Positions 1 to 64,000 of a DNA stretch of 64,000 nucleotides are shown here, in pieces. Under the pieces are notes generated by a model. The model saw only the letters and a program-made list of their open reading frames with translations, had not been told where the DNA came from and searched no databases. This DNA is from Microthrixaceae bacterium (lineage in GTDB: Bacteria; Actinomycetota; Acidimicrobiia; Acidimicrobiales; Microtrichaceae): NCBI GenBank assembly GCA_023957975.1, contig JAMLGM010000007.1, forward strand, positions 124,001-188,000, read 5' to 3'. How positions within the stretch are numbered: the first letter of the stretch is position 1; every line of letters starts with the position of its first letter. The position numbers and the translations under genes were made by a program.

Positions 1-246
1 GAGATCGACGGAATCGAACCTCAGCCGATCCTGATCGGGCTCGATCGTGTCGGAATCGCCGTGCACTCGGGCAACTCGTGCAGTTCCGAAGCACTCGAGC
101 CGTCCCCGGTGCTCGCGGCGATGGGAGCCGACGCCCAGCACTCGCTTCGGATTTCGATGGGTCACCTCACGACCGACGAGGATATCGATCGGCTGCTCGC
201 CGAACTTCCACGGGTACTCGAGCAGCTCTGGGCACTGCGCCGCTGA
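1..246 (+). CDS. Cysteine desulfurase (NifS/IscS family), 3' end only
   Basis: The reading frame is open from the first base and gives the last 81 residues of a PLP-dependent class V aminotransferase. The segment SGNSCSSEALEPSPVL is the mobile active-site loop of cysteine desulfurases; its first Cys is the persulfide-forming nucleophile. It is followed by the usual LRISMGHLTTDEDID tail, where family members read 'iRiSlG..tt.eeid'. The family moves sulfur from L-cysteine to acceptors for Fe-S cluster assembly or tRNA thiolation. The N-terminal PLP domain lies outside the window, so the subtype (IscS, SufS or NifS-like) cannot be fixed. Confidence 0.88.
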   Translation, partial: EIDGIEPQPILIGLDRVGIAVHSGNSCSSEALEPSPVLAAMGADAQHSLRISMGHLTTDEDIDRLLAELPRVLEQLWALRR

Positions 247-280
247 GCCACTCCGCTGCACCGAACACTGCGCCGAAACA

Positions 281-330
281 GTTCTGGGCGCGCTAGCGAG
301 TCGGATGTGACCCGCGAGCGCGCCCAGAAC
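281..330. terminator. Hairpin between convergent genes
   Basis: Perfect 14-bp inverted repeat (GTTCTGGGCGCGCT at 281-294, its complement at 317-330) with a 22-nt loop. It sits between the ends of the converging cysteine desulfurase and usp genes. There is no T-tract, so bidirectional termination is inferred from position and stem strength. Confidence 0.55.
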
Positions 331-395
331 TCGTCCAGGCCCGGCCTCCTGCCGGAAAAGCCGCCCGGCCCGCCCAAGCAGGACGGCGGAACCGA

Positions 396-854
396 TCAGT
401 CGTCGCCGGTCATCACCAGCACCGGGCACGGGGCCTTGCGCAACAGTCGCTCATCGGTGCCGCCGAGCAGGTGACGTTCGAACCATCCGGTCTGGGTGGA
501 GCCGACGACGATGAGGTCGACGTCGTCCTCTCGAGCGACCGAGGCGATCGCGTCGGGGACCGAAGCCGACGATGGCACGATCCGCTCCACGACACTTCGT
601 GCGCCCAGCATTCGTTCGGTGCGCTCGATGGCCTCGCGTCCCTCTTCCTTCGCCTCCTGAAATCGTTCCTCGGCCTCGTCCTCGTCCATCAGCGGACCGG
701 CGAAACCGCCAGCGTCGAGCGCCGGGTCGTATTTCCCTTCGATGATGGACACGAGATACACCTCGGCATCGACCGGGATGTAGTCCAACGCCCGCTGGGC
801 GGCCTCGACCGATTCGTCGGTACCGTCGGTTGCAATCATCACACGAATACCCAC
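396..854 (-). CDS. Universal stress protein (UspA family)
   Basis: A single Usp domain of 152 aa, the usual length. It starts with a beta strand and Asp (RVMIATDGTDES) and ends with the ATP-binding signature VVGSTQTGWFERHLLGGT, which fits the G-2X-G-9X-G-(S/T) pattern, followed by the family's closing APCPVLVM. This suggests the ATP-binding subgroup, which acts in the cytoplasm in stress or dormancy responses. The GTG start at 854 is preceded by a GAGGAG ribosome-binding site 6 nt away. It is monocistronic, converging on the cysteine desulfurase. Confidence 0.9.
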   Translation of the reverse strand: MGIRVMIATDGTDESVEAAQRALDYIPVDAEVYLVSIIEGKYDPALDAGGFAGPLMDEDEAEERFQEAKEEGREAIERTERMLGARSVVERIVPSSASVPDAIASVAREDDVDLIVVGSTQTGWFERHLLGGTDERLLRKAPCPVLVMTGDD

Positions 855-968
855 AGCCGCTCCTCACGTCGTGCCTTGTTACGAACGCCAACCTCGCGTG
901 TACCTCGTGGCGTCAGTGCAACGGTAGCGCCCACAACCGGGGGGCGTGGCGTAGGCGGAGCGCCGGAC

Positions 969-1442
969 TCAGTCGTCCCAACGGCGGTCGGGGTCGTGTT
1001 CGGCGTCGTGTTCGGATTCGCCGAGCACGATGCTGGCGCACAGCCGCCGCAACTCCTCGTCGAACTCGGGATTGGGGTTCATTACCGAACTCACCGGCGC
1101 GGCCAACACGATTTCATCGCCGTCGCGCAGCCGCACCACCACCCCCGACCATCGCCGATGACGCGCCCGCTGGACGAGTTCGATCTCGGAAATCGGCACG
1201 CGACGAACCCACGTGAAATTCCGACTCACGAGGGTTCCGTCCTCGACCGACAAGCTGGTGGTCGACCATTGCAACACCGAGTGGCCGATTCCGATGACCG
1301 CGCCGAACGCCACGGCCTTCCAGACATCGACGAACTCGACGAACCCCAAGACGAGTGCCAGCAGCGCCCACAACGCCCCGTGGGCCACACCCCACATCAA
1401 CACGCTGCCCGGGTGGGTTCGAAATCGCGCACGGCCGCTCAC
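969..1442 (-). CDS. PH-like membrane protein, function unknown
   Basis: 157 aa. Two hydrophobic segments near the N-terminus (about residues 14-36 and 42-58) are followed by a beta-rich region with the pattern SLSVEDGTLVSRNFTWVRRV then PISEIELVQ, which resembles bacterial PH (bPH2-like) domains attached to membranes. The C-terminus is acidic and polar. The GTG start at 1442 has a TAATGT -10 box exactly 6 nt upstream, so it is probably leaderless. It is transcribed divergently from the histidine phosphatase. The fold assignment is from pattern only. Confidence 0.6.
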   Translation of the reverse strand: MSGRARFRTHPGSVLMWGVAHGALWALLALVLGFVEFVDVWKAVAFGAVIGIGHSVLQWSTTSLSVEDGTLVSRNFTWVRRVPISEIELVQRARHRRWSGVVVRLRDGDEIVLAAPVSSVMNPNPEFDEELRRLCASIVLGESEHDAEHDPDRRWDD

Positions 1443-1448
1443 GCTTCC

Positions 1449-1475
1449 ACATTACGTTCGCGGGTTGCCTAGTCT
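1449..1475. promoter_or_regulatory. Back-to-back leaderless promoters
   Basis: A -10 box TAATGT (minus strand, 1454-1449) lies 6 nt from the GTG of the PH-like gene, and TAGTCT (plus strand, 1470-1475) lies 6 nt from the GTG of the histidine phosphatase. With this spacing transcription should begin at or next to each start codon. Confidence 0.6.
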
Positions 1476-1481
1476 GCGTCG

Positions 1482-1982
1482 GTGACGATTTTCCTCGTTC
1501 GCCACGGCTCGGCGGGCCACCGCAATGATTCCGATCCCAACGACCTCGACCGCCATCTCGACTCGACGGGGCTGGTTCAGGCTGAGCGATTGGCCGCAGT
1601 CTTTTCCGGTGCGGAGCAACTGACCGGACTCGGCGACCTCGGGGTCCCGGCCGTCGAGCGGGTGTGGTCCTCTCCAGCGGCACGCTGCGTGGAAACCATC
1701 GAACCGACCGCGAGCCGCCTCGGTGTGTCGTTGTCCACCTCGCCCCACCTGTTGGAAGGCGCCGACATCGACGGAGCGTGGGAACTGATCGAATCGCTCG
1801 CCCGCGAGTCGGGCGACTCGGTGATGTGTTCCCACGGCGACATGATCCCCGAACTCATCCGACGCGCCCGGCTGCGCGGGATGCTGGTTCCGACGAAGTC
1901 GGGATGTTCGAAAGGCTCGGTGTGGGCGCTGTCGTGGGACGGGGATCGCTTCATCAGCGGCTCGTACGCAACGACCCGCTGA
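1482..1982 (+). CDS. Histidine phosphatase family protein (SixA-like)
   Basis: 166 aa, a compact phosphoglycerate-mutase-type fold. The catalytic RHG is at residues 7-9 (FLVRHGSAG), the second arginine lies in SSPAARCVET, and the second catalytic histidine in the CSHGD motif. Short stand-alone members such as SixA dephosphorylate phosphohistidine or small phosphoesters, and the size fits that subgroup. No substrate can be read from the neighbours. The GTG start is supported by the -10 box 6 nt upstream. Confidence 0.82.
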   Translation: MTIFLVRHGSAGHRNDSDPNDLDRHLDSTGLVQAERLAAVFSGAEQLTGLGDLGVPAVERVWSSPAARCVETIEPTASRLGVSLSTSPHLLEGADIDGAWELIESLARESGDSVMCSHGDMIPELIRRARLRGMLVPTKSGCSKGSVWALSWDGDRFISGSYATTR

Positions 1983-2043
1983 CCACCGACCACCGACCGC
2001 CGGCCGCGCGACAACGCTGCCCACCTGGACCGGGACGGGCTGC

Positions 2044-3267
2044 TCAGCTCGCCGTAGCGGTGCGATCCTCAATCCCCCACGGCGAGCGATGCTCGCCGGA
2101 CACCATGTCCAGAAACGGCACGGCATCGAAGGCCTCCGGACCGAGCACCCCGGCACCGTGCCACACTCCCTCGGCGATGAGTTCAGCGGCAACGGCCGGG
2201 AACAGCGCCGTCTGCCACACGACCGCCTGTGCGCCGTCGCGCGCCAGCGACTCGGCGTTGTCGACGACGTGGTACAGGTACACCTCTTTGTGCTCGCCGT
2301 CGGTGCCGGTTCCGCTGACCCAGGTGCCGGCACATGTCTTACCCGAGATCTCATCGGTGAGGTCGGCCGGGTTCGGTAGGACTGCGGCCACGACGTCGCG
2401 CGGCGACACCCGCTGGCCGCGTACCTCGACCGGATCGACCCGATCCAACCCGAGCTTGTGAAGGGTCTTGAGCACGTCGATGAACTCGTCGCCGAGCCCG
2501 TATTTGAACGTCACGCGGTTGCAGTCGATCCAACGGGGCACCAACAGCACCTCCTCGTGTTCAACGTTGACGCATTCGACCGGACCGATGCCCTCGGGAA
2601 ACACGAAGGTCTCCGGCTCGCTGAACGGCTCGGTGGTGTACCACCCGCGCTCGCGCTCCCAGATCACCGGCGGGTTGAGGCACTCCTCGATCGTGGTCCA
2701 GATGGAAAATGTCGGCGCGAAGTCGTAGCCGGCGACCTCGAGGTTGGCCCCGTCGCGCACGCCGATCTCATCGATGGAGCTGAAGAGGTGATCCGACGCG
2801 TACCGGGCGAACACATCGGCGAGACCCGGCTCCACACCCATCCCGCACAAGGCGAGCAGCCCGCGTTCTGCCCAGGCATCGTGGCGCGCGAACTGTTCGT
2901 CACCCAGCTTCACCCCGCACACGGCGTGGGGGTCGCCCGGATGGGGGCTCGACAGCGACATCGCCATGTCGATGTAGGTCACACCCGCCGCAAAGCAGCC
3001 CTCGAAGATCGGCATGACGAAGCGAGGATCCGCGGCGTTCAGGACCAACGTGGCCCCCGCGTTGGCAATGGCCGCGGCGACCGCCGCCGAGTCGGACGCG
3101 TCGACCGCCATGGCACTCACCCTGGCATCGCCCGTGCGGGTCGCAGCGCGTTGCGCTCGCGCAAGATCGATGTCGGCGAGGACCAACGTCTCGAAGAACC
3201 CCCGCCGGGACACGATCGTTGCGAACGCGGAACCGACACCGCCGGAACCGATCACGAGGATTTTCAT
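2044..3267 (-). CDS. Saccharopine dehydrogenase family protein
   Basis: 407 aa. The N-terminal Rossmann motif VIGSGGVGSAFA (residues 5-16) binds NAD(P). The body VLNAADPRFVMPIFEGCFAAG and GMGVEPGLADVFARYA matches the saccharopine dehydrogenase/carboxynorspermidine dehydrogenase family (Lys9-like catalytic domain). Such enzymes make or split C-N bonds between amino acids and keto acids or polyamines. The substrate here is not evident; lysine or polyamine metabolism is the family range. Monocistronic, with a TAGAGT -10 box 6 nt before the ATG. Confidence 0.78.
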   Translation of the reverse strand: MKILVIGSGGVGSAFATIVSRRGFFETLVLADIDLARAQRAATRTGDARVSAMAVDASDSAAVAAAIANAGATLVLNAADPRFVMPIFEGCFAAGVTYIDMAMSLSSPHPGDPHAVCGVKLGDEQFARHDAWAERGLLALCGMGVEPGLADVFARYASDHLFSSIDEIGVRDGANLEVAGYDFAPTFSIWTTIEECLNPPVIWERERGWYTTEPFSEPETFVFPEGIGPVECVNVEHEEVLLVPRWIDCNRVTFKYGLGDEFIDVLKTLHKLGLDRVDPVEVRGQRVSPRDVVAAVLPNPADLTDEISGKTCAGTWVSGTGTDGEHKEVYLYHVVDNAESLARDGAQAVVWQTALFPAVAAELIAEGVWHGAGVLGPEAFDAVPFLDMVSGEHRSPWGIEDRTATAS

Positions 3268-3273
3268 GGCGCG

Positions 3274-3279
3274 ACTCTA
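3274..3279 (-). promoter_or_regulatory. -10 box, leaderless promoter of the saccharopine dehydrogenase-like gene
   Basis: TAGAGT on the minus strand, 6 nt before the ATG at 3267. Confidence 0.5.
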
Positions 3280-3360
3280 CGGGAGCGTCGCACTGAAGCG
3301 TCGCGAAAAGCTCGGCGCGGCGAATGATCTCCGCGCCGCGGCCCACCCCGAGGCGCGCGA

Positions 3361-4569
3361 TCAACCCCCCGACGCGGATGCCTGCCGGGTCACCTCGGCG
3401 CGGATCTCAGCGGCGCCGACGTAGGGCGACACCAGCGGGGAGATCTCGCGATCCCCGAGCGCATCGAGGTCGGCCAACGACGCGTCGTAATCGCCCAGCC
3501 ACATGTTCCAGGTTGCCCGCAACAGCAGCGCGGTCGGGTCCTGTGGGTCGATCACGAGCGCCTCGTCGGCGCTGGCGAGGGCCGTGGGCAGGGTCGCCGC
3601 GGCGAGTTCGTTGTCGATGGTGGCCAAGAGCCCCAGGGTGAAGGACCGCAGGGTCAGGAACTGCGCGTTGTCGCGGTGAGCGTCGAGTTCGCCCTCGAAG
3701 CACTTCACCGCGTCGGCCAACGTCGTCGCAGCCTTCGCCAGCGCGTCGCCATCGGGTGAGTCACCGGCCGAACCGTCTCCGGCCGACGAGGTCGCCTCGC
3801 CGAGCTGGGTGCCGGCCGTTTCGGTCTGTTCCCAACACGCCGCGGCGTCCGGTCCCAGCAGGCCCAGCGCGATCTTTCGTTCGAGGCCCTGGCTGGCGAG
3901 CGTGTTGCGCACCGCCGGCGAGGGGTCGAGCGCCATGAGTGCGTCGATCGCCTCCTGTGCACCGGCAAAGTCCCCGGTGTCGGCACGGACCGAGGCGATG
4001 AACACCCAGACGTCGGGAAAGGTCGGATCGAGTTCGACGACGCGATCAAAGCGTTCCATGGCCTCCTCTGGACGGTCGGTTCGGGCGAAGGCCCAGCCCT
4101 GGTAGGTGAGGTAGGTGACATTGTCGGGAGCATCGGCCAACAATTCGTCGTAGCACGCAATGCCCTCCTGCGGTTCCGACATCGACAGCGTCATGCAACG
4201 TCTCGCGCCGGCACCGGGCGAGGCCGTGTTGCCGGTGAGGCTCTCGTCGCCGACCCGACTGGCTGAAGCGTTGATCAACAGCACCGCGGCGACCACCCCG
4301 AACACGAGACACCCGCCGATCCACGCCAGGCGTCGCGACAGCGCTGGGCGCGCCGCGGCCTGGCGCTGTGCGAGTTCGTCGGTGTGTTCCTCGAGGGCCT
4401 CGATCGCCGCCGCCGCCCGCGCGACGTAGCCGCGGCGCAGTTCCTCGTAATCCTCCTCATCGACATCGCCGGCGTCGCGTTCTCGATCGAGATCACGAAT
4501 CGAGTCGAGCAGGTAGTCGCGTTCCTCCTCGAGACGGGCGATCGCGTCGAGGTCGATCCTTCGGGCCAT
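3361..4569 (-). CDS. ccmI: Cytochrome c biogenesis protein CcmI-like, TPR
   Basis: 402 aa and last gene of the ccm operon. It has a charged N-terminal coiled-coil-like region (about 1-75, EERDYLLDSIRDLDRERDAG), one membrane segment (about 82-103) and then TPR repeats (DNVTYLTYQGWAFARTDRPE and following). CcmI chaperones apocytochrome c through its TPR domain to the CcmF/CcmH ligation complex. The topology differs from proteobacterial CcmI (charged region before a single membrane anchor), so orthology rests on position and TPRs. ATG overlaps the ccmH stop by one base (TGATG), showing translational coupling. Confidence 0.75.
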   Translation of the reverse strand: MARRIDLDAIARLEEERDYLLDSIRDLDRERDAGDVDEEDYEELRRGYVARAAAAIEALEEHTDELAQRQAAARPALSRRLAWIGGCLVFGVVAAVLLINASASRVGDESLTGNTASPGAGARRCMTLSMSEPQEGIACYDELLADAPDNVTYLTYQGWAFARTDRPEEAMERFDRVVELDPTFPDVWVFIASVRADTGDFAGAQEAIDALMALDPSPAVRNTLASQGLERKIALGLLGPDAAACWEQTETAGTQLGEATSSAGDGSAGDSPDGDALAKAATTLADAVKCFEGELDAHRDNAQFLTLRSFTLGLLATIDNELAAATLPTALASADEALVIDPQDPTALLLRATWNMWLGDYDASLADLDALGDREISPLVSPYVGAAEIRAEVTRQASASGG

Positions 4570-5183
4570 CAGGTGGACCCCGGGTCATCCGCAGCGCCGC
4601 CGGCACTCGCCGCGCCGCCGGCACTCGCCGCGCCGCCGGCATCCGCCGAGACGCCGGAGACGCCGGCCCGCAACGCCGCCTCGACCTTCGCCGCGCCGGC
4701 GGCGTCGACCCGCAACGACGCCGAGGAGTCACGGCGGGAACGCGCGCTCATGAAGGCCACCCCCATCCCGGCGACTCCACCGAAGGCAACTACCACCGGC
4801 AACACCCACACCAATGCGCCGATACCGGTGCCGCGGGGGTTCAGTAGAACACGTTCTCCGTAGGCCTGGGCCATCGCGGTGAAGATCTCGTCGTCGGACT
4901 TTCCGGCCCTCATCTGTTCCTCGATCGCGGCGCGCATCGTCTGGGCGAAACCCGACTGAGAACTGGCAACCGATTCACCCGAACACTTCAGGCACTTGAG
5001 TTGCTCGGCGATGCGGTGCAGCCGATCCTGCGAGGTTCCCTCCACCGGCGCGGGCCTCGCCCCGAGCGCGAGCAGCACCACCACCGCGACCAACCCGAGC
5101 GCCCAACCGGCCCGGCGAAGGGTGCGCGACTGCGGGCCGTTCAGGTTCCCACGCGTGCTGCGCCCCGTTGCGCCAGCACCCAT
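4569..5183 (-). CDS. ccmH: Cytochrome c biogenesis protein CcmH
   Basis: 204 aa. After one membrane segment (about 26-43) comes the CcmH signature QLKCLKCSGESVASS with the redox pair Cys64/Cys67, which reduces the apocytochrome CXXCH thiols outside the membrane. A second membrane segment near ALVWVLPVVVAFGG follows. The C-terminus carries an imperfect AGGAAS repeat (three copies of an 18-bp unit near 4590-4640) that looks like low-complexity expansion. Start and stop overlap by one base with ccmG and ccmI. Confidence 0.92.
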   Translation of the reverse strand: MGAGATGRSTRGNLNGPQSRTLRRAGWALGLVAVVVLLALGARPAPVEGTSQDRLHRIAEQLKCLKCSGESVASSQSGFAQTMRAAIEEQMRAGKSDDEIFTAMAQAYGERVLLNPRGTGIGALVWVLPVVVAFGGVAGMGVAFMSARSRRDSSASLRVDAAGAAKVEAALRAGVSGVSADAGGAASAGGAASAGGAADDPGST

Positions 5184-5728
5184 CAGCGACCGCCCTCGTC
5201 GTTCCAGCGCTGCATCTCGGCCTCCACTTGAGCCGCGGTGATGCCGCCGATGAACTTCTTGATCACGATGCCATCCGGAGCCACCAGATAGGACTCGGGC
5301 AGCCCGATGACCCCGAATTGCACGTTGATGTCCACCCCCAGCCCCACCAGGACGGGAAACTCGCCACCGTGGTCGTCGAAGAACTGCTGCACGGTGGGAG
5401 CCGGTTCGTCATAGGCAATGCTCACCACGGCCGCATCGCCACTTTGACCATGACGCTCGGAGAACAACTTGAGCTCCGGGTGCTCGGCCACGCACGGAGG
5501 GCACCACGTGGCAAAGAAGTTCACGAGCAGGAACTGCCCGAGGTAGTCGTCGCTGCGAAACGGACGGCCTTGCAGGTCGGTCGCCTGCAGTTCGGGCATC
5601 TCGCGCCCGACGATGCTGTTGGTGTCGGTCGCCTCGTCGTCGCGCACGCTGGCGATGACGAACACCGCGATCAGTGCTGCCATCACGATCCCGACGATCG
5701 ACGCGATCACCGCTGGCCGATTCTTCAA
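5183..5728 (-). CDS. ccmG: Thiol:disulfide interchange protein CcmG/DsbE
   Basis: 181 aa. Thioredoxin-like protein anchored by an N-terminal membrane segment (about 6-27), with the active site FFATWCPPCV (Cys76, Cys79). It passes electrons to CcmH for apocytochrome reduction. The TTG start at 5728 is chosen because it overlaps the ccmF stop (TTGA) and begins just before the membrane anchor; the longer upstream frame to 5887 is only the shadow of ccmF. The region GLPESYLVAPDG carries the conserved cis-Pro region of CcmG. Confidence 0.92.
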   Translation of the reverse strand: MKNRPAVIASIVGIVMAALIAVFVIASVRDDEATDTNSIVGREMPELQATDLQGRPFRSDDYLGQFLLVNFFATWCPPCVAEHPELKLFSERHGQSGDAAVVSIAYDEPAPTVQQFFDDHGGEFPVLVGLGVDINVQFGVIGLPESYLVAPDGIVIKKFIGGITAAQVEAEMQRWNDEGGR

Positions 5729-7719
5729 TTCACCGCTCCTTCGGCGATCTGGGCTGGGTGCGATGGCGGGTCGTCGGACGTGACCTCGGTCGACTCCGAC
5801 ACAGGTGCGAGCGGGTCTCTGCGGCGCCCGGGAAACGCAGCAAGAACGGTGCCCAGCACCATGACCAACCCGCCGATCCACAACCATTGAATGAGTGGCT
5901 CGACGACGACGAGCAGCCGAATCGTCGGATCCGAGGTGGTCGGCTTGCGAAGCAGGTTCATGTAGAGGTCCTCGGTGAACGACACCCGCACCGAGGGCCT
6001 CGACACCTCCATTCCCGTCATGAGGTACTGGTTGATCGCCGGTTCGAAGGTCCGCCCATCGTTGACCCGGATGCCCGCACGAATCTCGTTTCGGTTGGAT
6101 TCGGTGACGACCCGGTTCGACACGTACTCAAACGTGTGACCGCCCACCGACACCCGATCACCGATCGTCATCGTGAACTCGCCCTGACGACTGAAACTCG
6201 ACGAGGCGGTGAAGGCCACCGCGATCAACAGCACCCCGAGGTGCACCACCATGCCACCGTTCGCCCGCCCGACAAAGCCCCGCCAACCCTGTCGTCGGGT
6301 GGCCAGCACGAGTTGGCGCAGCACCGAACCGGCAGCGAATCCACACAGCCAGAATCCCAACAGCGGCGCCACGCCACGAGCGCCGACCGCGACCGCGAGG
6401 CCCAGCACCAGCACCGAGGTCCACATCGGCCACCAGAGTCGCTTGCTCAGCAGTTCCGCCGACGCGGCGCGCCACGGCAAGACCGGAGCGACCGCCATGA
6501 GGAACAACATGACGAGACCGATCGGCGTCGACATCGTGTCGAAGAACGGAGCCCCGACGCTGAGCGTGTCGTCGTTGAGCGCTTCGACGACGAGCGGGAA
6601 CACGGTGCCCAGCAACACCACGAAAGCAAAGGCGGCAAACAACACGTTGTTGGCGAGAAACGCGCCTTCGCGGCTCAACGGCGAATCGATCGCGCCGGGT
6701 GAGCGCAGCCGTTCCCCCCGCCAGCCGATCAGCACGAGCGCGACGATCACCACGACGGCGAAGAACCCCAACAGGGTCGGGCCGACCGCGCCGTCGCTGA
6801 ACGCGTGCACCGACTGCACGACCCCCGACCGCGACAGGAACGTGCCGAGGATCGTCAAGGCGAAGGTCGCGATCACCAGCGACAGGTTCCAGACCCGCAA
6901 CATGCCGCGTCGTTCCTGGACCATCACCGAATGCAGGTACGCGGTGCCGGTCAGCCACGGGAGAAACGAGGCGTTCTCCACCGGGTCCCACGCCCAGTAG
7001 CCACCCCAACCCGACACCTCGTAGCTCCACCAGGCGCCGAGCACGATCCCGGCCGTGAGGAACCCCCACGAGATGACCGTCCAGCGTCGGGTTTCCGCCA
7101 GCCACCCTTCACCCAGGCGGCCGGTGATGAGCGCAGCCATGGCGAACGCGAAGGGGACGGTGAACCCGACGAATCCGATGTAGAGCATCGGCGGGTGAAA
7201 CGCCACGAGGATGTGGTTCTGCAACAACGGGTTCGGACCCGGCCCGTCGAAACCGGGGGGCTGACCCGAGCCACGAAACACCGGCGCCGCGGTCAGCATC
7301 AGCGTGAAGAAGAAGGCGGTGACGATGAACATGATCACCATCGCCCACCCCAACAGGGCGTCTCCGATCCGGCCTTTGAACTTCGCACCCACCATGACGG
7401 TGAAGATGCTGAGCAGCAGGCCCCACAACAGCACCGACCCCTCGAGCGCCGACCACATCGTGGCGACGTTGAACGGGAACGGGGTTTTCGAGCTGCCCGT
7501 CTCGGCCACGTACGCGACCGACGTGTCGTTGGTGATCAGCGACACCTGCATCACCAACACTGCGATGACCGCGCCGACCAACGACAGCGAGGCCATGGGG
7601 CGCGACCACAACACGAGATCGGCGCGACCGCGAATCACCCCGGTCGCCACGACCACGGCTCCCGCCACGCACGCGAGCAGCGTGAGGACGAGTGCGGCGT
7701 TACCGAGTGAAACTGCCAT
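5725..7719 (-). CDS. ccmF: Heme lyase CcmF
   Basis: 664 aa, the usual CcmF size, with about 14-15 hydrophobic segments. The tryptophan-rich WWD heme-handling motif WGGYWAWDPVENASFLPW lies at about 238-255. The histidine-bearing external loops (NHILVAFHPPMLYIGF; AYLHSV) are present. CcmF ligates heme from holo-CcmE to reduced apocytochrome. It is followed directly by ccmG (4-nt overlap) and preceded by ccmE (9-nt gap). Confidence 0.96.
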   Translation of the reverse strand: MAVSLGNAALVLTLLACVAGAVVVATGVIRGRADLVLWSRPMASLSLVGAVIAVLVMQVSLITNDTSVAYVAETGSSKTPFPFNVATMWSALEGSVLLWGLLLSIFTVMVGAKFKGRIGDALLGWAMVIMFIVTAFFFTLMLTAAPVFRGSGQPPGFDGPGPNPLLQNHILVAFHPPMLYIGFVGFTVPFAFAMAALITGRLGEGWLAETRRWTVISWGFLTAGIVLGAWWSYEVSGWGGYWAWDPVENASFLPWLTGTAYLHSVMVQERRGMLRVWNLSLVIATFALTILGTFLSRSGVVQSVHAFSDGAVGPTLLGFFAVVVIVALVLIGWRGERLRSPGAIDSPLSREGAFLANNVLFAAFAFVVLLGTVFPLVVEALNDDTLSVGAPFFDTMSTPIGLVMLFLMAVAPVLPWRAASAELLSKRLWWPMWTSVLVLGLAVAVGARGVAPLLGFWLCGFAAGSVLRQLVLATRRQGWRGFVGRANGGMVVHLGVLLIAVAFTASSSFSRQGEFTMTIGDRVSVGGHTFEYVSNRVVTESNRNEIRAGIRVNDGRTFEPAINQYLMTGMEVSRPSVRVSFTEDLYMNLLRKPTTSDPTIRLLVVVEPLIQWLWIGGLVMVLGTVLAAFPGRRRDPLAPVSESTEVTSDDPPSHPAQIAEGAVN

Positions 7720-7728
7720 CGGTCCCGG

Positions 7729-8298
7729 TCACGACCCCGACTTGGTGGCGGTCGCCTCGGCATCGATTTCGGCTTCGGTGATCCGATCGTCGTGATCTTC
7801 TTCGTAGCTCTCGTCGTGTTTCACCAGAACCCGGTTGCTGTGGAACTCCTCGCCGACGAAGCGGCCCTCCACCACGAGCGGGATCGACTCGCCGAACAGG
7901 TCGGGCACCTCACCGGTGTGTTCGACCTGCACCGATACCCCGTGGAACGACAACAGGAATCGCACGCGGTCGCCGTCCTCGACCGACCCCTCGATGACGT
8001 TGCCCTGAAGTCGGATCCGCTTGTCACCGATTTCGGTGCGCCGCTCGACGGCCTCGTCCACGTTGTAGAAGTACGTCGACGCGCCGATCAGGCTGTACCC
8101 CACGAACACCAGTGCGGCCACGACCGCGACGAGCACTCCCCACATGCCCCATTTTCGCGCCCCGCCTCCGCCTCCACCGGAACCGGTGGCGGACACGTCG
8201 CGCGGCGTGAGTTCGAACGCGTCATCGGTGGTTCGGGCGTCGATCGACTCTTCGCCGATGCCGCCACCGTTCATCCCTCCCGACGTGGTCACATCCAC
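7729..8298 (-). CDS. ccmE: Periplasmic-type heme chaperone CcmE
   Basis: 189 aa. A polar, glycine-rich N-terminus (about 1-47) precedes a single membrane anchor (about 50-72) and the beta-barrel domain with YFYNVDEAV and RLQGNVIEGSV. The heme-attachment motif is VLVKHDESY: His161 is the covalent heme site and Tyr165 the second ligand. This is the His variant, not the Cys variant (CxxxY) known from several non-proteobacterial CcmE proteins. The GTG start at 8298 overlaps the ccmD end by 10 nt; a start a few codons downstream is possible. Confidence 0.93.
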   Translation of the reverse strand: MDVTTSGGMNGGGIGEESIDARTTDDAFELTPRDVSATGSGGGGGGARKWGMWGVLVAVVAALVFVGYSLIGASTYFYNVDEAVERRTEIGDKRIRLQGNVIEGSVEDGDRVRFLLSFHGVSVQVEHTGEVPDLFGESIPLVVEGRFVGEEFHSNRVLVKHDESYEEDHDDRITEAEIDAEATATKSGS

Positions 8299-8447
8299 CG
8301 CCGCTCGTCCTCGGGAACACGCTTGGACAGGTGCCTACCCTTGCGGATGACCATCAGCGCGTACCCGCCGATCACCCCGACGGTGACGGCCCACGAGATT
8401 CCCACCGAAACCCAGGCCGTCGTGTTGTCGATGGCGGTTGCGATCAT
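8289..8447 (-). CDS. ccmD: Small membrane protein CcmD
   Basis: 52 aa, starting MIATAIDNTTAW and with one membrane helix (about 12-34, SVGISWAVTVGVIGGYALMV) followed by a basic tail RKGRHLSKR. CcmD is a short protein that releases holo-CcmE from the CcmABC complex, and it is normally encoded exactly here between ccmC and ccmE. Its ATG overlaps the ccmC stop (ATGA), and its last codons overlap the ccmE start. Confidence 0.85.
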   Translation of the reverse strand: MIATAIDNTTAWVSVGISWAVTVGVIGGYALMVIRKGRHLSKRVPEDERRWM

Positions 8448-9196
8448 GGGTTCACCTTTCCGAATTCAGCGCGGCCTTCCGCCCGCCGCGCCTCGATGGC
8501 CGACTCCAGGTCGGATTCGGCCGCCCGATCGGCCAGCCAACCCACCCGGAACCGATGCATCGTGAGCCATACGGCAAACAGCGCGAACGTGAGGAATCCC
8601 AGATACAGCGCGAATTCCTGGTTCCCCGAGATTTTCGACGCTCCCGGGGCACCCACCGTGCGGCCCTGGTGCAATGTCGAGAACCACTCGGTCGACATGC
8701 GTACGGGATAGATCATGAGCGCCGCGACGATGCCCACCACGGCGGAACGCACGTTGCGCTGCCCGAGCTCCGCGGGGATGTTCCGAACGACGACGTAGCC
8801 GACGTAGAGGAGGAACAACAGCAGGGTCGAGGTCAGGCGGGCGTCGCCCCACGACCAGTAGGTCCCCCAGGTCGGTTTACCCCAGAACATGCCGGTGATC
8901 ACCGTGACACCCAGGAACACCATGCCGATCTCGCCCGTTGCCGCCGCCAGTTGATCGGCGAACTCTGAGCGTTTCCACAGGTAGAACACCGACGCGACGA
9001 GGTTCGCGACCATGCACAGGTACGCGACGATCACGGTCGGAACGTGCAGGTACAAGATGCGAACCGTGTTGCCCAACTCGACGTCGGCCTTGGAGAACCA
9101 GAACGCGTACAGGACCAGGAACAGCGCACTGATCGCCGCGAGAATCCCAAGAATTCGGGACCCGCGCGACGAGGTGGACTGGGGAGAATCGTTCAT
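8444..9196 (-). CDS. ccmC: Heme-handling protein CcmC
   Basis: 250 aa with six hydrophobic segments. The WWD motif reads WGTYWSWGDARLTS, and flanking loop histidines are seen in YLHVPTVIVAY and TLHQGRTV. CcmC loads heme onto CcmE. The ATG at 9196 was chosen because it starts the conserved protein; the frame is open much further upstream only because it runs antisense-free under ccmB. Fourth and fifth ORFs of the operon (ccmC-ccmD) overlap by 4 nt. Confidence 0.95.
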   Translation of the reverse strand: MNDSPQSTSSRGSRILGILAAISALFLVLYAFWFSKADVELGNTVRILYLHVPTVIVAYLCMVANLVASVFYLWKRSEFADQLAAATGEIGMVFLGVTVITGMFWGKPTWGTYWSWGDARLTSTLLLFLLYVGYVVVRNIPAELGQRNVRSAVVGIVAALMIYPVRMSTEWFSTLHQGRTVGAPGASKISGNQEFALYLGFLTFALFAVWLTMHRFRVGWLADRAAESDLESAIEARRAEGRAEFGKVNP

Positions 9197-9246
9197 CGAA
9201 AGCGTTCCGTTCACTTCTGGGCCGATGCGCTCGTCGGACTCCCCGG

Positions 9247-9915
9247 TCAGGACTCTTCGAGCAGGGCCACAGCTGTGGCCATTCCGGCCACCACATGGAT
9301 GGCCATCAGCATGCCCAACATCGCCACCCATCGCCAGCCGGGGCCGACCCCCGTGCCCAATGCCACGGCGAAACACTTCGTCGCCGCCAACAGCACCGGA
9401 GCGAGCGCCGGCAGGCTCAGCAGCGGCAACAGCGCCTCGCGGCCGTCCATCCCGGCCGACAGCGAGCCATAGAGCGCGCCGATCGCCGACACGGAAATCG
9501 TCGCCAGCGGGATGGACGCGGCGAGCAGGCCGATGCCGCCGAGGCGCACGTCGTACATGAGGATCATCGCGACCGCGAGCACCACCTCGAGTGCGCTCAA
9601 CTGCACGAATACCGACGCGGTCTTGCCAGCGAATACCCCCGCTGGCGACAACGAACTCATCCGCAACGCCTCGTGGACGCCGTCGGAGCGGTCGATGACG
9701 GCGTTGCGCTGGGCGATCGTGTTGGATGCGAACAGCACCGTCACCCAGAACAGTCCACCGGCGCCGGCGCGCAACATGGTCGTGTCGGCATCGAACGCGA
9801 ACGCGAACAGCATCACCACCGACAGCACGAACGGCCCCACGAATCGCGTGGTGACGCGACTGCGCCATTCGACGAGCAGGTCCTTGCGACACACCAGCAC
9901 CGCGTCACGCAGCAT
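9247..9915 (-). CDS. ccmB: Heme exporter subunit CcmB
   Basis: 222 aa, six predicted membrane segments. The N-terminus LVCRKDLLVEWRSR is the characteristic cytoplasmic start of CcmB, and SLSPAGVFAGKTASVF and ALLPLLSLPALAPVLLAATK match conserved parts. With CcmA it forms the ABC module that powers release of holo-CcmE. It overlaps ccmA by 11 nt; a 50-nt spacer separates it from ccmC. Confidence 0.93.
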   Translation of the reverse strand: MLRDAVLVCRKDLLVEWRSRVTTRFVGPFVLSVVMLFAFAFDADTTMLRAGAGGLFWVTVLFASNTIAQRNAVIDRSDGVHEALRMSSLSPAGVFAGKTASVFVQLSALEVVLAVAMILMYDVRLGGIGLLAASIPLATISVSAIGALYGSLSAGMDGREALLPLLSLPALAPVLLAATKCFAVALGTGVGPGWRWVAMLGMLMAIHVVAGMATAVALLEES

Positions 9916-10639
9916 CGGCGACCACCGTGCCTCCGCTCAACGACACGATGCGCGTCGACACCGCGACGGCGCGATCGAGATCGTGGGACGCGAACATCAC
10001 CGTCGCTCCGGCCTCGCTCGCCGCGACGATCAAGCCATCGACAAGATCCCTACCGGCGGTATCGAGGCCGGCGTGGGGTTCGTCCAACAACCACAGCCGT
10101 GGACGCCGCACGATCGTCGCCGCCAACGAAACGCGTCTGCGCTGCCCCGTCGAGAGGCGTTTCACGGGGACGGACCTCAGACGTTGGGCCAACTCCACCC
10201 GGTCCATCGCGGCCTCCGCGTCGGATGCGGGCACGCGACACGCTTGGGCCCAGAATCGCACGTTGTCGGCCGCGGTGAGGTCGTCGTACAGGCCGGTACT
10301 GTGCGCCAGGTACCCGATCGAGGCCCGAACCGCACGGCGTTGTGCCCGCTGGTTGACCCCACCTCGTGGCTCGGAGCCCGGACCGGCACTCGAAGCGGAG
10401 CCCGGACCGGCGCCGAGGTCGTGACCCAGCACCGTGGCCACTCCCGAACTCACCGGCAACAGCCCCGCGACGACCCGCAGCAACGACGTTTTGCCGGCCC
10501 CGTTCGGCCCCTGAACCAAGACGCGTTCTCGCGGGTTCACGTCGAGATCGATCCCGGCCAACACCGGAAAACGACCCGCTCGGGCCACGACGTTACGCAG
10601 TGAGATGACGGGGTCGATGATGCCGGGCTCGCTGTTCAC
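9905..10639 (-). CDS. ccmA: ABC transporter ATP-binding subunit CcmA
   Basis: 244 aa. Walker A GPNGAGKT (residues 44-51), signature LSTGQRRRVSLA, Walker B LWLLDEP and the switch histidine in MFASHDLD. It carries a low-complexity insertion GPGSASSAGPGSEPRGG after the Walker A region, encoded by short direct repeats. First gene of the ccm operon; start GTG at 10639. A TAGCGT hexamer (minus strand, 10675-10670) could be its -10 box with a leader of about 25 nt. Confidence 0.93.
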   Translation of the reverse strand: MNSEPGIIDPVISLRNVVARAGRFPVLAGIDLDVNPRERVLVQGPNGAGKTSLLRVVAGLLPVSSGVATVLGHDLGAGPGSASSAGPGSEPRGGVNQRAQRRAVRASIGYLAHSTGLYDDLTAADNVRFWAQACRVPASDAEAAMDRVELAQRLRSVPVKRLSTGQRRRVSLAATIVRRPRLWLLDEPHAGLDTAGRDLVDGLIVAASEAGATVMFASHDLDRAVAVSTRIVSLSGGTVVADAA

Positions 10640-10709
10640 GCAGGTCTCGTGGTGGTCGGTCGCAGGCCAACGCTACCCGGGTGCCCGCGGGAATCGCCAA
10701 GAGTGCCGG

Positions 10710-10715
10710 TAGCTT
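10710..10715 (+). promoter_or_regulatory. -10 box, leaderless promoter of the sortase gene
   Basis: TAGCTT, 6 nt before the GTG at 10722. Confidence 0.55.
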
Positions 10716-10721
10716 GACGGC

Positions 10722-11732
10722 GTGATTTCTCGGATCTTCGGTGGTGTCGGGCGTTCCCTGATCTTCAGCGGCACGGTGCTGTTGTTGTTCGTCGGCTACC
10801 AACTCTGGGGCACGAGCCTCGACACCCAGGGCCATCAACGAGATCTCACCCGGGAGTTCGGCGAGACCGTGGGGGTGGATCCCGACAAGCCGAAGGACGA
10901 GGCACTGCGCAGCATCGTCGAACGACTCTCCAAGATCGAGCCGCGCACCGCCGAGCCGCTCGAAGCTCCCGCAGAGGGCGAGGGGGCGGGATTCATCGAG
11001 ATTCCGAAGATCGACCTTGGTCCGACCGTGTTCGTTCAGGGGGTGTCCAAGGCGGACCTGCGCAAGGGGCCCGGCCACTACACCGGTACGCCGTTTCCCG
11101 GCAACGAGGGCAACGCTGGCATCGCCGGGCACCGCACCACCTACAGCGCGCCGTTCAACCGCATCGACGAACTCGTCCCGGGCGACCACATCATCGTGTA
11201 CACCAACCAGGGCAAGTTCACCTACGAGGTTCGGCCGTCGCCCGACGAACGGCGAAGCGGCGAGGAGAACCGGCTGTGGGGGCCCGGTTGGTTTGCGGTG
11301 CGCCCGTCCGACGTCAGCGTGTTGGACCAGTCGGACGAGAACATGTTGACCCTCACCGCCTGTCACCCGAAGCGCTCCGCCAGGTATCGCATCATCGTCC
11401 AGGCCACACTCATCGCCGATCCGGCGCCCGCACCCGACGAGGACCTCGATCCGAGCACGTCCACGGTCAAGCCCGAGAATTCAGAAACGGTGGGCTCCGA
11501 TTCGGGCGATGAAGAGGCAGCCATGATCGCCGGGGATCCCGACGAACTGGCACCTGCGATCGCCTGGTTCGCGGCGGTGGTCGCCATCTGGCTCGCGTCG
11601 ATGGCATTCGCCGCGTTCCTGCGCCGACGCCAGCGCCGCGCCTGGTGGATCTACCTGTTCACCGTCGCGCTCAGCGCCTGGCCGCTGTGGCTCTCGTTCA
11701 CCCACGTCGACAAGTTCCTCCCGTCGTTCTGA
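10722..11732 (+). CDS. Class E sortase with C-terminal membrane tail
   Basis: 336 aa. N-terminal signal anchor (about 12-30), sortase barrel about 90-235, then an acidic Pro/Asp/Glu linker and two further hydrophobic segments (about 270-291 and 303-323). Catalytic residues are visible: His137 in AGHRTTY, Cys214 in TLTACHP, Arg221 or Arg223 in SARYR. PGHYTGTPFPGNEGN matches class E sortases of actinobacteria, which anchor LAXTG-type proteins or assemble pilins at the cell wall. No LPXTG-like substrate gene was seen in the window. The start is set by the leaderless -10 box. Confidence 0.88.
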   Translation: MISRIFGGVGRSLIFSGTVLLLFVGYQLWGTSLDTQGHQRDLTREFGETVGVDPDKPKDEALRSIVERLSKIEPRTAEPLEAPAEGEGAGFIEIPKIDLGPTVFVQGVSKADLRKGPGHYTGTPFPGNEGNAGIAGHRTTYSAPFNRIDELVPGDHIIVYTNQGKFTYEVRPSPDERRSGEENRLWGPGWFAVRPSDVSVLDQSDENMLTLTACHPKRSARYRIIVQATLIADPAPAPDEDLDPSTSTVKPENSETVGSDSGDEEAAMIAGDPDELAPAIAWFAAVVAIWLASMAFAAFLRRRQRRAWWIYLFTVALSAWPLWLSFTHVDKFLPSF

Positions 11733-11756
11733 GCGCCGGCCCCTCCGGTCGCACCG

Positions 11757-11806
11757 AACACCGAGCGCCGAGCGCCGAGCGCCGAACACCGAGCACCGAG
11801 CGCCGT
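11757..11806. repeat. 7-bp tandem repeat RCCGARC
   Basis: About seven head-to-tail copies of a 7-bp unit (ACCGAAC, ACCGAGC, GCCGAGC and variants), in the spacer after the sortase gene. A simple-sequence array with no coding role. Confidence 0.7.
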
Positions 11807-11843
11807 TCTCAGGCCGGTTCGCGTCCGCGGCACGCCGGTCTCG

Positions 11844-11849
11844 TATCGT
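11844..11849 (+). promoter_or_regulatory. -10 box, leaderless promoter of the lipoprotein gene
   Basis: TATCGT, 6 nt before the GTG at 11856. Confidence 0.6.
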
Positions 11850-11855
11850 TTTGGG

Positions 11856-12437
11856 GTGCTCCCCCGCCCTTTGAATCGCTTCGCCCCGTCCGCTCGCGCC
11901 GCGGCGACCGCTGCGGCGGTCATGTTGTGCATCGTGCTGGGCGCCGGTGGTTGCTCATCGAACGATGCCACGGACGACTCGGCGGGCGAGGAATCGTCCG
12001 AGTCGACCACGACCACGACCACGCCGGCGGGCCTGTTGACCGCCACGATGGACATCTTGTCGGGACAGTGTTTCAACCCGGTGCCCGACCCGACCCAGCA
12101 GCCCTACGCCGTGTTCGTCGTCGCGTGCGATGATCCCCACGAGTTCGAGGCCTACTCCACGACACAACTCGAGCTCGGCGAGCCCACCCCACCCGGCACG
12201 CCCTATCCCGGTGACCTCACGGTGGCCAACGCCGCCGAGGCGCAGTGCCTGACCGGGTTCGCGTCGTTTGTGGGACTGGCGTGGGAAAGCAGCGAGTACG
12301 ACGTGCAGGCGTGGTGGCCCTCGGCAGAGTCGTGGACGACGACCAATGACCGGTCGATTCTGTGCGGGGTCTTTCGGGTCACCGCCGGATCCGATTCCGC
12401 CATGACCGTCGGCAGCGCACGAAACAGCCGCCGCTGA
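11856..12437 (+). CDS. Secreted lipoprotein, septum-formation-domain-like
   Basis: 193 aa. A signal peptide (about 1-32) ends in the lipobox LGAGGC, so it is probably a lipid-anchored protein. A Ser/Glu and TTTTTT linker precedes a small cysteine-containing domain: GQCFNPVPDP, VVACDDPHEFEAYS, AEAQCLTGF and ILCGVFRV. The pattern 'GdC...VpC..pH..Ev' is typical of the actinobacterial septum-formation (Septum_form) domain family; its molecular role is unknown. Ends at a convergent junction with a 50-bp palindrome. Confidence 0.72.
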   Translation: MLPRPLNRFAPSARAAATAAAVMLCIVLGAGGCSSNDATDDSAGEESSESTTTTTTPAGLLTATMDILSGQCFNPVPDPTQQPYAVFVVACDDPHEFEAYSTTQLELGEPTPPGTPYPGDLTVANAAEAQCLTGFASFVGLAWESSEYDVQAWWPSAESWTTTNDRSILCGVFRVTAGSDSAMTVGSARNSRR

Positions 12438-12465
12438 CCAGCGCCCCGCACCCCGCACCCCGCTC

Positions 12466-12515
12466 GTTCTCCGATAACCAGTGGTCGTGATCACGACCAC
12501 TGGTTATCGGAGAAC
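12466..12515. terminator. 50-bp perfect palindrome, copy 1
   Basis: Each 25-nt arm is fully complementary with no loop; the arm begins GTTCTCCGATAACCAGTGG and the centre is GTGATCAC. It lies between a plus-strand and a minus-strand gene end. The same element recurs at 27336-27389 and 32045-32094, also between converging genes. The likely role is a bidirectional terminator or insulator, inferred from position. A cruciform-forming or protein-binding REP-like site is the alternative. Confidence 0.75.
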
Positions 12516-12567
12516 AGGCTGGGCCGCGGCAGGCTGGGCCGCGGCAGGCTGGGCGGCGGCAGGCGGG
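12516..12567. repeat. 15-bp tandem repeat
   Basis: AGGCTGGGCCGCGGC repeated twice exactly (12516-12545), then once with a single change (12546-12560) and a partial fourth unit, directly after the palindrome. Confidence 0.8.
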
Positions 12568-12573
12568 GTCTGG

Positions 12574-13317
12574 TCAACGCCCGGTGAACACCGGCGGGCG
12601 ACGCTCGGCGAAGGCCCGCCGCCCCTCTTCGAGGTCCTCGCTCGCCCAGGCCCGGTCGAAGGCCGCGTCGAATGCGGGACTGGCGATGTCTTGTTCCACC
12701 AGGTCGAGCCCGAGTTTCGTCCCCGCGATCGCCAACGGTGCGAGGGTCGTGACCCGGGCCGCCAGTTCGAGCGCTGCCGCCAAGTCCCCCGATGACTGCA
12801 CCAGACCACAGCGCATGGCATCGTCGAACCGGTAGACCTCGGCGCTCAGCAACATATGGCGTGCGGCCCCCGGCCCGACTGCCCAGGTCAGTCGGTTGAG
12901 GGTCCAGTGGTTCACCACGATGCCCAACTTCGCGGCGGGGATACCGAAGTAGGCGTCCTCGGTCGCGATGCGGATGTCGCAGGCGAGGGCCAGCTGCATG
13001 CCCAGACCCATGCAGGCCCCGCCGATCGCGGCGATCGTCACCACCGAGGCGTCGGCAACGTTGGAGAGCATGGTGCGCAGCCGGGTGTCGAAGGCCTGAT
13101 CCTCCAACTCCTTGAGGTCGGCGCCTGCACAGAAATGACCGCCGGCCCCCGTGAACACGATCGCCGCCACGTTCGCGTCGAGCGCGTCGGCCACCGCCGA
13201 ATCGAGCGCCTCGAGCGCCGCGAAATTGAGTGCGTTTCGCCGATCCTGACGATCGATCGTGATGGTCGCCACACGATCGATGACGTTGGAGGAGATAACC
13301 GGGGCGGACTCGCTCAT
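12574..13317 (-). CDS. Enoyl-CoA hydratase/isomerase family protein
   Basis: 247 aa crotonase fold. The first oxyanion-hole segment is HFCAGADLKELE and the second is AIGGACMGLGMQLALACD. The crotonase glutamates are not both obvious: the position after the second oxyanion loop reads FGIPAAKLGIVVN, with Ala-Ala-Lys where hydratases often carry Glu. So it may act on another CoA thioester, or be an isomerase or hydrolase. ATG at 13317 is chosen for the AAAGG site 9 nt upstream. Another hydratase gene lies immediately upstream. Confidence 0.85.
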   Translation of the reverse strand: MSESAPVISSNVIDRVATITIDRQDRRNALNFAALEALDSAVADALDANVAAIVFTGAGGHFCAGADLKELEDQAFDTRLRTMLSNVADASVVTIAAIGGACMGLGMQLALACDIRIATEDAYFGIPAAKLGIVVNHWTLNRLTWAVGPGAARHMLLSAEVYRFDDAMRCGLVQSSGDLAAALELAARVTTLAPLAIAGTKLGLDLVEQDIASPAFDAAFDRAWASEDLEEGRRAFAERRPPVFTGR

Positions 13318-13409
13318 CGTGATGCCTTTCGGGAGAAACTGCGGGACTCGAGGACTGCTGGGATCGGTGGTCACACCGGGCACGAGCCGTGCTCAGCGTG
13401 ACCGACCCG

Positions 13410-14195
13410 TCAGCCGTCGGTCCACTCGGGTTCGCGCTTGTCGCGAAACGCGGCGATGCCTTCGGCAGCGTCCGCAAGGGTGTTGTTGAGCGACAGCAAC
13501 GGATGCAACTGGGCGAGGGCGTCGGCCGCGTTTCGTCCGTACACCGAATAGAACGAGTCGCGACCGAGCTTCATGACCGCGGAGGATTTCGACGCCAACT
13601 CATCGGCGAGACGCCGAACCTCATCGTCGAGTTCGGCCGCCTCCACCACCCTCGTCAACAGTCCCAACGAATCCGCCTCGGCCGCGGAGATCCGGCGGCC
13701 GGTCATCATCAGCTCCAGCGCCTTCTTCGGGGAGATCGACCGCGTCAATGGGACGGTGATCATGAACGGCCACAACCCGACGTTGATCTCCGGGGTGGCG
13801 AATGTGGCGTCCTCCGCGGCGACGACGAGGTCGCAGGCCGTGGCAAGCCCGAACCCACCCGCGAGGCAGAATCCGCGGACCTTGGCGATCGTCGGCTTGC
13901 CCACCTCGTACAGATCGAGGAACAGCCCAGCGAGCTGTCCGCGCTGTTCGTGCAGGGCAAACGCACCGGCTCCGGCGGCCATCGTGTCGAGGTCGGCACC
14001 GGCGCAGAACGCCTTGTCGCCGGCGCCGGTCAACACGATCACCCTCACCCCCGAATCGTCGCGGGCTGCCTGCACCGCCGAGCGCATTCGTGCGACGAGA
14101 TCCCACGACAGCGCGTTGCGCCGCTCGGGCCGGTTGATCGTGAGGGTCAGCACCCCGGACCCGCTGAGCGAGGTGAGAAGTTGATCATCGGACAT
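13410..14195 (-). CDS. Enoyl-CoA hydratase/isomerase family protein
   Basis: 261 aa crotonase fold. RPERRNALSWDLV is the N-terminal signature, AFCAGADLDTM the first and GFCLAGGFGLATACDLVVA the second oxyanion segment, followed by ATFATPEINVGLWP. Glu in TPEINVG is in the usual catalytic position, as in enoyl-CoA hydratases. The C-terminal trimerisation part is complete. A TAGCCT hexamer lies 8 nt before the ATG. It precedes the second crotonase gene by 92 nt and may be cotranscribed with it. Likely roles are beta-oxidation or degradation of branched or aromatic acyl-CoA. Confidence 0.9.
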   Translation of the reverse strand: MSDDQLLTSLSGSGVLTLTINRPERRNALSWDLVARMRSAVQAARDDSGVRVIVLTGAGDKAFCAGADLDTMAAGAGAFALHEQRGQLAGLFLDLYEVGKPTIAKVRGFCLAGGFGLATACDLVVAAEDATFATPEINVGLWPFMITVPLTRSISPKKALELMMTGRRISAAEADSLGLLTRVVEAAELDDEVRRLADELASKSSAVMKLGRDSFYSVYGRNAADALAQLHPLLSLNNTLADAAEGIAAFRDKREPEWTDG

Positions 14196-14267
14196 GGGCG
14201 CACAGGCTAGTTCCGTGGCTGGAAACGTTGGCGATGAGGCGTCCACCGCGAACCCGCAAACCGCCGA

Positions 14268-14273
14268 TAGATT
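14268..14273 (+). promoter_or_regulatory. -10 box, leaderless promoter of the DUF5317 gene
   Basis: TAGATT, 6 nt before the ATG at 14280. Confidence 0.6.
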
Positions 14274-14279
14274 CAACCC

Positions 14280-14888
14280 ATGGCGATCATCCCCACCATC
14301 GTCGCTCTCGCGTTGGGAGTCGGGCTCGGCCTCTGGCTGGGCGGTTCGGTGGAACGAGCGCGAAGCATTCGCCCCGACCTCGCCCGAACCGCAGCGGTCG
14401 CGTTGGCAGTGCAGATCCTCGCTCAAGTCATCGGACTCTCCGGTGGATGGGCGGTGTTCGTCGACCTGGTGTCGAAGGGCGCGCTGATCGCATTCGCCGT
14501 GTTCAACCTGCGAATCGGCGGCATGGTGGTCCTCGCCGCAGGGCTCTCGCTGAACTGGTTGGTGACCATCCTCAACTGGGGGATGCCGACGAGTCGCGCC
14601 GCGCTCGAACGCGCCGGCCTGATCGACCCGGGAACGACCGGCACGGTGCACCTCACCGGCGCCCGGCACGTTGCCGACGGCGACCGCCTCAGCTTTCTCG
14701 GCGAAGTCATCGCCCTGCCGACCCACCAGGTCATCTCGATCGGCGATGTGTTGACCCTCGTCGGAGTCGTGCTCGTCATCATGGCGGTGCTCCGAGCCCG
14801 GGTTCTGCCGGCGGAGTCATCACCGTTGCGTCTCGATCAGATCACGCTGCCTCGAGGCCCTCGAGGCCTGTCGCGTCGCCACGCCTGA
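14280..14888 (+). CDS. DUF5317 family membrane protein
   Basis: 202 aa with about five hydrophobic segments. The order LSLNWLVTILNWGMPTSRAALERAG, then a short hydrophilic stretch with HLTGARHVADGDRLSFLGEV, then LPTHQVISIGDVLTLVG, matches the DUF5317 family (asparagine and 'GMP' after a helix, 'LgD.i' before the last one). The function of this family is not known. Divergent from the crotonase gene. Confidence 0.72.
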   Translation: MAIIPTIVALALGVGLGLWLGGSVERARSIRPDLARTAAVALAVQILAQVIGLSGGWAVFVDLVSKGALIAFAVFNLRIGGMVVLAAGLSLNWLVTILNWGMPTSRAALERAGLIDPGTTGTVHLTGARHVADGDRLSFLGEVIALPTHQVISIGDVLTLVGVVLVIMAVLRARVLPAESSPLRLDQITLPRGPRGLSRRHA

Positions 14889-14953
14889 GCGCCGGTCGGC
14901 CGTTCGTGTTCGATTGATCGACTGTTTCTCGTCGTCATCGCCCACGTGCCAGA

Positions 14954-15262
14954 GTGGAGCCCGTGAGCGAACCGCCGACGAATCCAGCCGATGCCGAAGT
15001 TTCCGCGGACGACGGGATCGAGGCCAAACGAGCCCGCATCAAAGCGTTGTCAGCGAAGGCGAACCGATACGGCTATCTGGCGATCCTGTTGGCGATGGTC
15101 GTGTTCGTCATCGGCTTCATCACGTCGTTCTCGCTCTGGGTCACCACGACGATCCTGGTGTTGTTGGTGCTGTCCGGGCTGCTGTTAGTCCCGGCGATGA
15201 TCTTCGGGTACGGCGTCAAATACGCCGAACAGGACGAACGAGGCGAGAAGTTCCACTACTGA
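14954..15262 (+). CDS. Small two-helix membrane protein, unknown
   Basis: 102 aa if the GTG at 14954 is used; a second GTG at 14963 would remove three residues. A charged helix (EAKRARIKALSAKANRYG) precedes two membrane segments (about 41-58 and 62-85) and a short polar tail ending EKFHY. No family recognised. It stands between DUF5317 and the TetR gene on the same strand. Confidence 0.65.
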   Translation: MEPVSEPPTNPADAEVSADDGIEAKRARIKALSAKANRYGYLAILLAMVVFVIGFITSFSLWVTTTILVLLVLSGLLLVPAMIFGYGVKYAEQDERGEKFHY

Positions 15263-15330
15263 ACCGCCACGGCTGACGAACGCCCCATCAGCCCGGCGAG
15301 AAACGTGACGTACGGCTCAGCGGGATCCGT

Positions 15331-15348
15331 AGTTACCGCATGGTAACT
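15331..15348. promoter_or_regulatory. TetR operator, GTTACC-N4-GGTAAC
   Basis: Inverted repeat AGTTACC-GCAT-GGTAACT directly upstream of the tetR start. Its right arm overlaps the -10 box TAACTT (15344-15349), which lies 7 nt from the ATG, so binding would block the gene's own leaderless promoter. The same GTTACC-N4-GGTAAC core occurs at 21592-21607 in front of the acyl-CoA dehydrogenase. Confidence 0.75.
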
Positions 15349-15356
15349 TACGGGTC

Positions 15357-15962
15357 ATGCGCCTACCCGCCGCCGAACGCCGTGCGCAACTGTTGAAGAC
15401 CGCCGTCGACGTCTTCGCGGCCAACGGGTTCCACGACACTTCGATGAATGTCATCGCCGAGGCGGCCGGGGTCACCAAGCCGGTGCTCTACCAGCATTTC
15501 GCCTCGAAACGGGCGCTCTACCTCGCGTTGTTGGCCGAACTCGGCGACGAACTGCGTCAGACGATCGCCAAGGCAACCGCCGACGCTCCGGGGCCACGCC
15601 AACAGATCGAATACGGGTTCGTCGCCTACTTCACCTATGTCGAGGGCAATGCCAATGCCTTTCGGGTGCTCTTCGGCGCGGGCACCCGCCGCGACGAGGA
15701 GTTCGCCGAGGCAGTGCAGCAGGTCGAGGATTCGATCGCGGAACTCGCAGCCGAACTCATCGACGTCGACGGCCTCAGCCTGGAACGGCGTCGGCTGCTC
15801 GGCAACGGGATCGTCGGGCTCGCCGAGGGGGCCTGTCGTTACTGGCTCGCCAACGCGGTCGAGGTCGACGCCACGACGCTCGCCACCGAGGTCAGTTGGT
15901 TGGCCTGGGCCGGCCTTCGCGGCATTCGCAGCGAAGTCGGGACCCCGTCGCCAACCCGCTGA
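15357..15962 (+). CDS. TetR family regulator, probably of fatty-acid genes
   Basis: 201 aa. N-terminal TetR helix-turn-helix (about 6-52: RRAQLLKTAVDVFAANGF, then VTKPVLYQHFASKRALY) and a helical ligand-binding C-terminal domain. The gene is preceded by an inverted repeat overlapping its -10 box (autorepression) and the identical repeat core lies at an acyl-CoA dehydrogenase promoter 6 kb away. TetR regulators of beta-oxidation usually release DNA on binding acyl-CoA; that ligand is inference here. It converges on the zinc-ribbon gene, 3 nt apart. Confidence 0.9.
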   Translation: MRLPAAERRAQLLKTAVDVFAANGFHDTSMNVIAEAAGVTKPVLYQHFASKRALYLALLAELGDELRQTIAKATADAPGPRQQIEYGFVAYFTYVEGNANAFRVLFGAGTRRDEEFAEAVQQVEDSIAELAAELIDVDGLSLERRRLLGNGIVGLAEGACRYWLANAVEVDATTLATEVSWLAWAGLRGIRSEVGTPSPTR

Positions 15963-15965
15963 GCG

Positions 15966-16160
15966 CTACTCCTTGAGCGCGACCGCGTTGGGCGTCACGT
16001 TCATCTTCGGTGCGTACTCCTCGGCCTCAATGTCCTGTTCGAGCCCCGCGTACTGATCGCGCAGCAGTTGGCGACACGAACGGCATGGTCCGTAATACGC
16101 CTCAGCCACCTCGGCGCTGCATCGGGGGCAGGTGTAGGAAATATCTGCGGACTCGCTCAC
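15966..16160 (-). CDS. Small zinc-ribbon protein
   Basis: 64 aa. Two CxxC pairs (YTCPRCSAEV and GPCRSCRQLL) form a zinc ribbon, followed by a helical acidic part RDQYAGLEQDIEAEEYAPK. The start is taken at the GTG at 16160, preceded by GGTGGAG; an ATG six codons upstream at 16178 is the alternative. The family is unrecognised; small zinc ribbons like this often bind nucleic acid or protein partners. Confidence 0.65.
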   Translation of the reverse strand: MSESADISYTCPRCSAEVAEAYYGPCRSCRQLLRDQYAGLEQDIEAEEYAPKMNVTPNAVALKE

Positions 16161-16203
16161 GGCTCCACCTTCGCGCATCCGGGCGTCGACGCGCGACCAT
16201 GGT

Positions 16204-17550
16204 GTGGTGACCCACGACGAACGAGTACGAAGCATCGTGGCGCAGGTGCGCGCTGCCAATGCCACCCCGGGGCCAACCCACATCGACAAAGGCGGGGTGC
16301 ACCACGTCGTTCCGCTGCCCGGTGACCGCCGGTTCGCCTCCCGGTCGATCGACACCTCAGCACTCACCAACATCATCGACATCGACACCGATGCCCTGAC
16401 CTGTACCGCCGAGCCCGGAGTCACCTTCGAGGACTTGGTCCGCGCCACCCTTCCCCTCGGGCTCGCACCGACCGTGGTGCCCGAACTGCGCGGCATCACC
16501 CTCGGCGGTGCGGTCGCCGGATGTTCGGTCGAGTCGATGTCGTTTCGCTACGGAGGATTCCACGACTCGTGCCTGTCCTACGAGGTGATCGGCGGCGACG
16601 GGGAGGTGCACGAACTGTCCACCACCCATCGCCCGGAGTTGTTCCATCACCTTCACGGTTCCTACGGCACCCTCGCCATCCTCACCCGGCTGACCTTTCG
16701 GCTTGTGCCGGCGAAACCCTTCGTCGCCGTCGAGTACCGTCACCACACCGACCTCGCGAAGTTCCGCGCCGACATGTCGGCGCACTGTGACCTCGACGGC
16801 AACCCCGACAACGATTTCGTCGACGGGATCATCCACGCCCCCGACCAGTTGACGCTGGTGGTCGGCAGGTTCACCGAGGCGCCCGGCGAGGGCGACCTGG
16901 CGACCTATTCGGGCGAGCAGATGTTCTTTCGCGAGGCCGCTCGCCGCTCACGCGATGTGATGACCGCCGAGGAGTACTTCTTCCGCTACGACCGCGACTG
17001 CCACTGGATGACCGCAACCGTTCCGCCGCTGCAGTTCAAACCACTGCGCCGTGCTGTCGGCCGCTGGTTCCTCGGCTCGACGAACCTGATCGCCTGGTCG
17101 AACCGAGTGGCACCGGTGTCGCGGCGCTTGCTGCGACGCCCCGAGGTGGTGTGCGACATCTTCCTGCCCAAATCGAACTTCGAACGCTTCTGGGAGTGGT
17201 ACTGCCGAGTGTTCGACTTCTGGCCACTGTGGGTCGTCCCCTACCGTCCGGCGACGCTGTATCCCTGGATCGGCCCCCATGTCCGCGAGGGCTTCGCCGA
17301 AGGGGATCTGTTCATCGACTTCGCCGTCTATGGGAAACGCAATACCGAACGCCACCGGGACTACTCCGAACTCCTGGAGGCCGCCACCTTCGACCTCGGC
17401 GGGATCAAGACCCTGATCGGCCGGAACCACTACAGCCGAGAGCGGTTCTGGCAGATCTACGACCGGCCGGCGTATGAGAAGGCCAAGGTCGAACTCGACC
17501 CGACCGGATTGTTCCCCGACCTCTACGACAAGCTCGGCAACGTCTCCTGA
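16204..17550 (+). CDS. FAD-binding oxidoreductase (DHCR24-like)
   Basis: 448 aa. N-terminal FAD-binding_4 (PCMH-type) domain: CTAEPGVTFEDLVRATLPLGL, then VPELRGITLGGAVAGCSVES and the pattern SFRYGGFHDSCLSYEVIGGDG. The C-terminal region (DIFLPKSNFERFWEWYCRVF; ending NVS after a conserved DPTGLFPDLYDKL) resembles actinobacterial FAD oxidases related to delta-24-sterol reductase. A role in lipid or isoprenoid reduction is therefore possible but not shown. No covalent-flavin His is evident. GTG start at 16204 or 16207. Confidence 0.82.
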   Translation: MVTHDERVRSIVAQVRAANATPGPTHIDKGGVHHVVPLPGDRRFASRSIDTSALTNIIDIDTDALTCTAEPGVTFEDLVRATLPLGLAPTVVPELRGITLGGAVAGCSVESMSFRYGGFHDSCLSYEVIGGDGEVHELSTTHRPELFHHLHGSYGTLAILTRLTFRLVPAKPFVAVEYRHHTDLAKFRADMSAHCDLDGNPDNDFVDGIIHAPDQLTLVVGRFTEAPGEGDLATYSGEQMFFREAARRSRDVMTAEEYFFRYDRDCHWMTATVPPLQFKPLRRAVGRWFLGSTNLIAWSNRVAPVSRRLLRRPEVVCDIFLPKSNFERFWEWYCRVFDFWPLWVVPYRPATLYPWIGPHVREGFAEGDLFIDFAVYGKRNTERHRDYSELLEAATFDLGGIKTLIGRNHYSRERFWQIYDRPAYEKAKVELDPTGLFPDLYDKLGNVS

Positions 17551-17559
17551 GCGACAATA

Positions 17560-17590
17560 CTGAGGTGGCTCCGCATCGGAGCCACCTCGG
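17560..17590. terminator. Intergenic hairpin
   Basis: A perfect 12-bp stem (GAGGTGGCTCCG and its complement) with a 3-nt loop, extended by a G-T and a C-G pair, 9 nt after the FAD oxidase stop. No T-tract follows. Confidence 0.5.
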
Positions 17591-17619
17591 CATGAAAGCC
17601 GCTCAACAGGAGCATCGCC

Positions 17620-18306
17620 ATGATCGACTCGCTCGGAGATGTCCTCCCGTTCGCCGCCGGGGTTGCGCTCAGTCCGATCCCGATCATCGGCGTGATTCTG
17701 ATGCTCAGTGCCGACCGTTCACGGGTGACCGGCCCGGCGTTCGGGGTGGCATGGGTGGTGGGGCTGTCGACGATCACCGTTGCGTTCGTTGCTGCCATGT
17801 CCGCCGCCGAAGGCGAGGGTGATCTCACCGACCCGGCGAATGCAGCTACGACCGGGATCGGGTGGGCCAAGCTGCTGGTCGGCGGGGCGTTCTTGGCCCT
17901 CGCGGTCCACAAATGGCGCACTCACCCTCGCGACGGGGAGGAACCGAAACTTCCGGCGTGGATGGACAACACCTCCGACATCTCTGGTTCGAAGGCCGCC
18001 GGGTTCGGGCTGCTGTTGTCCGCTGCGAATCCGAAGAACCTCGCACTCGTCGGCGCAGCGGCGGCCGCGATCGTCGAACAAACCGGCGGCGCAACCCCAG
18101 CGGTGGAGGCCATCGTCGTGTTCGTCGCGCTGGGATCGCTGAGCGTGCTCATTCCGATTGCCGCAAGCATCGTCGCTCCGCAGCGCGCCGCCGTCGCACT
18201 CGAGGACCTTCGCCATTTCATGACCCGCAACAACACGGCGATCATGATGACGGTGCTGGTGATCCTCGGGCTGAAAATGGTGGGTGACGGACTCAAGATC
18301 TTCTGA
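17620..18306 (+). CDS. GAP/Sap family membrane protein
   Basis: 228 aa with six hydrophobic segments. The opening DVLPFAAGVALSPIPIIGVILML and the repeat-like GFGLLLSAANPKNLALVGAAAA are typical of the actinobacterial GAP family (sulfolipid-1-addressing protein-like, LysE-related), in which some members help export cell-envelope lipids. ATG at 17620 has an ACAGGAGC site. The substrate is unknown; the next genes downstream encode an ABC exporter on the other strand. Confidence 0.8.
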   Translation: MIDSLGDVLPFAAGVALSPIPIIGVILMLSADRSRVTGPAFGVAWVVGLSTITVAFVAAMSAAEGEGDLTDPANAATTGIGWAKLLVGGAFLALAVHKWRTHPRDGEEPKLPAWMDNTSDISGSKAAGFGLLLSAANPKNLALVGAAAAAIVEQTGGATPAVEAIVVFVALGSLSVLIPIAASIVAPQRAAVALEDLRHFMTRNNTAIMMTVLVILGLKMVGDGLKIF

Positions 18307-18381
18307 GCCCATCCGTCCGACCACCGCAGAGCGGCAGCACCGAGACGGTGATGCCGAGCGGTGCCCGAGTGCGTTGCGACC

Positions 18382-19218
18382 TCAGTGGCTCGTGCGTTTG
18401 AACTTCGACGTGGCCAGATAGGCGAAGACCACCGTGATTCCGAGCGCCCACAACGCCGCGATCCACACGCTGTTGCCGGGGTCGGTGCCCGCGTACAGTG
18501 CGCGCCCGGCGTTGGTGACCTGGGTGAACGGGTTGGCGTCGGCGATCTGACGTAACCAGCCCGGCATCGACTCGGTCGGAACGAACGCCGACGACACGAA
18601 GGTCAGGGGGAACATCCAGATGAACCCCGCCGAGTTCGCCGCTTCCACCGATGACACCGACAACCCGACGAGCGCTTGAATCCAACTGAACGCGTAGGCG
18701 AACGCGAGGAACAACAACGTGGCCACGACGCCATCGACGACACCGCCGTTGAAACGGAACCCGAGGGCGAATCCGATGACGATGATGATCACCGCTCCGA
18801 GGCTGTTGCGGGCCAGGTCCGACAAGGTACGGCCGACCAGCACCGCCGATTGGTTGATCGGCAACGACCGAAGGCGATCAACGAAGCCCTTCGACATGTC
18901 CTCGGCCAACCCGACTCCGGTGAAGGACGAACCGAATACGACCGTCTGCGCCAGGATGCCGGGAACGAGGAACTGCGCGTAGGAGCCGGGAACCTGAATC
19001 GCCCCGCCGAACACGTAATAGAACAACAGCACGAACATCACCGGCTGCAACACGGTGAACATCAACAGCTCCGGGCTGCGGGGAATGGATCGCAGGTGTC
19101 GCGTCGCCTCGTTCCAGCTGTCGCGAATGGCCCACATCACGCTGTTGGGCGCATCGACTCCGGCGGAGGGCGCCGTCGCCGACCTTTCGTCGGATGCAAC
19201 CTTGCCTCGCGGGTTCAT
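18382..19218 (-). CDS. ABC-2 type transporter permease (DrrB-like)
   Basis: 278 aa with six membrane segments after a polar N-terminus. SIPRSPELLMFTVLQPVMFVLLFYYVFG, GSSFTGVGLAEDMSKGFVDRLRSLPI and the ending MPGWLRQIADANPFTQVTNAGRAL are strong DrrB/ABC-2 signatures. It would pair with the ATPase encoded just upstream (ATGA overlap) to export a drug or lipid. Because the partner ATPase carries a stop codon, the function of the pair may be impaired. Confidence 0.9.
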   Translation of the reverse strand: MNPRGKVASDERSATAPSAGVDAPNSVMWAIRDSWNEATRHLRSIPRSPELLMFTVLQPVMFVLLFYYVFGGAIQVPGSYAQFLVPGILAQTVVFGSSFTGVGLAEDMSKGFVDRLRSLPINQSAVLVGRTLSDLARNSLGAVIIIVIGFALGFRFNGGVVDGVVATLLFLAFAYAFSWIQALVGLSVSSVEAANSAGFIWMFPLTFVSSAFVPTESMPGWLRQIADANPFTQVTNAGRALYAGTDPGNSVWIAALWALGITVVFAYLATSKFKRTSH

Positions 19219-20162
19219 GCCGACACCTCCGCGTCGCTCGCGTGTCCAGTCAGTGCCAGGAATACGTCGTCGAGGGTGGGCGACGTGATGGCCACGTCCA
19301 CGACGGCGAGCGCGGCGGCGTCGAGGAGCCGCACGACGTCGGGGGTCGTCGTGCCCAGCCGTACCGGCACCATGATCGCTCCCCCCTCGCTGGTCGGCTC
19401 GGCCCCGCCGCGCACCGACGCCAACGCGTCCGCCACCTCGGTCAACGTGGTCGCCCCCGACGGCTCGATCACCGCCTTCGATCCGCCGATGAGTGCCTTC
19501 AGTTCCGCAGCGGTACCGCGTGCGATGACGAGCCCATGATCGATGACGACGATCTCATCGGCGAGACGGTCGGCCTCTTCGAGGTACTGGGTCGTGAGCA
19601 GCGTCGTCATGCCTTCGCGCTGTAACTCGTCGATCAGATCCCACATGTCGAGTCGGCTGCGGGGGTCGAGGCCGGTGGTCGGCTCGTCGAGAAACAGCAC
19701 CTTTGGGCGGGCGACCAGACTCATCGCGATGTCGAGTCGCCGACGCATTCCACCGGAGAAGCCCTTGACCAACCGATCTCCGGCCTCGTCGAGGCGGAAC
19801 CGATCGAGCAGTTCATTGGCCCGGCCGGCGGCCTCGGAGGACGAGAGGCGGAAAAAGCGGCCGATGAGGTCGAGGTTCTCGCGGGCGGTGAGGCGTTCAT
19901 CGACCGCCGCGTACTGGCCGGTGAGACCGATCCGTGAACGGATCCGTCGCGGTTCGGCGACCACGTCGATCCCGTCGATGAACGCCGTGCCGGCGTCGGG
20001 CTTGAGCAGGGTGGTGAGGATCCGCACGGTCGTGGTCTTGCCCGCCCCGTTCGGACCGAGCATCCCCAGCACCATTCCGGCCTCGACCTCAAGGTCGAGG
20101 CCGGCAAGGGCCTAGGTTTCCCCGTAGTTTTTGACGAGCCCACTGGCCTCGATGAGTGGCAT
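19215..20162 (-). pseudogene. ABC transporter ATPase (DrrA-like) with in-frame amber codon
   Basis: Read from the ATG at 20162 the protein starts MPLIEASGLVKNYGET, meets TAG at codon 17 (20112-20114), then continues in the same frame as ALAGLDLEVEAGMVLGMLGPNGAGKTTT for another 299 codons without a break. Walker A GPNGAGKT, the DrrA signature FSGGMRRRLDIAMSL, Walker B VLFLDEP and the C-terminal DrrA tail are intact. A single C-to-T change in a CAG codon would explain it. Translation restarting at GTG/ATG codons near 20075 would make a protein lacking the first beta strands. Inactivation, reinitiation, or a sequence error are all possible. Confidence 0.8.
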
Positions 20163-20294
20163 GGCGGTCAGCCTACCGACCATTGCCGGGCAGATCCGCG
20201 GAATTTCCAGACAACGTTTTCGTCTGGTTTCGACGGCCCGCAGGCGCGCCCGCCGAGTTCCGGTGCCGCGGCACGAAACCGCCGCGATCGCGCG

Positions 20295-21512
20295 TTACGG
20301 AACGCGAACTCCCGACGCCGAACGGGCGATGACGAGGCGCTGGATCTCGGAGGTGCCCTCAAAGATCGTCATGATCTTGGAGTCGCGGTGCCAACGCTCA
20401 ACCGGATATTCGCGGGTGTAGCCGTAGCCGCCGAGAATCTGGATCGCTTCTTCGGTTGCCCTCACCGCCACCTCGGAGGCCTTCAGCTTCGACATCGAAC
20501 CTTCGCCCTGCTTGAACGGCGTGCGGGTGGCGGCCATCCAGGCGGCGCGCCAGACCAGGAGGCGGGCGGCATCGATCTCGGTCGCCATATCGGCGAGCTT
20601 GAAGGCCACGCCCTGCTTCATGATGATCGGTTCGCCGAACGCCTGACGCTCCTTGGCGTACTCCAAGGAGTACTCGTACGCGGCGCGGGCGATGCCCACC
20701 GCCATCGCACCCACCGTGGGCCGTGTCGCCTCGAAGGTCGCCATCGCCGGCTGCTTTTCGCCGGTGCTCTCGTTCTCCTTCGCCTTGGCGATCTTGGCGT
20801 CGAGGCGTTCCTTCGAACCGAGCAGACACGAACCGGGAATCTTCACGTCCTCAAGCACGACCTCGGAGGTGTGCGAGGCGCGGATTCCGTGCTTCTTGTA
20901 TTTCTGACCTTGGCTGAGCCCCGGGGTGCCGGGAGGGATGATGAAGCTGGCATGGCCCCGCGAACCGATGCCCGGCTCGACGACCGCCACGATGACGTGA
21001 ATGTCGGCGATGCCGCCGTTGGTGATCCACGCCTTGGTGCCGTTCAAGGTCCAGGTATCGGTCTTTTCGTCGTAGACGGCGCGGGTGCGGTATCCGCCGA
21101 CGTCCGAGCCTGCGTCGGGTTCGGAAGCACACAGCGCACCGAGCTGCACCTTTTCGGCGGTTCCGTAGCACTGCGGAACCCATTCAAGGGTCTGTTCCTG
21201 GGTTCCGTTGGCCGAGATCGCCGCGGCGGCAAGGCCCGATCCCATGATCGACAGCGCAATGCCGGCGTCGCCCCAGAACAGCTCCTCGACGGCGAGCACC
21301 ATCGACAACCCGGTGGGATCGAACAGGGCGTTCGCCATGAAGTCCATCCCGTACAGGCCGATCTTCGCCGCCTCCTGCACGATGGGCCAGGGGAACTCCT
21401 CTTTTTCGTCCCATTCCTCGCCGGCGGGACGAATCACGTCCTTGGCGAAACCGTGGACCCACTCTTGGAGCTGCAGTTGGTCGTCGTTGAGTGCGAGCGA
21501 AAAGTTGCTCAT
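20295..21512 (-). CDS. Acyl-CoA dehydrogenase
   Basis: 405 aa. ALCASEPDAGSDVGGYRTRA and AWITNGGIAD bind FAD and substrate; RQAFGEPIIMKQGVAFKLADMA and EEAIQILGGYGYTREYPVER are the C-terminal signatures. The Glu in IFEGTSEIQR is at the catalytic-base position of short/medium-chain enzymes. Catalyses the first step of beta-oxidation, with electrons passed to ETF. ATG at 21512 has GAAGGTGA 7-9 nt upstream. Its promoter carries the TetR operator (21592-21607). Confidence 0.93.
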   Translation of the reverse strand: MSNFSLALNDDQLQLQEWVHGFAKDVIRPAGEEWDEKEEFPWPIVQEAAKIGLYGMDFMANALFDPTGLSMVLAVEELFWGDAGIALSIMGSGLAAAAISANGTQEQTLEWVPQCYGTAEKVQLGALCASEPDAGSDVGGYRTRAVYDEKTDTWTLNGTKAWITNGGIADIHVIVAVVEPGIGSRGHASFIIPPGTPGLSQGQKYKKHGIRASHTSEVVLEDVKIPGSCLLGSKERLDAKIAKAKENESTGEKQPAMATFEATRPTVGAMAVGIARAAYEYSLEYAKERQAFGEPIIMKQGVAFKLADMATEIDAARLLVWRAAWMAATRTPFKQGEGSMSKLKASEVAVRATEEAIQILGGYGYTREYPVERWHRDSKIMTIFEGTSEIQRLVIARSASGVRVP

Positions 21513-21591
21513 GTGTCGGTCACCTTCTCTGCGTCGAATGGCCATTCGGGCCACACGGGAACACCACGGCGAGCTCGCCGCTGGCCTATAA

Positions 21592-21607
21592 GTTACCGGT
21601 GGGTAAC
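21592..21607. promoter_or_regulatory. TetR operator at acyl-CoA dehydrogenase promoter
   Basis: GTTACC-GGTG-GGTAAC, the same core as the tetR operator at 15332-15347. On the minus strand it reads GGTAACTTATAGG, so the arm runs into a likely -10 (TAACTT or TTATAG), about 80 nt before the coding start. Confidence 0.72.
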
Positions 21608-21693
21608 CTCGGTTTCCAACCATCGCTTGCCAGCGGACCGGCGTCGACGCTGCCGACCGGTGCGGGCGATGTCACGTGTACGTTGTCCCTTCG

Positions 21694-23208
21694 ATGAGTG
21701 CTCCGCGAACCTTCGCCAGACTCTCCACGGTGGCGGGCACGGTGGCCGCCATCTCCTTGGTCGCTGCGGTCTCATCGTGTAGCGCCGGCGGGTCCGGCGA
21801 GGCCACCGCCGTCGTCGACGACGCCGCCCCGACGACTACGACGACCGCGACCACCACGAGCGTTGCGACGATGAACGGCTCAGCGTCGCTCAATGATCCG
21901 ATCGTGGCGGGCTCCGGCAACGGCGGCTACGACGTCACCCGATATGTGATCGACCTCGACGCGACCGACGCCAACCGCGGCGGCACGGTGGCCGCCACCG
22001 TCGGCATCGAACTCTCGACGACCGCCGACGCCCCGCTGGCCAGCTTCAACCTCGACTTCGCCGGATTCGACATCGATGAGGTGCTCGTCGACGGCTCCGC
22101 CGCAGTGGTGGCTCGCGACGATGACGAGTTGACGATCACCCCGCCGTCGCCGATCTCCGGGGACCACGTCGTGACCATCACCTATTCCGGCACCCCGGCG
22201 ACGATCGACGACGTCACGTCCCCTGGTTCCATCGGGTGGCTGCGGTCGCCGACCGGGTCGTTCACCGCCGCCGAACCCAACGGCATGCACGGCATCATCC
22301 CGTGCAACGACCACCCGAGCGATCCCGCGCAGTTCCACATCACGATTCACGCCGCAGCGGGGGAAACTGCGGTGGCCTCCGGACGCTCCGGCGAGGTCAT
22401 CACCCACCCCGACGGCTCGACCACCTCGCAGTTCACGGTGAGCGACGACATTCCGCTGTACGCGCTGCAGATGGCGGTGGGCGACTACGAGGTGACCACC
22501 CACGACGTGGCGCTCTCGCAGTCGACGGTGACCATCCGCCACGCCGTGCCCCGCAGCGCACCCGCTGCGGTGACGGAGCAACTCGGGCTCACCGAGGCAC
22601 AGCTCCGCTGGTTCGATGCGACCGTCGGCCCGGTGCCGGAGGGCATCTACGGCGTGTTCGTTCCCGACACGCCGCTCGCGTTCGCGCTCGAGACCCACAC
22701 CCTGTCGATGATCCCGCTCGACTGGTTCACCTCCGGATCCACTGAACTCGTCGCGGAGGTGACCGCGCACGAACTCGCGCATCAATGGTTCGGCAACCTG
22801 GTCAACCTCGGCTCCTGGTCGGACCTGTGGTTGAGCGAGGGTTGGGCGACGTATCTGTCGTGGATGTGGTCCGCTGCGAGTGGAGGCGCCTCGGTGCAGT
22901 CGCAGGCCGACGCCATCCGCGCCGGCTTCGACTCGTCCGGGGTCTCCATGGATGCCATCGCCGACCCGGACCCGCACGATCTGTGGGGGCCGCTGCGCTA
23001 CGAAGGTGGGGCGCTCGCCCTCCACGCGCTTCGCGCAGAGGTTGGCGAGGAGGCTTTTTCAACGATCATCGCAGGGTGGCCCGCAGAATTCGCCGACGCC
23101 TCGGTCACGACCTCCGACTTCGTCGCATATGCATCGAAAATCGCGGGGCGCGACCTCGGTGCGTTCTTCGACGCGTGGGTGTACAGCACCAGTCTCCCGA
23201 GCGCCTGA
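21694..23208 (+). CDS. Secreted M1 family metallopeptidase
   Basis: About 504 aa. Signal peptide (about 1-29) ending VAAVSSC, a possible lipoprotein, then a [10 protein letters not shown] linker. The zinc site is [10 protein letters not shown] with the third ligand Glu in LSEGWATY, 18 residues on. The substrate loop reads FALETHTLS where aminopeptidases have GAMEN, so exopeptidase specificity may differ. Shorter than full M1 enzymes: it ends soon after the catalytic domain. ATG at 21694 is preferred to a GTG 18 nt upstream because it starts directly at the signal peptide. Confidence 0.88.
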
Positions 23209-23243
23209 CGCGCTGCGAACCCTCGCGGCTGCGGTCCGGGAAT

Positions 23244-23261
23244 TATTTGCATCTGCAAATA
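23244..23261. promoter_or_regulatory. AT-rich operator upstream of pirin
   Basis: Perfect 8-bp inverted repeat TATTTGCA-TC-TGCAAATA, striking in such G+C-rich DNA, 50 nt upstream of the pirin ATG. It looks like a repressor site of the MarR/PadR/HxlR size class; the regulator is not identifiable here. Confidence 0.6.
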
Positions 23262-23311
23262 GTTTGTACCGATGGAACCTGCAAGCAGAGCGTGCAAGGA
23301 GCGTAACCACC

Positions 23312-24073
23312 ATGACGACGACAACCTCGACCCGAGCCGACATACGTCGTGCACGCCAACGGTTTCACACCGATATCGGCTGGCTCGAATCGTGGCACTC
23401 GTTCAGTTTCGGCCACCACTTCAACCCCAACGAACTCGGCCACGGGCTGCTGATCGTCTCCAACGACGACGTCGTCGCACCCGGCGGAGGATTCGGCTCC
23501 CACCCCCACGCCGATATGGAAATCGTGACATGGGTGCTCGACGGCGAACTCGAACACCGCGACTCCGAGGGCAACCACGGCGTCATCGGCCCCGGGCTGG
23601 CCCAACGCATGAGCGCTGGAACCGGCATCGTCCACTCCGAGTTCAACGCGTCGAGCACCGCTCCCGCACGGTTGGTGCAGATGTGGGTCGTCCCGTCGCA
23701 AACCGGCATCACCCCCGGCTACGAACAGGTCGATGTCACCGATCGACTCGACGCCGGCGGCTGGGTCGCGATCGCCAGCGGTCAAGGCCACGAGGGCGCC
23801 GTCACCATCCACCAGCCCGGCGCCGTGATGTGGGTTGCGAGGATGGGCGAACGCGAACGCCTCGACGTGCCGCGCGCCCCCTACGTGCACGTCTTCGTGG
23901 CAACCGGCACCGTCGCGGTCGATCTCGAGGACCTGGCCGGCGACCAGTGGAACGGCACGACGCTGAACCAAGGCGACGCGTTGCGCCTGACCGGCGAACA
24001 GGCTGCGGCGCTCACCGCACTCGAACGCGCCGAAGTGATCGTGTGGGAGTCGGACCGCCAGGCCCGCCGCTGA
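23312..24073 (+). CDS. Pirin family protein (YhaK-type bicupin)
   Basis: 253 aa. Metal-binding histidines lie in FGSHPHADMEIVTWVLDGELEH and SAGTGIVHSEFN, and the N-terminus HSFSFGHHFNPNELGHG is typical of bacterial pirins. Pirins are cupin proteins; some have quercetinase activity or sense redox state. ATG at 23312 follows CAAGGAGCG. Regulation is probably through the AT-rich inverted repeat upstream. The stop codon sits inside a short 11-bp tandem repeat. Confidence 0.9.
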   Translation: MTTTTSTRADIRRARQRFHTDIGWLESWHSFSFGHHFNPNELGHGLLIVSNDDVVAPGGGFGSHPHADMEIVTWVLDGELEHRDSEGNHGVIGPGLAQRMSAGTGIVHSEFNASSTAPARLVQMWVVPSQTGITPGYEQVDVTDRLDAGGWVAIASGQGHEGAVTIHQPGAVMWVARMGERERLDVPRAPYVHVFVATGTVAVDLEDLAGDQWNGTTLNQGDALRLTGEQAAALTALERAEVIVWESDRQARR

Positions 24074-24124
24074 TCCGCCGCTGATCCGTCGCTGCGGCCA
24101 GGAACCGGCAAACAGGCGGACTTC

Positions 24125-25480
24125 TCAGGCCGTGCGCACCCGGGTGCCCTGGGCGGTGTCCTCCACCACGTAACCCAGCCCCACCAGTTCGTCGCGTAAC
24201 TCATCAGCGCGCGCCCAGTCCTTGGCCGCCCGCGCCTCGTCGCGTGCACGACACAGCGCCTCGGCATCATCTCCGACGTCGCCCTGCGCATCGCTCACCA
24301 CCAGACCGACTGCGTCCAGCATCGTGCGAAACGCCGAGGCCAACGGTGCTGCGGTGGCGCCGTCGCCCGCGTCGAGGGCCTTGTTGATGGCGGTAACGGT
24401 CTCGGCGACCACGGCGAGCGCACGCGGCGTGTTGAGGTCGTCGTCCATGTGACGGCGAAACTCCTCCAAGGTCGCGTTGTCCGCGGCAACGTCGGTGTCG
24501 AGGTCGCGGATGCGCCGAGCGAGCGCATCGAGTCGTTCGAGCGCTGCGCTCGCCTGCGTCGAGGTCTTCTCGTTGACGTCGATGGGGCTGCGATAGTGCG
24601 CCTGAAGGCACAGCATCCGATACGCGCGCGGGTCGAATCGTTCGATGAGGTCGATCAGGTTGGTGAAGTTGCCGAGGGATTTCGACATCTTCTCGCCGGC
24701 GACCTCGACGAACCCGTTGTGCATCCAGTGACGTGCGAACACCGTTCCATCCGCGATCGCCTGGGCCCGTTCGTTCTCATGGTGGGGAAAGCACAGGTCC
24801 TGACCACCGCCGTGCAGGTCGAAGCCCTCGCCGAGCAGGTCGAGGGACATGACCACGCATTCGGTGTGCCAGCCAGGACGCCCATCTCCCCAAGGCGCCG
24901 GCCACGCCGGCTCCCCCGGCTTCGCCTTCTTCCACAACGCGAAGTCGATCGGCGATTCCTTTTCATCGTCCACGCTGACGCGTGCACCCACCTGGAGTGA
25001 TTCGATGTCCTGTCGCGCCAACAGCCCGTAGTCGTCGACGGTCGAGGGCCTGAAATACACGCCATCGGAGGTCTCATAGGCGGACCCGTTGGCGAGCAGT
25101 CGCTCGATCATCTCGACCATCTCGGCGACGTATTCGGTGGCGTGGGGAACATGGGTCGGCCGCTTGACCCCGATGGCATCCATCGCCTCCCACCAGATGT
25201 CCTCACACTCGGCGGTGATCTCCTGCCACGGCCGCGCCTCGGCGTTGGCCCGGTTGATGATCTTGTCGTCGATGTCGGTGATGTTCGACACATAGACGAC
25301 CTCGTTGCCCGACCATTCGAGGTAGCGACGCAAAACGTCGAACACGAGGCTGAACCGTCCGTGGCCGAGATGGGGAGGCCCGTACACCGTCGGTCCGCAC
25401 ACGTACATCGTCACCCTGCCGCGATGGGCGGGTTCGAAGGGACGCACGGTTCCGGACGCGGTGTCGAACAAAGACAACAT
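24125..25480 (-). CDS. cysS: Cysteinyl-tRNA synthetase
   Basis: 451 aa. Class I motifs: HLGHGR (HIGH) near residue 35 and KMSKSLGN (KMSKS). Zinc-binding residues are seen in VCGPTVY, WHTECVVM and CFPHHENE. The C-terminal DALR/anticodon region ending LGYVVEDTAQGTRVRT argues for CysS rather than the shorter mycothiol enzyme MshC. The ATG at 25480 is preferred to one 24 nt upstream because TACCGT lies 7 nt before it (leaderless) and because it matches family N-termini (MLSLFDT). Confidence 0.93.
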   Translation of the reverse strand: MLSLFDTASGTVRPFEPAHRGRVTMYVCGPTVYGPPHLGHGRFSLVFDVLRRYLEWSGNEVVYVSNITDIDDKIINRANAEARPWQEITAECEDIWWEAMDAIGVKRPTHVPHATEYVAEMVEMIERLLANGSAYETSDGVYFRPSTVDDYGLLARQDIESLQVGARVSVDDEKESPIDFALWKKAKPGEPAWPAPWGDGRPGWHTECVVMSLDLLGEGFDLHGGGQDLCFPHHENERAQAIADGTVFARHWMHNGFVEVAGEKMSKSLGNFTNLIDLIERFDPRAYRMLCLQAHYRSPIDVNEKTSTQASAALERLDALARRIRDLDTDVAADNATLEEFRRHMDDDLNTPRALAVVAETVTAINKALDAGDGATAAPLASAFRTMLDAVGLVVSDAQGDVGDDAEALCRARDEARAAKDWARADELRDELVGLGYVVEDTAQGTRVRTA

Positions 25481-25487
25481 GTCGCCA

Positions 25488-25493
25488 ACGGTA
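25488..25493 (-). promoter_or_regulatory. -10 box, leaderless promoter of cysS
   Basis: TACCGT on the minus strand, 7 nt before the ATG at 25480. Confidence 0.5.
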
Positions 25494-25535
25494 GCGGAGC
25501 CCATGTTGGGCGCCGGCGGAGTTCGAGGCGCAGCG

Positions 25536-25940
25536 TCAGGAGTGCTTCGGGCTCGGGTAGGTGTCCGTCACCAGGTCGATGCCGAATGAGGAGATCAGCT
25601 CGAGTGCCCCGGCGTCGAGCACCACGCTCCGCTGCCGATGCCCTGGCGAAAACGACACCCAGATCTCCACCGCGGCGGTCGCGGTCAGCCGGGCGAGGGC
25701 TTCGCGGCAATCGCGCAATCGCTCGAGCAGGATCATCAGGTGATCGACCGCGTTCTCGCTCGGTGCGAGCCCGGGTTCGTACATCCACACCGTGAAGGCC
25801 GGCTCCCCCTCCGACGTACGGGCGTGAGAGGCCCGCAAACCCAACAGATCGGAGATCTCCTCCACCGACAAGGTGTCCGAAGCGATACGCAATGAGGCCT
25901 GCGCCCACGGTCCGCCATCGAATTCGTCGACCTCGATCAT
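25536..25940 (-). CDS. DUF4279 family protein
   Basis: 134 aa, soluble. SLRIASDTLSVEEISDLLGL followed by a 'Sxx..w.y...' stretch (FTVWMYEP), a helical middle with HLMILLERLRDCREAL, and VEIWVSFSPGHRQRSVVLDAGALELISSFGIDL fit the DUF4279 pattern, in which the same order of strands and helices recurs. Function unknown. ATG at 25940 has TAGCCT 7 nt upstream. Confidence 0.7.
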   Translation of the reverse strand: MIEVDEFDGGPWAQASLRIASDTLSVEEISDLLGLRASHARTSEGEPAFTVWMYEPGLAPSENAVDHLMILLERLRDCREALARLTATAAVEIWVSFSPGHRQRSVVLDAGALELISSFGIDLVTDTYPSPKHS

Positions 25941-25947
25941 CGACACG

Positions 25948-25953
25948 AGGCTA
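25948..25953 (-). promoter_or_regulatory. -10 box, leaderless promoter of the DUF4279 gene
   Basis: TAGCCT on the minus strand, 7 nt before the ATG at 25940. Confidence 0.5.
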
Positions 25954-25995
25954 GTGCCATGCCTGCGAATGCTTGCACGTTGCGACGGCCACGGC

Positions 25996-26022
25996 GCTAG
26001 CGGAGCTAGCGGCGCTAGCGGC
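25996..26022. repeat. 9-bp tandem repeat GCTAGCGGM
   Basis: Three units (GCTAGCGGA, GCTAGCGGC, GCTAGCGGC), each with a GCTAGC palindrome, in the divergent promoter region between DUF4279 and the GGDEF gene. Confidence 0.75.
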
Positions 26023-26066
26023 GCCGAATTGTTCAAGGTCGCCACCACGGCGCCGATACCTTCGAG

Positions 26067-27362
26067 GTGCTCGGTGAACCACTGAACCCCACACGCACCG
26101 CCGTGGTCGCCCTCGGTGCCGTCAGCGCCTGCACCGTCGCGGTGGCCGTGCTCGGATTCGGCACCTCCGCACCGCTGGCGATCGTCCTTCTGTTTGCCTC
26201 CGCGCTGGGTGCTTCGGTGAGCGCTGTCACCCACTTCGGCCTCGTGCGTCCGTTGGTCACCGACCTCGCTTCCTCTCGAACCGCGCATCAGGGCACCCAG
26301 CAGCGCCTTGAGGTGGCGACGACACGACGCGCCTTTCTCGAACAGCTCGACCTGGCGATCGACCGGGCCGAAACCGAAGACGAGGCCGTCGAAGTCATCG
26401 GTCGGGCGCTGAGTTCGTTCCTGCCCGAACGCGACAACGCGGTGCTGTTGGCGCCGCCGACCGGATCCCGTGTCACCTGGTCGATCGCTGCCCTCGAAGA
26501 CGGCCTCGACGTGCCGGTGATCTTCGACGAACCGCACGCCTGCGGCGCCCTCGCGAACCGGGTCTCGGTTCGAGCGTCGTCGAGCGACAACCCCGACGCG
26601 TGCGCCCACCTCATCAGCCACGGCTGGGAGGTCTCCTCGCTGTGCGTGCCCATCCTCGTCGGCGCCCGGCACCTCGGCGTGGCACATTCCGGCGGCCCGG
26701 CAGGCGACCTTCCCGACGACGAGGCGATTCGCCTGATCGAGGTGGTCTGTCGACGGGTCGGCCACCACATCTCCGCGATGCGTTCCGCCCGCACGCTGCA
26801 CGATGCCTCCCCCCGCGACGAGGTCACGCATCTGCCGAAATCCGAGCGACTGTCCGGCGACCTTCACCGCCTGCGGTCCACCGACACCGGGTTTGCCCTC
26901 GCGCTGTGCGACCTCGACGAATTCCGTCACTACAACGATTGCCACGGCGCGGACCTCGGCGACCGGGCGCTTCGGACGTTCGCCGAGGTGCTGACCCGCA
27001 CCCTTCGCCCGAGCGACATCATCGCTCGCTACGACGACGACCGTTTCGTGTGTCTCTTTCCGTCAACCTCCGCGCAACACGCGGTCGCGGCGATGGAACG
27101 GGTGCGGGAATCGTTGGTCCTTCACCTTGCGTTGGGCGAGGTCGCACCGTTTCGTGCGTCGGTGGGAATCGTCGGCTCCGAAGAGGCCACGACCCCCGAA
27201 GCGCTCCTCGAACTCGCCGAGATGGCGATCGACCTCGCCAAGGCGAACGGCGGCAACCGCGTCGTCGTGTCCGGGGTCACCCCGCCGTCGGTGTCCAGCC
27301 CTTCGCCCGCCGCCAGCCCGTCACCAACCGCCAGCCCGTTCTCCGATAATGAGTGGTCGTGA
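26067..27362 (+). CDS. Membrane protein with degenerate GGDEF domain
   Basis: 431 aa. Two N-terminal membrane segments (about 11-29 and 33-55), a coiled stretch, a GAF-like sensor region (about 95-235) and a GGDEF-like domain (about 245-405). CDLDEFRHYNDCHGADLGDRALRT matches the metal/nucleotide part, but the active-site loop is YDDDR (322-326) instead of GGDEF. It is unlikely to make c-di-GMP; it could bind nucleotide or act as a regulator. The last residues PFSDNEWS and the stop codon are read from the 54-bp palindrome, so the C-terminus was created by that element. Confidence 0.85.
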   Translation: MLGEPLNPTRTAVVALGAVSACTVAVAVLGFGTSAPLAIVLLFASALGASVSAVTHFGLVRPLVTDLASSRTAHQGTQQRLEVATTRRAFLEQLDLAIDRAETEDEAVEVIGRALSSFLPERDNAVLLAPPTGSRVTWSIAALEDGLDVPVIFDEPHACGALANRVSVRASSSDNPDACAHLISHGWEVSSLCVPILVGARHLGVAHSGGPAGDLPDDEAIRLIEVVCRRVGHHISAMRSARTLHDASPRDEVTHLPKSERLSGDLHRLRSTDTGFALALCDLDEFRHYNDCHGADLGDRALRTFAEVLTRTLRPSDIIARYDDDRFVCLFPSTSAQHAVAAMERVRESLVLHLALGEVAPFRASVGIVGSEEATTPEALLELAEMAIDLAKANGGNRVVVSGVTPPSVSSPSPAASPSPTASPFSDNEWS

Positions 27363-27389
27363 TCACGACCACTCATTATCGGAGAACGG
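27336..27389. terminator. 54-bp perfect palindrome, copy 2 (variant)
   Basis: Same element as at 12466 and 32045, but each arm reads GATAATGAGTGG where the others have GATAACCAGTGG; both arms changed together so pairing stays perfect. Flanking C-C/G-G pairs lengthen it to 54 bp. It lies at a convergent junction and provides the stop codon of the upstream gene. Confidence 0.75.
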
Positions 27390-27430
27390 TGGCTGGGGGC
27401 GTGCGGGCGCGCTGAATCAAGCGGGCGGAC

Positions 27431-28300
27431 TCAAGCGCACTCGAGGCCGTGGACCTTGCAGCGTCCGATCGCTTTGACGGGGTTCATCGACACCACCAGC
27501 CGGCGGCCGCACCGCACGCAGTACCGGTCGAGATCGAACTCGGGACCACAGGCCCCGTCGCAATCATCGGGAACCGCCTTCGCGCAGTAGCCACACAATC
27601 TCGGCGCAAGGCTCAACACCCAGTCGACGAGTTCCTCGAGGCCGGTCGCCAACACGACGTGATCCTGGTGCGCGAGCCACTGGGCATTTCGGTGGTGCAG
27701 ATCGTTCGCGTCGTCGTAGCGATTCATGAAGACCAGCACCGGAGTGTCGACCACCCCATCGGACGCACCGGCGGCGGCGGAACTGAGCGAGAGCGCCTCG
27801 TCGAGACGCGCCAGACACAGTCGTACGGCGTTGATCGTGCCGAGGCCGGCGTCCGCGACCAACAGCACGGCGTCGGGTCGAAAGGTCGCGGCCAGGTCGG
27901 CCCCATCGCCGTCCACGGCCATCGGGGAGGCAACCCCTCCCGCGAGCTCGACGATGCCAACATCGGCTGACAGGGCGCCCCACGACCCCTCGACCTCGTC
28001 GACCAACTCGTCGGTGGTCGGCGCCGTCAGGCCCAACACCGCCGCCGCCATCGGCGGGGCCATCGCGACGCTGTAGGTGCGGTTCGGCGGGCAGATCCGC
28101 TCGTGGGGTTCGCCGCTCGCCGCAGCGAGCACCTCGGAATCGGTCGGTTCGCCGGGGTTGGCCGATTGTGCCGGCTTTCGAACCTCGACGTTCCATCCGT
28201 CGGCGACCAGGCGGTCGATAACGGCGGCCGAGACAAAGGTCTTTCCGACCTCGGTCGAGGTGCCGGCGACGGCGAGCAGGCGTCGGGGGCGTGCGCTCAT
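27431..28300 (-). CDS. bioD: Dethiobiotin synthetase with C-terminal BsaP-like cysteine module
   Basis: 289 aa. P-loop GTSTEVGKT (13-21) and the BioD body (RKPAQSA, ELAGGVASPM, LLVADAGLGTINAVRL, FMNRYDD) fill about 1-232. It catalyses ATP-dependent closure of the ureido ring from DAPA and CO2. Beyond the usual end, residues about 236-289 hold eight cysteines: CGYC, C247, C251, then YCVRCGRRLVVSMNP and GRCKVHGLEC. This pattern resembles the actinobacterial biotin synthase auxiliary protein BsaP (Rv1590 type), so the protein appears to be a BioD-BsaP fusion. Follows bioF by 13 nt. Confidence 0.85.
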   Translation of the reverse strand: MSARPRRLLAVAGTSTEVGKTFVSAAVIDRLVADGWNVEVRKPAQSANPGEPTDSEVLAAASGEPHERICPPNRTYSVAMAPPMAAAVLGLTAPTTDELVDEVEGSWGALSADVGIVELAGGVASPMAVDGDGADLAATFRPDAVLLVADAGLGTINAVRLCLARLDEALSLSSAAAGASDGVVDTPVLVFMNRYDDANDLHHRNAQWLAHQDHVVLATGLEELVDWVLSLAPRLCGYCAKAVPDDCDGACGPEFDLDRYCVRCGRRLVVSMNPVKAIGRCKVHGLECA

Positions 28301-28313
28301 GGGGAATCTCCGC

Positions 28314-29537
28314 TCAGGTGGTCGGGTCGAGGCGTCGCAGGTCCGCTAACGCTTCGCGCAGCGCCTCGAGGTCCCCTGTAGCGTGCCGAGCCGAGACCGC
28401 CACCCGCAACCGCGATGACCCCTCGGGTACGGTCGGGGGCCGAATCGCGGGGACGAACATCGACCGTTCCAGCAGCTTGTCGCTCCACTCCAAGGCGCGT
28501 TCGGCCGTCCCGACGACCACCGGAACGACCGCGCTGGCCTGCGCCGGCGCCAACACGTCGACGTTGCGCCGCAGCTTGGCCGTCAGCTCGACACCCTCGG
28601 CCCCCTGCAACACCTCGAGTGCCGCCAGCGCCGCTGCGGCGACCCCGGGTGGGGTGGCGGTGCTGAAGATGAACGAGCGCGAGGTGTTGCGACACCAGTC
28701 GACCAGCGCGGTCGGCCCGGCGACGAACCCGCCGAGGCTCCCGAGCGATTTCGACAGCGTGCCGACCACCACGACCTCGGCACCGCCCCGAGACGGTGCG
28801 CTGGCGACAAGGTCGGCTCCGCAGCCGGCGAACACCGCGTGGGCGTCATCGATCACCAACAAGGCGGACGTCTCAGCCGCCAACTGCGCCAGGTCGCCCA
28901 GCGGGGCCAGATCCCCATCCATCGAAAACACCGAGTCGGTCACGATCACCGGGCGTCGGCCGGCATCGAGGTGCTCGACAACCCGCTGCCTGGCGGCCTC
29001 AGCGTCGGCGTGCGCATAGATGTTGAACGGCGCTGCGCTCAGCCGGATGCCGTCGATGATCGAGGCGTGGTTCAACTCGTCGGACACGATTCCGATCGGG
29101 GCGCCCAGCGCCGCGCCGAGCCTGGCCAACGCCACCAACACGCCGACATTCGCGGCATACCCCGTAGCGAACAGCAACGCCGCTTCGGCGTGTTTCCAAT
29201 CGGCGAGCGCCGCTTCGAGGTCGTCGTGGATCGGCCGCGACCCGACGACGAGCCGCGATGCCCCCGCCCCGGTCCCCCACCGGCGCGTCGCCGCTATCGC
29301 CGCCTCGATCACCGCGGGATGCTCGCTCAACCCGAAGTAGTCATTCGACGCGAACTGCACCACCGCACGGCCGTCGGCCAGCCTCGAGCGCACTCCGGTG
29401 TCGGCGAGGGTGCGAATAACCCGCCAGCGATCCTGTGCCCGCAACTGCTCCGCGGCCTCCCTGGCCAAGTCGCTCCACCGACTGGTCGAGGCTGCGGCAA
29501 TCGGGTGGTGAGGTTGTGCTCGCTTTTCGGGTTCCAT
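28314..29537 (-). CDS. bioF: 8-amino-7-oxononanoate synthase
   Basis: 407 aa PLP enzyme. FASNDYFGLSEHPAV, GTGAGASRLVVGSRPIHDDLE, the cofactor Asp in LLVIDDAHAVFAG and the Schiff-base Lys in VGTLSKSLGSLGGFVAG are the alpha-oxoamine synthase signatures. It condenses pimeloyl-CoA/ACP with L-alanine, the first committed step of the biotin rings. ATG at 29537. First gene of the bioF-bioD pair, divergent from bioB-bioA. Confidence 0.92.
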   Translation of the reverse strand: MEPEKRAQPHHPIAAASTSRWSDLAREAAEQLRAQDRWRVIRTLADTGVRSRLADGRAVVQFASNDYFGLSEHPAVIEAAIAATRRWGTGAGASRLVVGSRPIHDDLEAALADWKHAEAALLFATGYAANVGVLVALARLGAALGAPIGIVSDELNHASIIDGIRLSAAPFNIYAHADAEAARQRVVEHLDAGRRPVIVTDSVFSMDGDLAPLGDLAQLAAETSALLVIDDAHAVFAGCGADLVASAPSRGGAEVVVVGTLSKSLGSLGGFVAGPTALVDWCRNTSRSFIFSTATPPGVAAAALAALEVLQGAEGVELTAKLRRNVDVLAPAQASAVVPVVVGTAERALEWSDKLLERSMFVPAIRPPTVPEGSSRLRVAVSARHATGDLEALREALADLRRLDPTT

Positions 29538-29639
29538 GGCGCAGAGGGGTACCCTTTCGACGTCGTCGGCACTCCTTGGCGACGAACGTACCGGCATCGA
29601 TATCGAAGAATCGATTCCCCCATCCACGGAGACAGCGAC
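29538..29639. promoter_or_regulatory. Divergent bioF/bioB promoter region
   Basis: A 102-nt spacer serving both biotin gene pairs. It holds three small perfect palindromes, GGGTACCC near the bioF start, TCGATATCGA (29597-29606) and GAATCGATTC (29608-29617), which are candidate operators. I could not find a recognisable BirA or BioQ box. Confidence 0.4.
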
Positions 29640-30686
29640 GTGAGCAACACCGCGGAGACACCGACCCAGACCGCGTCCATCGAATCGGCGCCCGACGAGC
29701 TGATCCAGGCGGCGCGCGTTCGGCTGATCGACCGCGGGGGCCACCTGAGCCTCGACGAGGTTCGCGCGTTGTCCGGCCTTCCGACCTCCAAGCTCGGCGA
29801 GCTGATGGAACTCGCCCACGAGGTGCGTCTCGCCCGATGCGGCGACATGGTCGAGGTCGAGGGGATCCTGTCGGTGAAGACGGGCGGGTGTCCCGAGGAC
29901 TGCCATTTCTGCAGCCAGAGTTCGAAGTTCGACACGCCGGTCGCGGCGACCCCGTTCCTCGACACCGAAGAGGTGCTCGAGGCGGCCCGCGAAACCGCAG
30001 CGCTCGGGGCGAGCGAATTCTGCATCGTGTTGGCCGTGCGTGGCCCCGACGAAAAGACCCTGCAACGCATCCTCGAGCTCGTGCCGATCATCGGTGACGA
30101 AACCGGCCTCCAGGTCGCCGTGTCGGCCGGCATCCTCACCGAGGACCAGGCGCGACGGCTCGCCGAGGGTGGCGTGCATCGCTACAACCACAACCTCGAA
30201 ACCTCGCGGTCGTATTTCCCCAACGTCGTCACGACCCACGATTTCGACGAGCGATGGGAGACCTGCGAACTCGTCAAGCACAACAACATGGAACTGTGCT
30301 GTGGGGTGCTGCTCGGCATGGGCGAAACCGACGAGCAACGGCTCGAACTGATCGGACACCTCCAGGACCTGCAGCCGACCGAGGTGCCGGTCAACTTCTT
30401 GAACCCGCGGCCCGGCACGCCGTTGGAGCTTCGCCCGATCACTCCGGCAAAGGACGCGCTCAAGTGGGTGGCGCTGTTTCGTTTGGCGCTTCCCGAGGTC
30501 ATCCTGCGCTACGCGGGTGGGCGCGAGATCACCCTCGGCGACATGCAGGAGGCTGGCATGACGGCGGGCATCAACGCACTCATCGTCGGCAACTACCTCA
30601 CCACCCTCGGCCGGACGCCGGATCAGGATCTCGACATGCTCGATCGGCTCTCGATGCCCGTCGGCGTGCTCACCAAGGTCGTCTGA
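29640..30686 (+). CDS. bioB: Biotin synthase
   Basis: 348 aa radical SAM enzyme, GTG start at 29640 after CGGAG. The SAM [4Fe-4S] ligands are C84, C88, C91 ([12 protein letters not shown]). Of the E. coli [2Fe-2S] ligands C97, C128, C188 and R260, the counterparts are C128, C220 and R290, but the C128 position is Ala160 (GLQVAVSAG; no Cys at the next residue either). [20 protein letters not shown] matches mycobacterial-type BioB, which needs BsaP. Inserts sulfur into dethiobiotin. An N-terminal extension of about 40 residues resembles actinobacterial forms. The bioA start follows after 2 nt. Confidence 0.95.
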
Positions 30687-30688
30687 AC

Positions 30689-32011
30689 GTGGCCGCCGAG
30701 CGGTCGGCGGACCAACTCCTGGCGCTCGACCAGGCCCACGTCTGGCATCCGTACGCGGCCATGCCCGCCACGGTGCCCGCCGCATTGGTGAACTCGGCAA
30801 GCGGCGTGCGCCTACGCATCGCTTCCCCCCAGGCCGGATCGGACCCGGCGTCGACCAGCGAGGTGATCGACGCCATGAGTTCGTGGTGGGCTGCGTGTTG
30901 GGGCTACCGCCATCCGGTACTCGACGCCGCCGCGCACGCACAGATCGACTCGATGAGCCACGTCATGTTCGGCGGCCTCACCCACCGGCCGGCGATCGAA
31001 CTCGTCGAACGACTCGTCGCTCTGGCGCCGGCCGGCATCGAGCACGTGTTCCTCGCCGACTCCGGATCGGTCGCCGTCGAGGTCGCCACCAAGATGGCAT
31101 TGCAGTACTGGCACGGGCTCGGACAACCGCTGAAGCGACGCCTGCTCACCTGGCGCGGCGGATATCACGGCGACACGCTGCACCCGATGTCGGTGTGCGA
31201 CCCCGACGGGGGCATGCACGCGACGTGGACGGGGACCCTGCCCGAGCAGGTGTTTGCGGATGCCCCACCGCCAGGTTTCGCGGCGCCGCTCGAGGAGACC
31301 TACGTCGCCCACCTGCGTTCGGTGATCGAATCGCACCTCAAGGAGTTGGCGGCGATCATCATCGAACCGGTCGTTCAGGGTGCCGGCGGAATGACCTTTC
31401 ACTCCCCCGAGTACCTCCGTGTGTGGCGCGGGCTCGCGGATGAGTACGACCTGTTGTTGATCTTCGACGAGATCGCCACCGGATTCGGGCGCACGGGGGA
31501 GATTTTCGCCGCCGATCACGCCGGGGTGACGCCCGACATCATGTGTGTCGGCAAGGCGATGACGGGCGGCTATCTCACCATGGCCGCCGCGATGTGCACG
31601 CCGCGGGTGTCCGCCACGATCGCCCAGGGCGACCTGCCGGTGCTCGCCCACGGGCCGACATTCATGGGCAACCCACTCGCCGCAGCGGTGGCGAACGCGT
31701 CGATCGGTCTGCTCGACTCCACGCCGTGGCGGACCTGGGTGCCGCGCATCGAGCGCGAGTTGGTCGAGGGACTCGAGGGGTTGCGCGACCACCCGGTCGT
31801 GGCCGACGTGCGGGTGCTGGGGGCGATCGGCGTGTGTGAGTTGCGCGAGCCGGTCGACATGGCCGCCGCCACCCGCGCCGCGCTCGACTCGGGCGTGTGG
31901 CTGCGTCCGTTCGGCCGACTCGTCTACACGATGCCGCCGTACATCTCGACCACCGAGGAGGTCGCGGCCATCTGCGCGGCGATCGCCGCGGTCGCCGACA
32001 CCAACCGCTGA
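30689..32011 (+). CDS. bioA: Adenosylmethionine-8-amino-7-oxononanoate aminotransferase
   Basis: 440 aa. Class III PLP aminotransferase with the BioA hallmarks: [68 protein letters not shown], the PLP-interacting Asp in [13 protein letters not shown] and Lys in [15 protein letters not shown]. Converts KAPA to DAPA using SAM as amino donor. GTG start two bases after bioB. It ends just before the third palindrome. Confidence 0.95.
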
Positions 32012-32044
32012 CCCACCGGTACCCACCCGTACCAGCGCCCACCT

Positions 32045-32094
32045 GTTCTCCGATAACCAGTGGTCGTGATCACGACCACTGGTTATCGGAGAAC
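32045..32094. terminator. 50-bp perfect palindrome, copy 3
   Basis: Identical in sequence to copy 1 over the full 50 bp. It lies between the ends of bioA (plus) and the acyl-CoA synthetase gene (minus), whose stop codon is 3 nt away. Confidence 0.75.
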
Positions 32095-32096
32095 GG

Positions 32097-35537
<3,441 letters not shown>

Positions 35538-35593
35538 GCGCTCGCGCTGCGCGGCCTGGCCGCACGGCCTGGCGAGCCACAGGTGCACGCGTA

Positions 35594-35633
35594 CGCGAAA
35601 GGGGCCGAGTCGGATGACTCGGCCCCTTTCGCG
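35594..35633 (+). terminator. leuA terminator hairpin
   Basis: Perfect 18-bp stem with a GGAT tetraloop, arms beginning CGCGAAAGGGGCCGAGTC. It is 56 nt after the leuA stop, facing the oppositely oriented small peptide gene. No T-run after the stem, though the stem itself is A/T-flanked (GAAA...TTTC), as in bidirectional terminators. Confidence 0.75.
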
Positions 35634-35668
35634 TCGGACGATACGCCCGACTCGTTGTGTCAGGTCAA

Positions 35669-35809
35669 CTACTTGAAGGTGCAGTTGACGTTGAGTGGGC
35701 CTTCAAGGATCGTGACGATGCACGGGCCGACCGGAATCTTGCACGCGCTCGCGGCGAACGGTATCGCCATGATCATTGAGGCAAGGATGACCCTGCTGGT
35801 ACGACGCAT
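35669..35809 (-). CDS. Small secreted cysteine-containing peptide, unknown
   Basis: 46 aa. An N-terminal signal sequence (MRRTSRVILASMIMAIPFAASA) is followed by a 24-residue mature part starting CKIPVGPCIVTILEG with three cysteines in all, ending VNCTFK. The ATG at 35809 has an AGGGGGG tract 7 nt upstream. FAASAC may be a weak lipobox or an ordinary cleavage site. It lies between the leuA terminator and the DUF455 gene. It resembles no family I know; coding is inferred from start, Shine-Dalgarno-like tract and signal peptide. Confidence 0.5.
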   Translation of the reverse strand: MRRTSRVILASMIMAIPFAASACKIPVGPCIVTILEGPLNVNCTFK

Positions 35810-35872
35810 AATTGTTTCCCCCCCCTGTAGTTGTCAGGACACCCGCTACTACAGTCCACCGTTCGCGCCGCG

Positions 35873-36754
35873 TCAAGCATTTCGCTGCGTTCCGGTGAAT
35901 ACCATCTCCCAACGCCGCAAGTCGTCCATGTCGAAGCCCGCCCGACGCCGGGCATCGTGGTTGAACGGCGGCACCAGTTTCAGCGAGGCCTCGGCCACGA
36001 GACGCTCGAATTCGATCGACCGGTCGACGCCATCTCGATCACACAGGAACCGGAACCACTCCACCCCGACCGCCACATGGCCGACCTCGTCGGCCAGGAC
36101 CACCTCGAGGACGTCCGCGCTCTCGTCGTCACCGTGGCGACGGAACCGCTCGATGAGCCCGGGAGTGACGTCGAGACCCCGTGCCTCAAACACCATCGGA
36201 ACCAGGGCCATACGCGAACGCGCGTCGGTGGCGGTGCTCACCGCCATGTCCCACAGGCCGTCGTGGCATCCGAGGTCGCCGTAGGCGATCTCGTGTTCCG
36301 CCAACCTGGATTCGAGCATCCGGAAGTGACCGAACTCCTCGAGCACGACCCGTGTCCAGTCGACGTAGTACTTCGCCGGCATCGCCGCGAAACGATGCGC
36401 CGCATCGAGCGCGAGATTCACGGCATTGGCCTCGATGTGGGCCAACGCGTGCAGCGTGGCAACCCGCCCCGACTCGGTCCCCCAGGTCCGCCTCGCCAAC
36501 TCCCGCGGGGCGACGAGCCTCACCGCCGCCGGCCGCCCCGGACGACGGACATCCACCAGATCGACAGCGTCCGCGAGCTCGGGACCGCCCATGTCACGGG
36601 CCCCGGCGGCCCCGGCGGGATCGCCGAGCTCAGACGCCGCGGTGGCCAAACGCTCGAGCACCGTCTCCTTGTCGGAGAACTCCGTTGCCCGCAATGCCTC
36701 GCCCGCCAACCGACGGACCTCGGCGATCGTCGGGCCGTCCTCGCTGTTGACCAT
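35873..36754 (-). CDS. DUF455 ferritin-like protein
   Basis: 293 aa helical protein. HALAHIEANAVNLALDAAHRF, then DWTRVVLEEFGHFRMLESRL and, later, VLEVVLADEVGHVAVGVEWFR supply the ExxH-type carboxylate/histidine pairs of a diiron ferritin-like four-helix bundle, the DUF455 pattern. The exact reaction is unknown. ATG at 36754 has TAGAAC 6 nt upstream (the last base departs from TANNNT). Divergent from valS. Confidence 0.82.
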   Translation of the reverse strand: MVNSEDGPTIAEVRRLAGEALRATEFSDKETVLERLATAASELGDPAGAAGARDMGGPELADAVDLVDVRRPGRPAAVRLVAPRELARRTWGTESGRVATLHALAHIEANAVNLALDAAHRFAAMPAKYYVDWTRVVLEEFGHFRMLESRLAEHEIAYGDLGCHDGLWDMAVSTATDARSRMALVPMVFEARGLDVTPGLIERFRRHGDDESADVLEVVLADEVGHVAVGVEWFRFLCDRDGVDRSIEFERLVAEASLKLVPPFNHDARRRAGFDMDDLRRWEMVFTGTQRNA

Positions 36755-36853
36755 CGCACCGTTCTACCCCATCGACGGAGCCGACACGTGGGTCGGCCCG
36801 GGCCCGCAACCCCTCCGGCCCACCTGGCGACACACGGTACGATTGGCGCATCT

Positions 36854-39469
36854 ATGAGTACCGCACCACAGCCCCGCCCCGAACGCAGCGTCCCCGAAAA
36901 ACCGGGGCTCGAGGGGCTCGAGGCCAAGTGGGGTGCGCTGTGGGAGGAACAGGGCACCTACCGTTTCGATCGCTCCGCGACCCGTGACGACGTCTTTTCC
37001 GTCGACACCCCGCCGCCGACCGTGTCGGGCTCCCTGCACGTCGGCCACGTGTTTTCCTACACCCACACCGACACCATCGCCCGCTTCCACCGCATGTGCG
37101 GCAAGCAGGTGTTCTATCCGATGGGCTGGGACGACAACGGGGTGCCCACCGAGCGACGGGTCGAGAACTTCTTCGGGGTCCGCTGCAATGCGACCCTCGC
37201 CTATGACCCCACCTTCACCCCACCGGACAAGCCCGCCAAGGACCGCAAGGACTTCGTGGAGGTCAGCCGACGCAACTTCATCGAACTGTGCGAGCGGCTC
37301 ACCCACGACGACGAGAAGGTCTTCGAGGACCTGTGGCGAAAGCTCGGTCTGTCGGTCGACTGGACCATGACCTATGAGACGATCGGGGCCAAGGCCCGCC
37401 TCGTCAGCCAGAAGGCCTTCCTCGACGACCTCGGCCGCGGCGATGCCTACAGCCAGGATGCTCCCTCGATGTGGGACGTGACGTTCCAGATGGCGGTGAG
37501 TCAGGCCGAGGTGGAGGACCATGAACGCCCCGGCGCGTATCACGACATCGTGTTCCCGTTCAGCGACGAGACGACCGAAGCCTCCGCCGAGTTCACCCAC
37601 GGCGACCGTCGGGGCGTGAAGATCTCGACGACTCGACCCGAACTGCTGGTGAGTTGTGTGGCGATCGTGTGTCACCCCGACGACGAACGCTATGCGAGCC
37701 TCATCGGAACGAACGTGACCACCCCGCTGTTCGACGTCGAGGTGCCGATAGTTGCTCACCGTCTCGCCGACCCCGACAAGGGCACCGGCGCGGCGATGAT
37801 CTGCACGTTCGGCGACAACACCGACGTCATCTGGTGGCGCGAGTTGAACCTTCCGGCGCGGGCCGTCATCGAGCGCGACGGCCGTTTCGCGGCGGACGCG
37901 CCCGAGTGGGTCACCTCCGAGTCCGGACGAGCGGCGTACGGACAGTTCGCGCGAAAGGCCTCGGGCGGGGCGCGCAACGTGGTGGTCGAGTTGTTGCGCG
38001 ACGCCGGCGCGCTCGTCGGCGAGATCCGACAGATCACCCACCCGGTCAAGTTCTACGAAAAGGGCGACAAACCACTCGAGATCGTCCAGTCGCGGCAGTG
38101 GTACCTGCGCAACGGCGGTCGAGATTCCGACCTGCGCGACCTGCTGATCCGCCGCGGCGACGAACTCGACTGGCATCCGCCCTACATGCAGGCCCGCTAC
38201 ACCGACTGGGTGAACGGGCTCAACGGCGACTGGCTGGTGAGCCGCCAGCGGTACTTCGGCGTGCCGATCCCCGTGTGGTACCGCCTCGACGCCGAGGGCG
38301 AGGCCGACTACGACCACCCGCTCGTGCCGACCGCCGCTCAACTGCCGGTCGATCCGCAAATCGACGTGCCGGCCGGCTACAGCGAATCCCAACGCAACCA
38401 ACCGGGCGGGTTCCGGGCCGATCCCGACATCCTCGACACGTGGGCGACCTCCTCGCTCACCCCGCAGATCGCATGTGGCTGGGGAACCGACGACGACCTG
38501 TTCGCTCGCACGTTTCCGATGGATCTTCGCCCGCAGGGCCACGACATCATCCGGACGTGGCTGTTTTCCACGATGGTGCGTTCGAATGCCCAGCAGGGTC
38601 GCGCCCCGTGGTCGAACGCATCGTTGTCGGGGTGGATCCTCGACCCCGACCGCAAGAAGATGTCGAAGTCGAAGGGCAACGTCGTCACCCCGGCGCACCT
38701 GCTCGACAGCTACGGCTCCGACGGGGTTCGGTACTGGGCGGCATCGGGTCGGCCCGGCACCGACACGGCCTTCGACGAAAAGGAAATGAAGGTCGGCCGT
38801 CGCCTGGCCATCAAGTTGCTCAACGCCAGCCGGTTCGCGCTCAGCTTCGGTGGCGACCCGCTCGGGGCAGTGAACGAACCCGTCGACGTCGCACTCCTCG
38901 CCGAACTGTCCGCGCTCGTCGCTGAGGCCACCTCCGCGTTCGAACGCTTCGACTATGCCCGTGCGCTCGAACGCACCGAAACGTTCTTTTGGAGCTTCTG
39001 CGACAACTATCTCGAACTCGTGAAGATCCGGGCCTACGGCGACAGCGACGCATCCGCCTCGGCGGCGAACGCGTTGGCGCGAGCCGTCAGCGTGTTGCAA
39101 CGGCTGTTCGCCCCGTTCCTCCCATTCGCCACCGAGGAGGCGTGGTCGTGGTGGATGCAGGGTTCGGTGCACGGCGCCCCGTGGCCGACCGTCGCCGAAC
39201 TCGATGTCGAGGCAGCCGCCACCGACCTTCCCGTCCTCGCGGTCGTCGAGAACGTCCTTCGCGACGTGCGGCGCGCGAAGTCCGAGGCCAAGGTCGGCAT
39301 GAAAGCCGACGTCGAACGCGTCGTGGTGAGCGACGACTCGGCGCACCTTGCCGCGCTCGAACTCGTCGCCGCCGACCTGCGCGAAGCGTTGCGCATCGCA
39401 ACGCTCGATACCACACCCGGGGCCAGCTACTCGATCGACGTCACCCTCGCGCCGCCGCCCGCCGAATAG
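36854..39469 (+). CDS. valS: Valyl-tRNA synthetase
   Basis: 871 aa class I synthetase. HIGH motif in PTVSGSLHVGHVFSYTHTD, the editing (CP1) domain about 215-400 with STTRPELLVSCVAIVCHPDD, KMSKS in RKKMSKSKGNVVTP, then the anticodon-binding domain. DPDILDTWATSS is typical of ValS. The C-terminal coiled-coil arm is short or missing, as in the archaeal-like ValS used by some actinobacteria; the GWDDNGVPTERRVEN segment also suggests that type. A TACGAT -10-like box lies 10 nt before the ATG at 36854. Confidence 0.95.
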   Translation: MSTAPQPRPERSVPEKPGLEGLEAKWGALWEEQGTYRFDRSATRDDVFSVDTPPPTVSGSLHVGHVFSYTHTDTIARFHRMCGKQVFYPMGWDDNGVPTERRVENFFGVRCNATLAYDPTFTPPDKPAKDRKDFVEVSRRNFIELCERLTHDDEKVFEDLWRKLGLSVDWTMTYETIGAKARLVSQKAFLDDLGRGDAYSQDAPSMWDVTFQMAVSQAEVEDHERPGAYHDIVFPFSDETTEASAEFTHGDRRGVKISTTRPELLVSCVAIVCHPDDERYASLIGTNVTTPLFDVEVPIVAHRLADPDKGTGAAMICTFGDNTDVIWWRELNLPARAVIERDGRFAADAPEWVTSESGRAAYGQFARKASGGARNVVVELLRDAGALVGEIRQITHPVKFYEKGDKPLEIVQSRQWYLRNGGRDSDLRDLLIRRGDELDWHPPYMQARYTDWVNGLNGDWLVSRQRYFGVPIPVWYRLDAEGEADYDHPLVPTAAQLPVDPQIDVPAGYSESQRNQPGGFRADPDILDTWATSSLTPQIACGWGTDDDLFARTFPMDLRPQGHDIIRTWLFSTMVRSNAQQGRAPWSNASLSGWILDPDRKKMSKSKGNVVTPAHLLDSYGSDGVRYWAASGRPGTDTAFDEKEMKVGRRLAIKLLNASRFALSFGGDPLGAVNEPVDVALLAELSALVAEATSAFERFDYARALERTETFFWSFCDNYLELVKIRAYGDSDASASAANALARAVSVLQRLFAPFLPFATEEAWSWWMQGSVHGAPWPTVAELDVEAAATDLPVLAVVENVLRDVRRAKSEAKVGMKADVERVVVSDDSAHLAALELVAADLREALRIATLDTTPGASYSIDVTLAPPPAE

Positions 39470-39473
39470 CGCG

Positions 39474-41150
39474 TCAGGGGGCGCGACGCCTCAACAGGTA
39501 GAGATCGGCAACGCGATCGGGCGGCGTGGCCACCCGGTGGGTCACCACCTCGAAATCGCCGCTGTTGCGCACTTCGTCGAACAACATCTGATCTGTGGCG
39601 TTCAAGCGCGCACGGTCGATCAGCACCACGTCCACGGTCGCCGGGTCGGGGGGCTCGACGGTCGAGCCTGCAGCTCCGTAGTTCGACAGCCGCCACGGGT
39701 TCGGAAACGTGTAGATGTACTCGCGATGAGACAGGTGTGGCACGAAGAAATAGTTGGTCGACACGACGTCGTCGCCGTCGATTTCGGCCATGACCTCGCG
39801 GTACACCTGATTGGTCGGATCGTCGACAACCCGCCAGTACCCCCGCGAAAAGTCGGCCCCCCACGGGCCGATACCCCGGTCATGGGTCGTGACGACGCCG
39901 ACCACCAGCATCGAGATCAGCGCCCAAGCGACGATCGCGCGTTTGCGTTTCACCACGCTCCACACGGTGGCCAACAGCACCCCGGCAAAGGGCATGAGCG
40001 CGTAGTGCCAGCGAAGGTCCCAGGTGAATGGCTGCATCGTGGCCGAGTTGACGAGGTGCTGGGGCAGCCCGACCAGCAACAGGATGGGACTGAGTAGCCC
40101 GACGTATCCGAACGGCTGCATGAGCGTCGCGAATCCTCGAGGCGGAGGGTACACCTCCTCGAGGATCTGGCCGGACGGGCACACGATGTCGGTGCGACCA
40201 GGGTCTGCTTCGTGAAGCGACCCGTCCCAGAATCCGTGACACAGCACGGTGTCGGCGAAGGGCCCGGGATCGGTCACCGCGCCGACCACCACCTCGGTCG
40301 AATTGTTGCCGAGGGGGCCGAACAATCCGTCGAACACCGAGTGCTGATCGAACGCCGGCATGATCAGGCGCGTCGCGAGGACGAACCACAGCATCGACAC
40401 CCCGATCGTCGCCAACGCGACTCGACGCTCGCGAAGCATGAGCCCGACGGCGAGTCCGATCATCGCCGTCGCTAGAGCGATGTCCTCCTTCCAGATCACG
40501 GCGCCGAAGATGCACACCCAGTACCAGCGCCACCGTCTCACCGAGGCTGTGTAGAACGCCCCGACCACGAACGGTAACGCCAGGCTTTCGGCGTGGAACG
40601 TCTCCTGGATCATCCACTGCGGCGAGAAGTGAGCCAGATACACCACGACCAGCCACGCCCCCGCCCAGTTCGAGCGCAGGTGTGTGCGGGCCAACAGGAA
40701 GATGGGCACCGACGTGGCGACGATCCCCAGCAGGTTCATCACGTTCAGGAAGTGGGGGCCGCCGACTCCGATCCAATAGAAGGGGACGAACAACAGGAAT
40801 CCAAGGTTTGCGTGGTGCCCGAACAGGTTCATGCCCCGCGTCGTCATGAAGTTGCGGCCATGGGCGGTCTGCCAGATGCCGTTGTCGTACATGCCGAGGT
40901 CGTAGTCGAAGGTGCCGAAGTACTCGTGTCGCTTCCATTGCAGCACCGCGAAGAGCAGCGTGTAGACCGCCACGACGACCGCAACGACAACCAGTGGGGC
41001 TCGCCGGCGCAGTCCCGTCGATGCACGCCAGCGCTCCATCGTCGGTTCGAGCGGGCGGCTCACGGCACCGACGATCGCGTCGACGCTGACTCCGATCCCG
41101 TGCCAGTGACGACCGAATGCGCTGGTGAAGTTCGGACCCGATAGAGCCAT
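39474..41150 (-). CDS. DUF2079 family membrane protein
   Basis: 558 aa with about ten to twelve membrane segments. The N-terminal motif FGTFDYDLGMYDNGIWQTAHGR followed by TTRGMNLFGHHANLGFLLFVPFY is the DUF2079 signature (catalytic-like Asp in the first external loop), related to GT-C glycosyltransferases. A soluble C-terminal domain follows the last helix. Probable role in envelope glycan or lipid glycosylation; substrate unknown. Converges on valS, 4 nt apart. Confidence 0.85.
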   Translation of the reverse strand: MALSGPNFTSAFGRHWHGIGVSVDAIVGAVSRPLEPTMERWRASTGLRRRAPLVVVAVVVAVYTLLFAVLQWKRHEYFGTFDYDLGMYDNGIWQTAHGRNFMTTRGMNLFGHHANLGFLLFVPFYWIGVGGPHFLNVMNLLGIVATSVPIFLLARTHLRSNWAGAWLVVVYLAHFSPQWMIQETFHAESLALPFVVGAFYTASVRRWRWYWVCIFGAVIWKEDIALATAMIGLAVGLMLRERRVALATIGVSMLWFVLATRLIMPAFDQHSVFDGLFGPLGNNSTEVVVGAVTDPGPFADTVLCHGFWDGSLHEADPGRTDIVCPSGQILEEVYPPPRGFATLMQPFGYVGLLSPILLLVGLPQHLVNSATMQPFTWDLRWHYALMPFAGVLLATVWSVVKRKRAIVAWALISMLVVGVVTTHDRGIGPWGADFSRGYWRVVDDPTNQVYREVMAEIDGDDVVSTNYFFVPHLSHREYIYTFPNPWRLSNYGAAGSTVEPPDPATVDVVLIDRARLNATDQMLFDEVRNSGDFEVVTHRVATPPDRVADLYLLRRRAP

Positions 41151-41249
41151 CGGCCTCAGTCTGGCAGAGCCTCTGCGCCTACCCGCGAATGCGGCCGGGC
41201 ACGTCGATCGAACCTTTCGGAAAAAAATAGGTGGTCCTGCACCGCAACG

Positions 41250-41268
41250 TTAGGTATGCTGAACAACA
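41250..41268 (+). promoter_or_regulatory. Candidate iron box overlapping the bfd promoter
   Basis: TTAGGTATGCTGAACAACA matches the DtxR/IdeR consensus at 12 of 19 positions, strongest in the left half, by my alignment. It overlaps the -10 box TATGCT (41255-41260), which is 7 nt before the bfd ATG. Iron-dependent repression of bfd is a known arrangement; the match is only moderate. Confidence 0.35.
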
Positions 41269-41459
41269 TGCTCGTGTGCTCATGCAACGCAGTATTTGAG
41301 GGAGCCGTTCGCAAGGCGGTCTCGGGGGGCGCTGCGTGCGTCGATGAGGTCAGCACCATGTGCGGTGCCGGCACCGATTGTGGCTCGTGTATCGACCACA
41401 TCGAAGAGATCATCGACGAGGTGAACACCGAGGTTCGGGTTTCAATCCAGGCGGCGTAA
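41268..41459 (+). CDS. bfd: Bacterioferritin-associated ferredoxin
   Basis: 63 aa. [2Fe-2S] ligands in the Bfd order: Cys4 and Cys6 (MLVCSCN), Cys38 and Cys41 (DCGSCI). Bfd reduces heme in bacterioferritin so that stored iron can be released. The ATG at 41268 is chosen because MLVCSCN matches the family start and the -10 box TATGCT is 7 nt upstream; an ATG 12 nt earlier overlaps that box. bfr follows on the same strand. Confidence 0.92.
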   Translation: MLVCSCNAVFEGAVRKAVSGGAACVDEVSTMCGAGTDCGSCIDHIEEIIDEVNTEVRVSIQAA

Positions 41460-41576
41460 AGCCCCGAAAAACAAGGCCGTAAGGCCCTCCACACGTCGCG
41501 CGAGTGGTTCTCATTTCATTACCTTGGGGCGCTACGGTGATGCCGCGCACCGCTGCGCTCAACGATGGAGGTCCCC

Positions 41577-42059
41577 ATGCAGGGCAATGCCGAGGTCATC
41601 GACGTTCTCAACGAGGTACTCACCGCCGAACTCACGGCGATCAACCAGTACTTCGTCCACGCCAAGATGTGCTCCAACTGGGGGTACAACCGTTTGGCTC
41701 ACCACATCCGCGACGAGTCCATCGACGAGATGCGCCACGCCGAGGAACTCATCGACCGGGTCCTGTATCTCGACGGTGTGCCGAACCTTCAGCGGCTGTA
41801 TGCGTTGCGCGTCGGCGAGGACGTCGTCGAGCAGTTCAACAACGATCTGGCCGTCGAGCGCGAGGCGGTCGACCGCCTGCGACGCGGCATCGCGTTGTGC
41901 AACGAGGTCGCCGACCACGGCACGCGCCAACTCTTCGAAAAGATCCTCGTCGCCGAGGAAGAACACATCGACTGGCTCGAAACCCAGCTCACCACGATCG
42001 AACAGATCGGCGTGCAGAACTACCTGAGCGAGCAGCTCGGCGAGCACCCCTCGCACTGA
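41577..42059 (+). CDS. bfr: Bacterioferritin
   Basis: 160 aa. With the ATG at 41577 (GGAGG site 5 nt upstream), residue numbers coincide with E. coli Bfr: Glu18, Glu51 and His54 of the ferroxidase centre (DEMRHAE), Met52 as heme ligand, and EEEHIDWLE for the later ferroxidase ligands. Assembles a 24-mer iron store with 12 hemes. Forms an iron-storage pair with bfd; the 117-nt spacer holds a TACCTT box about 57 nt before the start. Confidence 0.94.
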
Positions 42060-42092
42060 CCAGCCAGATGGTGGCTCAGGCGAGATGGCGGC

Positions 42093-43040
42093 TCAGGCGT
42101 CGCGGTAGGCGGCGACGAGTGGAGCCATCGGCCGCACGGCGTCGTCGGCGAACACGTGGTAGCTGTAGCCCCAGCGCTCACGTCGACGGTGCAGTTGCTC
42201 GCCGAGACTCGCCAGCGTGCCGATCATCGTGATGGGCGAGTCGAGCGCGGTGTGCGCATCCTCTGCAGCGATGCCGAAGCCCGGCGCCACCATCTCTGCG
42301 AACCCGAGCGGATCGTCGGTGATGGTCGCGACGCTGCACCAGGCGTTGAACTCGATGTCGTCGAAGCGCTCCCCCGCCCCCTCGCGCACCCAGGAGAACT
42401 TCTCATCGATGCGATCCGAGAGCGCGTCGCGAGCCGCTGCCGCATCGACCTCACCCGAGTGGATCGACGGATTCACCCCCACGATCGCCGCGTGCTGCCC
42501 AGCGAAGCGCAACATGCGCCGGGCGCCGCCCGCGAGCAACAACGGAGGCCCACCGACCGTGTGAGGCCGCGGCGCACCCACCATGTCGGTGATCGTGTAG
42601 TAGTCGCCCGAGAAGTTGACGGGGTCGTCGCCGAACAGCGCCCGAACGACCTCGACCGCCTCCATGAACCGCTCGACGCGAACGCGGGGTTCGTCATACG
42701 CGATGCCGCCCTGGTCATAATCGAGGCGCTTCCAACCGGCGCCGAGGCCGAGTTCGAGCCGACCCTCGCTGATCGCGTCGATCGTCGCCATCTCCATCGC
42801 GGTGATGACCGGATGGCGGTAGTCGTTGTCCAACACGAGGGTGCCGACCTTCAGGTCGCTGGTGGCCGTGGCCGCCGACGCCAGCGCGGCGATCGGTGCG
42901 AACTGGTCCTGAAAGTGATCGGGAACAAACAGCGTTGAGTATCCGAGCGACTCCACCTCGCGGGCGGTCTCAGCCCAGGTCATGTCGGGAAACGGTCGGT
43001 GCAGTTCGGCTCCGAATCGGAAACGTCGTGGGTGGGCCAT
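42093..43040 (-). CDS. LLM-class F420-dependent oxidoreductase
   Basis: 315 aa TIM barrel. FGAELHRPFPDMTWAETAREVESLGYSTLFVPDH, VGTLVLDNDYRHPVITAMEMATIDAISEGRLELGLGAGW and GGPPLLLAGGARRMLRFAGQHAAIVGVNP are typical of the actinobacterial TIGR03621-like F420-dependent subgroup of the luciferase superfamily. It probably uses F420H2 or FMNH2 to reduce or oxidise an unknown small molecule. ATG at 43040 has a strong AAGGAGGAAC site. Converges on bfr. Confidence 0.88.
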   Translation of the reverse strand: MAHPRRFRFGAELHRPFPDMTWAETAREVESLGYSTLFVPDHFQDQFAPIAALASAATATSDLKVGTLVLDNDYRHPVITAMEMATIDAISEGRLELGLGAGWKRLDYDQGGIAYDEPRVRVERFMEAVEVVRALFGDDPVNFSGDYYTITDMVGAPRPHTVGGPPLLLAGGARRMLRFAGQHAAIVGVNPSIHSGEVDAAAARDALSDRIDEKFSWVREGAGERFDDIEFNAWCSVATITDDPLGFAEMVAPGFGIAAEDAHTALDSPITMIGTLASLGEQLHRRRERWGYSYHVFADDAVRPMAPLVAAYRDA

Positions 43041-43084
43041 GGGGGTTCCTCCTTAGCGATGGTCCGCCGGACGGGTCGAGTGTG

Positions 43085-43654
43085 TCAGTCGCGAAGCGAC
43101 GGTTGTGCGCCGTCCGGCCTCAACGTCACCGGTCCCTGCGACGCGTTGACCAGATCGGCGATCAGCTGGGCGTACTCCAACGGGTTCGGCACGCCCTTCA
43201 TCGTCTTGAACCCGGTGGCCTCATTGGCACTGTGGACGCGGATCGTGGCCGTCTTGAGCAGGCGCTCGCCGAGCGACGAGTGCACCGAAACATCGGTGAC
43301 CTTGCGCCAGGAGATCCACTCGAAGCGGTCGTGGTACACCCCGGACCAACTGATCGCTCGATGGTCGGTGACGACGTAGCGGGTGAAGGCGAACCGGACG
43401 AATTCGACGACGAGGTGAACCGCCAACACGGCCCACAGCACCAGCGCCATCTTGGTGACCGCGACGTCGGCCGCCGCCACGACGACCGCGAGCATCAGCA
43501 CCCCGGCGACGATCACATCGAACACGCCCAGGAACCACACCTTGAACGACGGTCGCGTGTCTCGCAGCACGTGCTCGCCCTCGCTGAGAAATTGCTCGAT
43601 GCGACGATCCGGCAGGAGCCGCATCAACCACGGGCGATGCCAGCGGTCATCCAT
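43085..43654 (-). CDS. PH-domain membrane protein (bPH2-like)
   Basis: 189 aa. Cytoplasmic N-terminus with LSEGEHVLRDTRPSFKVW, two membrane segments (about 41-57 and 66-84) and a PH-like domain: RYVVTDHRAISWSGVYHDRFEWISWRKVTDVSVHSS, IRVHSANEATGFKTMKGVPNPLEYAQLI. This is the layout of bacterial bPH2 (YdbT/YdbS-like) membrane proteins, of unknown function. Its start overlaps the stop of the small gene upstream by one base (TGATG), so the two are translationally coupled. Confidence 0.78.
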   Translation of the reverse strand: MDDRWHRPWLMRLLPDRRIEQFLSEGEHVLRDTRPSFKVWFLGVFDVIVAGVLMLAVVVAAADVAVTKMALVLWAVLAVHLVVEFVRFAFTRYVVTDHRAISWSGVYHDRFEWISWRKVTDVSVHSSLGERLLKTATIRVHSANEATGFKTMKGVPNPLEYAQLIADLVNASQGPVTLRPDGAQPSLRD

Positions 43655-43830
43655 CAGCCCACCAGGCTGGTGATGAATTCTCCGAGCTTGTCCCACAGCG
43701 TCGACGCGAAATCGCCGACCGCACCGAAGAACCCCGAGATGGCATTCGCGGTGCCCGTCGGGTCCTTCCAGATGAGGTAACCGACGATGAGCAGCGCCAA
43801 CAGCCCCGCTCCGCCCAGTTGCTTCTGCAT
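43654..43830 (-). CDS. Small membrane protein coupled to PH-domain gene
   Basis: 58 aa, starting MQKQLGGAGLLALLIVGYLIW (one membrane helix, about 6-21) followed by a helical amphipathic part FFGAVGDFASTLWDKLGEFITSL. The ATG at 43830 has a near-perfect GAGGAGGTGACC ribosome-binding site. The stop overlaps the next start by one base, so it likely acts with the PH-domain protein. No family recognised. Confidence 0.72.
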   Translation of the reverse strand: MQKQLGGAGLLALLIVGYLIWKDPTGTANAISGFFGAVGDFASTLWDKLGEFITSLVG

Positions 43831-43897
43831 CGGTCACCTCCTCGCATCATCGGCTGCCCACGACGCGTCCAATGCGGACCTGGGCCACCTCGCGAGC

Positions 43898-44794
43898 CTA
43901 AAGAACCGGCGGCGCGATGTGGGGGACCTCCAGGCTGATGCCGGCGGCGTCGAAGGCCTCTTTGATGCGTTGGCGCAGCTCGCGCTCGACGGCCCATTGC
44001 GACTTGGGCTCGGTGGTCACCACGATCCGCAACGTCGCGCCCACCGGGGTCAGTGCGGACACCCCCTGATCGTCGGGGCCGGCGTCGAGCGCCATGGCAT
44101 CGCGCCAGCGTTCCTCCTGCGCCATCGTCTCGGCCACCTCGATCATGATCCGTCGCGCCGCGGCGATATCGGCCGACAGTGCGATGGTGACCTCGACCAC
44201 CGCTCGGGCCCACCCCTGGCTCTTGTTTCCGACGGTGAGGATCGTGCCGTTGGGGACGTGCCACACCGTGCCGTTGAGATCGCGCAACTGGGTACTTCTC
44301 AGCGAGATGCGCTCGACCGTGCCGTTCGCGGTTCCGACGTCGATCACATCGCCGACCCCGAACTGGTCCTCCACGAGGATGAAGAATCCGGCCAGCACGT
44401 CGCGAACCAGCGACTGGGCCCCGAAGCCGAGCGCGATTCCGACGATTCCTGCGCCCGCGAGCAGCGGAGCCAGGTTGATCCCCAACTCCCCCAACACCAA
44501 CAGGGTGACGATCGATGCGAGGACCCAGGTGACGAGGGACTGCGACATCGCTTCGATGGTGGCGGCACGAGCCTCGGAGCGCCCGACCGATGCCGGACCA
44601 CTCAGCGTCCCCGCCAACGTCGAGGTGAGACCATCGCCGGCGAGACTGACGTGCATTCGCCGCGTGACCCTGGAAATGGCGCGGTGGGCAACCCAGCGTG
44701 CGATGGCGGCGATCACGAGGATGACCACGAGGCGCAGCCCGGTCGATACCGCATTGGTCAGGTCGTCGGACCAGTCATCGGGAAACATGGCCAC
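43898..44794 (-). CDS. MscS-type mechanosensitive channel
   Basis: 298 aa. After two hydrophobic segments comes the pore helix INLAPLLAGAGIVGIALGFGAQSLVRDVLAGFFILVEDQFGVGDVI, which is the MscS TM3 and beta-domain signature. The C-terminal alpha/beta domain follows (NGTVERISLRSTQLRDLNGTVWHVPNG). Opens under membrane tension to release solutes. Start GTG at 44794, or the ATG two codons later. Upstream of it lies the end of the seven-gene operon. Confidence 0.92.
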   Translation of the reverse strand: MAMFPDDWSDDLTNAVSTGLRLVVILVIAAIARWVAHRAISRVTRRMHVSLAGDGLTSTLAGTLSGPASVGRSEARAATIEAMSQSLVTWVLASIVTLLVLGELGINLAPLLAGAGIVGIALGFGAQSLVRDVLAGFFILVEDQFGVGDVIDVGTANGTVERISLRSTQLRDLNGTVWHVPNGTILTVGNKSQGWARAVVEVTIALSADIAAARRIMIEVAETMAQEERWRDAMALDAGPDDQGVSALTPVGATLRIVVTTEPKSQWAVERELRQRIKEAFDAAGISLEVPHIAPPVL

Positions 44795-44853
44795 AGTCTC
44801 GCGGCTCGGCTGAGCGGGTCACAGCACCGGTGCGCTGCAGCCTCGATCACCGC

Positions 44854-46365
44854 TCACAGCGCGCCGATGAACTCGATCAGGTCGTGCCGACGACGTTGTG
44901 CCAACGCCATGAACCGCCCACGGACCGCCTCGGCCTCGCCCCCGTGCCACAGGATCGCCTCCTCGATCGTCCGGGCCCGTCCGTCGTGCAGGAAATTCTC
45001 GAAACCGGTCACCTCGCCGCGTCTGCCGACGGTCCACAACGGCGGTGTGCGCCACTCCGATCCGCTCGCGCCGAATTCGGGTCGGCCGTCGGCGAGCCCG
45101 GGTCCCATGTCGTGCAACAACAGATCGGTGAACGGATGAAACTCGACGTTCGCGAGGCCGGCCACCTCGTCGGGCCCGCTCCGCTGGGTCGTCGTGTGAC
45201 ACGAGGAACACCCGATCTCGACGAAGGTGTTCGCGCCACGAATCACCGCTGGGTCGTCGAGGTTGCGGGCGATCGGCACGGCGAGGGTGCGGTTGTAGAA
45301 CACCTGCAGATCGAGCCGTTCGTCGTCGAGGTCGACCGCCGCGTCGTCGTGTGACGTCGGATCGCATGCGCTGCCCTGGTTGTCACACGTCGCGGGAAAC
45401 ACCCGGTTGGTCATGCCCATGTCGTCGTGCAGGGCGGCGGCGCTCTGTTGCAGCACCGTGGGTTGGCCGGCCTTCCACCCGAACCGGCCGACGGTCGTCG
45501 TCGCGGTGCTGCGGTCCCACACCTCGTTGACACGTCCGGAGATCCCGTCGCCATCGGCGTCGTCGGGGTCGCCAGCCGCGCGCAGGGCGGCCTCGGGTAT
45601 CGCCTCGAGCAGGCCCATGCCGGTCATCGTGGGGGCGATCCGTGGCGAGGTCATCGCATCGGCGGCCAGCGGCCCCGAGGACAACTCGTCGATGTCGAAC
45701 CTCGGGCGGCGCAACTCCACCGTGGTCCCGTCGGGGTAGGTGACGGTCTCGGTGGACCAGGTCACCTTCACGGTCCCCTCCGCGCTCGCCGGCCCGACCG
45801 CCTGGTCCTGGAGTTGCAGGCCGTAGGTCGGCTCCGGGTTCGGCGAGCCGTCGGCCGACGCCCCGGGAACCGACAGGCGCAACAACAGGCCGGGTCCCGG
45901 ATCGCCTCCGCGACCGGCACCCCCCTGCTCGCGCTGGACGGTTTCGCCCTCGTCGTCCACGGTCGCCGCGTCGGAGTCGTCCACGCCGTCGAGGTGGCAG
46001 CTCAGACAGGAATCCGCGTTGAACACCGGGCCGAGCCCATCTTCGGCGACGAAATGCCGGTCGAAGACCAGCGCCCCGCTACCGAAGCGACGAAACTCCT
46101 CGTTCGACAACGACCTCGCCGACTGGTTGAACGGCCGGCCGCGAAACTCGCGAGCCGAGGTCGGGCCGCCGAGTCGTTCGACGAGAAAGTCCGGGGCGAC
46201 ATCGATCCATTCGGGAAACTCGGCCTCGTCGGCGACACCGCCGGCCTCACCACCTCCACCAGCGCCACCGTCGCCGCCGGGTTCACCCTCGGAACAGGCG
46301 CCGATCGCGAACGCGCTCGCGGCGAGCACGATCGCGAAGACGCCGTGCCACGGACGAATCTTCAC
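44854..46365 (-). CDS. Diheme c-type cytochrome lipoprotein (DUF1111/DHOR)
   Basis: 503 aa. Signal peptide ends at the lipobox AIGAC (Cys24), then a Gly-rich linker. Heme sites are DSCLSCH (Cys120, Cys123, His124) and GCSSCH (Cys386, Cys389, His390), as in di-heme oxidoreductases ('thiol oxidoreductase', DUF1111). A Ca-binding-like DPDDADGDGISG sits between them. It is a probable client of the Ccm system in this window. GTG start overlaps the stop of the acyl-CoA ligase gene (GTGA). The electron partner is unknown. Confidence 0.88.
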   Translation of the reverse strand: MKIRPWHGVFAIVLAASAFAIGACSEGEPGGDGGAGGGGEAGGVADEAEFPEWIDVAPDFLVERLGGPTSAREFRGRPFNQSARSLSNEEFRRFGSGALVFDRHFVAEDGLGPVFNADSCLSCHLDGVDDSDAATVDDEGETVQREQGGAGRGGDPGPGLLLRLSVPGASADGSPNPEPTYGLQLQDQAVGPASAEGTVKVTWSTETVTYPDGTTVELRRPRFDIDELSSGPLAADAMTSPRIAPTMTGMGLLEAIPEAALRAAGDPDDADGDGISGRVNEVWDRSTATTTVGRFGWKAGQPTVLQQSAAALHDDMGMTNRVFPATCDNQGSACDPTSHDDAAVDLDDERLDLQVFYNRTLAVPIARNLDDPAVIRGANTFVEIGCSSCHTTTQRSGPDEVAGLANVEFHPFTDLLLHDMGPGLADGRPEFGASGSEWRTPPLWTVGRRGEVTGFENFLHDGRARTIEEAILWHGGEAEAVRGRFMALAQRRRHDLIEFIGAL

Positions 46366-48017
46366 CCCGAGACCGCGGATGCCGCCCAGCGGTAGTCGGC
46401 CTTGCCGTTGGGGCCGCGTTGCACCGTCGGCACGAACACGATGCGTTTGGGCACCTTGTAACCCGCGAGGGTTTCACGGCAGTGGTCCATGAGCGCTTGT
46501 GCCGTCTCGTCGTCACCGTCGGTTCCGTCGCCGAGGCTGACCACCGCACAGACGGCGTTGCCCCACTTGTCGTCCGGCACGCCGATGACGTTGGCGTCGA
46601 GCACCGCTTCGTGGCGTTTCAGGGTCTCCTCGACCTCCTCGACAAACACCTTCTCGCCAGCGGTGTTGATGCACACCGAGCCGCGTCCGAGCAGGGTGAT
46701 GGTGCCGTCGGCTTCGACCGTGGCGAAGTCGCCGGGCACCGACCAGACGCGGCCCTCGAAGGTGCGAAACGTCTCCGCGGTCTTGGCCTCGTCCTTGTAG
46801 TAGCCGACGGGAATCGGCCCGCCGACCGCCAGCACGCCCCGTTCCCCCGACCCCGGCACGACCGGGGCACCGGAATCGCCGAACACCTGGGCGTCGGGGC
46901 CGAGCTTGAAACGGGCGGTCGGGGCCGAGCGATTGCGTTTGGCGACCGAATTGGCGAAACCGACCCCCTCGGAACTGCCGAGCAAGTCGGCACATGAGAC
47001 GTCTGCTCTGGCGAGGAGCGCGTCCTTGGTCTGTTGGCTCCACATCACCCCCGAGCTGACCACGAGTCGCAGGCTCGACAGGTCGACCGGCTCCCCGCGT
47101 TCGTCGGCGGTGTCGAGCGCGGCGAGCATGGGCCGGGCGAACGCGTCGCCGACGATGGTGAGGTTGGTGACACCGCGACGTTCGATCGTGGTGATCAGTT
47201 CCTCGGCGTCGAAGCTGTGGCCCGTGAGCATCACGATGGCCCCGCTGGCGTTGAGCGTTCCCCAGCTGGTCAGCGCCGAGGTGCCGTGCATCAGCGGTGC
47301 GGCAGGCAACAGGCGCAGCGGCGCGCGCTCGCCATCATGGGCCGCTCGGGCGACCTCGGCGAAAAACTCGATCGAGTCGGGGGTTCCCGTGGCGTAGGGC
47401 CGAAAGTTTGTGGCGCCGGCCCCGATGATCGACCGGTGCGGCCACATGACGCCCTTGGGCATTCCGGTGGTGCCACCGGTGTAGAGGAACCACAGGTCCT
47501 CGAGACTGCGTTCGATTCGTGGCGCCCGGGGCGGGGTCGTCACCGCGTCGGCGTGGGCGATGAGACTGGGGATCTGCGCGCCGGCGGGGTTGGGTCCGAG
47601 GCCGGTCTCGTCCACCTCGACGACGACCTTCACCTTCGGCAACTCCGGCAACAGGCGGGCGACGTTGTCGACGAATCGGGTGTCGACCATGATCGCCTCG
47701 GCATCGGAGTTGTCGAGCAGGTACCGCAGTTCGGCGTCGGTGTAGCGGTAGTTCACGTTCACCGGAACCATTCGCTGCTTGAATGCAGCGAAGGTGGCGT
47801 CGAGGTAGGCGGGGCCGTTGTAGAGGTACAGCGCGACCTTCGAGTCCCGGGCGAGTCCGGCGTCGCTGAACACGGTGGCGAGTCGGGCCGCGCGATCCTC
47901 GAAGTCGGCCCAGCTCAGTTCAACGTCGCCGAAGAAAATCGCAGGGGCGTTCGGCACGACCGCTGCGTGCGACTCCCAGATATCGGCGATGTTCCACCCG
48001 TTCGACCCCGTTTCCAT
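46362..48017 (-). CDS. Acyl-CoA synthetase (FadD-like)
   Basis: 551 aa ANL enzyme. WFLYTGGTTGMPKGVMWPH is the phosphate-binding loop, LLGSSEGVG the adenine motif region, GRGSVCINTAGEKVFVEEVE the hinge, and Lys in GPNGKADYRWA the C-terminal catalytic lysine. The order 'YTGGTTGMPKGVMWPHR' is typical of actinobacterial long-chain/steroid-acid CoA ligases. ATG at 48017 has GGAG upstream. Fourth of the last five tightly spaced genes in the operon. Confidence 0.9.
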   Translation of the reverse strand: METGSNGWNIADIWESHAAVVPNAPAIFFGDVELSWADFEDRAARLATVFSDAGLARDSKVALYLYNGPAYLDATFAAFKQRMVPVNVNYRYTDAELRYLLDNSDAEAIMVDTRFVDNVARLLPELPKVKVVVEVDETGLGPNPAGAQIPSLIAHADAVTTPPRAPRIERSLEDLWFLYTGGTTGMPKGVMWPHRSIIGAGATNFRPYATGTPDSIEFFAEVARAAHDGERAPLRLLPAAPLMHGTSALTSWGTLNASGAIVMLTGHSFDAEELITTIERRGVTNLTIVGDAFARPMLAALDTADERGEPVDLSSLRLVVSSGVMWSQQTKDALLARADVSCADLLGSSEGVGFANSVAKRNRSAPTARFKLGPDAQVFGDSGAPVVPGSGERGVLAVGGPIPVGYYKDEAKTAETFRTFEGRVWSVPGDFATVEADGTITLLGRGSVCINTAGEKVFVEEVEETLKRHEAVLDANVIGVPDDKWGNAVCAVVSLGDGTDGDDETAQALMDHCRETLAGYKVPKRIVFVPTVQRGPNGKADYRWAASAVSG

Positions 48018-48039
48018 GTCTGCTCCGTTCAGCGCTTCG

Positions 48040-53428
<5,389 letters not shown>

Positions 53429-53476
53429 CGGGTCCTCTTGGTGTGACGCCGCAGCGAGCGGCATGGCGAATCGTCC

Positions 53477-54304
53477 TCAGTGAACGAACTTGGCCCGCAG
53501 CGCATCGATGAGCCGACGGTCGACGCCGATATCGACGGCCCACCCCTCGAAGGAGCCGTGGCGGGCTTTCAACGCATCGATCACGCCGCGCATGGTCGCC
53601 GGAGCGGCGGCTCGGCGAATGATCTCCTCCTCATCGAGGCGCCCGGGCGGCGCCGCATCGAGGCCCTGGGCCCGCGCTTGTTCGATCATCCGGTCCCGGT
53701 ACCAGCCCACGATGCCGACCATCGCCTCGGTGCTCTTGGAATAGTCGGCGATGATCACCTCGTCGGAGGCACCCAGTACCCCCAGCAACGCGCTGGCGAC
53801 GACCCCGGTTCTGTCCTTGCCAGCGGTGCAGTGGAACAGCGCCGCCCCGTCTCGGGCGACCAGGTCCTCAAGCACGACGACGATGCGATCGGAATGCTGC
53901 TCGTACATTGAGATGGTGCGGTCTCGCAGGAACCACTCCGAGTCGGACTCGTCCTCGTCGCGCCAGCTCCACACCTCGTCGAGCAACGACCGGTGGATCG
54001 ACTCCATGTCGTTGTTCGATTCGACGAATCCGTCCGCGCCGCGTTCCGCCTCGGTGCGCAGATCGACCAGCGTGGCGACGCCCGCCACCCCCAGCCAGTC
54101 GTGCGCCCGACGTGGATCGACACGGTTCAAGAGGTCACTTCGGTACAGCAACCCCGGCCGGATCGCTCCCCCGGCGACCCGATAGCCGCCGAACTCCCGC
54201 AGGTTGAACGCCCCGGGGATGGCAGGGATCGGCTGATTGGTTTCGCCCGCCGACGGCGCCTCGGGGTCGAGGTCGGAAGGTGTCTGCGGCTCCGGGTTGC
54301 TCAC
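53477..54304 (-). CDS. Tyrosine/lipid phosphatase (Y_phosphatase3 family)
   Basis: 275 aa. The catalytic P-loop HCTAGKDRTG (Cys nucleophile and Arg) is in the form used by actinobacterial PtpB-like dual protein/phosphoinositide phosphatases. The N-terminus NLREFGGYRVAGGAIRPGLLYRSDLL is the family's entry motif, with the general acid likely in VDLRTEAERG. GTG at 54304 overlaps the upstream stop (GTGA). Cytoplasmic; targets unknown. Confidence 0.9.
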   Translation of the reverse strand: MSNPEPQTPSDLDPEAPSAGETNQPIPAIPGAFNLREFGGYRVAGGAIRPGLLYRSDLLNRVDPRRAHDWLGVAGVATLVDLRTEAERGADGFVESNNDMESIHRSLLDEVWSWRDEDESDSEWFLRDRTISMYEQHSDRIVVVLEDLVARDGAALFHCTAGKDRTGVVASALLGVLGASDEVIIADYSKSTEAMVGIVGWYRDRMIEQARAQGLDAAPPGRLDEEEIIRRAAAPATMRGVIDALKARHGSFEGWAVDIGVDRRLIDALRAKFVH

Positions 54305-55449
54305 AGGTCCGCCTCCAACACGCACACCACTCCGTCGGGACGCATCGCCAACTCGGTGGCCCGCACGGCGACGGTCGTCGAGTCGTCGATCGGCACCGAC
54401 ACCTTCGCCGGCAGCGACACCTGAAACGGCGTCAGGGAGGCAAGCGATCCGAGCGCCTGGTTGAACCGGTTCACAAACGACGGAACGAGCGGCAGTTCCA
54501 CCCAGGCCTCGCGCGGGCTGAGCTCGATGCGGTCGTCGAGCAGCCGCGCCGCGACCGAGGCCCGCACCCCGGTGCGCAGGTCGGGCAGGAACCCGAGACT
54601 CGTGAGCCGGCGGTTACGGATGCGTGCTGCGACCTCGGAGCTGTGGGTCTGCAGGTCGACCTCGAAGGGGAGCGGAACCCCGAGCGAATCCTCGGCCAGG
54701 CGAAGGGCCAACTGGGTCAGCGACCCCGACGCCAGACCGACCACGACGTCCTGGCCGGGCCGAAGGGGTGCGATGGCGTGGCCTTCAACGCTGTCGACCG
54801 CGATGAGCCCGACGGTCATGTGGCCCTCGTCGATCACCACATCGCCGGGAGCGGCGCGCACTCCGAGATCGACGAGCGGTTGGGCCTGATGGGGCTCGAG
54901 TTCGATGCCGATGCGCCCCATCTGTGCCGCAAGTCCGCTGAAGATGTCGCCGCCGATGCTGGCGAACAACATGTCGCCCATGACCGCGGCGGTGCCCGGG
55001 TCGACCTCAGATCCCTCGATCCCCTCCATCACCGTGCGCAACAGCTCGGCGCCTTCGAGGTCGAGCGCCGCCACGAACCGACCGTCGGGACGCAATTCGA
55101 CCCGCGGGGACACGAGCACATCGGCTCGCACGAGCGCTCTACCCGGCAGCGCCGGCATGGCCGCGCCCGCTCCGAAATCGACGCTTCCGGCGGCACGAAT
55201 CGACGCGTGCAAGCGGCCGTCGTGATCGGGCGAGGAGGTGAACTCGACTCCGGTGATCGTCAGCGCCAACGACAGGTCGACCTCGCCCATCAGGGGCAGG
55301 GTGAAGCGACGGTTCAATTCGCCCGCCGCGATGCCGTCGCCGATGTAGAACGCCGCCGCAAGGTTGAGCACCTCGTCGGTGACCCCGAGCGACAAGGCCC
55401 AACGTTCGCCCGCGATGGAGGTGGATTGCCCGAATCGTGACGCAGCCAT
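54301..55449 (-). CDS. Hypothetical protein, beta-rich, lipid-binding-like
   Basis: 382 aa, soluble, no signal peptide. It is made of alternating hydrophobic strands with long amphipathic stretches (LSLALTITGVEFTS, GRLHASIRAAGSVDFG, SVAARLLDDRIELSPREAWVEL) and ends FQVSLPAKVSVPIDDSTTVAVRATELAMR. The periodic 'variable-hydrophobic strand' pattern recalls two-sheet lipid-binding folds such as TULIP domains, but I cannot name a family. First gene of the operon that continues through phosphatase, P450 and lacZ. Confidence 0.6.
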   Translation of the reverse strand: MAASRFGQSTSIAGERWALSLGVTDEVLNLAAAFYIGDGIAAGELNRRFTLPLMGEVDLSLALTITGVEFTSSPDHDGRLHASIRAAGSVDFGAGAAMPALPGRALVRADVLVSPRVELRPDGRFVAALDLEGAELLRTVMEGIEGSEVDPGTAAVMGDMLFASIGGDIFSGLAAQMGRIGIELEPHQAQPLVDLGVRAAPGDVVIDEGHMTVGLIAVDSVEGHAIAPLRPGQDVVVGLASGSLTQLALRLAEDSLGVPLPFEVDLQTHSSEVAARIRNRRLTSLGFLPDLRTGVRASVAARLLDDRIELSPREAWVELPLVPSFVNRFNQALGSLASLTPFQVSLPAKVSVPIDDSTTVAVRATELAMRPDGVVCVLEADL

Positions 55450-55552
55450 GGCTCTCTTCTATCAGCTTGGGAGTGCCGCCGGTGGCGCCGCGGCCGCTTC
55501 GCCGACACCGATTTGTCCGCGGCCAGGGTTCAGACCTGCTCAAATATCGAAG

Positions 55553-56539
55553 ATGACCTTTGTCACAGCACGCCCCATCACGGTGAAAGACCCGACATAT
55601 GGCTCCATCACCCTGTCGGTTCACGAACAGGGAGACGGGCCCGCCGTGGTGTTCAGCCACGGATTTCCTGAGTTGGCGTACTCGTGGCGCCACCAACTCC
55701 CCGCCGTCGCCGCCGCCGGGTTCCACGCCATTGCCCCCGACCAACGCGGCTATGGGGCCTCGAGTGCCCCCGAGGAGATCCGCGCCTACGGGTTGGGTCA
55801 ACTGACGGGGGATCTCGTCGGCCTACTCGACGCGCTCGACATCGAACGCGCCGTGTTCGTCGGCCACGATTGGGGCGGCTTTGTGGTGTGGGCGATGGGG
55901 GTGTTGCATCCACAACGCGTCGCCGGGATCGTCGGGGTGTGCACGCCCTACACGCCGTTTCCTGGCACCGAGTTTCTCAAGATGGTCTTCGGCGACGACG
56001 TCGAAAAGCAGTACATGTTGTGGTTCCAAAAGCCCGGCGTCGCCGAGCGGGTGCTCGACCCGCGGGGCCGGCTCGTGTTCGAAAAGCTCATGCGCGGCGG
56101 CGTGGACCCGACGAATTTCCTGAAGTCGGCCGCGACCGGCGGCGGCGAGGCGAAACGACCGGCGATGAACCCGTTCATCAACATCGAGACCATCGACCCC
56201 GGAGGCAAGCCGATCGCGACGGCCGAGGAGATCGACCGCTACGTCGCCGAGTTCGAACGGACCGGCTTTCGCGGCGGTATCAACTGGTACCGCAACATCG
56301 ACGCCAACGGCGAGGCCTTCCCCGAGATCGGCAAGACCGTCATCGACGTGCCGACGCTCATGATCCTGGCCGAGTGGGATCCGGCGCTGCCTCCGGCGCT
56401 GGCCAAGAACATGCCGTCCGTGTGCTCCGACCTCGAGATGGCAACCATCGCCAAGGCCGGCCACTGGGTGCAACAGGAATCGCCGGACGAGGTGAACGCC
56501 GTGCTGATCGACTGGCTCACCCGTCGCTTCGGCGGCTGA
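55553..56539 (+). CDS. Epoxide hydrolase-like alpha/beta hydrolase
   Basis: 328 aa. HGFPELAYSWRHQLPAVA is the oxyanion motif, GHDWGGFVVWAMGVLHP holds the nucleophile Asp, ILAEWDPALPP the acid, and AKAGHWVQQESPDEV the catalytic His. Two lid tyrosines (YMLWFQKPG; NWYRNID) complete the soluble epoxide hydrolase pattern. It opens epoxides to diols by a covalent ester. ATG at 55553 starts the conserved fold. Divergent from the operon on the other strand. Confidence 0.92.
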   Translation: MTFVTARPITVKDPTYGSITLSVHEQGDGPAVVFSHGFPELAYSWRHQLPAVAAAGFHAIAPDQRGYGASSAPEEIRAYGLGQLTGDLVGLLDALDIERAVFVGHDWGGFVVWAMGVLHPQRVAGIVGVCTPYTPFPGTEFLKMVFGDDVEKQYMLWFQKPGVAERVLDPRGRLVFEKLMRGGVDPTNFLKSAATGGGEAKRPAMNPFINIETIDPGGKPIATAEEIDRYVAEFERTGFRGGINWYRNIDANGEAFPEIGKTVIDVPTLMILAEWDPALPPALAKNMPSVCSDLEMATIAKAGHWVQQESPDEVNAVLIDWLTRRFGG

Positions 56540-56575
56540 GCGTCGGGGTCGGCCCGTCGGGGCTGGCCTACCGGC

Positions 56576-57055
56576 CTAGCGGCCGCCCGGGACGAGCCTC
56601 AACGTCAGCGGGTAGCGGTACCACTCGCCCTTGTTCGCGGCGAGCGCTGCGATGATCGGCATCACGATGCTCCAGATGGCCACCAGCGGGAACAGCACGA
56701 ATCCGATCAGCACGATCATCAGCACGGCCGACACGGCGTACGCGATGAACACGGTGATACCGAAGTTCAACGCCTCCGCGGCGTGGTGCTTCACGAACGG
56801 TGATTCCTCACCCTTGACCAGGTAGATGATCAGCGGGCCGATGAACGACGTGAACAGCGCCAGGATGTGAACGAGCGTCGCGAACGTCGTGTCGTCGCCT
56901 CCACCGCCGTAGGGCTGCATGCCGCCGTGCTGCGGTGCCCCCGGCGCGAGGTGTTCGGTCCACTGCGTCCCGTCCCAATAGCGCTGACTTCCGGTGCTGT
57001 CGGGGTACCACCCAGGGGGCGTCGGGGTTCCGGATGCGTTCGGGTCGAAGCTCAT
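56576..57055 (-). CDS. DUF2510/DUF4870 membrane protein
   Basis: 159 aa. The N-terminal PPGWYPDSTGSQRYWDGTQWTEH is the DUF2510 motif of actinobacterial membrane proteins; DUF4870 follows with three membrane segments (about 58-79, 93-114, 118-140; ESPFVKHHAAEALNFGI between the first two). Family function unknown. ATG at 57055 has TACGCT 6 nt upstream. Confidence 0.85.
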   Translation of the reverse strand: MSFDPNASGTPTPPGWYPDSTGSQRYWDGTQWTEHLAPGAPQHGGMQPYGGGGDDTTFATLVHILALFTSFIGPLIIYLVKGEESPFVKHHAAEALNFGITVFIAYAVSAVLMIVLIGFVLFPLVAIWSIVMPIIAALAANKGEWYRYPLTLRLVPGGR

Positions 57056-57061
57056 CGCGTC

Positions 57062-57067
57062 AGCGTA
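57062..57067 (-). promoter_or_regulatory. -10 box, leaderless promoter of the DUF4870 gene
   Basis: TACGCT on the minus strand, 6 nt before the ATG at 57055. Confidence 0.55.
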
Positions 57068-57132
57068 TCGCCGTGGTTCCGCCGAGCGGAGCCTCGTTTG
57101 CCTGGCGTTCTCGCCGACGGGTCGACGCCGGT

Positions 57133-58551
57133 TCAGTGGCGGATCATGACGTGCTTCAACTCGGTGTAGTGCTCGACCGCGTAGATCGACATGTCCTTGC
57201 CGTACCCCGACTGCTTGTAGCCGCCGTGGGGCATCTCCGACACGATCGGAATGTGGTCGTTCACCCACACCGCACCGAAGTGCAGATCTCGGCTGAACCG
57301 CATCGCCCGGCCGACGTCACCGGTCCACACCGATGACGCCAGCCCGTAGTCGCAGTCGTTGGCCATCGCCAACGCCTCGTCCTCGGATCCGAACCGCTGG
57401 ATGGTCACCGCCGGGCCGAAGATCTCCCGCTGGATGATCTCGGAGTCTTGCGCCGCTGCGGCGATCACCGCCGGTTCGACGAAGAACCCGGGACCGTCGA
57501 TCGCGGCACCACCCGTGGTGACCGCCGCCCCGTCCGCCTTGGCCCTGGCGATCATGTCGGTAACCCGTTGCTGGTGGGCCGCGCTCACGATCGGCCCCAC
57601 CGCAGTGTCTGGATCGAACGGATCTCCCGTCGCGAGGCCGGCCACTGCCGCCGTCATCCGGTCGACCAACTCGTCGTAGATCGACGCCGCCGCGAGGTAG
57701 CGGGCCGGTTGGGTGCAGTCCTGGCCGGAGTTGTAGTAGCTCATCTCGGTGAGGGTCTCGACGACGAGGTCGAGGTCCGCGTCCTCGAAGATCACCACCG
57801 GTGCCTTTCCCCCGAGTTCGAGATGCAGGCGTTTGAGGCTCGCGGCGGCCTCCGCCGCGATGCGTTTGCCGGTGGCGACCCCACCGGTGAGGCTGATCAT
57901 GTCGACGCGGGGGTGATTGACCAGCGCCGATCCGACGCTCGCCCCGGTGCCGCACACGACGTTCAACACGCCCGGCGGCAGGATGTCGGCGGTGATCTCG
58001 GCGAGGCGAAGCGCGGTCAGCGGCGTGAGTTCGGACGGTTTGAGCACCATCGTGTTGCCAGCCGCGAGCGCTGGGCCGATCTTCCACGTCGCCATGTTCA
58101 GCGGGTAATTCCACGGCGCGATGCCGACGACCACCCCGATGGGGTCGCGCCGCACGAAGCTCGTGTGATCCTCGAGGTACTCCCCCGCCGCCCGCCCTTC
58201 GGCGAAACGCGAGGCGGCGGCGAAGAACCGGAAGTTGTCGACGGTGAGATCGAACTCGAAGTCGACGATCGACACCGGCTTGCCGACGTTCATGCTCTCG
58301 AGCCGTTTCAGCTCGTCGAGGTCGGCCTCGATCGCATCGGCCACCGCACTGAGCATCTCGAAACGCTCCCGCGGCGTCGTGCGCCGCCACGAATCGAACG
58401 CCGCTGCCGCCGCCTGAACGGCATCGGTGCCATCGGATCCATCCGAGGACGCGACCTGGGCGATGGCCTCGCCGGTCGCCGGATTCAACACCTCAAGCGT
58501 CTCACCGCTGCGCGCCGGGCGGAACTGTCCGCCGATGTAGTTGAGCGTCTG
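57133..58551 (-). CDS. Aldehyde dehydrogenase (gamma-aminobutyraldehyde dehydrogenase-like)
   Basis: 472 aa. Catalytic Cys in [13 protein letters not shown], general base Glu in [14 protein letters not shown] fold in [22 protein letters not shown] and [12 protein letters not shown]. The QDCTQPAR segment and DFRRDP-type region are close to gamma-aminobutyraldehyde/betaine-aldehyde dehydrogenases (polyamine degradation); the amine oxidoreductase 4 kb away would fit such a route, but they are not in one operon. ATG at 58551 has GAGGTGA. Confidence 0.9.
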
Positions 58552-58661
58552 CATGTTCGTCACCTCACAGGTCTCAGGTGCGCACCAGTCTGGCCGCCTC
58601 CCGCCCTCCCTTGCCCACAGTTCACGCTCGCTCCTCCCCTTCCCGCGCCCACCCTCCCCGC

Positions 58662-58730
58662 GCCCACAGTTCAACTGTGGGCAAACTCGGCCACCTGCCG
58701 GCCCGTTTCACCCACGGTTGAACTGTGGGC
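58662..58730. repeat. Palindromic repeat module, upstream copy
   Basis: Two 21-bp inverted repeats (GCCCACAGTT-C-AACTGTGGGC at 58662-58682 and a slightly imperfect ACCCACGGTTGAACTGTGGGC at 58710-58730) spaced 48 bp start to start. A half-site GCCCACAGTTCA lies at 58613-58624. The matching module at 59797-59865 is on the other side of the DUF559 gene, in the same orientation with the same 48-bp spacing. The 294-nt gap before the gene also holds CATCGATCGATG (58772-58783). Confidence 0.85.
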
Positions 58731-58845
58731 AAGGCCGAGCCGAGCATCGGACCCCGTCCCACCCCCATGACCATCGATCGATGTCACGGGTCGCCGTTAC
58801 CATCGTGGCCGCTTCCCCCTCAGGCTTTCGACCTCAGGGACCCCG

Positions 58846-59808
58846 ATGTACGACCGACTTCTCGCGTCTGCTGCCCGCACCACCCACGGCATCCTTACCC
58901 CTTCCGCCTTGGATGCGGTCGGGATGAGCGACCGCCAACTCAAGGCCCGGCTGAGCTCCGGCCAACTCATTCGCCTCCACAACAACGTCGTCGCTATCGC
59001 CGGTGCGCCACAAACCTGGAACTATTGGGCGACCGCCGCGTTGACAGCAGTCCCCAGGTCGGTGCTCGCAGAAACGAGCGCGGCCAGGCTCGCCGGGATC
59101 GACCTGCCCGGCCCAAGCCTGCCGATCGTCATCCTGGCACCGTGGACCGCCAACCACCGACTCCCCGGCGTCACCGTGCGACGCTCACGTACCTGGCACC
59201 CGCATCACCTCACCGAACGATCGGGGTTCGCCACGACAACGCTCGAGCGGACCCTCATCGACCTCGGGTCAGTGCTCAGCCTCGGCCGACTGAGGGCAGT
59301 CATCGACGACGAGCTCGGCGCAAAGCGAACGACGTTGTGCGCCTTGACCGAGACGTTCTCCGAAGTCGCGACCCGTGGCCGAAAAGGCACCGCGCGCGTA
59401 CGACAGGTTCTCGAGGAACTCGACGGGGAGCCACCGACCGAATCGACACTCGAGCGGGCGTTCCTCGCCGAGGTCCGATCGCTGATCGAGGGTCGGGTGG
59501 CCACACAGGCCACGGCGCCGTGGGCGGAACGCGAGCCGGGCAGGGTCGACTTCCTCTTCGAGAAGTCACGCTTGATCGTCGAACTCGACGGTCGCCGCTG
59601 GCACGGCCGCGCCGCCTCGTTCGAACTCGACCGATGGCGCGACCAACAGGCGGCGATTCACGGGTACCGCACCGTTCGCTTCACCCACCGTCAAGTCACC
59701 ACCCAGCCGGACTATGTCCGGGCGACGATGGCTGCGCTCCTCGACGCACCAACGTTTGGCACACTCGCAACGCAACCGGCGCCGCCGACTTCGCCTGCCC
59801 ACAGTTGA
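58846..59808 (+). CDS. AbiEi-antitoxin-like protein with DUF559 nuclease domain
   Basis: 320 aa. N-terminal HTH-like region (about 1-60: MYDRLLASAARTTHGILTPS, MSDRQLKARLSSGQLIRLHNNV) resembles actinobacterial type IV TA antitoxins of the AbiEi group. The C-terminal DUF559/Vsr-like PD-(D/E)xK domain (about 195-290) has RVDFLFEKSRLIVELDGRRWHG with Asp235, Glu246, Asp248 and His253, then LDRWRDQQAAIHGYRTVRFTH. Such genes are common, mobile and mostly uncharacterised. It is bracketed by two copies of the palindromic module, and its last codons SPAHS and stop TGA come from the downstream copy. Confidence 0.82.
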   Translation: MYDRLLASAARTTHGILTPSALDAVGMSDRQLKARLSSGQLIRLHNNVVAIAGAPQTWNYWATAALTAVPRSVLAETSAARLAGIDLPGPSLPIVILAPWTANHRLPGVTVRRSRTWHPHHLTERSGFATTTLERTLIDLGSVLSLGRLRAVIDDELGAKRTTLCALTETFSEVATRGRKGTARVRQVLEELDGEPPTESTLERAFLAEVRSLIEGRVATQATAPWAEREPGRVDFLFEKSRLIVELDGRRWHGRAASFELDRWRDQQAAIHGYRTVRFTHRQVTTQPDYVRATMAALLDAPTFGTLATQPAPPTSPAHS

Positions 59809-59865
59809 ACTGTGGGCAACCCCGACCAGCTGGTGGCCCCGTTTGCCCACGGTTGAACTGTGGGC
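59797..59865. repeat. Palindromic repeat module, downstream copy
   Basis: GCCCACAGTT-G-AACTGTGGGC at 59797-59817 and GCCCACGGTT-G-AACTGTGGGC at 59845-59865, again 48 bp start to start. The 27-bp spacer matches the upstream copy at most positions (AA..C.CG.CCA.CTG, then a GTTT near the end). It overlaps the end of the DUF559 gene. Confidence 0.85.
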
Positions 59866-59876
59866 AGGGTCGGGCC

Positions 59877-59953
59877 GGGTGAGGGGTGCAGCGAGAGATG
59901 GCGAGGGCAGGGTCGGGGCGGGTGAGGCCAGGGCGGGTGAGGGGTGCAGCGAG
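59877..59953. repeat. 19-bp direct repeat
   Basis: GGGTGAGGGGTGCAGCGAG occurs at 59877-59895 and 59935-59953, 58 bp apart, in the spacer between the DUF559 gene and the CitE-like gene. Confidence 0.75.
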
Positions 59954-59963
59954 GTGACGAGCC

Positions 59964-60839
59964 TCAGGAGTTGAGGGCGGCGATCGCCTCGGCGATGGCG
60001 AGGGCGCGTCGAGCGTTGTCGACGTGCAGGTTCTCGATCATCTTGCCGTCGACGGTGACGACGCCCTTGCCCTCGGCGATGCCCGCCTCGAACGCCTCGA
60101 TGACGCGCCGCGAGTAGTCGATCTCGTCCTCGGACGGGGCGAAGGCCTCGTTGCACGGCTCGACCTGGCTCGGGTGCACGAGGGTCTTGCCGTCGAAGCC
60201 CATCTCGGCACCCTGCTGGGCCTCGATCGCGAACCCTTCGGGATTGCGAACGTCGTTGTAGACCCCGTCGAGGATCACCTTGCCGGCATATCGCGCCGCG
60301 TTCACGCACCGGCCGAGTCCCCACAACAGCGGATGACGCCCCGGCACCAACCCGGCGCGCAACTCCTTGGCGAGGTCGTTGGTCCCCATGACCAACACGG
60401 CGAGACGCTCGGATGCCGTCGCGATCTCCACGGCGTTCTCGACCGCGGTCGGGGTCTCCAACATCGCCCAGATACGCGTGTTCTCGGCCCCGGCAACCGA
60501 TTCGAGTAAACGCTCGATGGTCGCAACGTCGGCGGCCGAGTTCACCTTCGGCACGACGACGCCATGGGGACCCGCCGCGCCCGCCGAACGAAGGTCGTCC
60601 TCGAACCACTGCGTGTCGAGGCCGTTGACCCGAATGGTCAGCTCACGCTTGCCGTACTCGCCCGAACGCACCGCGTCGGCGACCTTGCCCCGCGCCGCCT
60701 CTTTCATGTCCGGAGCAACCGAGTCCTCGGTGTCGAAGATGATGGCGTCGGTCGCAAGACCTTTGGCCTTCTCGAGTGCCTTGTCGTTGGCGCCGGGCAT
60801 GTAGAGCACCGAGCGCCGTGGAACGATCACATCAGTCAT
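59964..60839 (-). CDS. HpcH/HpaI aldolase family, CitE-like CoA lyase
   Basis: 291 aa TIM barrel. RSVLYMPGANDKALEKAKG binds the CoA phosphate, IIFDTEDSVAPDMKE, the metal-binding Glu in MLETPTAVENA, and the C-terminal GKTLVHPSQVEPCNEAFAPS close the CitE/malyl-CoA lyase pattern. It could be a citramalyl-CoA or malyl-CoA lyase or a thioesterase. Follows a second, longer lyase gene by 13 nt in the same operon. Confidence 0.88.
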   Translation of the reverse strand: MTDVIVPRRSVLYMPGANDKALEKAKGLATDAIIFDTEDSVAPDMKEAARGKVADAVRSGEYGKRELTIRVNGLDTQWFEDDLRSAGAAGPHGVVVPKVNSAADVATIERLLESVAGAENTRIWAMLETPTAVENAVEIATASERLAVLVMGTNDLAKELRAGLVPGRHPLLWGLGRCVNAARYAGKVILDGVYNDVRNPEGFAIEAQQGAEMGFDGKTLVHPSQVEPCNEAFAPSEDEIDYSRRVIEAFEAGIAEGKGVVTVDGKMIENLHVDNARRALAIAEAIAALNS

Positions 60840-60852
60840 GTCGCGATCCTCC

Positions 60853-61914
60853 TCAGAAGCCGTAGAGCTCGGCGAGCTCGGGGTCACGGGCGGCGAGCAT
60901 CTTGGCGAGGTTGACCATCACGTGGCACTGCTTCACCGAGGCGTCGTCTTCCATCTTCCCGTCGATCATCACCGCGCCGGTGCCGTCGCCCATCTCCTCG
61001 ATGACGTGCAGGGCGTGGTCGATGTCCTCCTTGGAGGGCGAGAACACCTTCTTGGCGATGTCGACCTGAACCGGGTGAAGCGACCATGCTCCGACGCAGC
61101 CGAGCAGGAACGCGTTGCGGAACTGATCCTCGCAGGCAACCGTGTCCTTGATGTCGCCGAAGGGCCCGTAGAACGGCAGGATGCCCGCCATCGCGCAGGC
61201 ATCTACCATGCGCGAGATCGTGTAATGCCACAGGTCCTGCTGATAGGAGGAGCGCTCGGCGTCGTAGACCGGTCCGTCCTCGCCGCGAGGCGGGTCTTGG
61301 CGCACGAGGTATCCGGGGTGGCCGCCGCCGACCCGGGTGGTCTTCATCCTCCGCGAGGCCGCGAGGTCGGCGGGCCCGAGCGAGATGCCCTGCATGCGGG
61401 GGCTGGCGAGTGCGATCTCCTCGACGTTGGCGACGCCACGGGCGGTCTCCAAGATGGCGTGGAGCAGCAACGGCTTGGTCAACTCGGCGCGCGCCTCGAG
61501 CTGGGCGAGGAGGCGATCGACGTAGTGGATGTCCTCGGGGCCCTCGACCTTGGGGATCATGATGACGTCGAGGCGATCGCCCACTTCGGTGACGAGCGTG
61601 ATGAGGTCGTCGAGCACCCAGGGAGAGTCGAGCGAGTTCACCCGGGTCCACAGTTGCGCGTCGCCGAGATCCATCTCCTTGGCGACCTTCACGAGCCCGG
61701 CGCGGGCGTTCTCCTTCTGATCCGCCGGGATGGCGTCTTCGAGATTGCCGAGCAGGATGTCGACCTTGGTCGCCATCTCCGGCAGCTTCGCGGTCACCTT
61801 GTCGAGGTGCGGGGGGAAGAAGTGAATCATCCGCGACGGCGGGAACGGGATCTCGGTGACGGGCTGGGGGGCACCGGCGGCGAGCGGCTTGAAGAAATCC
61901 TTGGCACTACGCAT
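60853..61914 (-). CDS. Malyl-CoA/beta-methylmalyl-CoA lyase
   Basis: 353 aa CitE superfamily enzyme. [102 protein letters not shown] and [18 protein letters not shown] match L-malyl-CoA/beta-methylmalyl-CoA lyases (Mcl1), used in the ethylmalonyl-CoA pathway, the 3-hydroxypropionate bicycle or C1 assimilation. In Rhodobacter the adjacent partner Mcl2 is a malyl-CoA thioesterase, a role the next gene might play. ATG at 61914; a start three codons earlier is possible. Confidence 0.85.
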
Positions 61915-62012
61915 AGGCACCAAGCTACGCCGCGTCCGCAGATCCGGGCGAAGATGAACGCGCCCTCACGTCTCAGACGGCGGCTCCGTTTCAGACGGTG
62001 GCTCCGTTTCGC

Positions 62013-63503
62013 TCAGGAATCGAACCCGAGCCCCAAACGGTCGAGCAGACGCAGCCACGGGCCCCGATGGCCGTGCGCGGCATCGGCGCGCGCCATCGCT
62101 CGCCGAGTGACCTCGATGCCCGCCCAGCGGATCGGCTCCGGCGGAAACGGGATCGGGCGTTTACGCACGAGCGACAGCGACAAACGTTCCGAGTCGGGTC
62201 GATACAACAGGTCCAGACACACCCGGGCGCCGAACCGGGTGGCCCCGACGCCGAGTCCCGTGTAGCCGACCGCATAGGCGACCCGACCGTCGAATGCCGT
62301 ACCGAAGCTCACGCAGAACCTCGTGCTGGTGTCGATGACGCCACCCCAGCGATGGGTGAAACGAAGCCCCTCGAGTTGCGGGAACGTCTCGAAGAAGTGC
62401 TGCGCCAACACCCGGTGGGTCGACTCGCGTTGGTCGAGTGCCGGATCGATGCGCGACCCGTAGTGGTACACCGCGTCATAGCCGCCCCACACGATCCGAC
62501 GATCGGCCGCGAGCCGGTAGTAGTGGAACTGGTTCGTGGTGTCGGCCACCCCTTGTCGATTCGCCCACCCGATCGCGGCGAGCTGGTCGTCGTTCAAGGG
62601 TTCGGTGGCCAACACGTAGTCATAGACGGGCGCGACCGTGGCGTTGATCCGTCTCAGCGGCGACCGGAACGCGTTGGTGGCCAAGATGACCGCCCCGCAG
62701 CGCAGGGTGCCGCGGTCGGTTCGCACCGCCATGCCGGCACCGTGACGTTCGAGGCCGACCATCGTCGTGCGCTCATGGATCCGCACTCCGAGCGACCTCG
62801 CTGCTGCGGCGAGTCCCCAACCGAGCCGGGCCGGGTCGACGAGCGCCTCGCCGTCGCGCTGCCACAACCCTGCGTGATAGGTGGGCGAATCGAGTTCCGA
62901 ACGGGTCGCTTCGGCGTCGAGCACGTCGATGTCGTAGCCGTGCTTGCGCGACAGCTCGGCGCTGGCGTGGAGGTCGTCGACGAGCCATGGAGCGGTGGCG
63001 ACCGTGAGCTGTCCGGGCTCGTGCCAATCGCAGTCGATGCCGTGATGTTCGATCGTGTCGCGAATGCCCGCGAAGCTCGCCCGCCCCTCGGCTTCGATGC
63101 GCTTGAGATCCTCGCCGAATCGACTCGCCCCGTTGTCGAGTCCGTGGGTCAACGACGATGAACAGAACCCACCGTTGCGCCCGCTGGCCTGTTCCGCGAT
63201 CCGGCCCGACTCGATGACGACGACGCTGCGGTTCGGATCGTCCTGCATCGATTGGATCGCTGCCCACAAACCGCTGTAGCCACCACCCACGATGACGAGG
63301 TCGACCGCGTCATCGGCGCCATTTCCCGTCTGTCCGAGTGCGGGGCCCGCCTCGGGGCGATCCTCGCGGTCGAGCCAGAGCACGGTTGGCGAAGCATCGG
63401 CCAACGCGTGATCGCCCATGGAAGGGCCGCGGACCGCTCCCGCACGGCGAGACGCCGACGCGAAGCCGGACGGAGACGGCGTCGAGGCCGAGGTGGCACC
63501 CAT
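62013..63503 (-). CDS. FAD-dependent amine/amino-acid oxidoreductase (DAO family)
   Basis: 496 aa. FAD-binding VDLVIVGGGYSGLWAAIQ at about 68-85, then RNGGFCSSSLTHGLDNG and the substrate domain, with CGAVILATNAFRSPLRRI and RVAYAVGYTGLGVGATRFGARV near the C-terminus, the pattern of PuuB/DadA/glycine-oxidase relatives. Gamma-glutamylputrescine or amino-acid oxidation are typical roles. The ATG at 63503 has TATCGT 7 nt upstream (leaderless), and the first 65 residues are low-complexity; an internal ATG at 63419 is the alternative. Confidence 0.85.
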   Translation of the reverse strand: MGATSASTPSPSGFASASRRAGAVRGPSMGDHALADASPTVLWLDREDRPEAGPALGQTGNGADDAVDLVIVGGGYSGLWAAIQSMQDDPNRSVVVIESGRIAEQASGRNGGFCSSSLTHGLDNGASRFGEDLKRIEAEGRASFAGIRDTIEHHGIDCDWHEPGQLTVATAPWLVDDLHASAELSRKHGYDIDVLDAEATRSELDSPTYHAGLWQRDGEALVDPARLGWGLAAAARSLGVRIHERTTMVGLERHGAGMAVRTDRGTLRCGAVILATNAFRSPLRRINATVAPVYDYVLATEPLNDDQLAAIGWANRQGVADTTNQFHYYRLAADRRIVWGGYDAVYHYGSRIDPALDQRESTHRVLAQHFFETFPQLEGLRFTHRWGGVIDTSTRFCVSFGTAFDGRVAYAVGYTGLGVGATRFGARVCLDLLYRPDSERLSLSLVRKRPIPFPPEPIRWAGIEVTRRAMARADAAHGHRGPWLRLLDRLGLGFDS

Positions 63504-63510
63504 CGTCGAA

Positions 63511-63516
63511 ACGATA
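63511..63516 (-). promoter_or_regulatory. -10 box, leaderless promoter of the amine oxidoreductase
   Basis: TATCGT on the minus strand, 7 nt before the ATG at 63503. Confidence 0.5.
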
Positions 63517-63545
63517 GCCCCGCGGCCTCGACGGGCCTCACATGG

Positions 63546-63740
63546 TCAGGCTTCGGGCTTGGGGTCCGGTTCGCCGACCACGTCTTTGATCTTGTCGACG
63601 GCACCGTCGATCTTGTCGCTGTGCTTGTGTCCGGTCTTTTCGTCGATGAAGTCCGCCACCTTGTCGACGGCGTCTTCGATCTTCTCCTCGTTCTGGCCGA
63701 GAAGATCCTTGGCCTTGTCGGTGATCTTGCCGAGATCCAT
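63546..63740 (-). CDS. MT0933-like antitoxin-like small protein
   Basis: 64 aa, highly charged amphipathic helices: ITDKAKDLLGQNEEKIEDAV, DKVADFIDEKTGHKHSDKID and GAVDKIKDVVGEPDPK. This is the MT0933-type antitoxin family pattern, common in actinobacteria and often without an obvious toxin. ATG at 63740 has AAGGAG about 7 nt upstream. No toxin partner lies next to it; the annotation as antitoxin is family-level only. Confidence 0.78.
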   Translation of the reverse strand: MDLGKITDKAKDLLGQNEEKIEDAVDKVADFIDEKTGHKHSDKIDGAVDKIKDVVGEPDPKPEA

Positions 63741-63904
63741 TTCCAGCTCCTTGTCGGTGGCGCGACACGGTGTCGCTCGACCACGGATGAGATTCTTTCA
63801 CCAGACGGACCCGATGGCGACGCGAGCCGCTTCCACTGGGCGTAATCACCCACACACGCCGTCGTGTACGCCACCGGATGGCGAAAGCTGCTACGAACAA
63901 CTGC

Positions 63905-64000
63905 ATGTCGACACGACCCGAAGGAATGTACGTCGGTGCGCTCACCGACCCGGCTACTCACGAACGCAGCGAGACGCCCTTGGGTATCAATCCCGACGAC
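63905..64000 (+). CDS. Possible 5' end of a gene, cut by the window
   Basis: ATG at 63905 opens a frame to the last base: MSTRPEGMYVGALTDPAT, then HERSETPLGINPDD. TACGAA lies 7 nt before the ATG, close to but not exactly the leaderless -10 pattern used by neighbours. No family can be named from 32 residues. Confidence 0.4.
   Translation, partial: MSTRPEGMYVGALTDPATHERSETPLGINPDD

Follow-up and report, generated by a model that had tools for sequence, protein, structure and literature searches.

Introduction

BsaP (Rv1590 and its homologues; PMC11099021, NF052237) is a Cys-rich protein of ~53 residues that the biotin synthase BioB is reported to need; its small gene stands on its own, downstream of bioB. 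A Fe–S or rubredoxin-like centre has been reported for the mycobacterial protein, with C44, C47 and C64 of BsaP.tb proposed as cluster ligands and R49, R63 and R66 proposed to dock on BioB (PMC11099021). Cysteine and arginine mutants of the free mycobacterial protein were unstable, and the means by which it helps BioB are left open in PMC11099021. A BioB–BsaP fusion has been published from Pseudonocardia, in which BsaP sits on the very enzyme it assists (PMC11099021), and BioD is joined to the preceding enzyme BioA in the bifunctional BioD–BioA of Arabidopsis (PDB 4a0g, 4a0r).

Here we describe a gene from a 64,000-nucleotide stretch of a Microthrixaceae genome (hereafter the window) whose product resembles both of these fusions and differs from each. 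As in Pseudonocardia, BsaP would be held covalently on a biotin-pathway enzyme, but on the one acting a step earlier than BioB; as in Arabidopsis, BioD is joined to another component of the pathway, but to an accessory protein for the enzyme that follows. No BioD–BsaP fusion was found in a literature search on BsaP, Rv1590 and BioD fusions, the coverage of which was partial. The attachment of BsaP to BioB being already known, what appears to be new is its fusion to BioD, as a trait of a whole clade.

Results and discussion

The biotin locus

According to the open reading frame list of the window, the bioD-bsaP frame runs on the minus strand from an ATG at 28300 to a stop codon at 27433–27431. 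The bioF gene lies directly upstream and points in the same direction (Table 1).

Table 1 Features of the biotin locus, in positions of the window
Feature	Coordinates	Strand	Remarks
bioD-bsaP fusion gene	27431..28300	(-)	289 aa; recurs in G314, G302, G310, G309 and G318
BioD (dethiobiotin synthetase) domain	27608..28300	(-)	aa 1-231; PF13500, TIGR00347, AF2 fold
BsaP domain	27446..27595	(-)	aa 236-285; assigned from NF052237, alignments, shuffle control and AF2 of the tail
bioF (KAPA synthase)	28314..29537	(-)	ORF; start codon inferred; bioF-bioD order kept in relatives
bioB (biotin synthase)	29640..30686	(+)	single copy in the genome; BsaP-associated type
bioA	30689..32011	(+)	ORF, follows bioB; inferred start codon; G314 has a homologue at this place

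The BioD part of the protein is complete. It matched PF13500 above the cut-off (E=5.1e-16) and TIGR00347 under it (E=7.3e-16; 58.7 bits, cut-off 83.3), and four BioDs from this order that have no tail likewise stayed under the TIGR00347 cut-off (51.8-66.1). The P-loop GTSTEVGKT and the motifs RKPAQS, VELAGG and MNR were all intact, the nucleotide-binding and catalytic motifs being nearly invariant in an alignment of 34 BioDs. An AlphaFold2 (AF2) model of the protein had a mean pLDDT of 90 overall and was confident across the BioD part, and BioD structures were the best matches when this model was used for a fold search of the PDB (3mle, E=3.8e-12).

The bioA genes of the window (30689-32011) and of G314 (L054:9255-10520) both lie downstream of bioB. 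They are only ~34-37% identical to the bioA of most bioA-bioF-bioD clusters in the family, which suggests a replacement of bioA in this sub-clade.

Identity of the cysteine-rich tail

The complete BioD is followed by a Cys-rich domain of ~50 residues. A sequence-only reading of this DNA had counted eight cysteines in the tail, picked out the motifs CGYC, YCVRCGRRLVV and GRCKVHG, and likened the tail to BsaP. All three motifs are present, the eight cysteines fall at residues 236, 239, 247, 251, 261, 264, 281 and 288, and the profile similarity to BsaP, the lack of which would have spoken against that reading, was found: the tail alone matched NF052237 (BsaP) with E=3.7e-8 and 33.3 bits over model positions 2-53 of 53, the next family trailing by seven orders of magnitude (E=0.36), and the whole protein matched NF052237 with E=1e-5. 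Against the curated cut-off of 39 bits for NF052237, the window copy falls short both as the whole protein (25.4 bits) and as the tail alone, whereas the orthologous fused domains of five relatives (G302, G309, G310, G314 and G318) pass, their scores in descending order being 53.6, 50.3, 50.1, 49.2 and 48.0 bits. The tail of the window protein is thus best assigned as a diverged BsaP by orthology rather than by its own score.

To a local profile made from the BsaPs of the order, with the window left out, the tail scored 39.7 bits. The highest score among 1000 shuffles in which all cysteines were kept fixed was 19.3 bits, which argues that the match consists of more than cysteine spacing. C261, C264 and C281 correspond to C44, C47 and C64 of BsaP.tb, with the same spacing (C-x2-C and the third cysteine 17 residues on), and are invariant in alignments of 21 and 67 rows. 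Mapped by distance from the cysteines, R266 and R280 would be the counterparts of R49 and R63, and V283 would occupy the position of the conserved R66. An AF2 model of the tail alone reached a pLDDT of 86. Searches of the PDB by sequence and by fold returned no BsaP relative for the tail and no significant fold match, so that the fold lends no independent support to its identity as a BsaP.

The partner BioB and the three states of the family

Read against E. coli BioB, the BioB of the window retains the three 4Fe–4S cysteines as well as C97, C188 and R260. It has Ala in place of C128, Glu in place of S43, R95 and S218, and Arg in place of Y149, that is, A/E/E/R/E at E. coli positions 128/43/95/149/218. 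The same five substitutions have been reported for mycobacterial BioBs that are associated with BsaP (PMC11099021). The tail shares with BsaP both the spacing of three cysteines and the company of this type of BioB, and differs from it in forming the C-terminal domain of BioD and in being encoded on the strand opposite bioB.

Without exception, the genomes of the family in which BioB was read fell into three states, a pattern predicted by a functional BsaP in the tail of BioD. A BsaP-type BioB was accompanied by a free bsaP in eight genomes (G255, G292, G298 and G303-G307) and by a fused BsaP in five (the window's, G314, G318, G310 and G309); the bioB of G302 is cut off by a contig end and was left outside this count. 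The remaining six genomes (G140, G192, G236, G299, G308 and G313) encode a classical Cys128 BioB and showed neither a BsaP above noise nor a tail on BioD.

Five of the classical Cys128 BioBs (L167-L171, from G308, G192, G236, G299 and G140) are 35-39% identical to the BioB of the window and occur without BsaP, indicating that the type of BioB has been swapped inside one family. The BsaP-associated BioBs of G309 (L158) and G298 (L166) have Asn, not Ala, at the position of E. coli Cys128; the common trait is thus the loss of the cysteine ligand and not alanine itself.

Distribution and origin of the fusion

The search covered 33 genomes from the family to which the window belongs, together with samples of 397 genomes from the order and 397 from the phylum. 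BioD–BsaP occurs in 6/33 family genomes (the window's, G314, G302, G310, G309 and G318, the copy in G318 being truncated at a contig end), and none was found outside the family in the order and phylum samples. When the alignment of the fusions was compared with GTDB contigs, only tail-less BioDs were among the matches listed. Two gene orders were seen, bioF-bioD-bsaP divergent from bioB-bioA (the window and G314) and bioA-bioF-bioD-bsaP divergent from bioB (G309 and G310). Read-through matches with stops had pointed to further fusions in G109, G412 and G442, and these candidates were rejected: G412 and G442 have bioA-bioF-bioD-bioB-bsaP clusters of separate genes, and in G109 bsaP lies beside bioB.

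BsaP itself was present in 107/298 genomes of the order sample. Of the 83 free BsaP loci that were read, 79 had bioB in reach, and in all 79/79 bsaP lay directly downstream of bioB on the same strand and within 200 nt, in line with the statement of the sequence-only reading that BsaP is normally a separate gene next to bioB. None of these 79 shared an open frame with BioB; BsaP was fused in frame to BioD only, and in the window BsaP is off its usual site, fused to bioD on the strand opposite bioB. From this arrangement, BsaP seems to have left its place beside bioB for the end of BioD. The window's genome, which is 98.8% complete, showed no separate bsaP elsewhere, a gene that would have weakened the same reading, and neither did the other five fusion genomes; several of the comparison genomes are 75-89% complete, making the absence weaker there, and only for the window's genome can the lack of a second bsaP be called firm.

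The BioB tree, in which the BioBs from fusion genomes form one clade (support 99/92), supports the fusion having arisen once. The BioD tree was poorly resolved and needed two changes, and a single clade was not rejected (p-AU 0.21). Compared in pairs, the six fusions are on average 62% identical in the BioD core and 57% in the BsaP domain, against 24% across the junction (213-235) and 9% over the final residues, from which the domain is constrained and the joint is not. Six cysteines and a core of R, P, H and G are invariant in the tails of these six divergent genomes.

Proposed function and rival explanations

Based on these data, we propose with considerable confidence that the gene encodes a bifunctional protein, in which BioD carries a BsaP domain on which the BioB of this genome depends. 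A single protein would thus seem to act in two consecutive steps of the synthesis of the vitamin. The BioD domain would make dethiobiotin, and the BsaP domain would bind a metal via its conserved cysteines, probably as a Fe–S or rubredoxin-like centre by comparison with mycobacterial BsaP. It may then bind to the acidic face of BioB, close to the sulfur-donating [2Fe-2S] cluster, which in this class of BioB is short of one cysteine ligand, and the docked domain would allow the insertion of sulfur that converts dethiobiotin into biotin. These roles of the tail, from the binding of metal to the docking on BioB and its activation, are inferred by analogy with the mycobacterial work. More speculatively, BsaP held on BioD could place BioB where its substrate is made. 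It is conceivable, if rather doubtful, that BioD–BsaP goes further and forms a two-step biotin metabolon, tethering BioB, handing it dethiobiotin directly from the BioD active site and supplying the redox or sulfur helper; equally tentatively, such a metabolon would have come about by moving the accessory protein onto the upstream enzyme.

Among other explanations, the tail might be a small zinc ribbon with no relation to BsaP, like it in cysteine spacing only and serving to stabilise or regulate BioD. In its favour are weak resemblances to zinc ribbons and to the adenylate kinase LID, by fold or profile and all non-significant. The distance of seven orders of magnitude between BsaP and the next family, the failure of Cys-fixed shuffles to exceed 19.3 bits against 39.7, the scores of the relatives' tails above the curated BsaP cut-off, and the occurrence of the tail where BioB is of the BsaP type and no free bsaP was found together make this highly improbable. 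We give similarly little credence to the tail being a decaying BsaP remnant without function in a clade whose BioB has become independent: the window copy does score lowest of the six and has no equivalent of R66, but the invariant cysteines and R, P, H, G core across the six genomes speak for a domain under maintenance, and BioB retains all of the BsaP-associated substitutions.

Another possibility, unlikely in our judgement, accepts the BsaP domain and supposes that it acts as a free protein, released by an internal start or by cleavage off BioD, with the fusion serving as a co-expression device. The junction is poorly conserved, and some genomes have possible start codons in frame ahead of the domain (TTG235 and GTG228 in the window; in G314, ATG224); however, no internal start is common to all fusions, since G302 lacks one from residue 217 up to position 226, where its first tail cysteine lies, and a protease site is not known. 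That two genes were fused by an error of assembly or frame can be practically dismissed: the comparison genomes are mostly multi-contig drafts, but recurrence of the same in-frame joint in five other assemblies, spanning several genera and two gene orders, is a strong argument against an artefact.

With BioD–BsaP taken as a bifunctional protein, a fusion kept by a clade means that attachment of its N-terminus to a bulky partner probably leaves BsaP functional, and fusion to the preceding enzyme restricts the ways in which it could dock on BioB. BioD–BsaP offers a naturally tethered construct for structural work. A family in which free BsaP, fused BsaP and BsaP-independent BioB occur side by side moreover provides a natural experiment on the conditions that make BsaP necessary.

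Palindromes near the biotin genes

Three loopless palindromes of 50-66 nt, perfect or nearly so, were observed at 27336-27389, 32045-32094 and 12458-12523; one of them closely follows the 3' end of bioD-bsaP and another lies 3' of bioA. Their core consists of TCACGACCACTGGTTATCGGAGAA and its reverse complement. Across the genome, 82+83 occurrences of the 20-nt palindrome half GACCACTNRTTATCGGAGAA were counted and none of its reversed control; on these counts the palindromes are assigned to a dispersed family of ~80 copies that is REP-like or terminator-like in appearance.
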